The notes below the pieces were generated by a model. The model was given only the letters and a program-made list of their open reading frames with translations, had not been told where the DNA came from and ran no database searches. From the NCBI GenBank assembly GCA_937922655.1, contig CALAJH010000064.1:1-47782 (forward strand): 47,782 bases of DNA, written 5' to 3'. The stretch's first letter is position 1. The number at the start of each line of letters is the position of its first letter. Below are positions 1 through 47,782 of the stretch, piece by piece. The translations under genes were made by a program, and so were the position numbers. The DNA is from an uncultured Bacteroidia bacterium. Lineage in GTDB: Bacteria; Bacteroidota; Bacteroidia; J057; CALAJH01.

Positions 1-170
1 TTCTCAGCGTCGAAAAGACGTCCCGTCTTTTCCAAAACTTTTTCGGTCGGCGCCCCAAACTTCGCACACAACCATTCCGCGTGCCGATACGCGAAAATAC
101 CGAAAATCGTATCGAAAACGAACGCCAAGCGACGACGATGCAAAAGTCTCGTTTGGTGGCTTTTTGTCAT
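1..170 (-). CDS. Unidentified protein, N-terminal part only (runs off the left edge)
   Basis: An open frame begins with ATG at 170 on the minus strand and reads without a stop to the window edge, giving 56 residues that start MTKSHQTRLLHRRRLAFVFD. It has a basic N-terminus (several Arg in residues 8-14) followed by a mixed hydrophobic/aromatic stretch, then a charged helix-like segment. I do not recognise the family. Codon use, rich in GAA, AAA and TTT/TTG with GC-rich third positions elsewhere, resembles the neighbours. It is co-directional with the STAND gene but separated from it by about 300 nt. It may be real, but too little is visible to assign a function. Confidence 0.45.
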   Translation of the reverse strand, partial: MTKSHQTRLLHRRRLAFVFDTIFGIFAYRHAEWLCAKFGAPTEKVLEKTGRLFDAE

Positions 171-473
171 ATTTTTAAGCTTGTCTGCCGTTAAGCCGAC
201 GGAGGGGCATCTTAACCCAACCGCATACGCGAACAACCACAATATTGTTGCACGACCGTTGTAAGTAATTTATCATATTACAATGATGAAATGAAAATTT
301 TCACCCTCCCCGCTGCAATACCGCAAGTTTTTGGTTTTCACCCGTTTTTTTTCCGTTGTTTTCAAAAAACATTGTTGCGCGAAGCGACGGCGCTTTTGCA
401 TAATTGTTTTTGTTTAGCTTTTCAGGGTGCATTGACGTTAAGCTTGCGCATCGTTTTCTTCCCAACGTTAATT
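171..473. other. Intergenic stretch with no supported gene
   Basis: This is about 300 nt between the end of the STAND gene and the start of the left-edge gene. It becomes AT-rich towards 240-300. I see no convincing ORF, RNA gene or strong terminator hairpin. A long plus-strand frame that begins at 291 and runs through the STAND gene is an antisense shadow. Confidence 0.5.
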
Positions 474-3400
474 TCATCTTTTTTCAATCGAACCGGGGTC
501 GTCGACGTAATACCGTTTTCTTTCTTCGGCGGAAAGGTCGCGGGTTTTCAACTCGCGATTGGCGTAATTGATAAGCTCGAAGCCCGCGGGAAGGGTACGG
601 TAAAGGTTTACGGTGTTTGCTGCGGCTTGGGCGACGGCGACATATTCACCGCCGGGGCTGAATGTAGCTTTGAACCATTCGCCGGGGTGTCCGGTAAATT
701 TTGCCAGCCGCAAGAAAGATTCACCGTCGTACAAATAACAATTTCCGTCGGCGACGGTGACGAGAATCCGTTTGCCGTCCGGAGAGTATTCGACGTATTT
801 GGCCGAAGCGCCAAGGCCGATACGCGTCAGTTGCTTGCCCGTGAACGGGTCCCAAACCCGAAGCGAACCGTCGACGGAGGCGGTGGCCAAGCGTGCGCCG
901 TCGGGAGAAAATGCAACGTCGTTCACCGCCCGGGTATGTCCGGCAAGCGTGAACACAAGGTTTCCGCCGCGAACGTCCCAGACTTTGGCGGTGTTGTCGC
1001 CGGCGGCGGAAGCCAAATAAGCGCCGTTGCGGGAAAACTTGACGGCGTTGATTTTTCCCGCATGACCCGAAAAAACCCCCATGGCGTCGCCCGTGGCGGC
1101 ATTCCAAAGGCGTACGGAAAAGTCCGCCCCACCCGTAGCCAACAAACCGCCCGATGCCGCCATACAATTGACCGCCCCTTTGTGACCCCGAAGCGTATGG
1201 ACGGTTTCTCCCGTTTCGCGGTTCCAAATTTGAACCGTGCCGTCGAACGACGAGGTGGCGATGTTTTTGCCCACGACCGCTATACCCGTCAGGTTGTCCC
1301 GATGGCCCTTGTAAACCGTTTCTTTGCCCGTAACAAGATTGAAATGCCGGGCGTAAAGGTCGCGGCAAATCGTCGCCAGCCCCGAACCGTCGGACGTAAA
1401 GACGGCGTCGTCGATGATATTGTCGTGGCCAAGAGCGTTGAAGGAGGCCTTGCCCGTCAGAACGTCGTATACGACGACGGTTTTGTCCCACGAGGCGACG
1501 ACCAAAAACTTTCCGTCGTGGCTGAATCGCGTAAGGGAAATACGATTTTTGGCGCCGGAAAAAGTACGGAACGGCCGCCCGTTAACTTTGGCGTTGGCGG
1601 CGTAATACAAAGCGGCCTCGGCCTGCTCGGTGTAGGGCCGGTCTTCGGGGTCGGGGCTTTGCGGCAAACCTTCGAGTGCCAAAAGCAATCCTACGTCGGC
1701 ATTGCCCATATCGGTTTCCTGTATCGCTTTTTCCGCCAAATACAACGATTGGTTTCGCAACGATTCGCGTGTTTGGCGTTTGGCGACGTCGCGGTCTTGG
1801 TTGGCCTTGGTTTCGCTGATGCGGGCGCGTTCTTTTTCTTCTTCGGCGATGAATCGCGACTTTTCCGCCTGTTCTTCTTGGATTTGGGCGAGCCGGGCGT
1901 TGATTTCGGCAAGGCGTTTTTCTTGAAGGGCCATTTTTTCGGCTTCTTCGGCGGTTTGCGCTTTGCCCTCGGCCAACTTGCGGTATCTTTCCGCCTTCAT
2001 CCTTTCGTATTCGGCCTCGATTTGCTTTCGTTCGCCCAAAGTTTTTTGTTCTTGCGCGTCGAGGCTCGAAAGGTCGGCCTTGATTTTTTGTTTGTCGGCC
2101 TCGACCTTTTGTTTAAGCGCGATTTGCGTTTGTTTTTTGGATTCGCCCGCCTCCTGAAACGCCCGCCAACCCAAAAACGACGCAATAATCAGCAAAAAGG
2201 ATATAAATCCCAAGGCCAAGTACACCAAACGTTTGTTGCGTTCGATACGGGCGCGGGTGCGGCGGAAAAACTCTTCGATATCCTCCAAGAACACCGCCGC
2301 CTGTTCAAGCGGTTCGGTGTCGGGGTTGAGCTCTTCCTGCGACAAATACCTCAACACCCACGCAGGATTGGGTTGTTTTTGTTTGTACCAATCGTAATAA
2401 AAAGCGTACATCCCCGTGCTGAGCAAAAAGCGCGGGTGGTAGTCGTTGTCTATCCAGCGTCGGATTTCGGTTTTGAAGCCCCCGAACATTTCCGCGTCCT
2501 TGTTTTCGGCCTCGGCCCATTCGACGAGCCGTTCCCAGTTGCGAATGAGCGATTCGTGGGTGATGTCCAATACGGTAAACGGCCCGATTTCCCGACTTTC
2601 GGGCGCGTCGGTGATGAACGGTTGAATAAAGTTGTTGCCGGGTTCCCGAAAATAATTCACCACCCTCGCCACTTCGATGCATCGGTCGTCGGAGTAGCCC
2701 ATGAGTCGGGTGATCTCCAACAGTGTGGAACGGTTGCGCACGGCGCGTTGCCGGTCTATTTTGGTCAAGGCCGTGAAGGTGGAGCGCACGATTTTTTGCG
2801 CCTCGTCTTTGGAGACGTCGAAGCCGTAGGTTTGTTTGACGTAAAGGTGAGCCGTTTCGTAGAGTTCGTTGGCGTGGCGGTTGAGAACGTTGCGGAGCCG
2901 GGGTTTTTCGTAGAGTTCGCGTTTTTCTTGCGGTAAACGTTCGAACCAGCGGTCGAATTCGGCGCGGTCTTCGGCGGGCAGGCGGTTGGCGGGCAAACCG
3001 CCGACTTTGGCGTAATGGCGCAAGTCCACGGGTTCGGCGCCGCGGTTGGCGTCCGTCCACATTTGTAAAAGCGCATGTTGTAGGACGGGCAGTTGGTCGA
3101 TGCCGTCGCCGAGGTCGTTGAGCAGACGTTGGGTCAAACGGGGGGTGACCTTGTTGCCGTTGAGCATGGCCGGCGCCTCGATGACCTCCTGTACCTCGTC
3201 GCGTTGAAGGCGGGGAACGAAAAACGTGCTGAAACCAATCATTTCCGCAAATCCCCGAAAAGCCACGCATTGGCCGATGTAGTCGCTGCGCATCGTGAAA
3301 ACGACGTATACGGGCAAATCCTCGCGTTGCGCGATGCGAATGGTCTCGAGCAGGACGTTTACGGTGATTTGCGCCGAGGGCGAGGCGACGTTGTCCCGAT

Positions 3401-4832
3401 AGTTTTCGGCGTTGGTGAAAAATTCTTCAAATTGGTCGACCAAAATAAGCAGGTTGGCGCCTTGTTTACGCATTTCGGCGCGTTCGGCGGGCGTGGCCTT
3501 GGTCCATTCGGGAGACGAAACGTCGATGTAAATCGGCGATTTTTTGTACAAATCCACTAGGGCGGAAAAGCCGTAGCTCAGGGCGTTTTCCACGACGTCG
3601 GGGTCGCGCAGACGCAATTCGTTGGAAAGCGCAAGCGTGAGGTTGCGCAAAGGTTCGCGTTCGGGCCGAAACGACGCGACGGCCCAGCGGCTGTACGTCG
3701 CTTTTAGAAAACCGCTTTTCAACGACGGTATCACCCCCGCGAATATCAGCGACGACTTGCCGTCGCCCGAAGAGCCGGTGACCATAACGAATTTGCGGGC
3801 CTGCAACATTTCGACGATACGGTCGATGTGTTTTTCCCGCCCCTTGAAAAAAATGGATTCGTTTTCGTTGAAGGGACGGATGCCCGTATACGGACAAAAG
3901 ATTTCGTCGTTGAGCTTTCCCGATTTTTGGACGGTGTTGAAGGCTTCGACAACGGTTTCGGCCACGTTCGAGGCGGGAACGACCGACGGAACGATTTGCG
4001 GCCCGCGGAACTTCACAAACCGGTTGCGTCGGGGTTCGTCTTCGCCCAAGAGCAAATACGGAGTACCCGAAGATACGCCGCCCGCGCGTTTCCATATCTC
4101 TTTGACGAACGCCGCCGCCCAATCCGTTGCCTCTTTGAAATACACCACCGCCAGTTTGCTGCGCGGAATGGCCCACACCGCCTGAAACTTCGCATCGTCC
4201 GACGACGGTCGTATCGTCAGCAATTTGACGTTGTATCGGTCTTTTAAAGCATCGGTTAAGGCCTGCGCCGGCTTGGAGTCTTGTTCGTTGGCGACGATGC
4301 AAACGTCGAAAACCTTTGGAACGTTGAAAATGTTTTCCGGCTTGGCCAAAAGGTTTTTGAAGTCCTCGACCAACTGCGCGGGATTGACCACCGAAGTGTA
4401 ATACAACCCGCTGAAAGTGTGGTTTTGAATGAAGTTGATAAACTCCTGCTGTTCGGCCTCGACGAACGGACTGTTTACGGGACAGTTCCAAACAAGACGG
4501 ACAAAGGTTTTGGTTGAGGCGCGGGCGGCTTTTTCGGCGAGGTCGAACTGAAGCTTGGCCTGCGAGGTTTTGCGGTCGTTGAAAAAAGTTTTTCCGTACT
4601 CGGCGCCGAGAGGGTGAATGGAGCAGTCGGCTTGGGCGAGCGCCTCTTCGACCGCTTTTATAAAGCTCCGGTCGTCTTTGGGAGCGTCCGCGGCGGGCAG
4701 AACCACAAAACCCGCGTTTTCCAGCATGATTTTTAAATCGTTGCGAAAACCCGTTACGTCCGCCGCCGGATACGCCAAAAATACCTTGTACGTTTTCGAC
4801 CCTTCGGTCGCTTCCATCATTTGCTCGTTCAT
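474..4832 (-). CDS. TIR-like / nSTAND NTPase / transmembrane / WD40-repeat protein
   Basis: This 1452-residue protein is a STAND-type signalling NTPase. Residues about 10-140 and 165-295 look like two TIR-like alpha/beta domains (KVFLAYPAAD and KVFDVCIVAN starts). The nSTAND module starts near 325 with PYTGIRPF and FFKGRE, Walker A GSSGDGKSS at 353-361 and Walker B LLILVDQFEEFF at 461-472. One hydrophobic helix lies at about 868-891, then a Lys/Glu/Gln-rich coiled coil to about 1010, then about eight WD40 repeats (SPDG...WD pattern) to the C-terminus. The frame is open upstream to 5111, but a TTG-N20-TAACTTTG promoter at 4914-4884 lies inside that extension, so ATG 4832 is preferred. Family knowledge: STAND proteins oligomerise on sensing a ligand; TIR-STAND-repeat proteins include antiphage effectors. 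The ligand and NADase activity are not deducible here, and I could not identify a TIR catalytic Glu. Confidence 0.88.
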   Translation of the reverse strand: MNEQMMEATEGSKTYKVFLAYPAADVTGFRNDLKIMLENAGFVVLPAADAPKDDRSFIKAVEEALAQADCSIHPLGAEYGKTFFNDRKTSQAKLQFDLAEKAARASTKTFVRLVWNCPVNSPFVEAEQQEFINFIQNHTFSGLYYTSVVNPAQLVEDFKNLLAKPENIFNVPKVFDVCIVANEQDSKPAQALTDALKDRYNVKLLTIRPSSDDAKFQAVWAIPRSKLAVVYFKEATDWAAAFVKEIWKRAGGVSSGTPYLLLGEDEPRRNRFVKFRGPQIVPSVVPASNVAETVVEAFNTVQKSGKLNDEIFCPYTGIRPFNENESIFFKGREKHIDRIVEMLQARKFVMVTGSSGDGKSSLIFAGVIPSLKSGFLKATYSRWAVASFRPEREPLRNLTLALSNELRLRDPDVVENALSYGFSALVDLYKKSPIYIDVSSPEWTKATPAERAEMRKQGANLLILVDQFEEFFTNAENYRDNVASPSAQITVNVLLETIRIAQREDLPVYVVFTMRSDYIGQCVAFRGFAEMIGFSTFFVPRLQRDEVQEVIEAPAMLNGNKVTPRLTQRLLNDLGDGIDQLPVLQHALLQMWTDANRGAEPVDLRHYAKVGGLPANRLPAEDRAEFDRWFERLPQEKRELYEKPRLRNVLNRHANELYETAHLYVKQTYGFDVSKDEAQKIVRSTFTALTKIDRQRAVRNRSTLLEITRLMGYSDDRCIEVARVVNYFREPGNNFIQPFITDAPESREIGPFTVLDITHESLIRNWERLVEWAEAENKDAEMFGGFKTEIRRWIDNDYHPRFLLSTGMYAFYYDWYKQKQPNPAWVLRYLSQEELNPDTEPLEQAAVFLEDIEEFFRRTRARIERNKRLVYLALGFISFLLIIASFLGWRAFQEAGESKKQTQIALKQKVEADKQKIKADLSSLDAQEQKTLGERKQIEAEYERMKAERYRKLAEGKAQTAEEAEKMALQEKRLAEINARLAQIQEEQAEKSRFIAEEEKERARISETKANQDRDVAKRQTRESLRNQSLYLAEKAIQETDMGNADVGLLLALEGLPQSPDPEDRPYTEQAEAALYYAANAKVNGRPFRTFSGAKNRISLTRFSHDGKFLVVASWDKTVVVYDVLTGKASFNALGHDNIIDDAVFTSDGSGLATICRDLYARHFNLVTGKETVYKGHRDNLTGIAVVGKNIATSSFDGTVQIWNRETGETVHTLRGHKGAVNCMAASGGLLATGGADFSVRLWNAATGDAMGVFSGHAGKINAVKFSRNGAYLASAAGDNTAKVWDVRGGNLVFTLAGHTRAVNDVAFSPDGARLATASVDGSLRVWDPFTGKQLTRIGLGASAKYVEYSPDGKRILVTVADGNCYLYDGESFLRLAKFTGHPGEWFKATFSPGGEYVAVAQAAANTVNLYRTLPAGFELINYANRELKTRDLSAEERKRYYVDDPGSIEKR

Positions 4833-4883
4833 GGGCCTTACGCCGCGCGGCGGCGCCTCCCCCGCCGCCCGGATAGTCGGCAA

Positions 4884-4914
4884 CAAAGTTAGAAACTCAA
4901 AGGCGAAATTGCAA
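4884..4914 (-). promoter_or_regulatory. Bacteroidota-type promoter of the STAND gene
   Basis: On the minus strand, TTG at 4914-4912 is followed by 20 nt and TAACTTTG at 4891-4884, a full match to the TAnnTTTG -7 consensus. Transcription would begin near 4876, giving a leader of roughly 40-45 nt before ATG 4832. This is the main reason for rejecting the longer open frame. Confidence 0.6.
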
Positions 4915-5214
4915 TTTTTGCGGATAACACAACATTTATCCACCAAACCCTCCCCAAAAATCAACGTCCGGCTCCCCCTTGAACTTTTTATTTCCCGTAA
5001 AGGAATGACGACCAAACATTGCGCACATCGACGGGGCGCATGCCGACAAACACGCAGGGCTTTTCCATCGCCGGATATGCATCCAAACGCCGTTCGATTA
5101 AAACGGAGCAAAATTATAAAGACGAAAAACTCACGCTTGGTTGGAAAAAGTTATTTGTTTGCCGAATCGCTCATCGCTTCCGGCGTTGTCCTTTATCGCT
5201 ACAAAATCACGTTG

Positions 5215-5245
5215 TTGCGTGGAGACAATAAATTTTGTAAATTTG
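5215..5245 (+). promoter_or_regulatory. Bacteroidota-type promoter of lat
   Basis: TTG at 5215-5217, a 20-nt spacer and TAAATTTG at 5238-5245 match the -33/-7 layout of Bacteroidota promoters, with the same spacing as the divergent STAND promoter. The predicted leader to ATG 5285 is about 30-35 nt. Confidence 0.6.
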
Positions 5246-5284
5246 TGAATAAATATACGGGCACAAAAAGCCCTCCGGTTTGCT

Positions 5285-6640
5285 ATGAGTTATTTGATTA
5301 AAAACCTAGCCGAACTCCAACCCGCGGAAGTCAAGTCGGTGCTGAGCCGCCATTTGCTCGACGACCGCATGGACATGGTCATGGACTTGGAACGAAGCGA
5401 AGGCGCGTACGTCTACGATTCGCTCCACGGGCGACGATTGTTGGATTTCTTTTCGTGTTTCGCCACGATTCCCGTCGGTTACAACCATCCCAAAATGACG
5501 GGCGACGAAGATTTTAAGCGCGATTTGTTGCGGGCGGCGCTTATCAATCCCTCGAATTCGGACATCAGCACGGTGGAAAAGGCGCGGTTCATGGAGGTCT
5601 TCGAGCGCGTCGGCATTCCCGATTACCTTCCCCACGCCTTTTTCGTGGCCGGCGGGGCTTTGGCCGTCGAAAACGCCTTGAAGGTTGCCATGGACTGGAA
5701 GGTACAAAAGAATTTTCGAAAGGGTTACACCTACGAAAAAGGCACGAAGATACTGCACTTTCAAGAGGCGTTCCACGGGCGTTCGGGTTACACCATGACG
5801 CTGACCAACACCGACCCCGCCAAGGTCAAATATTTCGCCAAATTTCAGGATTGGCCCCGGGTGCTCAATCCCAAAATCGTATTTCCCCTTACCGAAGAAA
5901 ACCTTGAAGATTTGGAACGGCGCGAAGAGTTGAGTTTGGCACAAATCAAGACGGCTTTCACCGAACACAAAGACGAAATCGCCGCGGTCATCGTCGAACC
6001 GATTCAAAGCGAGGGCGGCGACCACCATATTCGCGCCGACTTTTTCCGACGCGTGCGCGAACTTTGTTTGGAAAACGAGGCCTTGCTGATTTACGACGAG
6101 GTGCAGGTGGGCGCGGGCGCAACGGGAACGTTTTGGTGCCACGAACAATTCGGCCCCGAATGCCGTCCCGACCTTATCGCCTTCGGTAAAAAAATGCAAG
6201 TTTGCGGCATCCTCGGCGGCCCGCGCATCGACGAAATCGAAACCAACTGTTTCACCGTTTCGTCGCGCATCAATTCCACTTGGGGCGGCAACCTCGTGGA
6301 CATGGTGCGTTCGGCCCGAATCATGCAAATTTTCGAGGAAGACGACGTTCTGCAAAACGTCCGCGACGGCGGCGAATACCTGCTCGACGAACTGCGCAAA
6401 CTTTCCGCCGTCCACCCGAAAATGACCAACGTCCGCGGCCGCGGCCTCATTGTCGCCTTCGATTTACCCACGCCCCAACTGCGCAACGACTTCATCGCCC
6501 GAGGCCTGCATTACGACACGCTGTTTTTGGGTTGCGGCGAACGTTCGGTGCGTTTGCGCCCCACGCTCACCATTACCCGCGCCGACCTCCAAAAAGGCGT
6601 CGAGGTCATCGACCGTTGCCTTTCCGACCTCAGACTCTAA
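5285..6640 (+). CDS. lat: L-lysine 6-transaminase (lysine epsilon-aminotransferase)
   Basis: This 451-residue PLP-dependent class III aminotransferase would transfer the epsilon-amino group of lysine to 2-oxoglutarate, giving 2-aminoadipate semialdehyde and glutamate. Visible features are VAGGALAVENALKVA (cofactor-phosphate region, about 121-135), FHGRSGYTMTLTN (163-175), EPIQSEGG (238-245), the cofactor-Asp segment IYDEVQVGAGATG (269-281) and the AFGKKMQVCG segment with the likely Schiff-base Lys at 302. IKNLAELQPAEV near the start and the overall length fit the L-lysine 6-transaminase family rather than ornithine aminotransferase. It has its own promoter and is followed by a terminator-like hairpin, so it is probably monocistronic. 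No semialdehyde dehydrogenase lies next to it. Confidence 0.92.
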   Translation: MSYLIKNLAELQPAEVKSVLSRHLLDDRMDMVMDLERSEGAYVYDSLHGRRLLDFFSCFATIPVGYNHPKMTGDEDFKRDLLRAALINPSNSDISTVEKARFMEVFERVGIPDYLPHAFFVAGGALAVENALKVAMDWKVQKNFRKGYTYEKGTKILHFQEAFHGRSGYTMTLTNTDPAKVKYFAKFQDWPRVLNPKIVFPLTEENLEDLERREELSLAQIKTAFTEHKDEIAAVIVEPIQSEGGDHHIRADFFRRVRELCLENEALLIYDEVQVGAGATGTFWCHEQFGPECRPDLIAFGKKMQVCGILGGPRIDEIETNCFTVSSRINSTWGGNLVDMVRSARIMQIFEEDDVLQNVRDGGEYLLDELRKLSAVHPKMTNVRGRGLIVAFDLPTPQLRNDFIARGLHYDTLFLGCGERSVRLRPTLTITRADLQKGVEVIDRCLSDLRL

Positions 6641-6649
6641 ACCCCGCTT

Positions 6650-6684
6650 CAAGCCCGCACGCCAATGCGGGCTTGAGCGTTTTT
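6650..6684 (+). terminator. Rho-independent terminator after lat
   Basis: A perfect 10-bp stem (CAAGCCCGCA at 6650-6659 with its complement at 6666-6675) and a 6-nt loop is followed by AGCG and five T residues. It lies between lat and aspS and should separate the two transcripts. Confidence 0.65.
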
Positions 6685-6689
6685 GTGCT

Positions 6690-6697
6690 TATCTTTG
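6690..6697 (+). promoter_or_regulatory. Promoter -7 element of aspS
   Basis: TATCTTTG matches TAnnTTTG and sits 16 nt before ATG 6714, so the leader would be short (about 10 nt). No good -33 TTG at the usual distance is visible; the upstream sequence is the lat terminator hairpin. Confidence 0.45.
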
Positions 6698-6713
6698 CGG
6701 GCCAATCCACGCA

Positions 6714-8513
6714 ATGACAACAACGTATTTGCCGCCCGACGCGGCGGCCACCACCCTACGCACCCACACCTGCGGCCAACTGCGCATCGCCGACGTAGGA
6801 AAAAAAGTTACTCTCACGGGATGGGTGCAGACCCACCGAGACAAGGGTTTTTTCAATTTTTTAGTCCTGCGAGACCGACACGGACTCACCCAAGTTACCT
6901 TTCGCAAAGACCAAAACGCCGAACTTTTTGAAGCGTCGTTAAAGCTCGGGCGCGAATACGTCGTACGTGTCTCGGGAACGGTCGTCGAACGCGAAAGCAA
7001 AAACCCCAAAATGCCCACGGGCGACGTGGAAATCGACCCCGAAACCCTAGAAATTCTCAATCCCGCCCAACTTCCCCCCTTTTTGATAGAAGACCAAACC
7101 GACGGCGGCGAAGAACTTCGTTTAAAATACCGGTATTTGGACCTGCGCCGCCCCGTTATGACCCAAAACTTGGTCTTGCGTGCGCAAGTGGTCAAAGCCG
7201 TGCGCGAATACCTCGACGCCGCCGGATTTCTGGAAATCGAAACCCCCAACCTCATCAAAACCACGCCCGAAGGCGCACGAGACTTCATCGTCCCCTCCCG
7301 CCTCCAGCCCGGCAACTTTTACGCCCTTCCCCAATCCCCCCAACTCCTCAAACAACTGCTCATGGTCGGCGGCATCGACCGCTATTACCAAATATGCAAA
7401 TGTTTTCGCGACGAAGACTTTCGCGGCGACCGCCAGCCCGAGTTCACCCAAATCGACTGCGAAATGTCCTTCGTTACGCAGCAAGACATACTGACGATGT
7501 TCGACGGCATGGTGCGCTATGTGTTCAAAGCCGTCAAAAACATCGATTTGCCCCTGTTGCCGCGCATCACCTACGATGAGGCCGTACGCAAATACGGCAG
7601 CGACAAACCCGATTTGCGTTTTGGAATGCCGCTCGTCGAACTCAACGACGTCGTAAAAACAATCGCCTTCCCGGCTTTCGAACAGACGCTGGCCGAAGGC
7701 GGGTTGGTTATCGGCCTTAACGCCGAAAGTTGCGGCGCCTATACCCGTAAACAAATCGACGAACTGACCGAGTTCGTCAAGGCCCCGCACCGCGGATGCA
7801 AGGGTTTGGTCGCGATAAAGGTCGCCGACGACGGAACATGCAAGTCGTCGATTGACAAATTCTGTTCGTCCGAACAGTACGACAACATCAAAAACGCGTT
7901 GGGCGCCAAACCGGGCGACCTGATGTTGATACTTTCGGCGCCGACGGCCAAAGCCCGCAAATCCGGCGGCGATCTGCGTTTGGAAATCGCACGCCGCCAA
8001 CAACTCATCGACCCCGACGCATGGTCGGTCTTTTACGTCGTAGACTTCCCCCTCTTCGAGCGCGACGAGGACACGGGCGCCTTTATGCCCGCGCATCATC
8101 CCTTCGTCATGCCCCACCCCGAAGATTGGCATTGGCTCGAATCCGACCCCGGAAGGGTTCGCGCCCTCTGTTACGACATGGTCATGAACGGCAACGAAAT
8201 CATGTCGGGAAGCATACGCATCCACCGGGCCGATTTGCAAGACCGTATTTTCGGACTTTTGGGCATGAGCGAAACGGAAAAACAAGAAAAGTTTGGATTT
8301 TTATTGAAGGCGTTCGAGTTCGGGGCGCCGCCGCACGGGGGGTGCGCTTTGGGATTGGACCGGTGGGTGATGCTTTTGGCGGGCGGCGAAACCATACGCG
8401 ACGTCATCGCTTTTCCCAAAAATTCCGCCGGCCGCGACCTCATGCTCGACGCCCCCGCTCCCGTAGACCCCGACGCCCTCGAAACCGTCGGTATTCAACT
8501 CCGCCATCCTTAG
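6714..8513 (+). CDS. aspS: Aspartate--tRNA ligase
   Basis: This 599-residue class IIb aminoacyl-tRNA synthetase attaches aspartate to tRNA(Asp). An N-terminal OB-fold anticodon-binding domain (VTLTGWVQTHRDKGFFNFLVLRD) is followed by class II motif 1 (FLEIETPNLIKTTPEGARDF), motif 2 (FRDEDFRGDRQPEFTQIDCE), an inserted GAD-type domain in the middle and motif 3 (GGCALGLDRWVMLLAGG) near the C-terminus. The length fits the bacterial form. The frame is open upstream to 6450 inside lat, but ATG 6714 starts the conserved region just after a terminator and a -7 element, so it is the chosen start. It converges on the HAD gene with a 91-nt gap. Confidence 0.96.
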   Translation: MTTTYLPPDAAATTLRTHTCGQLRIADVGKKVTLTGWVQTHRDKGFFNFLVLRDRHGLTQVTFRKDQNAELFEASLKLGREYVVRVSGTVVERESKNPKMPTGDVEIDPETLEILNPAQLPPFLIEDQTDGGEELRLKYRYLDLRRPVMTQNLVLRAQVVKAVREYLDAAGFLEIETPNLIKTTPEGARDFIVPSRLQPGNFYALPQSPQLLKQLLMVGGIDRYYQICKCFRDEDFRGDRQPEFTQIDCEMSFVTQQDILTMFDGMVRYVFKAVKNIDLPLLPRITYDEAVRKYGSDKPDLRFGMPLVELNDVVKTIAFPAFEQTLAEGGLVIGLNAESCGAYTRKQIDELTEFVKAPHRGCKGLVAIKVADDGTCKSSIDKFCSSEQYDNIKNALGAKPGDLMLILSAPTAKARKSGGDLRLEIARRQQLIDPDAWSVFYVVDFPLFERDEDTGAFMPAHHPFVMPHPEDWHWLESDPGRVRALCYDMVMNGNEIMSGSIRIHRADLQDRIFGLLGMSETEKQEKFGFLLKAFEFGAPPHGGCALGLDRWVMLLAGGETIRDVIAFPKNSAGRDLMLDAPAPVDPDALETVGIQLRHP

Positions 8514-8604
8514 CCCCCCCCTCAAACTTCGACGCAAGATTCCCTCCAAAATCCAAATTCGACGCGGCGCCAAGCGTTTTTCGCTTCGTACCAACGGCAT
8601 GCGG

Positions 8605-9213
8605 TCAGCTTTGTTTGAAGAGGACGTTTAGCTCGTCGAACGTACGCCAAGGTTCGGCGGCGTGGTAAACTTGGAAGCCCAGTTTTTTTGCGGTTTCTAG
8701 GTTGGCGGGCGTATCCTCGACAAAAAGGGTGTTTTCGGGTTTAAACCCCGCGTTTTCGACGACGTGTAGAAAAGCTTCGGGGTCGGGTTTGCGTAAACCG
8801 ATTTCAAACGAAAAAAAGAGCCGTTCCATAGGTGCAAAAACCTCCCGCGTTTGCGCAACAAAACAATCATGATGGATGCGGTTGGTGTTGGAAAGCAAGG
8901 CGACGCGAAACTTTTCGGCGGCTTTGCGCGACAATTCGGGGGCAAAGTCGTAAGGACCGACCAAAATGGCGTTCCACGCCGAGCGTATTTCGTCGTCGGA
9001 GGCGGGCATTTGGGCGGCGTGCCGAAGCGCATGAAAAAATTCTTCTTCTTTATAGGCCCCGCGTTCCATGTCGTCGAAAATTTTAAAGAGTTCGTCGCGT
9101 TCGGGGGCCACGCCGTATTTCATACTCAAAGCCGCAAAGGCCTCGCGCATTCTTGCGGGTGCGATTTCGTACAATACGCCGCCCAAATCGAAAAGTACGT
9201 TTTCTATTTTCAT
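8605..9213 (-). CDS. HAD-superfamily hydrolase (HAD-IA phosphatase, YihX-like)
   Basis: This 202-residue soluble HAD-fold protein is a probable small-molecule phosphatase. Motif I is FDLGGVL near residues 7-13, motif II LLSNTN, motif III the Lys in GLRKPDPEAF and motif IV FVEDTPANLETAKKLG. The second aspartate of the classical DxD is replaced by Gly. This is usual for the subfamily with the FDLGGVL/FDLGNV signature, which includes glucose-1-phosphate phosphatase-like proteins, so it is not evidence of inactivity. The helical cap lies at about residues 15-80 (cap type C1). The substrate cannot be inferred. A -7 element lies 4 nt upstream of the start. Confidence 0.85.
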   Translation of the reverse strand: MKIENVLFDLGGVLYEIAPARMREAFAALSMKYGVAPERDELFKIFDDMERGAYKEEEFFHALRHAAQMPASDDEIRSAWNAILVGPYDFAPELSRKAAEKFRVALLSNTNRIHHDCFVAQTREVFAPMERLFFSFEIGLRKPDPEAFLHVVENAGFKPENTLFVEDTPANLETAKKLGFQVYHAAEPWRTFDELNVLFKQS

Positions 9214-9217
9214 GATA

Positions 9218-9225
9218 CAAATTTA
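9218..9225 (-). promoter_or_regulatory. Promoter -7 element immediately upstream of the HAD gene
   Basis: On the minus strand TAAATTTG (9225-9218) ends 4 nt before ATG 9213. A transcript starting at the usual distance would begin at or within the start codon, suggesting a leaderless mRNA or a start slightly downstream. Confidence 0.4.
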
Positions 9226-9276
9226 CTCCAAGCAAATAACAAATAAGCGGCGTGCGACGTTTGCCCTAAAAACGGT

Positions 9277-10920
9277 TTAATGAAATCCGAACCTTAATCG
9301 TGCGAAGAGGGCGGCGTGGTCGGAGAGGTCGTCGGTATCCAAGGTGCGAAATTCGACGACGTCGAGTCGTCGGTCGGTAAAAATGTAGTCTATGCGAAAG
9401 GATTTGAGTCCGTGGCCGTAGGTTAATCCCCGTCCCGAACCGCGTTCGAGGAAAGCGTCGTTGAGGTCTTGACGCACCTGACGATACATGTAGTTGTAGG
9501 GCGGGTTGTTGAGGTCGCCGCAAACGACGGTATACACCTCGCCGCCGGGCGAATCGTATTCGTCGCTTTGAATCAAGCCGCGATGAACGGACAAACGATA
9601 AATCTGTTCGAGGTGTTTGTCCCATGTGCGCAGGAGTTCTTTGACGATTTGCCAATAGTATTTGAGGCCGCCGACGGGCGCGTTGCGGGTACGGGTTTCG
9701 GCGGCGGGCTTGGAGGCGTTTGGGGGTTGGACGCGGGGTTTTTCGTCGCAAGTTGAATTTTTTCGTTTACGGCCCGTCGGATTGGCGGAGACTTCGGAGG
9801 ACGCCACTTCCACGGACGCTTTTTCGGGCGTGGATTTGACCGTTTGCGCTTTGACGACCGAGGCTTTTTCTGTTTTCGATGCGGTATCGAGGGGGTCGGC
9901 TTGGGGTTTTTCTTTGCGGTTTTTGACGTTTTCACCGCCGGGCTTTTCGGAGACGGCTTGAACGCCGGATTTTGGGGCGGGCGCTTTGGGGGCTTGGGCC
10001 GAGGCCGCCGGCCTTGTCGAAGCCTTGGAGAAAACGGTTTTCGTTGCGGAAGCGCCGGTTTTAGGATTTTCGATTGAGGCTTTCATCGTTTCGTTTTTGG
10101 CGGTTTGCGTTTTTGTTTTGACGGATTCGTTTTTGGATTTGGGGCCGTCGTTGGGGGGCGTGGCGCCGTCGTCGAAGGTTAGGCACATCGGGGGGGGAGC
10201 GGCCACCGTCCCCCGAACGTGTGGCGCAAACTTATACGACTCCAAATGGACGTTGTAAAGCCGAAGGGTTTGACCGTAAAGTTTTACATCGGCGTAGGCG
10301 ATGCCGTTGGAGGCCGTCGGCCCGGGGTCGGTGACCGCCCCCGAACGGGTTATCGGGTACTTGGAAAAAAACGCCATGCCGTACGACGAACCGGGAATCA
10401 ATTCGACGACGGCCTTGTGTTTGTAGCCCAGACGTTTTTTGAGGTATTGCGCCGCCGTTCCCGCAGAATCCAAACCGTCGCGATATTCTTGAAAGCATAC
10501 GACGTCGGGATGGCGGTTTTCGATGAAATTGGTGATTTCGCGCAGTTTCTTTTGTTTGTATTGAAAGGCGTCGACGTTGAAGGACATGAGGGTGAAGTCT
10601 TTGGATTTGTGCGTCCTTGCGCCGTTGAACTGAAAAGAGAGCGACAATACGGGCCAGTGCATAGCCAAAAAAACAATGTTGACCAACGCGATTTTGAACT
10701 TCGGCGCCAACCACAACAAGGCCCAAAACAAGGGAACGAACGCCAACCACGGCATGGCCATCGCGCAAATCGACGGCGCCCACCACGAATCGGGCGACAA
10801 ATACGGCGCCAAAAGCCCCAGAAGCGACGGCACAAGCGTCAAAAGATTGACGGCCAAGACCGCCTGCGTCAATCCGCGGCCTATCCATTGCCGCATCGTC
10901 GTTTTTTGTTTTTCGGCCAT
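9277..10920 (-). CDS. Membrane-anchored endonuclease/exonuclease/phosphatase-family protein with low-complexity insert
   Basis: The protein has 547 residues. Three hydrophobic helices lie in about residues 15-95, so the catalytic domain is membrane-tethered. The EEP (DNase I/AP endonuclease/sphingomyelinase) fold has its full motif set: MSFNVD, CFQEYRD (metal-binding Glu), MAFFSKYPI, YNVHLESY (Asn/His), VVCGDLNNPPYN, SFRIDYIF and LSDHAALFARL. Between the NVHLESY strand and LKYYWQIVKEL, a Lys/Ala/Thr/Pro/Ser-rich stretch of about 185 residues (about 232-417) interrupts the fold; without it the protein has the size expected for Bacteroidota membrane EEP proteins. The substrate (nucleic acid, phospholipid or inositol phosphate) is unknown. 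It is divergent from the WG-repeat gene. Confidence 0.85.
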   Translation of the reverse strand: MAEKQKTTMRQWIGRGLTQAVLAVNLLTLVPSLLGLLAPYLSPDSWWAPSICAMAMPWLAFVPLFWALLWLAPKFKIALVNIVFLAMHWPVLSLSFQFNGARTHKSKDFTLMSFNVDAFQYKQKKLREITNFIENRHPDVVCFQEYRDGLDSAGTAAQYLKKRLGYKHKAVVELIPGSSYGMAFFSKYPITRSGAVTDPGPTASNGIAYADVKLYGQTLRLYNVHLESYKFAPHVRGTVAAPPPMCLTFDDGATPPNDGPKSKNESVKTKTQTAKNETMKASIENPKTGASATKTVFSKASTRPAASAQAPKAPAPKSGVQAVSEKPGGENVKNRKEKPQADPLDTASKTEKASVVKAQTVKSTPEKASVEVASSEVSANPTGRKRKNSTCDEKPRVQPPNASKPAAETRTRNAPVGGLKYYWQIVKELLRTWDKHLEQIYRLSVHRGLIQSDEYDSPGGEVYTVVCGDLNNPPYNYMYRQVRQDLNDAFLERGSGRGLTYGHGLKSFRIDYIFTDRRLDVVEFRTLDTDDLSDHAALFARLRFGFH

Positions 10921-10939
10921 AGGTTGGGCTTTGTCGCAA

Positions 10940-10947
10940 CAAAATTA
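10940..10947 (-). promoter_or_regulatory. Promoter -7 element of the EEP-family gene
   Basis: TAATTTTG on the minus strand (10947-10940) matches TAnnTTTG, 19 nt before ATG 10920. No -33 TTG at the expected spacing is visible. Confidence 0.35.
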
Positions 10948-11043
10948 AGCGTTATGAAAACCATGGAAAAACCACAATTTCCCGGCCCGGAATTACCGGG
11001 GCAAAAATCGGGGGATAACCGCCGCCGATTGCGACAAACGGCG

Positions 11044-11051
11044 TATTTTTG
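11044..11051 (+). promoter_or_regulatory. Promoter -7 element of the WG-repeat gene
   Basis: TATTTTTG matches TAnnTTTG and ends 6 nt before ATG 11058. The open frame could start at a TTG inside this element (11049), but that codon would lie upstream of the predicted transcription start. The mRNA is probably leaderless or nearly so. Confidence 0.45.
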
Positions 11052-11057
11052 CACGGT

Positions 11058-13778
11058 ATGGCTCTTTGGCTGATTCTTTTGGCGACGGCGCTCGCACAAC
11101 CGGCCGCCGGTCTTTACGTCGCCGTTGAAAAAGACGGTCTTCGCGGCGTGGTTACATCCACGGGCGTCGAGGTCGTTCCCGCCCGTTTCGACGAAGTGAA
11201 CTATTTCGGCGCCGGCATGTTCCGCGTGCGCAAAGACGGACTTTTCGGGCTTTACGCGGGCGCGGGAAAAGAAATTTTACCGCCGATTTACCCCGTCTTG
11301 TACCTTGACGCCCAAGACCTCGTCCGTTACAAGAACGCCGAAGGCAAAACCGGCATTCTTGACCGTATGGGCAAAACCGTTGCGCCTTGCGAATACGACT
11401 CGATTTCGCCGTTTTTCGACGGCGTGGCGCTCGTCGCCCAACGCTCGCAAAAATGGTTCAAATGGGGCTACCTCGGTCGTACGGGCAAAACGATTTGGCC
11501 TTGCGAATTTGACGAACGCGACCTTCGGCCTTTCGGTTCGGGTTTGGCGCCCGTGCGCCTTAACGAAAATTGGGGCTACATCGACAAAGCCGGAAAAACC
11601 GTTATTCCCGCGCTTTTTTCCGACGCCCTCCCCTTCCGAAAAGAAACCGCCCCCGCCGCCGACAAAAAAGGTTGGGGATTCATCACAAAGGACGGCGGTT
11701 TTGTGGACAAGGCGCGCTACGCCTCCATCGAACCCATGGGGCCGGACTTGTATTTCGTCGTCAGTAAAGAAAACAAAACCGGCGTGGCCAACAACGCCGG
11801 CAAAACCGTCATCCCCCCCGTTTTTACCCACGTCGAAGCCCTCAATTCGGCGCTGTACAAAACGGCGGCGAACGGCAAGTACGGACTCCTCTCCATCAAA
11901 GGCGTTCAGACCGCCCCCTGCGAATACAGCAAAATCGAAACCTTCGACGACGAGGGACTGCTGATTTTGCAAAAAGGACCCGCCTTCGGCATTGCCGACA
12001 GTTTCGGAAAAATCGTCGTTCCCGTCGAGTACTCCGACGTCGAGCCGTTCACGCCTTTCGGGGGATACAACGGTTTTTTGGCCGCTTACAAAGGCGGGGT
12101 TTTCGGCGTTTTTCATAAATCGGGCAAAAAAATATTGAATTGCGAATACACCTTGGGTCAGGTGGTCGGGCCGTTGGTGCAGTTGTTCAAAGGAAACCTG
12201 CAAGGCTATTTGGACGCGAACGGCAAATGGGTCATCCCTTGCGAATACGACCAAATCCGCCTCGATTGGGAAAGCGAATATTTAGACCGCAAACCCGGCC
12301 GGTTCGTTACCGTCGTGAGGATGAAAAAACACGGGGTCGTCAATACATCGGGAGACTTGGCCGTGCCTTGCGCCTACGACTCGATTTATGCGCCCAAACC
12401 CTTTCGGGGTTATTTTTACGCCCGGCGCGAAGGCAAATGGGGCGTAGTCGACACCACGGGAAAAATTCTTGTTCCGATGGACTTCGACGAAGTCGTGGAT
12501 TATTGGGCGGGGGTGGCCATCGTCAAACGCACGGGTCGTTTGGGTTTGGCCGACGCCAAGGGCAACAGTCTTTTGCCGTCCAATTTTTACGAACTGCGTT
12601 TTGCCGACAATCGTTTGGCCTACGAGGCCAACCAAGAAACCTTGCGCAAGGCGTTGGAAGTCCCTTTGCCGCGCGGCGCCAAACGCCCCAAACCCGTGCT
12701 GGTCAAACCGTTTTGTCTTGTCCTTGTTCGCGAAAAGGAAACCAGTCATTGGGGCATTTTCGACAGAAACGGAAAGCAGGTGCAGGACTATATTTATCCG
12801 TCGGTCGAAGGGTTTCGTGCGGGGGGGTATTACGGCGTGGTAACGGCGGTTTCGGGATTGTTGGGAGTGATAGACAGCGCGGGGAAATTGGTTGTGCCGT
12901 GCGAATACACTCAAATCGGCAACGACCCGTTTACCCCCGTGTTTTCGGGGCCGTGCGCCATCGTCGCCAAAAAAACGGGCTTTGGTTTGGTGGACAAGAC
13001 GGGCAAACTCGTTTTGCCCTGCGTTTATGAATCGATTGCCAAGATTCGCAACGTAACCTTTGCCGCCACGTTTTCGGAGGGTAAGGCGTTGATTGAACAA
13101 GGGGGAAAATTCGGTTACGCGGATTCGACGGGCGCCGTCGTCGCCGAATGCGAATACGAGGACGCGTTGCCGTTTTTTTCGGGCTTTGCCCCCGTGAAAA
13201 AAAACGGGCTTTGGGGTTATCTCGGCGCCGACGGCAAGATGGCCATTGCCCCGCAATTCGACGAGGCTTATCCCTTTGAGGGCAAGTTTGCCGCCGTGCG
13301 CATCAAACGCGACTATCTCTACATCGACCGCAAAGGGGTTATTCAACCGCTCGACGCCCTGCTCGACGAAGGCATCGACGATTTGTGGCAAATCCAACGC
13401 GAGGGGCGAAGCGTCGAGGAGCGTATCTATTTGGAGGGCATGAGTGTTTTCGGGGCCAACGGGCGTTACGGCTACCGGGATTCGACGGGCCGTTTGGCCA
13501 TTGCCCGAAAGTTTACCCAAGCCTTCAACTTCAAGGATGGGGTGGCCGTTGTGGCGCAAGGGTCCAAATACGGCGTGATAGACAAAACGGGGCGCATGAT
13601 TATTCCCGCCCAGTTCGACGAAATCGGTGAAGAAGCGGGGGACAAGTCCAGAAAGGTTTTTTTCCACCGCACCCTTGCGCCCGTGCGTCAAGAAAAATAT
13701 TGGGGCCTTAGCGATAGAACGGGGCGTTTGGTCGTGCCTTGCAAATACGACAAGGTCGGTCCGTTTTTCGGGGGATAA
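11058..13778 (+). CDS. Secreted WG-repeat protein
   Basis: This 906-residue protein has an N-terminal signal peptide (MALWLILLATALAQPAAG) followed by about 23 tandem WG beta repeats of 33-45 residues that fill the whole chain. The unit reads roughly GxWGxxDxxGKxVxPxxYDxIxxF; clear copies include ENWGYIDKAGKTVIP, GKWGVVDTTGKILVP and SKYGVIDKTGRMIIP. One late unit (RDYLYIDRKGVIQPL) is degenerate. WG repeats are common in Bacteroidota extracytoplasmic proteins and are thought to form extended or propeller-like beta structures for binding; the ligand is unknown. The start was moved from TTG 11049 to ATG 11058. The gene is convergent with the next, with only 11 nt between the stops. Confidence 0.88.
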   Translation: MALWLILLATALAQPAAGLYVAVEKDGLRGVVTSTGVEVVPARFDEVNYFGAGMFRVRKDGLFGLYAGAGKEILPPIYPVLYLDAQDLVRYKNAEGKTGILDRMGKTVAPCEYDSISPFFDGVALVAQRSQKWFKWGYLGRTGKTIWPCEFDERDLRPFGSGLAPVRLNENWGYIDKAGKTVIPALFSDALPFRKETAPAADKKGWGFITKDGGFVDKARYASIEPMGPDLYFVVSKENKTGVANNAGKTVIPPVFTHVEALNSALYKTAANGKYGLLSIKGVQTAPCEYSKIETFDDEGLLILQKGPAFGIADSFGKIVVPVEYSDVEPFTPFGGYNGFLAAYKGGVFGVFHKSGKKILNCEYTLGQVVGPLVQLFKGNLQGYLDANGKWVIPCEYDQIRLDWESEYLDRKPGRFVTVVRMKKHGVVNTSGDLAVPCAYDSIYAPKPFRGYFYARREGKWGVVDTTGKILVPMDFDEVVDYWAGVAIVKRTGRLGLADAKGNSLLPSNFYELRFADNRLAYEANQETLRKALEVPLPRGAKRPKPVLVKPFCLVLVREKETSHWGIFDRNGKQVQDYIYPSVEGFRAGGYYGVVTAVSGLLGVIDSAGKLVVPCEYTQIGNDPFTPVFSGPCAIVAKKTGFGLVDKTGKLVLPCVYESIAKIRNVTFAATFSEGKALIEQGGKFGYADSTGAVVAECEYEDALPFFSGFAPVKKNGLWGYLGADGKMAIAPQFDEAYPFEGKFAAVRIKRDYLYIDRKGVIQPLDALLDEGIDDLWQIQREGRSVEERIYLEGMSVFGANGRYGYRDSTGRLAIARKFTQAFNFKDGVAVVAQGSKYGVIDKTGRMIIPAQFDEIGEEAGDKSRKVFFHRTLAPVRQEKYWGLSDRTGRLVVPCKYDKVGPFFGG

Positions 13779-13789
13779 ACCTTGTGGGA

Positions 13790-14212
13790 TTATTCCTCTT
13801 GGTCGAAAAACGTTTTTTTAGGGGTTTGGGTGATTTCGCGCGGTGGGGGTTGGACTTCGGCGCGGTCGCCGAGCGTCTTTTCGGCGGAACGCGATGCGGA
13901 AGGAGTCTCGGGGGGCGGCGCAACGGCGCCGTTTTCGGAGCCAACGGCCCGACCTTCGAGCGCTATATCGAGTTTGGCCTCAACGACGGCCGATTGGGAA
14001 CGGAGCCGCGCCGTCATTTCGTCGGTCGTTTCGGACAGTCTCGCAAGCTCTTCGAGCCGTTGATTGACTTTGTAAAGCGCGTCGCCGATGCGCGACTCGT
14101 TCACCGCCGCGTCCACACGCTCCTTGAACTTTTTTCGTGCCTCCAAGTCCGCGCGAAACTCCGCTTTCAAGCGTTCTTTTTCCGCCTCGCGCTCCAAACG
14201 TTTTGCGTCCAT
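13790..14212 (-). CDS. Small charged coiled-coil protein, function unknown
   Basis: This 140-residue protein is not recognised as a family. The first 95 residues are strongly helical and charged, starting MDAKRLEREAEKERLKAEFR, with heptad-like spacing suggesting a coiled coil. The C-terminal 45 residues are Pro/Ser/Thr-rich and disordered-looking (APPPETPSASRSAEK). There is no signal peptide or membrane helix, so it is probably cytoplasmic. The stop lies 11 nt from the convergent WG gene. The clean composition and the absence of a better overlapping frame argue that it is real. Confidence 0.6.
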   Translation of the reverse strand: MDAKRLEREAEKERLKAEFRADLEARKKFKERVDAAVNESRIGDALYKVNQRLEELARLSETTDEMTARLRSQSAVVEAKLDIALEGRAVGSENGAVAPPPETPSASRSAEKTLGDRAEVQPPPREITQTPKKTFFDQEE

Positions 14213-14243
14213 ATCGTTTATTTTACCGCAAGATACGAAAAGG

Positions 14244-14275
14244 TTTTGATTTCGGAACTCAACGACGTATTTTCG
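14244..14275 (+). promoter_or_regulatory. Promoter of sodA
   Basis: TTTTG at 14244-14248, a 19-nt spacer and TATTTTCG at 14268-14275 (one mismatch to TAnnTTTG) fit the Bacteroidota promoter layout. The predicted leader to ATG 14313 is about 30 nt. Confidence 0.45.
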
Positions 14276-14312
14276 CGTATCATTTACAAATTAAAAATCA
14301 TACCGTAAAAAC

Positions 14313-14942
14313 ATGGCAATACTGGCAAACTTCAGTCTTCCCGCGCTTCCCTACGAATACGGGGCTTTGGAACCGTACATCGACCGCCAAACGATGGAAA
14401 TCCATCACGGCAAACATCACAACGCCTACGTTACCAACCTCAACGCGGCCGTCGCCAACCACCCCGAATGGGCCGAAAAATCGTTGGAAGAACTCTTGGC
14501 CAACATCCGCAATCTCCCCAACGACATCAAAAACGCCGTACGCAACAACGGCGGCGGCCATTGGAACCACTCGTTTTTTTGGAAAATCATGACCCCCAAA
14601 AGCACGGGCGAACCGGTCGGCCAACTCAAAGCGGAAATCGAACGGGTTTTTGGCACCTTTTCCCGTCTGAAAGAAGATTTTTCCGCCGCCGCCCAAAGCC
14701 GCTTCGGTTCCGGATGGGCGTGGCTCATTAAAAAAGACGACAGCCTCGTCATCACCTCCACCCCCAACCAAGACAACCCCCTCATGGACATCGCCGACGT
14801 GGCGGGCAAACCCGTTTTGGGCATCGACGTTTGGGAACACGCCTATTACCTCAAATATCAAAATCGGCGGCCCGAATACATCAACGCCTTTTGGAACGTC
14901 GTCAATTGGGAATACGCCGACGAACTTTTCCGTCAAAGTTAA
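14313..14942 (+). CDS. sodA: Superoxide dismutase, Mn-type by signature
   Basis: This 209-residue Fe/Mn-family superoxide dismutase converts superoxide to oxygen and hydrogen peroxide. The four metal ligands are present: His31 (MEIHHGKHH), His86 (HWNHSFFW), Asp172 and His176 ([10 protein letters not shown]). [11 protein letters not shown] and the Gln in [10 protein letters not shown] (Gln153) are the residues usually seen in Mn-dependent or cambialistic enzymes, rather than the Gln/Ala pattern of Fe enzymes. There is no signal peptide, so it is cytoplasmic. It has its own promoter and is followed by a long noncoding region. Confidence 0.95.
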
Positions 14943-14972
14943 ACGGCCTAAAACCGATTCGCCTTCGGCTCG

Positions 14973-15045
14973 CGAGGGTTTGCGGCACGGCATGAACGCA
15001 GGCCGCCCATCCGCAACCAACACGGTTTTTTGGGGCAAACCCTCG
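14973..15045. repeat. Inverted repeat, 11-bp arms
   Basis: CGAGGGTTTGC at 14973-14983 is the exact reverse complement of GCAAACCCTCG at 15035-15045. Inside the 51-nt loop a second short complementarity exists (TGCGG near 14981 with CCGCA near 15011). It lies 30 nt after the sodA stop and could be a structured 3' untranslated region or a small RNA; the absence of a T-tract argues against a simple terminator. Confidence 0.4.
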
Positions 15046-15694
15046 TAAGCCGGAATCATTACGAATAATCCCGTTCCCGGGGCGCAGACAATGTAAAACA
15101 AACGTCTGCAAAAATAAAACGCAATTTTTCGGCACCCGATATGGGGCCGGACTCAAACGTCTCGAATCAAAGGCCGTCCATCGCACGTTTTTCTGAAAAA
15201 AATAAAAGCGTCTTTCGGGACGCAAAGACGTTCGTCCGTCCTGTTGTTTTCACCGTCCCCCGCCTAGAAATGCTTCCACCCGTATTTCGTCAATTTCACA
15301 ACCTATGGTCGATAGGGGAATTTTTTTCCACACCGATTTTTGCACTCAATGTGCCAAAGCCACGGTTTGGACAAGCCCTCTCTTTTTTATAATTTTCCAA
15401 CGTCGCCCTTCTTTACCCATCGCTTGTATTCGCAAGAGTCCGTTGGTAGTGTTAAACGGGTAACGATAGTTTGTGGCGACAAAGGACAACGCCGGAAGCG
15501 ACGAGCGCGTCGAAGAATTTGGGTCCGAACGAATCGGCGTCATCCATTTTACACAAAAAGCGGAATTTTGCGTTACGATATTGCGGCTTCCATGGGCCGG
15601 GCATCTTGCAGTGTTGATAATGCAAATTTCGTGCTTTTAGACCCGTGGATATTTTTTTTTATCTTTGACAAACCACCCGTTCTTTTTATTATTG

Positions 15695-15702
15695 TATTTT
15701 TG
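15695..15702 (+). promoter_or_regulatory. Candidate -7 element of the TonB-receptor gene
   Basis: TATTTTTG at 15695-15702 matches TAnnTTTG and would give a leader of about 25-30 nt before TTG 15736. Two other matches lie in this AT-rich stretch (15660-15667 and 15731-15738, the second overlapping the start codon), so the choice is uncertain. Confidence 0.35.
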
Positions 15703-15735
15703 TTTTAAAATTTTTCTTAACCATCTTAATTAACT

Positions 15736-18696
15736 TTGGAAACCATTCGGCGCCACGTATACTTCAAAAAATCGAAATTTTTCAAAAAAATCTTGCCCAT
15801 AGTCGCCATAGTCGCGGTGTTTTTCGCGCAAACGCTTTGGGCCCAAGAATTTCGCCGCAGGGGAATTTGGAAAAAGGAAAAAACGCCGGCTCCCGATGCG
15901 GCGACAGGGGTGGAACGAACGGCTCCGGGCCGCATCGTCGGAACGGCCGTGGACGCAACCACCGGCGAAACCCTCGCCGGCGCCATCGTCCGAATCGGTG
16001 ACAAAGGAACCGTCGCCGACTACGAAGGCAAATTCGAGTTCGAGGCCGTACCCGCGGGAACTTACGCGTTAAGTTTCGAGATGGTCTCCTACAAACCGCT
16101 TACGCTCTCGAACGTAACGGTTAAAGCCCAAAAAACCACGGAAGTGCGTGCGGCCATGAGTGAAGACCTCAAAACGCTCGAAACCGTCGTCGTCGAAGAC
16201 GAAATGCGCAAATCCTCGGACGTCGCCCTCGTCGCCATCCAAAAAAACGCCGTCCAAATTTCCGACGGCTATTCGGGCGACATGGTACTCAAACAAACCC
16301 CCGGCTTCCAATTCAACACGGTGTTGCGGCGTATGCCCGGCGTGGCTTTGGTCGAAGACCGGTATTTGTCGATACGCGGTTTGTTTGAAAGATACAACAC
16401 GTTCACGCTCAACGGCGCCCCCGTTCCCATCAACGATTTCGAACGCAACGGTTTCGATTACTCGTATCTGCCGTCGAACGTAATTTCGTCGTTGCGCATC
16501 ATCAAAACCGCGTCTTCGGACATCGTCAACGAATTCGGGGGCGGTTGCGTACAACTGGAAACGGCGGATATTCCCCAAGCCAATCAAATCAACGTATCCG
16601 TTATGGGGGAGTATCATCCCTTGACGACGTTTCGTACATTACAAAGCATGCCCACGAACCATCGGCCGTTTCTTTTGCGGGAGTTGAGGGGCCTGCCCGA
16701 CAACTTTCCGTCGCCGGCGGCGCTGGGCGGCGGCGTCGGGGCAAGTACGCCCGAAAACCGGGCGGCGATATTGCAATTGAGCGAAGGCAAATTGTTAAGC
16801 AGCGCTTGGGAGACGTCGACGGCGGCGCCCGGAGTCAATGTGGGCGCCACCGTGCAACGGCGTTTTCCGGTGGGGGGCCAAAGCGCCGGCATTACGGCTT
16901 ACGCCGGCTATTTTCAGACCCAAAACATCACCCCGTTGGTTCAACAAACCGCGTCCACCGCACGTGAAATCGGCGTGCGCCCCGTGCTCATAGACAGTTT
17001 TGGCTCCGAACTCCATCATCGAGAGACGCTTTTGACGGGCATGCTCAATTTCGGCATGCGTCTGGGGAGGGGAGGAAAAATTACGTTCAAAAACATGCTG
17101 GTACACCAAGCCAAAAACCACCGTATGCCGCAAGAAGGTATCAGCGGAGATTACGGCTATTATTATCAAATCGGGCGGGTTCAGGGTTCGACGCTTTATT
17201 CGGGACAGGCGTTGTTGGAAAAAACGCTTTTTGACCTTGCCGGAGGCTCGGCATTGTTGAGCTTCAAGCCGTTTTATTCGTTGCTTGAAAACCGGGAACC
17301 CGCACTTTCAGGATACAACTATGATTTCGATTCCACGTGGCAAAACGCATATTTTAACCCCGACACCTCGGAATACATTGCCGTATGGACGGCGCGGCAA
17401 AAACACCGTTTGGGCGGCGGACAGCTAAGTTTGGAAATTCCCTTGGGTACCAAAGAGGTCAAAGCCGTCGCCGGCGCGCTTGTCTATCACAACGTTCACG
17501 ACTATCGTTCGCGATTCATCGGCTATTCGTTCGCCGCAAACGACACGGGAGAATTGATTTATCCCGAAGCGGAAAAACTACGTTACAGAGAGAATGTTGA
17601 TTATTTTTCCCCTTTAATTGCGAACGGAGAACTGGTCGTTTACGACCGTACCCCCCTATGGGCCAACTACCGTTCCCAAAGAACGCTGTGGGCGCCGTTT
17701 TTGCAGTTGAACTACCGTCCCATACGCAAGCTTACGCTCAACGCCGGCCTGAGAATCGAAACCTACAAACAACACATTCGAGCCGTACCCGAAGACACCG
17801 CCGCTTTCGACGTCGTTCGCGGCACGCTCACCGACCTGCTCCCCTCGTTCAACGGGGCTTATTCGCTCAACCCGAAAACGAACCTTCGATGGGCGTACGC
17901 GCAAACCGTCGTGCGCACGCGCGACCGCGAACTGGTTCCCTTTGCCTACCTCGATTACGTGAGCACCATCAAAACCTTGGGCAACCCCCGGCTTGTTCGC
18001 ACCAAAATACACAACATCGACCTGCGTTACGAATACTATCCCCGCAAAGCCGATTTGATTTCCATGACATGGTTTTACAAATACTTTCTCAATCCCGTTG
18101 AACAGGTGTTGAACGAGGGGATTATCATCGGAATCAATGACGCCCAAATAATCTACGAGGTGCGCAACCAAAAATCCGCCGCCGTGGCGGGTGTAGAGCT
18201 GGAATTTCGCCAAAGTTTGGAGCCGTACGTCAAAAATCTTTGGCTCTCGGGTTTGGGCGTTTACGGAAACGTGTCGCTCATGGCCTCGCGCATCAATCCT
18301 GTCGGCGCCTTCGACCTCTTCGGCGCCGGCAGAGGCCTGCAAGGACAGGCCAACTTCCTGTTGAATTTCGGTCTGACGTATTCCGAAGAAAAAACGGGCC
18401 TTTCCGCCGCCGTGTTTTACAACCGGGTGGGTCGGCGGATTGCATGGGTCGGCGTTTCGGACAATCTTTACCCAAGCATCTTCGAAATGCCCCGGGACTT
18501 GTTGGACGTACAAATTTCCAAAACCTTTTTTGAAAAATTGACCCTTCGTTTGGCCGTGCAGGACCTTTTGGCCCAAAGATTCAAACTCATACAATTTTAC
18601 GACGACGGAAAAACCTTCGAAGAAAACCGGGATTTGTTGGTAAGAAACGAACGCCGGGCGCCGTTGTTTTATTTAACCGTAGGCTACAAATTTTAA
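15736..18696 (+). CDS. TonB-dependent outer-membrane receptor with carboxypeptidase-regulatory-like domain
   Basis: This 986-residue outer-membrane transporter would be energised by TonB-ExbBD. The only usable upstream start is TTG 15736; no ATG precedes the signal peptide (basic FKKSKFFKK, then LPIVAIVAVFFAQTLWAQ). Residues about 65-150 form a carboxypeptidase-regulatory-like beta domain (GRIVGTAVDATTGETLAGA). The plug follows, with PGFQFNTVLRRMPGV and LSIRGLFERYNTFTLNGAPV. The rest is a beta-barrel rich in aromatic strands, ending in the typical C-terminal Phe (LTVGYKF). The substrate is unknown. No SusD-like partner is adjacent, so it is not a classical glycan-utilisation pair. A strong terminator follows immediately. 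Confidence 0.92.
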   Translation: METIRRHVYFKKSKFFKKILPIVAIVAVFFAQTLWAQEFRRRGIWKKEKTPAPDAATGVERTAPGRIVGTAVDATTGETLAGAIVRIGDKGTVADYEGKFEFEAVPAGTYALSFEMVSYKPLTLSNVTVKAQKTTEVRAAMSEDLKTLETVVVEDEMRKSSDVALVAIQKNAVQISDGYSGDMVLKQTPGFQFNTVLRRMPGVALVEDRYLSIRGLFERYNTFTLNGAPVPINDFERNGFDYSYLPSNVISSLRIIKTASSDIVNEFGGGCVQLETADIPQANQINVSVMGEYHPLTTFRTLQSMPTNHRPFLLRELRGLPDNFPSPAALGGGVGASTPENRAAILQLSEGKLLSSAWETSTAAPGVNVGATVQRRFPVGGQSAGITAYAGYFQTQNITPLVQQTASTAREIGVRPVLIDSFGSELHHRETLLTGMLNFGMRLGRGGKITFKNMLVHQAKNHRMPQEGISGDYGYYYQIGRVQGSTLYSGQALLEKTLFDLAGGSALLSFKPFYSLLENREPALSGYNYDFDSTWQNAYFNPDTSEYIAVWTARQKHRLGGGQLSLEIPLGTKEVKAVAGALVYHNVHDYRSRFIGYSFAANDTGELIYPEAEKLRYRENVDYFSPLIANGELVVYDRTPLWANYRSQRTLWAPFLQLNYRPIRKLTLNAGLRIETYKQHIRAVPEDTAAFDVVRGTLTDLLPSFNGAYSLNPKTNLRWAYAQTVVRTRDRELVPFAYLDYVSTIKTLGNPRLVRTKIHNIDLRYEYYPRKADLISMTWFYKYFLNPVEQVLNEGIIIGINDAQIIYEVRNQKSAAVAGVELEFRQSLEPYVKNLWLSGLGVYGNVSLMASRINPVGAFDLFGAGRGLQGQANFLLNFGLTYSEEKTGLSAAVFYNRVGRRIAWVGVSDNLYPSIFEMPRDLLDVQISKTFFEKLTLRLAVQDLLAQRFKLIQFYDDGKTFEENRDLLVRNERRAPLFYLTVGYKF

Positions 18697-18722
18697 TTTT
18701 TTCCCGACGCAAAACGAAGGCT

Positions 18723-18757
18723 AGGTCGGCGGGGAATGTTCCCGCCGACCTTTTTTT
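18723..18757 (+). terminator. Strong Rho-independent terminator after the TonB receptor
   Basis: AGGTCGGCGGGGA and its complement form a 13-bp stem (one G-T wobble) with a 3-nt loop, followed by seven T residues at 18751-18757. Confidence 0.88.
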
Positions 18758-18813
18758 CATACCCCAAGGTTTCGGTGTTGGGGTTGGCGCGTAAAATTTG
18801 CGCATATTTGCCT

Positions 18814-18821
18814 TAAATTTG
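18814..18821 (+). promoter_or_regulatory. Promoter -7 element abutting the NERD-helicase start
   Basis: TAAATTTG matches TAnnTTTG and ends only 3 nt before ATG 18825. Transcription would start at or just inside the first codons, implying a leaderless mRNA or a later start. Confidence 0.35.
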
Positions 18822-18824
18822 TTT

Positions 18825-20552
18825 ATGGCCATTTTTATTCCGGAAAAACCAAAATCCAGAGACTCGCAAGGGGAAAATCGCGCCTTGACGATGCTCGAAA
18901 AGCTGTCCGACGATTGGTTTGTGTTTCATTCCGTCGCGTGGGCGGCGCCGAAAAACTACAAAAAAGCCGCACAAGGAGAAATCGACCTATTGGTTTTCCA
19001 TCCCCAAAAAGGAATATTGATTATCGAGGTAAAAGGCGGAACCATTTCAACCGAAAAAGGAAAATGGTTTTCGCTGGCCAAAAACGGCGCCAAACACGAA
19101 ATCAAGAATCCCGTACAACAAGCAAGCGACAACAAACACGCTTTTCGGCAACATCTAAAAGAGCGGCTGAACGATGAATTGTTAAAAAAGTTGGTTATCG
19201 GCCACGCGGTATGGTTCCCCGATTGCGCCTCCCCGATATCGCATGAAAATTATCCGCTCGACTGGAAACCGCAATGGACGCTCTTCAACGACGCGGTATA
19301 CAATCCCGAAGCGGCGCTTTCGGTGGCATTGGATGTTTGGTACGAACAAATCACCGCTCAATTTGGTAAGACCAAGATAGAAAGGAAACTCACCCGGGAG
19401 GAAACGGAGATGGTCGTTCAAGCGACGGCGCCCACCTTTTCGGCCATCCCCGTCCACAACGTAGGCGCCCAATTGCGCGAAATGCGCTTTGTTCGCCTGA
19501 CGGAAAATCAAAACCGTATCTTGGACTACATCGAGGATGCGGACTACATCGCAGTTTACGGCTCCGCCGGCACGGGAAAAACCCTTTTGGCCGCCGAAAT
19601 GTGCAGACGCTTCGCCGCCGCCGGCGAAAAAACCCTGTTTTTATGCTACAACCGACTGCTTAAAAACCGCGTCGAAGAGTATCGAAAGCTTCTTTCGCCG
19701 GAAGAGCAGAAGTTTTGGGACGTTTTTACCTTCGACGGCCTTGCCCTTACCCTCTGCGCACTCAAACCGCCCGTCCAATCCAACCTCGCCGGTTGGCAGG
19801 AAGTCAAAAACAAACTCCTGCAACACCTCAAAACCGGCGGCGCCTTTCCCTATCAACATGTGGTCGTGGACGAAGCACAGGATTTTCAAGACGATTGGCT
19901 TAAAGCGTTGAAAAAACGAGCTTTAAACAAGTTTGTCGTCTTTTACGACCCTCAACAGTTGGTTTATGACGACAAATCGGAGTTACCCAAGTTTTTCGAA
20001 TCCGCGGAGATTAAACTCAAACTGCCTTACAATATGCGCAATACCGCCGAAATCGCGCAAACGGGTTACAGTTTTGCTCGAATCAAACCCAAACTGTTGG
20101 CCCACATCTCGGGTCCCAAACCCAAATTTTACGTTTACGAAAACGAAAACACACGCATCGAAAAAGTACGGGAAGTGCTTCAATGCTGGCGAGAATGTTA
20201 CACGCCGCAAAGCATCATGGTCGGTTTTCTAGGAACGAAGCCCGCGCAATACAAATTGGACATATACAAGTTTGCCGACGGCACGTCGCCGATAATCGAT
20301 ACGGTGTTGCGAATGAAAGGTTTGGAGGCGGCGGCGGTGATTTTGCCCGAGGCCGACCTCTCCAAACTCAAAATTAAAACCCAGCGCAACAAACTTTACG
20401 TCGCCGCCACACGGGCAAGACACGAATTGGCCATTTTCATCCGAAAGCCCGACCCCAACGTGCTTAAACTTGTCTGCGAAAGCTATGAAATCGAATTTTT
20501 GGACGATGTCTCCGGATTCTCCAGCTATTTTGAAGGTGAATTGATCGACTAA
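18825..20552 (+). CDS. NERD nuclease-domain / SF1 (UvrD-Rep-like) helicase fusion
   Basis: The protein has 575 residues. The N-terminal NERD domain shows the nuclease-type core GEIDLLVFHPQKGILIIEVKGG, with Asp54, Glu68 and Lys70 as the D...ExK residues. The helicase half has Walker A GSAGTGKT (246-253), FLCYNRLLKN, Walker B VVVDEAQDFQ (Asp349, Glu350), motif III YDPQQLVYDD, motif IV LPYNMRNTAEI, motif V DTVLRMKGLEAAAVIL and motif VI NKLYVAATRARHEL. It is therefore a predicted ATP-dependent DNA translocase with a PD-(D/E)xK-like nuclease. The start was moved from TTG 18798 to ATG 18825, where conserved sequence begins. It stands alone between two terminators. Roles could be DNA repair or defence; nothing in the neighbourhood decides between them. 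Confidence 0.88.
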   Translation: MAIFIPEKPKSRDSQGENRALTMLEKLSDDWFVFHSVAWAAPKNYKKAAQGEIDLLVFHPQKGILIIEVKGGTISTEKGKWFSLAKNGAKHEIKNPVQQASDNKHAFRQHLKERLNDELLKKLVIGHAVWFPDCASPISHENYPLDWKPQWTLFNDAVYNPEAALSVALDVWYEQITAQFGKTKIERKLTREETEMVVQATAPTFSAIPVHNVGAQLREMRFVRLTENQNRILDYIEDADYIAVYGSAGTGKTLLAAEMCRRFAAAGEKTLFLCYNRLLKNRVEEYRKLLSPEEQKFWDVFTFDGLALTLCALKPPVQSNLAGWQEVKNKLLQHLKTGGAFPYQHVVVDEAQDFQDDWLKALKKRALNKFVVFYDPQQLVYDDKSELPKFFESAEIKLKLPYNMRNTAEIAQTGYSFARIKPKLLAHISGPKPKFYVYENENTRIEKVREVLQCWRECYTPQSIMVGFLGTKPAQYKLDIYKFADGTSPIIDTVLRMKGLEAAAVILPEADLSKLKIKTQRNKLYVAATRARHELAIFIRKPDPNVLKLVCESYEIEFLDDVSGFSSYFEGELID

Positions 20553-20726
20553 AATCCCAACAACGAAAACTCCGATTGTACCAAACGCGTAAAACGTTTG
20601 CGTAGGCTTGTCCGCTTGTCAAGTCAAAGTTTCCCATGAAGTATTGTATGTAGAACCCGTTTAAAGCGAGCCAAAGGGCTTTGTCGTTCTTCTCTATTCT
20701 ATCCCCCCGTCCAAACGTCGATGTAT

Positions 20727-20759
20727 AAAAAAGCCCGCCCCGTCATTCGACGGGGCGGG
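20727..20759 (-). terminator. Strong Rho-independent terminator of the giant surface-protein gene
   Basis: CCCGCCCCGTC at 20734-20744 pairs perfectly with GACGGGGCGGG at 20749-20759 around a 4-nt loop. Read on the minus strand the hairpin is followed, after one C, by six T residues (20732-20727). It lies about 20 nt past the stop at 20782. Confidence 0.88.
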
Positions 20760-20781
20760 TGAATTTTGGGAAGTTTGCGGT

Positions 20782-23700
20782 TTACTCCACCACCACTTTC
20801 ACCGTGTGCATAAGCGCCGCTTTGAGTTGCAGCATGTATACGCCTTTGGCGAACTTGGAGATGTCTACGGGAATCTCGTTGGAACCGGCGACAACCGATA
20901 CCGTCGAGCGATAGATAATTCGTCCCGCAAGGTCGGTAACGGCCAGTTCGGCGCGCGTGTCGCTTTCCGTAGCCAACGTTGCGGTAAAGACGCCTTGGCT
21001 AGGATTCGGGTAAACGGTTAAACTTTCGTTTGCGTTCACCACCATAGCGTCCGCTTCACGATTGGCGGGTAAGGTAAACGTGTACTCTTGCGACCACGGT
21101 CCGAACGTCGTGCCGCAACGCGAACGAATGCGGAAGCGATACGTCGCGCCGGGGATGAGGTTTTGGATGGTATAGGACGTGTTGGCCGTTGTGGTCGAAG
21201 TCCAGTTGTCGACCGTCGAACGGCGCCACGATACCGTATATTGGCCGGCGCCCTGCGCCGCCGTCCATGACGCCGTTACATTCGTTCCGCTGATGGTAAA
21301 CGTTACGTTCGTCGGAGGCGGACATCCGTTGAAGAGTACCGATTGGCTGAAGGCCGAGCTTTGACCACCCGCGCATATCGTACGCACTTGCACTTCGTAC
21401 GTCGAACCCGACTGCAGCCCCGTCAATTGTACGGAAGTCGCCGTCGTGGACAACACCGTCCATCCGCTCGTCGCCGTTCCGGTAACGCCGTAACGTACTT
21501 CGTAAGAGACCGCACCTGAAACCGCGTTCCAGCTTGCCAGACCCGAAGCGTTGACCGTCAAGCCCGTCGGAGTCGTGCACGTTCCACCCGTACTCACGGT
21601 AACGGTGGTCGAACCCGTACATCCGTTCGCGCTTGTAGCGTTCACCGTGTACGTTCCCGCCGAAACGTTGCCGAACGTGGTCGTCGAGCTTACGTTGTTG
21701 TTCGTCGCAATCGTTACTCCGTTAAGAATCAAGCTCACGGAATAAGGAGCGTTGCCGCCCGATACCGTTGCCGTAACCGTAGCGTTGGGCGCGGTCGTGG
21801 CCGTAGCGGATACGGTCAGGTTGCCAATCGTAACCGTTCCCGTCGCCGACTGAGGCGTGCAACCCGCCGCCGTCGCCGTCACGGTGTAAGTCGAAGTCGT
21901 CGTCGGGGAAACGGTGATGGTCGAACCCGTGGCCGTAAAGCCGTTCGGTCCCGCCCATGCAAACGTTACGTTCGAGGCGCCCGTGGCATTGGCCGCCAAC
22001 GTGGCGGAAGCGCCGGGACAAACCGTTGTCGAACCCGTTACGTTCACCGCAAGGTTGCACGGAGCCGCACCCCCGCAGTTCGTGATTTGGCAAACCACCG
22101 TACGCGTCAAGCTTACGCTCGCCACCACGGATGTACCGCCTACGACGTTGTTCACCGGCGTGGTCGCTACAATTGTCGGCGTACCCGTTTGAGTACCGGC
22201 GGCGTTGGAAGCGTTCCACGTCAAATTGGAGCTGTTGCAACCGTCCACCGAGCCTTGCAAGCCCGTTTTGATGAGATAAAAGTTCGCGGCGGCGGAAGCG
22301 TTTTCGCCAAACGAACGCGTCGAACCGAAGACCGCATAGCCGCCGTCCGCCGTTTGCACGAACGAACGCGCCAAATCGGAACCCGTGCCGCCGTAGGCCA
22401 CACCCCATTGTACCGAACCGTTCGACGCGTTCGCCGACAACAAATACGCTTGATTGCCGTTGCCCGCACTTTGCGTCGAACCCGTAATCACGTAATTGCC
22501 GTTGGCATTGACATCCAAATAGTAGGCAATGTCAAAAGACGTGCCGCCGTAAGCATTGGCCCAGACCACGTTGCCGTTCGTCGCGTTGATTTTCACGATG
22601 TAAGCGTCCGCCGAACCGGTGCCGAAGCTACGAGTCGAACCCGCCAATACGTAGTTGTCGCCGTCGGCGGCAATCGAGTAGCCTTCGTCGCGTTGAGAAC
22701 CGCCGTAGTTTTTCTGCCAAATCGTCGCACCGTTGGTTTTGTTCGTTTTGACCACGTAAACGTCGCCGCTCGTGCCAAAACTCGAAGTAAAGCCTACGGA
22801 GACAAAGGCGTCGGCCGTTTCGATGGTCTCATAACCAATGTCTTCGTTAACGCCACCGAAAGTGCGTACCCATTCGACGTTGCCCGTACCACCGACTTTC
22901 ATCAACAAGAGGTCGCGATCGGTCGAGCCCGTCGCTTTCAAGGCGTCGCCCGTAAGGATATAGCCTCCGTCGGACGTTACTTGTACGTCGTAGAAGCGAC
23001 GTGCGTCCGTACCGCCGAACTTGCGTTCCCAATTGATGGTACCGTTGGCGTTGATGTTAAGCAGGTAGGCCGTATAAGCTTCGCTACCGAAGCTCGAGCT
23101 AAAGCCCGCCACCGCATATCCACCGCCGGGCAAGACCGCAACCGAACGGCTTTCGTCGTCGAAGTTGCCGCCATAGGTACGTTCCCATTCGATTTCTCCA
23201 CAGGCGCTCACTTTCGCCAGATAAGCGTCGCGATTGCCGGCGTTGGAAGTATACCCGGAGATGACGTAGCCGCCGTCCGCCGTCGATTGTACGTCGTAGC
23301 CTTCTTCAAGCGCCGCGCGTCCGATGGCCAACTGGAATTGCGCCGGTCCCGCGGGAGCGCCGCAGCCTTCGGCCACAATCAATCCGCAACCCGACGATAT
23401 CGTCGAACCGCAAACCGTCGAAACTTGCAGGTCGTAAGGTACACAGTTCAATCCGCTAAGCGTCGCCGACGTTCCCGTAACGTTCAAGGTCGTGAACGTC
23501 GAAGTTCCCGTCGGACGATATTCCACGCGATATCCCGTCGCGCCCGAAACACCGTTCCACGAAAGGTTGATGGCGTTCGTTCCCGAGGTCGCGGTCAAGC
23601 CCGTCGGGCAACCGCAAGCAATGTTCGACAACGTTACACAAATCCGACGCGGAGCCGAGATTTCACCGCCCGCGCATACGCTCAGCACTTGGAAGCAGTA

Positions 23701-26700
23701 CTCCTCGCCCGGAATCAATCCTGCGATGGTTACCGTCGTTGTGTTGCACACTTGGCCGTAGGTCGTGAACGTTCCATCTTCCAACAAGCCGTATTGTACA
23801 ATGTAACATTCGGCCGTTTGCGACGGCGTCCACGTCAAGGTACCGCCCGTATTGCTCGTTTGGTTGAACGCAAGCGCGGCGGGACGGGTACAGCCTTGTA
23901 CGCAAGGCAATTGGAAATCTTCTTGAATATAGTCGATAGAGGTCGCGCCGTCCACGCATATCGTACGAATACGTACCGAATACGTGCTGCACGCTTGGAA
24001 CACGTTGTTCAAATCGACCCATTCCGTCGTCGGAGCGTTCACCAAGGCCAACGGCAGATAGGGACCGGACGTACCCAACTGGCGATATTCAAGGATGTAG
24101 GCTTGGGCTATCGGCGCCGTCGCCCAGCTAATGCGGAACGGACTTTCGGTTGCGAAGATTTGGATGCCCGTCGGAGCGGCGCAAGGCGGCAAGGGCGGAT
24201 TGCCCAAGACCACAATGCTCGTCGCGGAGCAAAGGTGGTTGTTCGCATCGGAATCCGCCGTTACAACGATTTCGTAAATGCCGGCGGGGCGATTGACGCA
24301 AATCGGAGTCGTCGGGCGCGGACCTTCGTAAATCAACGTCGTTCCCACCGTAATGCGGTAGCCGCCAACAACGGGGCCGTTCGTTACATTGACACAGATT
24401 TGGCCTTCTTGTCCGTAAACCGCCGGATCTTGCCACGTCGCAACAAATTCGGGCGATTCGTAAACCGTTACCGTTTGGGACGTGGTGTAGGAACAGTTGT
24501 CGCGGAAACCGGCGTAGGTCAAGGTATACGTACCCGGGCCGACCGACGGGAAGAAGAAGCGTCCCACCACGCCGGGGCCGGAATAGAAGCCCGAATCCGG
24601 AACTCCCAACATCGTAACCACCGGGTCGTTGGTGCAATACGTCGCTTGCAAGCCGTTGAGTTGTGCGTTGATGTTCGCAATCGTCTCGACAATGGTTATC
24701 GTTTCCGTCGTCGTGTACGGACAACCCAAATAAATACCGGAATAGGTGATGGTATGGGTACCGATGCCGGCAGCCAAGGGGCTAAATATGTTGCCCGTAA
24801 CGCCGGGGCCGGAGAACGTTCCGCCCGCCGGAATCGCCGTCAAAGTAAACGGTTCGGCCGTGCGGCAAATTACGTCAAGCACGTTGGCAATTTGCGCCAC
24901 CGCCGGCAGGTTGATGCGCACGTTTTGCGACGTGGCGTACGAACAGCCGTTGTACGTCCCAAAGTACGTTACGATGTAGTTGCCCGGTTGCAAGGTTTGG
25001 CCGATGGGCGGGAAGATACCGCCGGTCAGCGTCGTCAATTGCGAACCGTTCGACAACACGAAGATACCGCCCGGAGGAGTTCCCGTCAAAATGTCGGGTT
25101 GCGTACCTTGGCTGTACTGGCAATAAATGTCGCTCAAACCCGAGATGCTCGCAATCGGAGGCTCGGTAACCGTAACCGCAATGGTCGTCGTGTAGGCGCA
25201 GTGCGCTATCACGCCGCTATACGTAATATAATACGTACCCGGGCCTGCGGAAGGAATAAAGTTGTTGTTGGCGTCGAGCGCGGGAATGCCGTACGAACCA
25301 ATCGGCGATTCCGTTCCTTCGAACGCCACGCTGAGCGTACCGCCGCCGGGCATACCGCAGAGTTCGATGGGGGCGTCCTGCGTGCAAAGTTGCGCGCCGT
25401 CCGACAAACCGTTAATCATCGGTACGGGGGCGGGAATCACTTGAATAAACGTATCGGCGGTATAAGCGCAATGGTTCGTTCCCAAAATGCTACCCGTGTA
25501 CACAATCGTGAAGATACCCGGACCCGTAATTGCGGGCGAGAATTGATTGCCGTTGATGATGCCGTTAATCGGGTTGGTGAACCACGTTCCGCCGGCAACG
25601 TTCGATTGCAAGGTTACGGGCGGGGCCGTCGTGCAATACGGAGATTCGAAGCCGAAGATGTTGACCTGTTCGGGCGCGACGACGTTGATGTTCCACGTCG
25701 AAGAGTAGGTACAACCGCCATCGATACCCGTGTAGCTAATCACAAAGTCGCCGGGGCCGGCCGCGGGATTGAACATACCGTTTACCCATGCCGGAACGCC
25801 CGAAAAGCTGATGGCGGGCGTTACGTTCCATGCGCCGCCCAACGGGAAGCCCGTCGGCATCACGGGTTCGTCCGTAACGCAATATTGCGTTTGCAAGCCG
25901 GCGATAACGGAAACGGGCGGGTCGCTGACCGTGATTTGGAACGTCGTGTAGTACGGACAACCTTGATACGTGCCGCGATAGATAATCGTGTACACGTCGG
26001 CGCCCGTAGCGGGGTTGAAGTAGGTGTTGCCGAAACCGTCCGTCGGGATGGTAACCTCGCCCAAAACGCTCGAACGTTTGTAGCTGAACGTTCCGCCCGC
26101 CGGCGTACCCGTCAATTGTACCAAACCGTAGTTGGTGCAATATTCGAGGGCCAAGCCGGTAATCGTCGCTTCGGGAGCGCCCGTAATCGTTACCGTGCGC
26201 GTCGTCGAATATTCGCAACCGCCGATATCGCCCGAATACGTAATGGTGTACGTGCCGGGGGTCGGGGCGTTTTGCGGATTGAATTGTGCTTGGCCCGTAC
26301 CGGAGTTGATTATCAATCCCGGAATGTTGGACGAGAAGCTACCCGTAGCCGGCGTACCCGTCAATTGTACGGGAGCCGCCGTAATACAATACGGTCCCGC
26401 CAAACCGTTGATGGAAACGACCGACGGAGGCGCCGTGACGAGAACGCGTTTTTGCACGATAAACTCACAGCCGTTGTAATTGCCGCGGTACGTTATCATG
26501 CACTCGCCGGGACCCGCTATCGAGGGATAGAAGAAATTGCCGCCTTGGATCGTACCCACGGGGCAGTTCGTTTCAAAAATACCGCCCGCCGGGAAGCCGC
26601 CCATTTGCACGGGACCGTCCGACAAACAATATTCGCTTTCAAGATTAAGGATTTCCGCCACCGGGGGAATGGTAACGTTTACCGTCGCCGTAACCGTATA

Positions 26701-29700
26701 TTGGCAGTATTGGTAAGTGCCGCTGTACGTAATAACCACGGGGCCGGACAAACCGGCGGGATTGAAAACGCCGTTGGCAACGCCGGGGCCGGAGAACGTA
26801 CCGCCACCCGGGAAGCCTTGCAACACTATCGGAGCCGACGTTTGGCAATAAAAGTTCGGTAGGTTGGTAATCGCCGCCGCAACGGGAGGATTGACGCAAA
26901 CGATGCGGGTCGTCGTATACGCGCAAAAGTCGTTTACGCCGCTGTACGTGATTTCATAACAACCTACGCCCGCCGCGGGATTGAATTGATTGCCGTTGAT
27001 AATGGCGCCCGCGGGAACGGAGGTGAACGTGCCGCCCGAGGGGAAACCAACCAACGTAGCGGGAGCGGCGTTCACGCAGTAAGCGTTGTCCAAACCGCTT
27101 ATCGTCGGCGTTACCGGCGTACCGATGCGAACGATGCGCGAAGTCGTGTAACTACATCCCCCGAAGTTGCCCGAGTATGTAATCAAATAGCTGTCGGAGG
27201 GGATGGCGGTGTTGAAAATAATCGAGCTACCCGAACCGATGAGGGCGTTGCCGGGGTTGGGGGTGATGCTGAAATTACCGCCCGCAGGAGAACCCGTTAC
27301 GCTGACCGGACCGCTGTTGATGCAATATCCGTTTTCCAAACCGGAAATGACCGGCGTGGGCGGAGGCGTATTCGTAACCGTAACGGACGTGGAATAATCA
27401 CAACCGCCGACGTTGCCCGAATACGTGATGACGTGCGTTCCCGCCACCGCCGCATCGTAGAACCATACGCCATTGTTGAAGAATATCACGCCGTCGTTGG
27501 GTACTGCGCTGTAAGAACCGCCCGGGGGTTGCGAACCTTGAATTTGGAACGCGCCCACCGTCGTGCAATACACCGGCAAAAGATTGATGCTCTGCGGAAC
27601 GGGCGGGTTGTTTACCACCACCGTGATGCTCGTGCTGTAAGCGCATCCGTTCAAATTGCCCGAATACGTGATTTGCACTTGGGCGCCCGTCGAACCGGCG
27701 TTAATCGCCGCCGGATTGAATACGCCTCCGGCAGTTATACCTTCACCCGAGAACGTACCGCCGTCCGGGAAGCCCGTCATGACCACAAACGGGTCGTTGG
27801 TGCAATACGGCCCTTCGTAGGACGGGGTAATCGACGGGGTCGGCGGTTCGTTGACCAAAACGAATACCGTCGTTTCGTATTCACAACCATTGACGGAGCC
27901 GGAGTAAGTAATCGAATACACGCCTTGCGGCAAACCGAAAGGATTGAAACAGGCGCCGCCGGGGCCGCTCATCAGGTTGCCGCCGAAAGGCCCGGGCGCA
28001 AAGAACGAACCACCCGCGGGCGTCGCCGTCAAGCACAATTGCGTGCCGTTGGAACAAAGCAAGCCGTTGGAGGGAACGCCGAAAATTTGCGCCGTCGGGC
28101 TGGTAACGATTTGTACGTTGACCGCCTCGTAAAAGTCGCAACCGTTAATCGACGTACCGAAATATTCAATCGTGTAAACGCCGGGGTTCAAAGACGAGGG
28201 ATTAAAGAAATATTGCCCGCCGATGCTTTCCACGCCCGGACCTTGAATAATTCCTCCCGAAGGACTGCCGCTGATGGCGACCGCCGCGTCGTTGGTGCAA
28301 TATTGCGGGCTAAGGCCGAGAATATCCGCGTCCGCCGTTTGCCGCACCACCACTTGAATCGAAGTAGAATAGCCGCAACCGCCCGATACGCCTTGATAGA
28401 CGATGGTGTGCGTTCCCGCACCCGCCAACGCAGGGTTGAATTGCGACGTACCCGAAATAATGCCGGGGCCGCTGAACGTACCGCCCGTCGGAACGCCCGA
28501 AAGGTTAAGAATGCCGCCGCCCGAGCAGACGGGGCCGTTGTAGCCCAAGATTTGGGCCGTCGGACTTTGCAAGACCACAAAGTTGCGCGTCGTCGTCGCC
28601 GAACATCCGTTTTCCGCTACCGTATACGTGATTTGATACGTGCCGGGATTGCCGTTGAACGCCGAAGGATTCAACACGTTGCCGTTCAATCCGCCTTGCA
28701 CGTTCGGCGAAAGAACGAATTGACCGCCCGGAGGCGTCGCCGTTACCGTAATCGGATTGTCCGCGGTACAGAAAGACGTGGGCAGGCTCGTGATTTGCGC
28801 GTTCGGGTTGGGAACGATGTTCACCAACGTCGATAGCGAATAGGGACATCCGTTCAATTGACCGGAATAAACCACGACGTGTTGGCCCAACGAAAGTTGG
28901 CTGGGGCAAAAGACCGCCGAAGTTACGCCGTCGATGGAGAACGTGCCGCCCGACGGCGTGCCTATCAAAGTGATGCAGGGGTCGGCCGAGCAGTACGACG
29001 TATTCAAGTTCACCGTTACCGTCGGGGAGACGTTGACCGTTACCACCACGGAAGTAGAGTAAAAACAGCCGTTGGAAGCAACGCCTGAATACGTAACGGT
29101 ATGGTTGCCCACGCCCGCCGTTTGGGGACAGAAGGTGTTGCCCGTAACGCCGGGGCCGGCAAACGTACCACCCGCCGGCGTACCAACCATCGTTACACAG
29201 GCGTTGTTCGTACAATACGTCGAAGACAAACCGGAAATAAACGCTTGCGGCGTGGTATTGACCGTTACTTGGCGCGAAGTCGTGTAGTTACAACCCGTCG
29301 AAGGGTCGTTGCCGCTGTAAGTAATCGTATAGCTGACGCCGCCCGTCAAGCCCGAAGGACAGAAACGGAACCCGTCAATCGAGTTGCCTTGAATACCCGG
29401 GCCGCTAAACGTACCGCCCGCAATGCTCGCCGAAAGATTGTAGCAGGCGTCGCCCGTGCAAGCGATGTTCGGCAAACCTTGAATCACGACCGTCGGGTTG
29501 CCGATAATCGTGAACGTTTGGCTGGTCGTATAGTTGCAACCGTTAAACGTGCCGCTGTACGTAACCGTATAAATTTGGCCCGCCGGTAAAACGGAAAGTT
29601 GCAAAATGTTCGGAGCCACAAATCCGTTGGCGGGGCCGGAGAACGAGAACGTTCCGCCCGCCGGCGTTGCTTGAAGAGCGATGTTACCCGCGCCTTGGCA

Positions 29701-32700
29701 GTATTGCGTTGCCAAGTTGGTAATTTGCGGATTGACTTGATTGACGAAAATCGACGCCGTCGTCGAAGAGCCGCATCCTTGGGCCGAGGTGAACGTCGCC
29801 GTCAAAATATTGGCTTGGTTGAAAACCACGCCCGCACCCGAAGGATTAAAGAAATAGTTCGTGCCGTTAAACGATACGCCCGGACCCGTGATAACGCCGC
29901 CCGGAGGATTGGTACCGATTTGAATCGGCGCGGAGTTGTGGCACGTCGATGCCGGCAAACCAACAATCGACAAACCCGGCGTTTGATTGACCACCACCGT
30001 AGTCGATACGGAGTATTGACAATCGACGCCCGGCTCGGTCGAGGCCGCTATACCCGAGTAAGTAATGGTATTCGACCCGATGGTGGCCAACGCGGGGTTG
30101 AAGGCGCCTTGCGGCGTAATGCACGTTCCGCACGAGGCGCTGAACGTTCCGCCCGCAATCGACGCGGTGTATTGTTGCAAACCGTCGGCGGAGCAGAACG
30201 GACCCGCAGGGCCGCTTATCGTCGGTACGCCGCCGGCGACGCTCACCACGCGAAGCGTACGCGTCGTGCTGTAAGGACAACCGTTCAACGAACCCGAGTA
30301 GGTAATCAAATAGTTGCCCGGCGTCAATCCCGACGGATCCCATACGCCCGAACTGCTTGTTACCCCCGTACCCGAAAACACGCCGCCCGCGGGAGTACCC
30401 ACCAATTGAACGGCCGACGAGCTTTGACAGAACACCGATTGTTGCGGAGCGGTGATTTGCGGTTGCGGGTCGTTTATCGTAATTGTAATCGTCGAAGAAA
30501 AATCGCAAGGATCGGTTCCCGTCCACGTAATTTGAAATACGCCGCCGCCCACCGCTTGGTTCGACGGTCGGAACGTGATTTGATTGCCGTTGACGACGGC
30601 GTTGAGCGTATTGGGAACGATGGTAAAGTTACCGCCCGACGGAGTCGCCGTAATTACCACGTCTTGGTTGTCCGAACGACAGAAATGGTTGGCGGGGTTG
30701 TTTTCGTTGGAACGGTTGGGGTTGATGGCGATGGTCGACGCCGTGGGGGGACAGTTGATTTTGGTTACAAAACCGTCTTGTCCGCCCGCATTGGTGCTTT
30801 GAATAAACACGCCGGCGGGTTGAAGCGTAGGATAGTTGGTCGAGGCGGTAACGCCGGCGATATACACCGCGCCCGAGGCGTCCACGTCGATGCCGCGAGG
30901 TTCTTCGGAAGCGCCGCCGCCCAAATAGGAATTGTAAATAACCGCACCGTTGGAATTGAGTTTGGCAAAGTAAACATCCTGCGTACCGCTAAGCGAACTG
31001 CCGGCGTTGCCGTTGCCTACCAAAGGAAATACGGTGGCCAAGTTGGCGCTTTGGGTCGCGCCCGCCACGTGGACGTTGTTGTTGTCGTCGAAAGCAACGG
31101 CAAAGAGATTGTCCACGCCCGAACCGCCGAGATAGCTGTACCATTGGCGTTGTCCGGTCGCGTTGTAGGTAATAACCGCACCTTCGGAAAATCCGCCGGA
31201 GTTGGGGTTGATGACCGTACCTTGGGCGCCAAAGAACGAAGGCGAACTGCCGACGCCGGCCGCCACCGCAATCCTTCCCGCAGCGTTGATATCGACGTCA
31301 TAACCCGCCTCATTCGCACCGGCGTTGCCAAAGAACGTTACCCAATCGCGGGTGACGGCGCCGGCGGAAATCGAAAACTGCGCCACAAAACCGTCGCCTT
31401 CCACGGGCGAACACGTTGCACAACCAATCACGGGGTTTTGCAAAGCCACGCCCGAGTTCGACCGGGCCGAACCCGTGATGACAAGTTTATTGTTGCCGCC
31501 GATGGCCAAGCCGTAGAGCAGGTCGTTGTTTTCGCCGCCGAAGTATTGTGCGAAATCGCGGGCACCGGAGGCGGCGTTGAACCGCAATAAGAAAGCGTCG
31601 TTTTCGGTGGCGTCGGGATTGCCTTGGGAATAAGAACCGGCCAAATTGACGGTAACGAGGTCGGAAGAGTTGGAGGTACCGCCGACGTAGAGGTAAACGC
31701 CGTCGGGGCTGAAAGCCACACCTTCGCCGCGGTCGACGCCCGAGGTCGCCGGTTGTCCGTCGCCGCCGTTGAACCCGCCGTAGAGCGTGGCCCATGCAAA
31801 AGTACCGTTGTCGTTGAGTGCGAGAACGAAAGCGTCGGCGCCGCCGCCACCGTAAGTGGACTGGGATGCACCCGCGGAAACGAAAAAGTTAATCGGGTCG
31901 CCGGGGGGAGTCGGGGTTACGCCTTGGGTGAAAGCGCCCGCAAAACCGGTAACGGCGATGTTGGCGCTCGTGCCGGCACGCACGGTAACGGCGTTGGCGC
32001 CGTCGATACCGCGTCCGCCGTGAATGGTGCGCCACAAACGCGAACCGTTGGAACGATAACGCACGATGAAAGCGTCTTGCGTTACGGGGTTGGAGGCGTT
32101 GCTAAAATTGACGTTTTCGCCAAGGTTGGGAATGGTCGTCCATTGCGCGGTCGAACCGCAAACGAGTACGTCGCCGTTGGGAGCGACGATTACGTCGTTA
32201 ATTTCGTCGAACTGTCCCGAACCGAGGTAAGTGGACCAGACGAAGGCAAGGGGGTCGATGACGAGATCTTGGGAGGCGTCGTAGTTTCCGACGTCGAAGG
32301 TAACGACGCCGTCGTTAAGCCGGTAAGCGGCCGCGACGGTGTTGGAAACGCGGCCCTGATAGACGAGCGGGGCGTTTTCAATCACACGACCGTAGGGGTT
32401 GGCAATGTCGAGCCGGCCGTCGGCTTCGATGCCGACCTTTTCCGCCGCATTGTAGCGCAGGCGAATGTCCGAAACCCGCCCGCCCGGATGTACGACAAAG
32501 TCGTATTTGAGGGCGGGAGCGTTTCCGTTTTCGGCTTGGCTGTAAAAGACCAAGTCGATTTTGGGATAGACGTTTTTGTAGACGATGCTACGAAACGCCC
32601 GAACGCCGGTCACGGGAGCGGCAAGGCCCGGAGTGTAGAAGTGGGTTTCCCCTTCTTCCTCGGCCCATAAACCGCGCTCCACCTCCACGTTGGGATTCGA

Positions 32701-33012
32701 GCCCAAAAGCTCCAAATCCATACGATACAGACCGGTAATGCGCGTATAACGCCCGGCGGCCATTGTACCGGACTCCACGCGGGGAAAGACGAAGCTGACG
32801 CGGTCTTTTTGGAAAAAGAGCTTCGCGCCCTCTACGTCGGCCGTGTATAGGACGTCCGGCCGCGAATTGCCGTTAAGGTCCGCTACCTGCCCACGGTTCT
32901 CCGTGAAGCTGACACTGCGGCGCCCCAACAGCCCTTCGGCATTCGGACCGTCCGCCGCCCTTGCCCAATGACTGAGCAAAAACAGCAGCACCAACAATAA
33001 ACTGTTTCTCAT
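20782..33012 (-). CDS. Giant T9SS-exported multidomain surface protein (4076 residues)
   Basis: A signal peptide (MRNSLLLVLLFLLSHWARA) is followed by an FTENRGQV-type domain (to about 265) and an SBBP-type beta-propeller (about 265-750; repeated YxGGxxxD and VAGxTxS units). Twenty-six tandem modules of about 80 residues occupy about 755-2855, each with two cysteines in a YC...PAGGTFSGPGV...TITYSG...GCxYTT pattern. Three or so Fn3 domains (about 2945-3225), a second propeller (TADGGYVISGYTSN units, about 3228-3595), a PKD-like domain, a SprB-like repeat and two Fn3 domains follow. The C-terminal 85 residues are a type A T9SS sorting domain (LTVYPNPSQGVF ... KGVYMLQL). It should be exported by T9SS and attached to or released from the cell surface; adhesion or matrix binding is inferred. 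It has its own promoter and terminator. Confidence 0.93.
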   Translation of the reverse strand: MRNSLLLVLLFLLSHWARAADGPNAEGLLGRRSVSFTENRGQVADLNGNSRPDVLYTADVEGAKLFFQKDRVSFVFPRVESGTMAAGRYTRITGLYRMDLELLGSNPNVEVERGLWAEEEGETHFYTPGLAAPVTGVRAFRSIVYKNVYPKIDLVFYSQAENGNAPALKYDFVVHPGGRVSDIRLRYNAAEKVGIEADGRLDIANPYGRVIENAPLVYQGRVSNTVAAAYRLNDGVVTFDVGNYDASQDLVIDPLAFVWSTYLGSGQFDEINDVIVAPNGDVLVCGSTAQWTTIPNLGENVNFSNASNPVTQDAFIVRYRSNGSRLWRTIHGGRGIDGANAVTVRAGTSANIAVTGFAGAFTQGVTPTPPGDPINFFVSAGASQSTYGGGGADAFVLALNDNGTFAWATLYGGFNGGDGQPATSGVDRGEGVAFSPDGVYLYVGGTSNSSDLVTVNLAGSYSQGNPDATENDAFLLRFNAASGARDFAQYFGGENNDLLYGLAIGGNNKLVITGSARSNSGVALQNPVIGCATCSPVEGDGFVAQFSISAGAVTRDWVTFFGNAGANEAGYDVDINAAGRIAVAAGVGSSPSFFGAQGTVINPNSGGFSEGAVITYNATGQRQWYSYLGGSGVDNLFAVAFDDNNNVHVAGATQSANLATVFPLVGNGNAGSSLSGTQDVYFAKLNSNGAVIYNSYLGGGASEEPRGIDVDASGAVYIAGVTASTNYPTLQPAGVFIQSTNAGGQDGFVTKINCPPTASTIAINPNRSNENNPANHFCRSDNQDVVITATPSGGNFTIVPNTLNAVVNGNQITFRPSNQAVGGGVFQITWTGTDPCDFSSTITITINDPQPQITAPQQSVFCQSSSAVQLVGTPAGGVFSGTGVTSSSGVWDPSGLTPGNYLITYSGSLNGCPYSTTRTLRVVSVAGGVPTISGPAGPFCSADGLQQYTASIAGGTFSASCGTCITPQGAFNPALATIGSNTITYSGIAASTEPGVDCQYSVSTTVVVNQTPGLSIVGLPASTCHNSAPIQIGTNPPGGVITGPGVSFNGTNYFFNPSGAGVVFNQANILTATFTSAQGCGSSTTASIFVNQVNPQITNLATQYCQGAGNIALQATPAGGTFSFSGPANGFVAPNILQLSVLPAGQIYTVTYSGTFNGCNYTTSQTFTIIGNPTVVIQGLPNIACTGDACYNLSASIAGGTFSGPGIQGNSIDGFRFCPSGLTGGVSYTITYSGNDPSTGCNYTTSRQVTVNTTPQAFISGLSSTYCTNNACVTMVGTPAGGTFAGPGVTGNTFCPQTAGVGNHTVTYSGVASNGCFYSTSVVVTVNVSPTVTVNLNTSYCSADPCITLIGTPSGGTFSIDGVTSAVFCPSQLSLGQHVVVYSGQLNGCPYSLSTLVNIVPNPNAQITSLPTSFCTADNPITVTATPPGGQFVLSPNVQGGLNGNVLNPSAFNGNPGTYQITYTVAENGCSATTTRNFVVLQSPTAQILGYNGPVCSGGGILNLSGVPTGGTFSGPGIISGTSQFNPALAGAGTHTIVYQGVSGGCGYSTSIQVVVRQTADADILGLSPQYCTNDAAVAISGSPSGGIIQGPGVESIGGQYFFNPSSLNPGVYTIEYFGTSINGCDFYEAVNVQIVTSPTAQIFGVPSNGLLCSNGTQLCLTATPAGGSFFAPGPFGGNLMSGPGGACFNPFGLPQGVYSITYSGSVNGCEYETTVFVLVNEPPTPSITPSYEGPYCTNDPFVVMTGFPDGGTFSGEGITAGGVFNPAAINAGSTGAQVQITYSGNLNGCAYSTSITVVVNNPPVPQSINLLPVYCTTVGAFQIQGSQPPGGSYSAVPNDGVIFFNNGVWFYDAAVAGTHVITYSGNVGGCDYSTSVTVTNTPPPTPVISGLENGYCINSGPVSVTGSPAGGNFSITPNPGNALIGSGSSIIFNTAIPSDSYLITYSGNFGGCSYTTSRIVRIGTPVTPTISGLDNAYCVNAAPATLVGFPSGGTFTSVPAGAIINGNQFNPAAGVGCYEITYSGVNDFCAYTTTRIVCVNPPVAAAITNLPNFYCQTSAPIVLQGFPGGGTFSGPGVANGVFNPAGLSGPVVITYSGTYQYCQYTVTATVNVTIPPVAEILNLESEYCLSDGPVQMGGFPAGGIFETNCPVGTIQGGNFFYPSIAGPGECMITYRGNYNGCEFIVQKRVLVTAPPSVVSINGLAGPYCITAAPVQLTGTPATGSFSSNIPGLIINSGTGQAQFNPQNAPTPGTYTITYSGDIGGCEYSTTRTVTITGAPEATITGLALEYCTNYGLVQLTGTPAGGTFSYKRSSVLGEVTIPTDGFGNTYFNPATGADVYTIIYRGTYQGCPYYTTFQITVSDPPVSVIAGLQTQYCVTDEPVMPTGFPLGGAWNVTPAISFSGVPAWVNGMFNPAAGPGDFVISYTGIDGGCTYSSTWNINVVAPEQVNIFGFESPYCTTAPPVTLQSNVAGGTWFTNPINGIINGNQFSPAITGPGIFTIVYTGSILGTNHCAYTADTFIQVIPAPVPMINGLSDGAQLCTQDAPIELCGMPGGGTLSVAFEGTESPIGSYGIPALDANNNFIPSAGPGTYYITYSGVIAHCAYTTTIAVTVTEPPIASISGLSDIYCQYSQGTQPDILTGTPPGGIFVLSNGSQLTTLTGGIFPPIGQTLQPGNYIVTYFGTYNGCSYATSQNVRINLPAVAQIANVLDVICRTAEPFTLTAIPAGGTFSGPGVTGNIFSPLAAGIGTHTITYSGIYLGCPYTTTETITIVETIANINAQLNGLQATYCTNDPVVTMLGVPDSGFYSGPGVVGRFFFPSVGPGTYTLTYAGFRDNCSYTTSQTVTVYESPEFVATWQDPAVYGQEGQICVNVTNGPVVGGYRITVGTTLIYEGPRPTTPICVNRPAGIYEIVVTADSDANNHLCSATSIVVLGNPPLPPCAAPTGIQIFATESPFRISWATAPIAQAYILEYRQLGTSGPYLPLALVNAPTTEWVDLNNVFQACSTYSVRIRTICVDGATSIDYIQEDFQLPCVQGCTRPAALAFNQTSNTGGTLTWTPSQTAECYIVQYGLLEDGTFTTYGQVCNTTTVTIAGLIPGEEYCFQVLSVCAGGEISAPRRICVTLSNIACGCPTGLTATSGTNAINLSWNGVSGATGYRVEYRPTGTSTFTTLNVTGTSATLSGLNCVPYDLQVSTVCGSTISSGCGLIVAEGCGAPAGPAQFQLAIGRAALEEGYDVQSTADGGYVISGYTSNAGNRDAYLAKVSACGEIEWERTYGGNFDDESRSVAVLPGGGYAVAGFSSSFGSEAYTAYLLNINANGTINWERKFGGTDARRFYDVQVTSDGGYILTGDALKATGSTDRDLLLMKVGGTGNVEWVRTFGGVNEDIGYETIETADAFVSVGFTSSFGTSGDVYVVKTNKTNGATIWQKNYGGSQRDEGYSIAADGDNYVLAGSTRSFGTGSADAYIVKINATNGNVVWANAYGGTSFDIAYYLDVNANGNYVITGSTQSAGNGNQAYLLSANASNGSVQWGVAYGGTGSDLARSFVQTADGGYAVFGSTRSFGENASAAANFYLIKTGLQGSVDGCNSSNLTWNASNAAGTQTGTPTIVATTPVNNVVGGTSVVASVSLTRTVVCQITNCGGAAPCNLAVNVTGSTTVCPGASATLAANATGASNVTFAWAGPNGFTATGSTITVSPTTTSTYTVTATAAGCTPQSATGTVTIGNLTVSATATTAPNATVTATVSGGNAPYSVSLILNGVTIATNNNVSSTTTFGNVSAGTYTVNATSANGCTGSTTVTVSTGGTCTTPTGLTVNASGLASWNAVSGAVSYEVRYGVTGTATSGWTVLSTTATSVQLTGLQSGSTYEVQVRTICAGGQSSAFSQSVLFNGCPPPTNVTFTISGTNVTASWTAAQGAGQYTVSWRRSTVDNWTSTTTANTSYTIQNLIPGATYRFRIRSRCGTTFGPWSQEYTFTLPANREADAMVVNANESLTVYPNPSQGVFTATLATESDTRAELAVTDLAGRIIYRSTVSVVAGSNEIPVDISKFAKGVYMLQLKAALMHTVKVVVE
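24450..30760 (-). repeat. 26 tandem ~80-residue two-cysteine modules in the giant gene
   Basis: About 6.3 kb encode 26 consecutive copies of a module of 72-90 residues. Each starts near I-x-G-L-x-x-x-Y-C, contains G-x-P-x-G-G-x-F, then a Y-x-I-x-Y-S-G strand and a second Cys in G-C-x-Y-T/S-T. The spacing of the two cysteines suggests one disulfide per module. Some DNA stretches recur almost unchanged (for example CGCCGGGGCCGGAGAACGT near 24801 and near 26781), indicating duplication with partial homogenisation. Confidence 0.85.
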
Positions 33013-33075
33013 CGAGTTTATCTTACTATAAATATGTTTTGGAAACTTCTAGGCTATACCTTTTTAGTCCAATCG

Positions 33076-33104
33076 CAAAATTATGCAATCCCACGCAAAT
33101 ACAA
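33076..33104 (-). promoter_or_regulatory. Promoter of the giant surface-protein gene
   Basis: On the minus strand TTG (33104-33102), an 18-nt spacer and TAATTTTG (33083-33076) match the Bacteroidota -33/-7 layout. The predicted leader before ATG 33012 is about 55-60 nt. Confidence 0.5.
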
Positions 33105-33439
33105 TAGGTTTGCCAAATTTTTTTTTGCGTTCGATGGACTAAATGGAAAAAATCCTTCGTTTTTTCCCCGTACGGCCAAAATCGTATGCCCATTTTTGAT
33201 GGAATTTTCCAAATAGAATACGTTTTTTATGCTATATGTAGAAAAAACGACCCGATTACACGCCCATAACGCCGAAATCGGGGAACTTATTGTGAAAAGC
33301 CCATTTTATGGTTTGCATACCGACCTACAAGCGAAAACCGCACTAAAACGCGGGCTTCGCGGACTCAAACACACTCTCTCGCCGGCGCCACCGTTCGGCT
33401 CCTCACCAAAGACGTCGCCCAAAAAGCGCTTATTGCATT

Positions 33440-33455
33440 TAACTTTGTAAATTTG
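33440..33455 (+). promoter_or_regulatory. Two abutting TAnnTTTG elements before the HyfC-like gene
   Basis: TAACTTTG (33440-33447) and TAAATTTG (33448-33455) lie end to end, both full matches to the -7 consensus, 45-60 nt before ATG 33500. A -33 TTG at the usual distance is not clear. The tandem arrangement may give two staggered start sites. Confidence 0.45.
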
Positions 33456-33469
33456 CAACCGTCGGCCAC

Positions 33470-33493
33470 GGAAAGGAAAAAGGAAAGGAAAAA
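33470..33493 (+). promoter_or_regulatory. Duplicated 12-nt purine tract at the ribosome-binding position
   Basis: GGAAAGGAAAAA occurs twice in direct tandem (33470-33481 and 33482-33493), ending 6 nt before ATG 33500. It supplies repeated AGG/GGA motifs that could pair with 16S rRNA, unusual in a window where most genes lack a clear Shine-Dalgarno. Confidence 0.55.
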
Positions 33494-33499
33494 AAGAAC

Positions 33500-34414
33500 A
33501 TGGCGGGATTGCTATTGACCTTGGCGTGGAGCGGGTTGATTCCCGGAGCGCTCAATCGGGTGCGCAGCGCCTTGGCCGGGCGCAAAGGGCCCAATATGTG
33601 GCAATTTTTCCACGACATTAGGCGGTTGAGCCGAAAATCGACGGTTTACGGAGAAACAACGACGTTCGTTTTTCGATGGGCGCCCATCGTGTATTTAACG
33701 TCGCTGTTGTGCGCCTTGTCCACGCTTCCCTTGGGCGGTTCGCCCGCGCTTTTGGCCTTCGAAGGAGACTTCATCTTTTTCGCCTACGTCATGGCCCTAG
33801 GCAAATTTTTCATGATAGCGGCGGCAATGGACACGGGCAGTCCGTTCGCGGGTATGGGCGCGGTGCGCGAGGCTTTTTTTTCTCTTTTGGCCGAACCCGC
33901 ATTTTTCATTTTGTTAGGCTCGTTCGGCCTGCTTACCGGCCAAACTTCGTTCGCCGAAATATTCCGGAACGTGCATTTGTCGGATTCGTCGGCCTCGGCG
34001 CTGTTGGGGGCGTTGGCCGGTTATTTGCTGTTTGAAATTGCGCTCATCGAAACGGGACGCGTGCCCTTCGACGACCCTTCGACCCACCTCGAACTCACCA
34101 TGGTCCACGAAGCCATGATTCTCGACGCCTCGGGTCCCGATTTGGCGCTCTGGAACTACGCCGGCGCCTTGAAAATTGCCGTTTACGGCGCTTTAATCGC
34201 CGGCTTTTTCGTCTCCCCCGAACTGCCGCTCTGGGCCGCGACAATCGTTTACATCATCGTACAGCTCGTTTTCACTTCGGCCATCGGCCTAAGCGAATCG
34301 GTGCGTCCGCGTTACGCCATGCGCGACAACGGCAAACGCATCTTCGCAAGAACCGCCCTTGCCGTACTCATTTTCTTTACCGTGCTGCTCATCACCCATA
34401 AACTCGACGGCTGA
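33500..34414 (+). CDS. HyfC/HycD/NuoH-family membrane subunit (respiratory-complex or group 4 hydrogenase type)
   Basis: This 304-residue polytopic membrane protein (about 8 helices) resembles the NuoH/HyfC subunit that links the catalytic arm to the proton-pumping membrane arm. Diagnostic segments are RKGPNMWQFFHDIRRL (family RRGPxxxQxxxDxxKLL), MALGKFFMIAAAMDTGSPFAGMGAVREA (family DTGSPFxxIGxSREA) and the acidic loop ETGRVPFDDPSTHLELTMVHE, which matches the loop near the quinone/proton channel. The DTGSPF motif favours the HyfC/Ehr branch over true NuoH. The stop overlaps the ATG of the next gene by one base (TGATG), so they are translationally coupled. No hydrogenase large or small subunit, Fe-S protein or antiporter subunit is present in the window. 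Confidence 0.85.
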   Translation: MAGLLLTLAWSGLIPGALNRVRSALAGRKGPNMWQFFHDIRRLSRKSTVYGETTTFVFRWAPIVYLTSLLCALSTLPLGGSPALLAFEGDFIFFAYVMALGKFFMIAAAMDTGSPFAGMGAVREAFFSLLAEPAFFILLGSFGLLTGQTSFAEIFRNVHLSDSSASALLGALAGYLLFEIALIETGRVPFDDPSTHLELTMVHEAMILDASGPDLALWNYAGALKIAVYGALIAGFFVSPELPLWAATIVYIIVQLVFTSAIGLSESVRPRYAMRDNGKRIFARTALAVLIFFTVLLITHKLDG

Positions 34415-35064
34415 TGCAAGACCTATTGACCATCCTATTCACGGGCGCGTCGGTGTATTTGGCCGTAACGACGCACACCCAAATATTGGCGCGCCTGCTT
34501 TTTTTGCAAGGACTGTTGCTGTCGGGATTGGCGCTCGTCGAACTCGGAAACCCAACGACGACGGGTCACGACATCCCCGTCTCCCACCACACGCCGTGGT
34601 CGCCGGCGTTGATTCTGCTCGAAACCGTCGCGTTCAAAACGGTTTTGGCGCCATGGTTTTTGTCCCGGGCCGGAAAAAAAATCACCGTTTGCGCCACGGG
34701 CGGCTTTGGCAACATCGGCGCGGTCGTCGCCATTATCGTCTCGAGTTTTGCGGTCGCTCATTCGCTCGACGACTCCAAAATCCACACCGCCTATTTCTCT
34801 TCGGCCATCAGTGCGGTGTTCATCGGCTTTTACCTCATAGTTTCGAGAAAAAGTTTATTGATACACCTTGCGGCGTATCTGCTCATGGAAAACGGTATTT
34901 TTATGTTGGCGCTTGCGCTTGGAAGCGAAATGCCGATGGTCGTCCATACGGCGATTTTGGCCGACGTACTCACCGCCTTTCTGCTCATGGGTATGCTTTT
35001 ACGGCGTATTGACGAACAGCTCCACGCCACAGAATCCGAACCGCTCAGCCGGCTCAAAGACTGA
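34414..35064 (+). CDS. HyfE-like membrane subunit (NuoK-related)
   Basis: This 216-residue integral membrane protein has about 6-7 helices and resembles the hydrogenase-4 component E family, in which the C-terminal half is NuoK-like. The segment LLIHLAAYLLMENGIFMLALALGSEMPMVVHTAILADVL carries the family's conserved glutamate (YLLMENG), thought to take part in proton translocation. It begins in the stop codon of the HyfC-like gene, so the two are made together. The products should form part of one membrane complex. The partner subunits (HyfB/D/F antiporter-like, HyfG/I catalytic) are not in this window. Confidence 0.8.
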   Translation: MQDLLTILFTGASVYLAVTTHTQILARLLFLQGLLLSGLALVELGNPTTTGHDIPVSHHTPWSPALILLETVAFKTVLAPWFLSRAGKKITVCATGGFGNIGAVVAIIVSSFAVAHSLDDSKIHTAYFSSAISAVFIGFYLIVSRKSLLIHLAAYLLMENGIFMLALALGSEMPMVVHTAILADVLTAFLLMGMLLRRIDEQLHATESEPLSRLKD

Positions 35065-35266
35065 AACACAAATCGGGGCGTAAACGGCTTGACGGCGGAC
35101 GATAAAAGTAAACGGTGCAACAAAAGCGGAAGCCTTGTATTTTGGGTATTTTTGTGGCGGTCGTTGTCGATGTAAAGCCGGCGGCGTAAAAACAAACGTA
35201 AAATTTTTTTAAGCAATAAACGTTTCGCGTCAAAAGATTGTCGTAAATTATGGGCGATAAGGCTCA

Positions 35267-35485
35267 ATGCCTTTTTACGGAGTATTCCATGAACATGAAC
35301 AACGCCTTGAACAAAAGGCTTACGAAACCAAAAATTTCAAAGAACTGCTCGACGCGCCGATTGACGCGCCGCAAGAATTGACCACCGAACACGCCCAAAT
35401 ATTGAAGGACAAATTCCGGATAAAAACCATCGGCGACATGGCCAAATACAAGTTTTTCCGGGCCGCCGCCGAATTTGAACAGTAA
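35267..35485 (+). CDS. Small helix-hairpin-helix-like protein, function unknown
   Basis: This 72-residue protein starts MPFYGVFHEHEQRLEQKAYE. The second half (LTTEHAQILKDKFRIKTIGDMAKYKFFRAAAEF) has the helix-turn-helix rhythm of helix-hairpin-helix-type units, in which a short helical pair is followed by I-K-T-I-G-D-M-A. Charged and without membrane segments, it is probably cytoplasmic. It lies about 200 nt after the HyfE-like gene and may be transcribed separately. It converges on pyrR across a hairpin. No function is proposed. Confidence 0.6.
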   Translation: MPFYGVFHEHEQRLEQKAYETKNFKELLDAPIDAPQELTTEHAQILKDKFRIKTIGDMAKYKFFRAAAEFEQ

Positions 35486-35487
35486 GC

Positions 35488-35523
35488 CGTCGTCGAACGA
35501 AGCCGTTTTTTCGTCCGACGACG
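35488..35523. terminator. Hairpin between the convergent small gene and pyrR
   Basis: CGTCGTCG at 35488-35495 pairs with CGACGACG at 35516-35523, extended inward by ACGA/TCGT after one mismatch. It lies just after the stop of the small gene and just before the stop of pyrR. There is no clear flanking T-tract on either strand, so a bidirectional terminator is a guess. Confidence 0.4.
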
Positions 35524-35527
35524 AACA

Positions 35528-36058
35528 TCAAGCAATGCCGACCCAATCCGTGCCGCCGTCTTCCTTCATTCGGACGTACACCTTCTCGACGTCGAGCGTG
35601 TCGATGGCGTAGCCGACGTAGTCGGCGGCAATGGGAAAATCGCGTTTGCGTATTCTATCGACCAATACAACGAGTTCGACCCTTGCGGGCCGGCCCATGC
35701 TTACCAAAGCATCGTAGGCGGAACGTATCGTTCGCCCCGTAAACAGCACGTCGTCTATCAAAATGACGTTCATGTTTTCGATGGAAAACGAAATGCGCGT
35801 GTCTTTGGGAACGATGGGAAAGCGCCGCCGGGTTAGGTCGTCGCGAAAAAGGGTAACGTCGAGTTCGCCGTAGAGCAGTCGCGTTCCCGTTTCTTTTTCA
35901 AGCAGGGCGTGTAAGCGCTTGGAGACGTTCACCCCCCGGGGCTGCACGCCGATAACGCACGTGTCGTCAAAACTTGCGCGGTTTTCAATGATTTCCAGTG
36001 CAAGACGGGTGAGGGTAAGACGAATTTTACCTTCATCGGCAATGGTGCGCATGTTCAT
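35528..36058 (-). CDS. pyrR: PyrR-type phosphoribosyltransferase (pyrimidine regulator / uracil phosphoribosyltransferase)
   Basis: This 176-residue type I phosphoribosyltransferase carries the PRPP-binding loop VILIDDVLFTGRTIRSA (98-114), VIGVQPRGVNVSKRL near 35-49, the flexible-loop region LDVTLFRDDL and the C-terminal motif VDRIRKRDFPIAADYVG, all typical of PyrR. In Gram-positives PyrR binds pyr mRNA and causes attenuation and has weak uracil phosphoribosyltransferase activity. In Bacteroidota the RNA-binding role is less certain. The ATG at 36058 overlaps the stop of the response-regulator gene by 4 nt (ATGA); an in-frame ATG two codons later is also possible. No pyrimidine biosynthesis gene is nearby. 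Confidence 0.88.
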   Translation of the reverse strand: MNMRTIADEGKIRLTLTRLALEIIENRASFDDTCVIGVQPRGVNVSKRLHALLEKETGTRLLYGELDVTLFRDDLTRRRFPIVPKDTRISFSIENMNVILIDDVLFTGRTIRSAYDALVSMGRPARVELVVLVDRIRKRDFPIAADYVGYAIDTLDVEKVYVRMKEDGGTDWVGIA

Positions 36059-36750
36059 AAGGCGTTTTCAAAGTCGGGACACAAACCATAACCCAAACCG
36101 CGAAACGTTTTAATCAACGGTGCGGCCGCGCCAAGTTTGAGCCGTAGGTTTTTTACATGCGCGTCGATGGTTCGCTCGAAAACATCGTCCTCGATGCCGA
36201 GTCTGTCGAGAATTTCGGCGCGGGAAAAGGCGCGTTGCGGGTGATTGACAAAAAGTAAAAGCAGGTTGAACTCGGTTTGGGTGAGGGGAAGGGCGACCCC
36301 GTCCAAAAACGCCGTTTGCATCAAACGGGAAATGGCCAACGGACCCATACGAAGCGTGCCGTCGGCGTCCAAGCCTTGCCGCCGAAGCATGGCTTGGATG
36401 CGCGTATAAATGAGTTTGAGCGAGGCGGGTTTACGAATATAGTCGTCGGCGCCGAGACTCAAACCTTTGATTTCGTCGTCGTCGCGGTCTTTGGCCGTCA
36501 AAAATACAACCGGCACGCGGCCCGTATCCAAACGTCCGCGAATAAATTTTAAAAGCTCGTGACCGTCCATTTTCGGCATCATGACGTCGACCACGGCCAA
36601 AATCAATCGTTTTCCTTCGTTTTCCACGATGGTTCGGGCCTCGATTCCGTCGGCGGCGGTCAGCACCTCGAAACCTTGAAGCTCGAGGTATTCACGCAAA
36701 TTTTCGCGTCCGTCGGCCTCGTCCTCGGCGACCAATATCGCGGGCTTCAT
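36055..36750 (-). CDS. OmpR/PhoB-family response regulator
   Basis: This 231-residue protein has an N-terminal receiver domain with an acidic pocket (EDE at 9-11), the phospho-acceptor Asp55 (LAVVDVMMPKMDG), the Thr of FLTAKDRDDDE and the Lys in YIRKPAS. The C-terminal winged-helix DNA-binding domain has LTQTEFNLLLLFVNHPQRAFSRAEIL and RTIDAHVKNLRLKLG...IKTFRGLGYGL, classic OmpR/PhoB recognition-helix sequence. No histidine kinase gene is adjacent, so the cognate kinase is elsewhere. It lies 6 nt after the lipoprotein gene and overlaps pyrR by 4 nt, so it is operonic. Confidence 0.94.
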   Translation of the reverse strand: MKPAILVAEDEADGRENLREYLELQGFEVLTAADGIEARTIVENEGKRLILAVVDVMMPKMDGHELLKFIRGRLDTGRVPVVFLTAKDRDDDEIKGLSLGADDYIRKPASLKLIYTRIQAMLRRQGLDADGTLRMGPLAISRLMQTAFLDGVALPLTQTEFNLLLLFVNHPQRAFSRAEILDRLGIEDDVFERTIDAHVKNLRLKLGAAAPLIKTFRGLGYGLCPDFENAL

Positions 36751-36756
36751 AAGCGG

Positions 36757-37257
36757 TCAATCAACGTAGTTTTTGCGAATAAGACGAATGGGCGTGGTGC
36801 GCACGGGCGGTGAAACGTGGCCCGCCCGGTCGCGAACGTAAACGTCGAAAAGCAAATCCTCCTCCGTCGAATCGCGTTCGATGATGGGGATGTAACCGGC
36901 GTAAGTTACGGTGATGGTTCCTTGAATGGACGGGGGTTTGGTGTTGGGGGTGAGGTTGGGCAGGGCGTAAGGCAGGCGACCGTCGTAGGTGTCGCGAAAA
37001 ACGACGACGGGCAAACCGGGGCGAAGGTCTTGCAAAACAAAACTCCCCGATTCCCCCCCTAAATCCCCGTCCCCGTCCTGAAATTTAATGGTGATTTTCA
37101 GTTCGGGGACGGGAGCGTCGGGTTCGAAACGCAAATCCGGGACGTACAACGTTTCGGGGACGGCGGAAACAAACTCAATCATCGGCTCGTCGGGGTAGAT
37201 GTTGCCCTGCGCACAGCCCGCGACGACCACGACCGCCACCCACAACGCCCGTATCAT
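36757..37257 (-). CDS. Predicted lipoprotein, function unknown
   Basis: This 166-residue protein has a lipoprotein signal: MIRALWVAVVVVAGCAQG, with lipobox VAGC. Mature residues are beta-rich with acidic loops (IKFQDGDGDLGGESGSF) and a late DVYVRDRAGHVSPPVRT segment resembling Bacteroidota surface or periplasmic lipoproteins of unknown role. The frame is open upstream to 37413 inside the thiolase gene, but the signal peptide fixes ATG 37257. That start lies 1 nt after the thiolase stop, so translational coupling is likely. It is followed after 6 nt by the response regulator. Confidence 0.75.
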   Translation of the reverse strand: MIRALWVAVVVVAGCAQGNIYPDEPMIEFVSAVPETLYVPDLRFEPDAPVPELKITIKFQDGDGDLGGESGSFVLQDLRPGLPVVVFRDTYDGRLPYALPNLTPNTKPPSIQGTITVTYAGYIPIIERDSTEEDLLFDVYVRDRAGHVSPPVRTTPIRLIRKNYVD

Positions 37258-37258
37258 G

Positions 37259-38437
37259 CTAGTTTTTGTAAATTTCGTAAATGCCGGCGATGCCTTGTCC
37301 ACCGCCGACGCAAGCCGAAACCATACCGTATTTGCCGCCGCGACGACGCACTTCGTTGAAGAGCTGCACCGACAGCTTGGCGCCCGAACACCCCAACGGG
37401 TGCCCCAACGCAATGGCGCCGCCGTTGGGATTGACTTTCGATTCGTCCAAGCCCAGTTTGCGTATCACGGCCAAAGATTGGGTGGCAAAAGCCTCGTTGA
37501 GTTCGATGACGTCGACGTCGTCTTGTTTGAGGCCGGCGTGTTTGAGGGCGGCGGGAATCGCTTCGACGGGGCCGATGCCCATGATGCGCGGCTCGACGCC
37601 CGACATGCCATAGCCTACCAAACGGGCAATCGGAGTCAGGTTGAACTCTTTCAACACTTTTTCGGAGACGACGAGAACAAAGGCCGCGCCGTCCGACGTT
37701 TGGGAGGCGTTGCCGGCGGTAACGACGCCTTTGGCCGCAAAAACGGGCTTAAGCTTGGCGAGTTTGTCGATGGTCGTATCGGCGCGCGGCCCCTCGTCGG
37801 TATCGACGACGTAAGTGCGCGTGCGTTTTTTTTCGTTTTCGTCGAGGTAGGTTTCGGTGACGGTAAAAGGGACGATTTCGTCTTTGAACTTGCCGGCGGC
37901 GATGGCGGCCACGGCCTTCATGTGCGAATGGTAGGCGAAAACGTCGCAATCCTCGCGCGAAACGTTGAACTCCATTGCCACGGCCTCGGCGGTATTGCCC
38001 ATGCCAAAGTACCATTCGGGATGTTCCATGGCAACGGTCGGATTGGGCGCGATTTTATACCCGCCCATCGGAATAAGGGACATGGTTTCGGCGCCGCCGG
38101 CGACAACCGCCTCCGCCAAACCCGAATGAATCTTGGCCGCCGCCATGGTTATCGCCTCCAAACCCGAAGCGCAATAGCGGTTGATGGTTACCCCGGGCGT
38201 TTTGATGGGTAGGGACATGAGGGCTATCATACGGGCCATGTTCAGGCCCTGTTCGGCTTCGGGGATGGCGTTGCCGACGATGAGGTCGTCCACCCGGTTG
38301 GGGTCGAAGTTTGGCACGGAGGCCATAAGGTGTTTAATGACGGCGGCGGCGAGGTCGTCGGGACGTGTAAAACGAAACCCGCCGCGCGGCGCCTTGGCTA
38401 CGGCCGTTCGATAACCGGCCACGATATATGCGTTCAT
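37259..38437 (-). CDS. Thiolase (acetyl-CoA C-acyltransferase, FadA-like)
   Basis: This 392-residue thiolase cleaves 3-ketoacyl-CoA to acetyl-CoA and a shortened acyl-CoA (degradative class), or condenses acetyl-CoA. The nucleophile is Cys89 (NRYCASGLEA), the His is His346 (GGAIALGHPLGCSGA), and the second active-site Cys is Cys376 (SACVGGGQG); NEAF is at 314-317. Length and the ETMS-x-IPMGG segment fit degradative acetyl-CoA acyltransferases. No hydroxyacyl-CoA dehydrogenase or acyl-CoA dehydrogenase lies beside it. A -7 element 40 nt upstream suggests it can be transcribed independently of the SDR gene. The downstream lipoprotein begins 1 nt after its stop. Confidence 0.93.
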   Translation of the reverse strand: MNAYIVAGYRTAVAKAPRGGFRFTRPDDLAAAVIKHLMASVPNFDPNRVDDLIVGNAIPEAEQGLNMARMIALMSLPIKTPGVTINRYCASGLEAITMAAAKIHSGLAEAVVAGGAETMSLIPMGGYKIAPNPTVAMEHPEWYFGMGNTAEAVAMEFNVSREDCDVFAYHSHMKAVAAIAAGKFKDEIVPFTVTETYLDENEKKRTRTYVVDTDEGPRADTTIDKLAKLKPVFAAKGVVTAGNASQTSDGAAFVLVVSEKVLKEFNLTPIARLVGYGMSGVEPRIMGIGPVEAIPAALKHAGLKQDDVDVIELNEAFATQSLAVIRKLGLDESKVNPNGGAIALGHPLGCSGAKLSVQLFNEVRRRGGKYGMVSACVGGGQGIAGIYEIYKN

Positions 38438-38477
38438 CTGTTTATATTTTTTTTACGGCTCGTGCCGAAATGTATAA

Positions 38478-38485
38478 CAAAAATA
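38478..38485 (-). promoter_or_regulatory. Internal promoter -7 element before the thiolase gene
   Basis: TATTTTTG on the minus strand (38485-38478) matches TAnnTTTG within the 63-nt gap between the SDR stop and the thiolase ATG. No -33 TTG at the usual spacing is visible. Confidence 0.35.
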
Positions 38486-38500
38486 CCAAATTTTAAGATT

Positions 38501-39256
38501 CTAAATTTTGGCCATTCTGCCGCCGTCGACGGGCAAACTCACGCCCGTAACGTACGGCGAAACGACGAAAAACATCACCGCCCGTGCAATCTCGTCGGCC
38601 CGGGCGAAACGTCCCGCCGGAATTTCCTTCAACATCGCCTCGCGCACGTCCTCAACGGAACGGCCCGTATTGCGGGCTTTGGCTTCGATGAGCGCGTGCA
38701 AACGGACGGTATCCGTCGCTCCGGGCAAAACGTTGTTTACCGTAATGCCAAAAGGCGCGGTTTCTTTGGCCCAAGTTTTGGCCCAACCCGCCATCGCCGC
38801 CCGCGTCGTATTCGATACGCCCAAACCCGCCAACGGTTCGTAAACCGAGGTGGAAACAATGTTCACAATGCGCCCGTAACCCGCGTTTTTCATCCCTTCA
38901 AGCAAGGCGGAGGCTAAAATTTGCGCATTGACCACGTGGGCGCGAAACGCACCGACGAAATCGTCTTCTTGGGCGGCGGTTATCGGCCCCGACGGCGGGC
39001 CGCCCGTGTTGTTGATTAATATATGTATGGGTTGAGGCAGGGTGGGAACGACGGCGCGTACGGTTTCGGGATTGGAAAAATCCGCTTGTCGCCACTGCGC
39101 CCCCATGGCTTGGGCAAGGGTTTGAAGTTTGGTTTGGTCGCGGGCCAACAAAATTACGTCGGCGCCGGCGGCGACTAAAGCTTGCGCCGTCGCCAAACCG
39201 ATGCCTTGCGTCGCACCGCACACCAAAGCCCGTTTTCCCTCCAATCGTTCCGTCAT
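38501..39256 (-). CDS. Atypical short-chain dehydrogenase/reductase
   Basis: This 251-residue Rossmann-fold SDR has a complete cofactor-binding motif (VCGATQGIG at 12-20, Arg39 near the second strand tip suggesting NADP, and INNTGG at 81-86). The catalytic YxxxK is replaced by SNTTR (148-152), while the Ser region (IVSTSVYE) is present. Related 3-oxoacyl-ACP-reductase-like SDRs with an R-A-A segment are known to me, but a missing Tyr and Lys casts doubt on ordinary dehydrogenase chemistry. The end (VTGVSLPVDGGRM) is typical SDR. It overlaps the upstream coiled-coil gene by 4 nt (ATGA), so they are translationally coupled. Confidence 0.85.
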   Translation of the reverse strand: MTERLEGKRALVCGATQGIGLATAQALVAAGADVILLARDQTKLQTLAQAMGAQWRQADFSNPETVRAVVPTLPQPIHILINNTGGPPSGPITAAQEDDFVGAFRAHVVNAQILASALLEGMKNAGYGRIVNIVSTSVYEPLAGLGVSNTTRAAMAGWAKTWAKETAPFGITVNNVLPGATDTVRLHALIEAKARNTGRSVEDVREAMLKEIPAGRFARADEIARAVMFFVVSPYVTGVSLPVDGGRMAKI

Positions 39257-40185
39257 TTCAACTCAAAAACCCCGCCGCCACAGTAATAAACTTTTTTGGC
39301 GTTTTCTTCCCGACAATACAACTTTACCCTGTAAATCCCGGGCTTGAACTGACCGGGCCGCTTGGCGAAATACTCCGCGCAAATATTGCGGTTTTTGTTG
39401 GAAAACGGAAGCGATATTTTCGTGGAAAAGAAAAGGGTGTCGTTTTCGGAAAAGATGCGACTCTCTTCGGGCGTTCCGCTCAAAATGGGCGTACCGTTTT
39501 GGTTTTCGATTAAAAAATAAAAGGAGCGTTCGGCGTCCGCAAGAAGCGGGTTGGGAGCGGAAGTAAAACAAACGCTGAGATATTGCACGGCGCCGGCGGC
39601 TTTGGTTGGTTTGCCTTTGGCGGAAAAAGCTTCGCATTGCATATCGCCGGCCTGTACCCGTGCCGCAATCTCCAAAAGACGCGCCTGACGACGCACCGAA
39701 TCCACCAACCGTTGCGTGCGCTCGTACTCCGCTTGATAGGCCGAATCGGCTTTGAGTTTGAGCCGAAGCAATTCTCGTTCGCGTTCCAAAAATCGTTCGT
39801 CCTTGGTTTTAAGCGTACGAAGCTGGGACTCAATCGACATTTTCTCCTCGGCGACGGTTTTGAGCTTGTTGCCCGCCTCGCGCAACTTAATTTTGGCGTC
39901 GTTGAGCTTTTCGTCGGTGCTTTTTTTGAACGCGCCGAATTGTTTGGTCTCTTCGATGGCACGTTCCAATTCTTGCTGACGACGAGCCAAAGCATCGTTG
40001 AGTTGCGCCATTTCACTGTCCAAAGAATCGCTTCCCGCCAGCTCTTGCTCCACGGTAGAACGCAAGGGCGTACGTACGCTCTGGCTAAACTTATAGAACA
40101 TTACGGCAAATATTACGACGGTGGCCAATCCTAAAAGGATAATCACCGACTTCTGCCGCAAACGACGACTAGTGGATGTGTTCAT
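39253..40185 (-). CDS. Membrane-anchored coiled-coil protein, function unknown
   Basis: This is a 310-residue protein from ATG 40185 (an in-frame ATG 24 nt upstream is possible). A basic N-terminus (STSRRLRQK) and one transmembrane helix (SVIILLGLATVVIFAVMFYKF) are followed by a long coiled coil of about 140 residues (LDSEMAQLNDALARRQQELE onwards). A C-terminal beta-rich domain of about 110 residues has several cysteines (VCFTS, NICAEYF, YCREE, YYCGGG). The topology suggests a periplasm-exposed coiled coil and C-domain. I do not recognise the family. It overlaps the SDR start by 4 nt and may set up the transcript for the downstream genes. Confidence 0.75.
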   Translation of the reverse strand: MNTSTSRRLRQKSVIILLGLATVVIFAVMFYKFSQSVRTPLRSTVEQELAGSDSLDSEMAQLNDALARRQQELERAIEETKQFGAFKKSTDEKLNDAKIKLREAGNKLKTVAEEKMSIESQLRTLKTKDERFLERERELLRLKLKADSAYQAEYERTQRLVDSVRRQARLLEIAARVQAGDMQCEAFSAKGKPTKAAGAVQYLSVCFTSAPNPLLADAERSFYFLIENQNGTPILSGTPEESRIFSENDTLFFSTKISLPFSNKNRNICAEYFAKRPGQFKPGIYRVKLYCREENAKKVYYCGGGVFELK

Positions 40186-40339
40186 GAATGGGCCGACCAA
40201 CAATTTCACGCCAAATTACAAAAAAATCCCCAACGCAAACCCTGGTCCGTTTGCCGCCGTGAAAAATGCGTGGCTCCGCAATACCCGGGCGCGTGTTTTT
40301 CCGAATTACGTTTCCGAAAAATGCAGGACGTATTTTGCC

Positions 40340-41785
40340 CTAGTCCCCCGTCTCCGTCGATGAAGGGCTCCGGGGTTGGTTGTCGGAATTTTTCGGCGTC
40401 CGTCGCTTTTTTACAAAAAATACGGCAAGGTATACAACAAAGTAAGCGGCAAACGAGGCGGCCAAACCGTAGAGCAGTGGGTCGAGCGCCGTTTGATTGC
40501 CAAAAGCCACCCCCCACGCCGTCATGCCGACAATCATTGAAGCCGTCGCCGCCCCCGCCGAATGCCGACGCATCCACAAACCCGCGCACAAAGGCACAAA
40601 CAACGACACCAAACTCAGCGCCGACGATTCGGCCACCAACTCGTGGATATCCCTGCGTCCCAGCGCCATGAACAGCGCCGCCGCCGCCGCCAACGCCACG
40701 CACGCCCGCGTGAGCGGCAAAAGTCGTCGTTCGGCAAAGCGTGGAAACAGCGGACGCAAAAAATTTTCGCTCGCAATGGCGGCGCATGCCAAAAGCACCG
40801 CGCTTGCCGTACTAAGTATCGCCGAAGTCAATGCGCCCATGAACAGCAAGCTCACCCACAGGGGGGTGCGTTCGAGTATCAAACGGGGAATGATTTGTTG
40901 GGCATCGGCGCCGGGAGCCAAAAGCTCGGGCGCTTCCACGCGCAAATACGCCGCCAACACCGGCGGTATCAGGCCTACCGTCAAATACAGCGCTCCCCCC
41001 AAAAGCGACGCCCGTACCGCTATGCGCCGCGTTTTCGAGGACGTTACCCGCTGAAAAACGTCCTGTTGCGGAATCGAACCCAAACCTATCGTTATCCATG
41101 CGGCCAAATAATTCCACCAACCCACGGACGTGCGTTCAAGAGGCAAAATACTCGTAAAACCTTCGGGCAACGCCGCGTTCACTCGCGTCCAAACCCCATC
41201 GCCCGAAATCGCGGCCATCGTCGCCGTCAAACCCGCTATCAATACCCCGTTCTGTACCAAATCCAACACCGCTATCGACCACATTCCCCCAACGAAAGTG
41301 TAAAAGGTAACGACCGCGGCGCCCACGACGATACCCACGCCCGAATCCCAGCCAAACACCAAACGCCCCACCAATCCCAACGCAACGATTTGCCCCGCCA
41401 GCCAGCCCAAATACGAAACGACCAAACACGCGGCGGCGACGGTTTCGGCCGTACGGCCGAATCGCAGGCGGAAAAAATCGCCAAAGGTCGTTAATCGAAG
41501 GTCGTAAAGCGGACGGGCGAAAAACAAACCGACCAAAATCAAACACAACGCCGCCCCCAAGGGGTCGGTTACGGCGGCCGAAAAACCGTCGCGTGCGACG
41601 TGCGCCGACGTCCCCAAAAGCGTTTCGGCGCCGAACCACGTGGCGAACACCGCCCCCGTCGCCAACGGCAGGTTCAAACCCCGGCCGGCCAAAAGATAGT
41701 CTTCCTGTGTGCGCACACGACGCGCCGCCCACAATCCCACCGCCAACGTTCCCAAGACGTACAGCCCCACCCCGAACGCCATCAT
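40340..41785 (-). CDS. Sodium:solute symporter family transporter (SSS/SLC5)
   Basis: This 481-residue integral membrane protein has about 13 helices. Family signatures are the N-terminal RRVRTQEDYLLAGRGLNLPLATGAVFATWFGAETLLG and the core helices (LTTFGDFFRLRFG, YTFVGGMWSIAVLDLVQ, LLFMGALTSAILSTASAVLLACAAIASENF). The last matches the segment containing the Na2-site Ser/Thr residues. The substrate (sugar, amino acid, organic acid or other) cannot be read from sequence. It appears to be a stand-alone gene; the two initial Met codons are adjacent, so the start is ambiguous by one residue. Confidence 0.9.
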   Translation of the reverse strand: MMAFGVGLYVLGTLAVGLWAARRVRTQEDYLLAGRGLNLPLATGAVFATWFGAETLLGTSAHVARDGFSAAVTDPLGAALCLILVGLFFARPLYDLRLTTFGDFFRLRFGRTAETVAAACLVVSYLGWLAGQIVALGLVGRLVFGWDSGVGIVVGAAVVTFYTFVGGMWSIAVLDLVQNGVLIAGLTATMAAISGDGVWTRVNAALPEGFTSILPLERTSVGWWNYLAAWITIGLGSIPQQDVFQRVTSSKTRRIAVRASLLGGALYLTVGLIPPVLAAYLRVEAPELLAPGADAQQIIPRLILERTPLWVSLLFMGALTSAILSTASAVLLACAAIASENFLRPLFPRFAERRLLPLTRACVALAAAAALFMALGRRDIHELVAESSALSLVSLFVPLCAGLWMRRHSAGAATASMIVGMTAWGVAFGNQTALDPLLYGLAASFAAYFVVYLAVFFVKKRRTPKNSDNQPRSPSSTETGD

Positions 41786-41883
41786 GACCGCAAATTAACC
41801 TAAAAACCTTTACTTTCCCCTTAACCCCGCCGACAATCTTTGCTCCGAATGGGCAATCGACAAACCGACTAATTCGTTCAATC

Positions 41884-41923
41884 AAAAAAAGGGAGGCCCG
41901 ACTATCCAAAAGCCGGGCCTCCC
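41884..41923 (-). terminator. Terminator of the S74-domain surface protein gene
   Basis: GGGAGGCCCG at 41891-41900 pairs with CGGGCCTCCC at 41914-41923. Read on the minus strand, the stem is followed by seven T residues (complement of the A-run at 41884-41890). It lies about 20 nt past the stop at 41945. Confidence 0.75.
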
Positions 41924-41944
41924 CTATCCGTCAACGATTTTCGA

Positions 41945-44497
41945 TTAGCGGTTTTTCAACGCCTCGATTTCTTTTTTGAGGTCTTCAATCATTTTTTGCT
42001 GTTCCTTTATCGCCTCGACAAGTACGGGAATGACGCTATCGTAGGCAACGGAAAGGTGGGTGCCCGTAACATTGCCGTTCTCGTCTTTTTCTTCCATTTC
42101 TTGTACGGCTTGCGGCAATACGTCGCGAAGTTCTTGGGCAATGAAGCCAACTTGTCCCTGCATGGCATTGTCAAAGTCGAAGTTCCCTGTAGGTTTGAAA
42201 TCCGTCGGGGTTTCCCCGGGTTCGATGGGACGATAGGTAACCCCGCGCATTTTCATGACTTTGTCCAAAGCACTCGGAATGGTTTTGATGTCGGTTTTAA
42301 ATTTGCGGTCGCTCATTATAAACCAGTTGGAGGCTTCGGCGCCGCCATTGACGAAAAGGCGCATTTTGTGGTAGGTCGTGCTTCCGCACCAAAAACAGCT
42401 GGTTCCATTTTCCAGAAAAGGCCCGCAACCCCAATACCAAACCGGAGAGTGGCAGCAAGTATGACATACCGTCCAAGTAGGTGGTTCGCCGTTGTTGGCG
42501 ATGTCGATACGTCCGCCGTTCCACGTTTCTGAAATTTGTACCGCCAATCTGCTTCCAACACCGGTAGCGCCTTCTTGGACGTAAAACATAAACGGCGCCG
42601 AATTGGTAACAAAGCGCATCCAATTGCCCCAAACCCGGGAATAAAGGCCCAGATCCGAAGTGGCCGTAATGGTGCCGCCGCCCCGTTGAATAACGCCGTT
42701 GTTAACATTCACCCGTCCGTTCACGTCAAGTTCTTGAATTGGCGCCGCGGTACCGATACCGAGCCGGTTGTCGGCCAAGCGCATTCTTTCGGTGTTGTTG
42801 TTGCCGAAGACAATCGGTTGGGACCAGTTGTTGGTAAAGAGCTGCAAACCAAGGCCCGAATTGGCGTAAACGCCGGGGCGTCCCCACGCCGCACCCAAAC
42901 GCACCTCCGCGCCCGAACCCTCCGGACTGTTGAGGTAGAGGTTGCGGTTGACGTCCAAGCGCATCATGACCGTACCACCCGCGCCGGGGTCCCATGTAGC
43001 ATCGCTATGCGTACCGCCCATGTACCACGCATAGTTCGAACCCGTGCGATAGTACTGGGTGGAGTTTTGCACGCCGATGCCGTAAGGCGCGTTCGGACCC
43101 GTTCCCCAAAGATTGACCATTTGGCGGGTTTGGGAGGCGAAGTTCAAAAATCCACCGATTTCGCCGTTGCCCGTGATGTCAAAACTCGCCGCTTGACCCA
43201 CGGCGTGGTTGTTGTTGATGGCTTGGTTCCAAATGTAGTTGCCGTGGTCGTTGGAGGTCAAGAACCGCGACCACGCTTGGTTGGCGTTGTCGTTGGTTTT
43301 GCGGAACCAAAGGTTTTGGTCGAAAAACGAACCGGCGATTTGCAGGGCGTAGTTGTTGGCGGTGTTGGAGTGGCGCACGTCCAAAAGATGCCACCAACTT
43401 GTGGCGCCGGTGGGCCATTGGGCGGCGAAGGGGGTGGGATCGTGGGTTTCGTAAAAGCCCGAGCGCACGCCCACGCCCGAGGCGCCCGCCGAATGCCGGG
43501 TCTCGGTGCGCGTCTGGGCGTTGCCCCACATGACCACGCCGTCGGCACGGATATTGCCCGTGGCGTGAATCTGCTCGGCGGGCGCGACCGTGCCTACCCC
43601 CACAAAGCCCCCGCCCGTCACGCGTGCGCGTTCGGCAGAGTTGGTATAGAAAACAATCGATTCCGTTCCACGCGACGCCAAACCCAAAGGTTGGTTGGCG
43701 TTGGTTCCCGTGGCAAATATCGTGTTGTAACCGATACCCACGCCCTGCGTGCCGTTGGAATGACGGAACTGAAAAGAAACGGCTTGGTCGCCCGGAGTTC
43801 CCGCGCCGACGGTGCCCGTAGCGTAAAAAGGCAAGCCCGTACCGTGCGTTCCCGTTCGCGCCGCGGCGGCCAAATCGAACTTGTTCGTCGGGTTGGCGAT
43901 GCCCACGCCCAAATTGGCGTTGTCGGCGGCGAAAACAAACGGATTGCCCGCCGAACGGATTTCAAAATCCCCCGTGCCCGTGAGGTCGAAAACCGTGTTG
44001 AAAGCGCCTTGGGTGACGGTCGTGTTTTGCATCAACGGCCCGCCCCAGCGCACGATGTTCGGCGCGGTTTCGGTCAGGGCGTTTTCTGCCACAATTACGC
44101 CGGTAAAGTTCGTGCCGACCCATTGCGTACCGTTCCACGTGAAGACTTGGCCGGTCGCGGGCGCGGTCGAACTCACGGGTTGCCCTTGAATTTGGGCGAC
44201 GGTGGGGTTGGGATAGGTACCGGTAAGGTCGCCGCCGGCCGTTCCCGTGGGCGGCGCTCCGGTAACGCTCAACGTACCTAAGCTGAAATTGAGTCCCGTG
44301 CCGATGATTACGGGCTCGACGACGCCCGTGGCGTTCGCTCGAAGCACGGAGTTGTAGATGGCGGCGTCGCGAATGCGCAGTTTGCCGTCGACGTCCAATT
44401 TTTCCGTCGGAGCCGCCGTGCCTATCCCCACGTTTTGGGCGTGCAACACGCCCCCGGACGTTGCCATTAGAAGAAAGGCGAGTAATGCATGTTTCAT
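41945..44497 (-). CDS. Secreted tail-spike-like protein with C-terminal S74 intramolecular chaperone domain
   Basis: The protein has 850 residues from ATG 44497 (signal peptide MKHALLAFLLMATSGGVLHAQ), chosen over the upstream frame to 44599 because the signal peptide starts here. A long Gly/Asn/Thr-rich beta-helix-like body with repeats such as NVGIGTAAPTEKLDVDGK and RMRLADNRLGIGTAAPIQELDVNG (about 20-650) is followed by a Cys/His-rich insert (about 675-708). The C-terminus is an S74/intramolecular-chaperone domain (SDRKFKTDI; GFIAQELRDVLPQAV; VAYDSVIPVLVEAIKEQQ coiled coil). In phage tail spikes this domain trimerises the fibre and then cleaves itself at the Ser of SDR. Here it is on a chromosomal, secreted, non-phage protein, a known Bacteroidota pattern. 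The ligand is unknown. Confidence 0.88.
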   Translation of the reverse strand: MKHALLAFLLMATSGGVLHAQNVGIGTAAPTEKLDVDGKLRIRDAAIYNSVLRANATGVVEPVIIGTGLNFSLGTLSVTGAPPTGTAGGDLTGTYPNPTVAQIQGQPVSSTAPATGQVFTWNGTQWVGTNFTGVIVAENALTETAPNIVRWGGPLMQNTTVTQGAFNTVFDLTGTGDFEIRSAGNPFVFAADNANLGVGIANPTNKFDLAAAARTGTHGTGLPFYATGTVGAGTPGDQAVSFQFRHSNGTQGVGIGYNTIFATGTNANQPLGLASRGTESIVFYTNSAERARVTGGGFVGVGTVAPAEQIHATGNIRADGVVMWGNAQTRTETRHSAGASGVGVRSGFYETHDPTPFAAQWPTGATSWWHLLDVRHSNTANNYALQIAGSFFDQNLWFRKTNDNANQAWSRFLTSNDHGNYIWNQAINNNHAVGQAASFDITGNGEIGGFLNFASQTRQMVNLWGTGPNAPYGIGVQNSTQYYRTGSNYAWYMGGTHSDATWDPGAGGTVMMRLDVNRNLYLNSPEGSGAEVRLGAAWGRPGVYANSGLGLQLFTNNWSQPIVFGNNNTERMRLADNRLGIGTAAPIQELDVNGRVNVNNGVIQRGGGTITATSDLGLYSRVWGNWMRFVTNSAPFMFYVQEGATGVGSRLAVQISETWNGGRIDIANNGEPPTWTVCHTCCHSPVWYWGCGPFLENGTSCFWCGSTTYHKMRLFVNGGAEASNWFIMSDRKFKTDIKTIPSALDKVMKMRGVTYRPIEPGETPTDFKPTGNFDFDNAMQGQVGFIAQELRDVLPQAVQEMEEKDENGNVTGTHLSVAYDSVIPVLVEAIKEQQKMIEDLKKEIEALKNR

Positions 44498-44867
44498 TGC
44501 TTCAAAAGAATATGCGTTAAATAATACGCAATTTAGCAAATTATCGAATATGATGAACCGAATTTTCATAATAATCAAAAAAAAATTTTCCACAAGCAAA
44601 AAATCAAGCCGTCTTCATACAAAATCGCTTTGTGGAAAAAGGGGTTGAAAAAAACAACACGCGCCAATGGCGGCGTTAAACGAATAAGGAGCTGATATTG
44701 GGCGTGAACACGGCCGGGATTCGTCGGGTAAAAGCGTTGTCATACCCGTCGAAAACCGAGTTGTGTTTGCTGGACCGCTTTAACGATGCGACGGAAAGCA
44801 CATAACCCTCGATATCGCCGGCTTCAAATGCCTCCGGCGGTCTCGGGCAACCCAACCCGCATCGTTG
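44498..44867. other. Intergenic region upstream of the S74 protein and downstream of aroF
   Basis: These 370 nt are AT-rich on the left, where they would hold the S74-gene promoter (a TAATTTG near-match, not a full consensus). A small GC stem (CGCCGG at 44817-44822 with CCGGCG at 44834-44839) lies near the aroF end. A 35-codon plus-strand frame from TTG 44698 to 44805 is preceded by AAGGAG but has no other support. Confidence 0.4.
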
Positions 44868-45848
44868 CTAAACAATTTTTCGTCCGACGGCATGGGCCAC
44901 GGCGCCCAGCGATTGGTACAAAGCGCTAAATTCGTCGGGGTCGAGTTGTTGTTCGGCGTCGGAAAGGGCTTTTGCCGGGTTGGGATGGGTTTCGATAAGC
45001 ACGCCGTCGCAACCGAAGGCCACGGCCGCACGCGCAAGGTCGGCCACGCCCCAACGCCACCCCACACCGTGACTCGGGTCAATAAAAAGCGGCAGATTCA
45101 CGTGGGTTTTAAGGTAGGCCGCACCCGAAAAGTCGAGCGTAAACCGCGTCTTGGTTTCAAAAGTACGAATGCCGCGTTCGCAAAGGGCCACGTTCGCGTT
45201 GCCGCCCGACAAAATAAATTCCGCCGCCTGCACAAACTCTTGGAGTGTCGCGCCGAAATGCCGTTTGAGCAGAACGGGCTTTTGAGAACGCCCGCAACGC
45301 CGCAAAAGACCGTGGTCGTACATGGCCTTCGCCCCAATTTGCACCACGTCCGCGTATTCCAAGACTTCTTCGACGTGGGTGGCGTCGCGTACCTCGGTGA
45401 TAATAAGCAGGCCGTATTTTTCACGCATTTGCGCCAAAAGTTTTAAGCCCTCCAAACCAAGACCTTGAAACGTGTACGGGGAAGTACGGGGTTTGTAAGC
45501 CCCGGCACGCAACATTTTTATCCCCAAATTTTGGCAAAACCGGGCCGAAAATTCGATTTGTTCCAAACTTTCGACGGAGCAGGGCCCGGCGGCCACAAGC
45601 GTAACGTTTTGCGTACCACCGATTTTCACGCCCCGACCCAAATCCAATAAACGCGTTTGAGGCTCGTAAGCCCGGGAGGCGAGTTGAACGTCGTCTTTGG
45701 CGACAAACTTTTTAACCACGTACGGTTCGTAAGCGGGGTCGAACTCCTTGTGTTTCGACGAGGTAACGACCGCGTCGCCCAAACGAATGCCGTCGTAACG
45801 ACGGACGTATTCCTCGACCGGAGCCCCGGCCGCAAAATGTACTATCAT
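44868..45848 (-). CDS. aroF: 3-deoxy-7-phosphoheptulonate (DAHP) synthase, type I-beta
   Basis: This 326-residue enzyme condenses phosphoenolpyruvate and erythrose 4-phosphate, the first step of the shikimate pathway. Metal ligands Cys90 (AAGPCSVES), His260 (FIDPSHGVG), Glu286 (IETHPNP) and Asp297 (ALSDAEQQL) fit the metal-dependent I-beta/KDO8P-like subfamily. The substrate motifs are RAGAYKPRTSPYTFQG, IGAKAMYDHGLL and LLKRHFGAT; the usual LLKRG has His instead of Gly. The first 60 residues form a short N-terminal region, with no fused chorismate mutase. Its ATG overlaps the stop of the epimerase-like gene by 4 nt (ATGA), so it is translationally coupled. Confidence 0.92.
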   Translation of the reverse strand: MIVHFAAGAPVEEYVRRYDGIRLGDAVVTSSKHKEFDPAYEPYVVKKFVAKDDVQLASRAYEPQTRLLDLGRGVKIGGTQNVTLVAAGPCSVESLEQIEFSARFCQNLGIKMLRAGAYKPRTSPYTFQGLGLEGLKLLAQMREKYGLLIITEVRDATHVEEVLEYADVVQIGAKAMYDHGLLRRCGRSQKPVLLKRHFGATLQEFVQAAEFILSGGNANVALCERGIRTFETKTRFTLDFSGAAYLKTHVNLPLFIDPSHGVGWRWGVADLARAAVAFGCDGVLIETHPNPAKALSDAEQQLDPDEFSALYQSLGAVAHAVGRKIV

Positions 45849-46840
45849 TCTCCTTTGATTAATTTGTGAAAAACCAAACCGCCGACCAACTTTTCGTTTT
45901 CGACGACGGGCAAATAAAAAACGGCGGTCGAACGAAGTTTGTCCAAAAGTCCGGGCAGGGTTTCGTCGGGCGAAACGCTCATCGGCCGGGGATTGACGAC
46001 GTCTTTGACGGTAATGTTTTCGGGCCTGTCAAGATAACGCATGAGGGCTCGGCGCACGTCGGCGTTGCCCACCAAGCCTTCGAGCCTGCCCTCGTCGCCG
46101 ACGGCAAGCGCAAAGCCGTAACGATAACGTTCCATGGTTTCGAGTACGTCGTAAAGACGGGCGGTGCGAACGTTGAAAACGGGCAGTTCGTCGGGGGCAA
46201 GCATAAAATCCCGCACGCGAAAATGACCGGCGTAACGTTCGTTGTCGAGTTGGGCGGCGGCGGCGCTCCACGAGGCGGCCCGCATCAAGAACGCACCCGA
46301 GACCGCCACCTCCACCCCCAAACTACGCAAAATATACGCCACCTCCGCGTTCACGCCCCCATCGACGTGCAAACTTTTTTCGGGATACCAACGGGAAAAC
46401 TCGCGTATGCGCCTAAAACCCTCGGCATGAAACTTCCCCCCGCTTTTACCGGGCATACCGCTCATCACGACGATAAAATCGAACCTTGCACGATACGGCA
46501 AAAAGGCTTCGGGCGGCGTGTCGGGCGTGAAGGCCACCCCCAAGCGGGCGGGAAAATTCGCCGGCACCTCGGGCATTCGCGTCAAAGTTTCGTGTTGGAA
46601 CGTTACCCATTCGACGCCGTGGCGTAAAAGCGCCTCGTAATACGGCGTAGGGTCGGGGCCGATGTAGTGAAAGTCTATCGGCGTTGAGGTGGCTTGTCGG
46701 ATTTGGGCGACGTCGTCGAAAACGCGGGGGTCGTCGTTGCAATCGACGTGGATATAATCGACACCGAGGGCGTCGAGCCTAAGGGCGACCTCGGCGGCGC
46801 TCAGGCCCTCGGCGGCGTACAAAGAGGCGGAAATCTTCAT
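45845..46840 (-). CDS. Ribulose-phosphate 3-epimerase-like domain fused to a CBS pair
   Basis: The protein has 331 residues. Residues 1-200 form a TIM barrel of the ribulose-phosphate 3-epimerase family: ISASLYAA near the start, YIHVDCNDD with His31 and Asp33, FHYIG with His58, and LHVDGGVNAE with Asp160. These correspond to the usual metal/acid-base residues. The family motifs DVMDG and NPGFGGQ are changed to DCNDD and MPGKSGGK. Residues about 222-331 contain two CBS domains (GFALAVGDEGRLEGLVGNADVRRAL and VFYLPVVENEKLVGGLVFHKLI), which in other proteins bind adenine nucleotides. ATG 46840 is chosen because the upstream frame to 47110 is an antisense shadow of rpiB. Whether it epimerises ribulose 5-phosphate or a related sugar phosphate is not settled by sequence. 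Confidence 0.85.
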   Translation of the reverse strand: MKISASLYAAEGLSAAEVALRLDALGVDYIHVDCNDDPRVFDDVAQIRQATSTPIDFHYIGPDPTPYYEALLRHGVEWVTFQHETLTRMPEVPANFPARLGVAFTPDTPPEAFLPYRARFDFIVVMSGMPGKSGGKFHAEGFRRIREFSRWYPEKSLHVDGGVNAEVAYILRSLGVEVAVSGAFLMRAASWSAAAAQLDNERYAGHFRVRDFMLAPDELPVFNVRTARLYDVLETMERYRYGFALAVGDEGRLEGLVGNADVRRALMRYLDRPENITVKDVVNPRPMSVSPDETLPGLLDKLRSTAVFYLPVVENEKLVGGLVFHKLIKGE

Positions 46841-46866
46841 TCGACGCGCAAATTTCGCAAAAAAAG

Positions 46867-47307
46867 CTAAGCACGGGGTTCGATTTTTTGAACGCGCCGT
46901 TCGTGGCGCCCGCCCTCGAATTCGGCGGTCAAAAATTCCAACGCCGCCGCCAACGCAGTCTCCTCCCCGATGAACCGGGCGGGCAAACAAAGCACGTTGG
47001 CGTCGTTGTGCCGACGAAGCAAACCGGCCACCTCGACGTTCCACGCCAATCCGGCCCGTATCCCCGGATGACGGTTGGCGCTCATGCACACGCCGTTGCC
47101 CGTCCCGCATATCAGTACGCCGTATTCATCGGCTTCAAGTCCTTCGGCCAAACGATGGGCAAAATCGGGGTAGTCCACGGAATCCGGCGTGTGCGTGCCA
47201 AGGTCGCGCGTTTCGACTCCCCGGTTTTGAAGTTCTCGCATTAATTTGTTTTTGAGGTCGAAACCCGCGTGGTCGGCGGCGAAAACGACTTTATTCTTTG
47301 TAAACAT
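46867..47307 (-). CDS. rpiB: Ribose 5-phosphate isomerase B
   Basis: This 146-residue RpiB/LacAB-family enzyme interconverts ribose 5-phosphate and ribulose 5-phosphate. Signature segments are VVFAADHAGFDLKNKL (about 7-22), TPDSVDYPDFAH (40-51) and GVLICGTGNGVCMSANRHPGIRAGL with the likely catalytic Cys67. ATG 47307 gives the standard length and the conserved N-terminal strand. An in-frame extension up to ATG 47397 would add a signal-peptide-like sequence, but a -7 element lies inside it, so it is rejected. The stop is 26 nt before the epimerase-like gene, forming the first gene of a three-gene operon. Confidence 0.92.
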   Translation of the reverse strand: MFTKNKVVFAADHAGFDLKNKLMRELQNRGVETRDLGTHTPDSVDYPDFAHRLAEGLEADEYGVLICGTGNGVCMSANRHPGIRAGLAWNVEVAGLLRRHNDANVLCLPARFIGEETALAAALEFLTAEFEGGRHERRVQKIEPRA

Positions 47308-47648
47308 TGATTCTGTCGATGATTGGGGCGAAAACGCTTGCGCAACCCCCGCAAAAATACACCCAATTACAACAAAAATCCACTTCCGCAACCCCATCGC
47401 ATGGCTCCAAACCGATGACAACGAAAAAGCGGCGAACGCTATTAACAAATTAAGGAACGGTCATTAAATAATTGACGTTTGGGTTTGTCCGGAAATTTAT
47501 TGCCGGCGCTTGACTGCGCCGGTCGCATGCCCGTCCCTTTGCGGGACTGCAATTACGGGTTGTCTTTGCGGCCGCGTTCCAACTTTTGCGGTTTACGGGG
47601 TGCAACGTTTTGACAAAGTGCGTAAATTGGCGGCGTTAAAACACCGTC
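47308..47648. other. Intergenic region with rpiB promoter and two small hairpins
   Basis: The left part holds the rpiB promoter. The right part contains a 7-bp stem (CCGGCGC at 47503-47509 with GCGCCGG at 47516-47522) and a 5-bp stem (GTCCC at 47533-47537 with GGGAC at 47543-47547) close together. They may be a structured element or part of a leader for the right-edge gene. No ORF is supported. Confidence 0.4.
47352..47359 (-). promoter_or_regulatory. Promoter -7 element of the rpiB operon
   Basis: TATTTTTG on the minus strand (47359-47352) matches TAnnTTTG, 44 nt before ATG 47307. The nearest TTTTTG upstream leaves only about 13 nt of spacer, shorter than usual. Confidence 0.45.
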
Positions 47649-47782
47649 ATGAATACCGGACATTTTTCCACGCCGCGAAACCCCTTCGACTACGTCGTCA
47701 AAAAAGGCGTGGCTCGCAGGGCCAAGCCCCTGTTGGAACACGTGCTCGACGAACGCGTCGAACGTTACGAAATCATCGAAGA
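47649..47782 (+). CDS. Unidentified protein, N-terminal part only (runs off the right edge)
   Basis: An open frame from ATG 47649 reads 44 complete codons to the edge, starting MNTGHFSTPRNPFDYVVKKG and continuing with a basic, helical stretch. I do not recognise the family from this fragment. It is divergent from rpiB. A weak TAAATTGG element lies about 20 nt upstream of the start. Confidence 0.55.
   Translation, partial: MNTGHFSTPRNPFDYVVKKGVARRAKPLLEHVLDERVERYEIIE

Follow-up and report, generated by a model that had tools for sequence, protein, structure and literature searches.

The window analysed here, a stretch of 47,782 nucleotides that makes up contig C64 in the draft genome of an uncultured Bacteroidia bacterium, carries a HyfC-like and a HyfE-like gene side by side, and it raises the question of where the rest of the complex to which such subunits belong might be. 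The preliminary description of this locus had called the pair an orphan, and had offered two readings of it: either the genes for the complex are distributed over the genome, or the two subunits have been adapted to a new, reduced complex.

The two open reading frames are present exactly as first described, with a HyfC/EhrB-like (NuoH-type) membrane subunit of 304 aa at 33500..34414 and a HyfE/EhrC-like membrane subunit of 216 aa at 34414..35064, both on the plus strand, both with an ATG start and both backed as genes by their codon use. The HyfC stop and the HyfE start have one base in common within TGATG (34412..34416, plus strand), suggesting translational coupling; the same one-base overlap is seen in two relatives (loci L044 and L136). 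HyfC matches Pfam PF00146 (NADHdh) with 100.4 bits (E 1.6e-28), and its family profile scores 119 bits against HycD of the E. coli formate hydrogenlyase and 80 bits against MbhM. It is not the NuoH of NADH:quinone oxidoreductase, as the NuoH equivalog models fall far below their cut-off, and its residues R28, D90, D111, R123, E124, E132, E184, D191, E198, E204 and E266 are common to all 88 of the 88 aligned homologues. The HyfE-like protein scores below the cut-off of both the NCBIfam hydrogenase 4 membrane subunit model (45.8 bits, cut-off 136) and the NuoK-type model PF00420 (22.4 bits, cut-off 26.1). Despite these scores the name is safe, because the protein is 31-41% identical to the gene that lies directly 3' of HyfC in the intact operons of relatives. 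Its predicted structure (pLDDT 81) is a bundle of seven long helices, for which the PDB gave no match at E <= 0.001.

The surroundings of the pair lie outside the complex. On the left there is, as the preliminary description had it, only a giant gene of 4076 aa on the other strand (20782..33012, minus), which has a secreted-protein-like start and many repeated domains. The 487-bp intergenic region between this divergent gene and HyfC (33013..33499) is the probable place of the promoter for the pair. On the right follow a phosphoribosyltransferase (PF00156; 35528..36058, minus strand), a response regulator, a thiolase, an SDR, an SSF symporter and others. Whole-genome searches with PF00361, PF00346 and PF01058 gave no match on contig C64 (47.8 kb), so the isolation of the pair within the window is real.

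The same searches gave a different answer for the genome. The source genome (G000) is a draft assembly of 3.58 Mb in 84 contigs, with 100% completeness and 0.74% contamination; it holds eight genes for PF00361 and three each for PF00346, PF01058 and PF00146. Ehr and complex I genes were told apart by translation and by comparison with intact operons: two sets of these family members belong to complex I, and the remainder are a HyfB-like protein of 605 aa (C11, about 87376-89193), a HyfF-like protein of 469 aa and a HyfG-like protein of 466 aa whose genes overlap by 4 bases (C1, about 118147-120953), and a ferredoxin-HyfI fusion of 264 aa that constitutes the small subunit, HI (C30, about 31210-32004), each in single copy. 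The claim that the pair has no hydrogenase or antiporter partners thus holds for the window and fails for the genome; the orphan reading falls, and it is the split across the genome that was borne out. A duplicate origin of the pair would call for another complete cluster that has C and E subunits of its own, and none was found. That possibility was rejected because the other two PF00146 matches are the NuoH of the two complex I sets (336-403 bits; HyfC 101 bits) and a HyfE search of the genome returned a single match, the window HyfE itself.

Every kind of Ehr subunit is therefore encoded once: NuoL-like, NuoH-like, HyfE-like, second antiporter-like, large and small. The single cluster that is typical of Ehr, though not essential to the class, is absent, the genes occupying four loci on C64, C1, C11 and C30. 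Each locus lies well inside its contig with unrelated genes around it, and all six genes are full-length open reading frames, free of stops and with host-like codon use. Tetranucleotide usage of the four loci correlates with that of six other contigs of the genome at r 0.975-0.988, compared with 0.20-0.55 for unrelated loci. Contamination as the source of the loci was rejected on this composition.

To which class the scattered set belongs is decided by HyfG. It has SICGDTAIGH in the place of RxCGxC and DLSYCG in the place of DPCxxC, so that RVCGIC and DPCYSC of E. coli HycE correspond to SICGDT and DLSYCG, and of the four canonical NiFe cysteines no more than one, the first of the N-terminal motif, is retained. 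The four NiFe-ligand cysteines that define a group 4 NiFe hydrogenase (Hyf or FHL) are accordingly not found in this protein. Loss of the NiFe ligands is the mark of the energy-converting-hydrogenase-related (Ehr) complexes, a family still without an assigned function (PMC6349859, PMC10284858, PMC4378227). Given a HyfG devoid of the NiFe cysteine set, we assign the six genes to an Ehr complex. In Ehr naming the window pair would be EhrB/EhrC, EhrB presumably being the name for the NuoH-like subunit, here HyfC. The remaining key residues are in place: HyfB keeps the pump residues E123/K188/K316/E371 and HyfF keeps E124/K209/K325/E380, these antiporter Glu and Lys being intact in nearly all relatives too, and HyfHI keeps all 12 Fe-S cysteines, eight of the ferredoxin domain and four of N2.

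The relatives indicate how the set was once arranged. In three genomes of the same class (G027, G078 and G046) the genes B-C-E-F-G-HI form an intact operon on one strand, with HyfC at about 50% identity. Among 80 further Bacteroidota loci retrieved by HyfC (L038-L117), the operon is complete and in order in 57; another 21, all of them at or close to the end of a contig, are incomplete, and 2 are odd. A second HyfB-like gene lies directly upstream of the first in 44 of the 80 (for example L047, 5924-9978), where the source genome has one. An intact operon is also found on a Variovorax plasmid, and Niastella vici (L098) is a cultured carrier of one. In an even draw of 395 genomes of the phylum, HyfC and HyfG occur in the same 17; they are about 2-3 kb apart on one contig in 16 of these carriers and on separate contigs only in the source genome. 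Phylogenetic analysis, as the preliminary description had proposed for HyfC, places the source genome as sister to a Bacteroidia clade in the C, E and G trees and near that clade, with weak support, in the F and HI trees; it forms a long branch, which could mean relaxed constraint. Based on operon linkage, co-occurrence, composition and trees, we infer that the scattered genes descend from one operon. The flanks of about 60 operons lack a conserved partner enzyme, the best cluster being present in 8 loci, and no donor or acceptor could be named from neighbours; the NfnAB-like or paaE-like neighbours seen at L033 and L034 are no general feature of these operons.

The dispersal is not peculiar to the Ehr genes. 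In the source genome both complex I sets are likewise broken up, their NuoA, B, D, H, L, M and N mostly standing apart. These sets are distributed over C1, C8, C21, C24, C25, C26, C30, C32, C33, C44, C45 and C58, with NuoK-NuoL still adjacent on C32. Near this last pair on C32 lies a 1224-aa open reading frame with a Cas9-like start (L016, 10879-14553; MARILGLDLGANSLGWALIDD). Wide spacing of the PF00361 pump genes is typical across 22 genomes of the same order and extends to G012, an assembly of 3 contigs. HyfC is found in no other sampled genome of the order. Two Cytophagales MAGs (L054/L124/L130 in G080 and L084/L125/L131 in G081) show a similar dispersal: in each, the Ehr genes that could be located occupy three places, namely C, G and HI for one MAG and B-C, E-F-G and HI for the other. 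Because complex I pump genes are dispersed throughout the order and these two MAGs are scattered as well, the split is part of a lineage-wide scattering of respiratory operons that has also happened elsewhere. A search of open-access main text gave no paper on scattered Ehr genes.

Taken together, the presence, single copy and intactness of the genes, their key residues, their linkage and co-occurrence in relatives and the absent NiFe ligand set give us good confidence that the pair represents EhrB (HyfC/NuoH-like) and EhrC (HyfE-like) of one Ehr complex, whose ancestral B-C-E-F-G-HI operon was broken into four loci (C-E, F-G, B and HI) as part of the scattering in this lineage. What the four pieces encode is most likely a complete, redox-driven ion pump. 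The products of the four loci would still assemble, with HyfC as the membrane dock for a peripheral arm made of HyfG and the ferredoxin-HyfI fusion, and with HyfE joining this arm to HyfB and HyfF, the two antiporter-like pumps. A soluble low-potential donor may supply electrons at the ferredoxin domain, and these would travel over two [4Fe-4S] clusters to N2 and on to an acceptor at the HyfG/HyfC pocket, which would not be H+ since the NiFe site is gone. By analogy, electron flow could then drive HyfB and HyfF, coupled to it by HyfC and HyfE, to translocate H+ or Na+. The Ehr family is suspected to assemble and to translocate ions. Ehr complexes as such are already known, and what is new here is a deep-branching member with a full set of Fe-S ligands.

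This ligand set bears on the best surviving alternative, namely that an Ehr complex is assembled from the scattered genes but is no longer redox-driven: its peripheral arm would be vestigial, and it would act as a membrane ion channel or antiporter, or else as a redox sensor. HyfG has no NiFe site, and most Bacteroidia relatives are without N2 and one ferredoxin cluster while all pump residues are kept. The N2 ligands are absent in 62 of 79 Bacteroidota small subunits, which typically have Asp, Cys, Asp and Asn for the four Cys, and one ferredoxin cluster is absent in 64 of the 79, the other being kept in all 79 (the HyfHI loci to which this observation refers are L033, L034, L035, L040-L117, L143-L157 and L138, L033 being an example of an N2-less relative). 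The same pattern of Fe-S loss is found on plasmid pMESIL01 of Allomeiothermus silvanus. If these losses hold in function, electron transfer to the usual site thus seems to be out of reach for most relatives, and the pump residues stay intact in those that have lost the N2 ligands. The source genome, unlike them, retains every one of its Fe-S cysteines, its iron-sulfur parts being better preserved than in most relatives, and we therefore regard a non-redox complex as unlikely here.

For the relatives themselves, we tentatively raise the possibility that most Bacteroidia Ehr complexes, which have neither the NiFe site nor the N2 ligands yet retain the pump residues and a single [4Fe-4S] site, operate with no electrons passed on to the usual site, as complex-I-like machines driven or gated otherwise; the scattered complex, which would keep the ancestral full redox chain, could serve as the natural comparison. 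In rooted trees the source genome is the deepest Bacteroidia branch and has all ligands, with weak support. A single loss of N2 in Bacteroidia, as read from the first rooted tree, was called into question by deeper sampling, in which the N2-complete G176 and L040/L041 fall among N2-less groups (with weak node supports). Two or more losses, or a replacement of the gene, are as likely. No report of N2 loss in Ehr was found in open-access main text. Setting the source genome against relatives with decayed clusters would provide a direct test of whether Ehr complexes need electron transfer.

It is much less probable that the scattered genes are functionless remnants of a decaying operon. The long branch of the source genome and the lack of HyfC elsewhere in the sampled order would fit such decay, but six intact reading frames with conserved pump and Fe-S residues and host-like codon use argue against it. 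There is still less to be said for HyfC and HyfE as a new, reduced two-subunit complex. The two genes have been kept together in the source genome, and a Cytophagaceae contig (L039, 4622-6242) has HyfC-HyfE with no HyfB in the 4.6 kb upstream, although that contig ends just after E. Against this, every pump and peripheral-arm subunit is present once, intact and equipped with the residues that a functioning complex should have, the gene content is found together in 17 of 17 genomes, and the invariant charged residues of HyfC are those of the full operons. The HyfE of L039 is the closest to the window HyfE among those aligned (41%). Finally, an assembly or binning artefact that misplaced fragments of one operon into four contigs, conceivable in a draft of this kind, is about as improbable. 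Each piece sits far from the ends of its contig, surrounded by unrelated genes that match it in composition; moreover, complex I is scattered throughout the order, the 3-contig assembly among them, and two Cytophagales genomes have a scattered Ehr set as well. Removal of this false orphan has a practical consequence: since some lineages scatter their operons, lone genes of the complex I superfamily should be checked genome-wide before a new complex is proposed.

Comparison with known systems places the scattered set among its homologues. Respiratory complex I (Nuo) belongs to the same superfamily, and its two sets in the source genome are likewise scattered; the Ehr genes are separate from both, and HyfC is distinct from both NuoH copies. 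The subunits are homologous to those of E. coli hydrogenase-3/-4 and formate hydrogenlyase (HycCDEFG, HyfBCEFGHI), with HycD as the best solved match for HyfC and HycE for HyfG. Unlike the E. coli formate hydrogenlyase, the set has a HyfG that has lost the NiFe cysteines, H and I are fused, and no formate dehydrogenase partner was identified. An example of Ehr is the EhrA-1 / EhrC / EhrL / EhrS cluster of Geobacter sulfurreducens (GSU0739-45; PMC7894505). Compared by kind of subunit, it resembles our set in having a NuoL-like pump, a HyfE-like subunit, a large subunit without the NiFe CxxC and an Fe-S small subunit; compared by description, our set differs in having its genes in four places, one HyfB and a ferredoxin domain fused to the small subunit. 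The same six genes, also without a NiFe motif, are found in an operon on plasmid 3 of Variovorax sp. PBL-E5 (L136, WDLP6_RS34470-34495). Its HI fusion has 52% identity to that of the source genome and all 12 cysteines, but the Variovorax genes stand as one contiguous operon where those of the source genome are spread over four loci.
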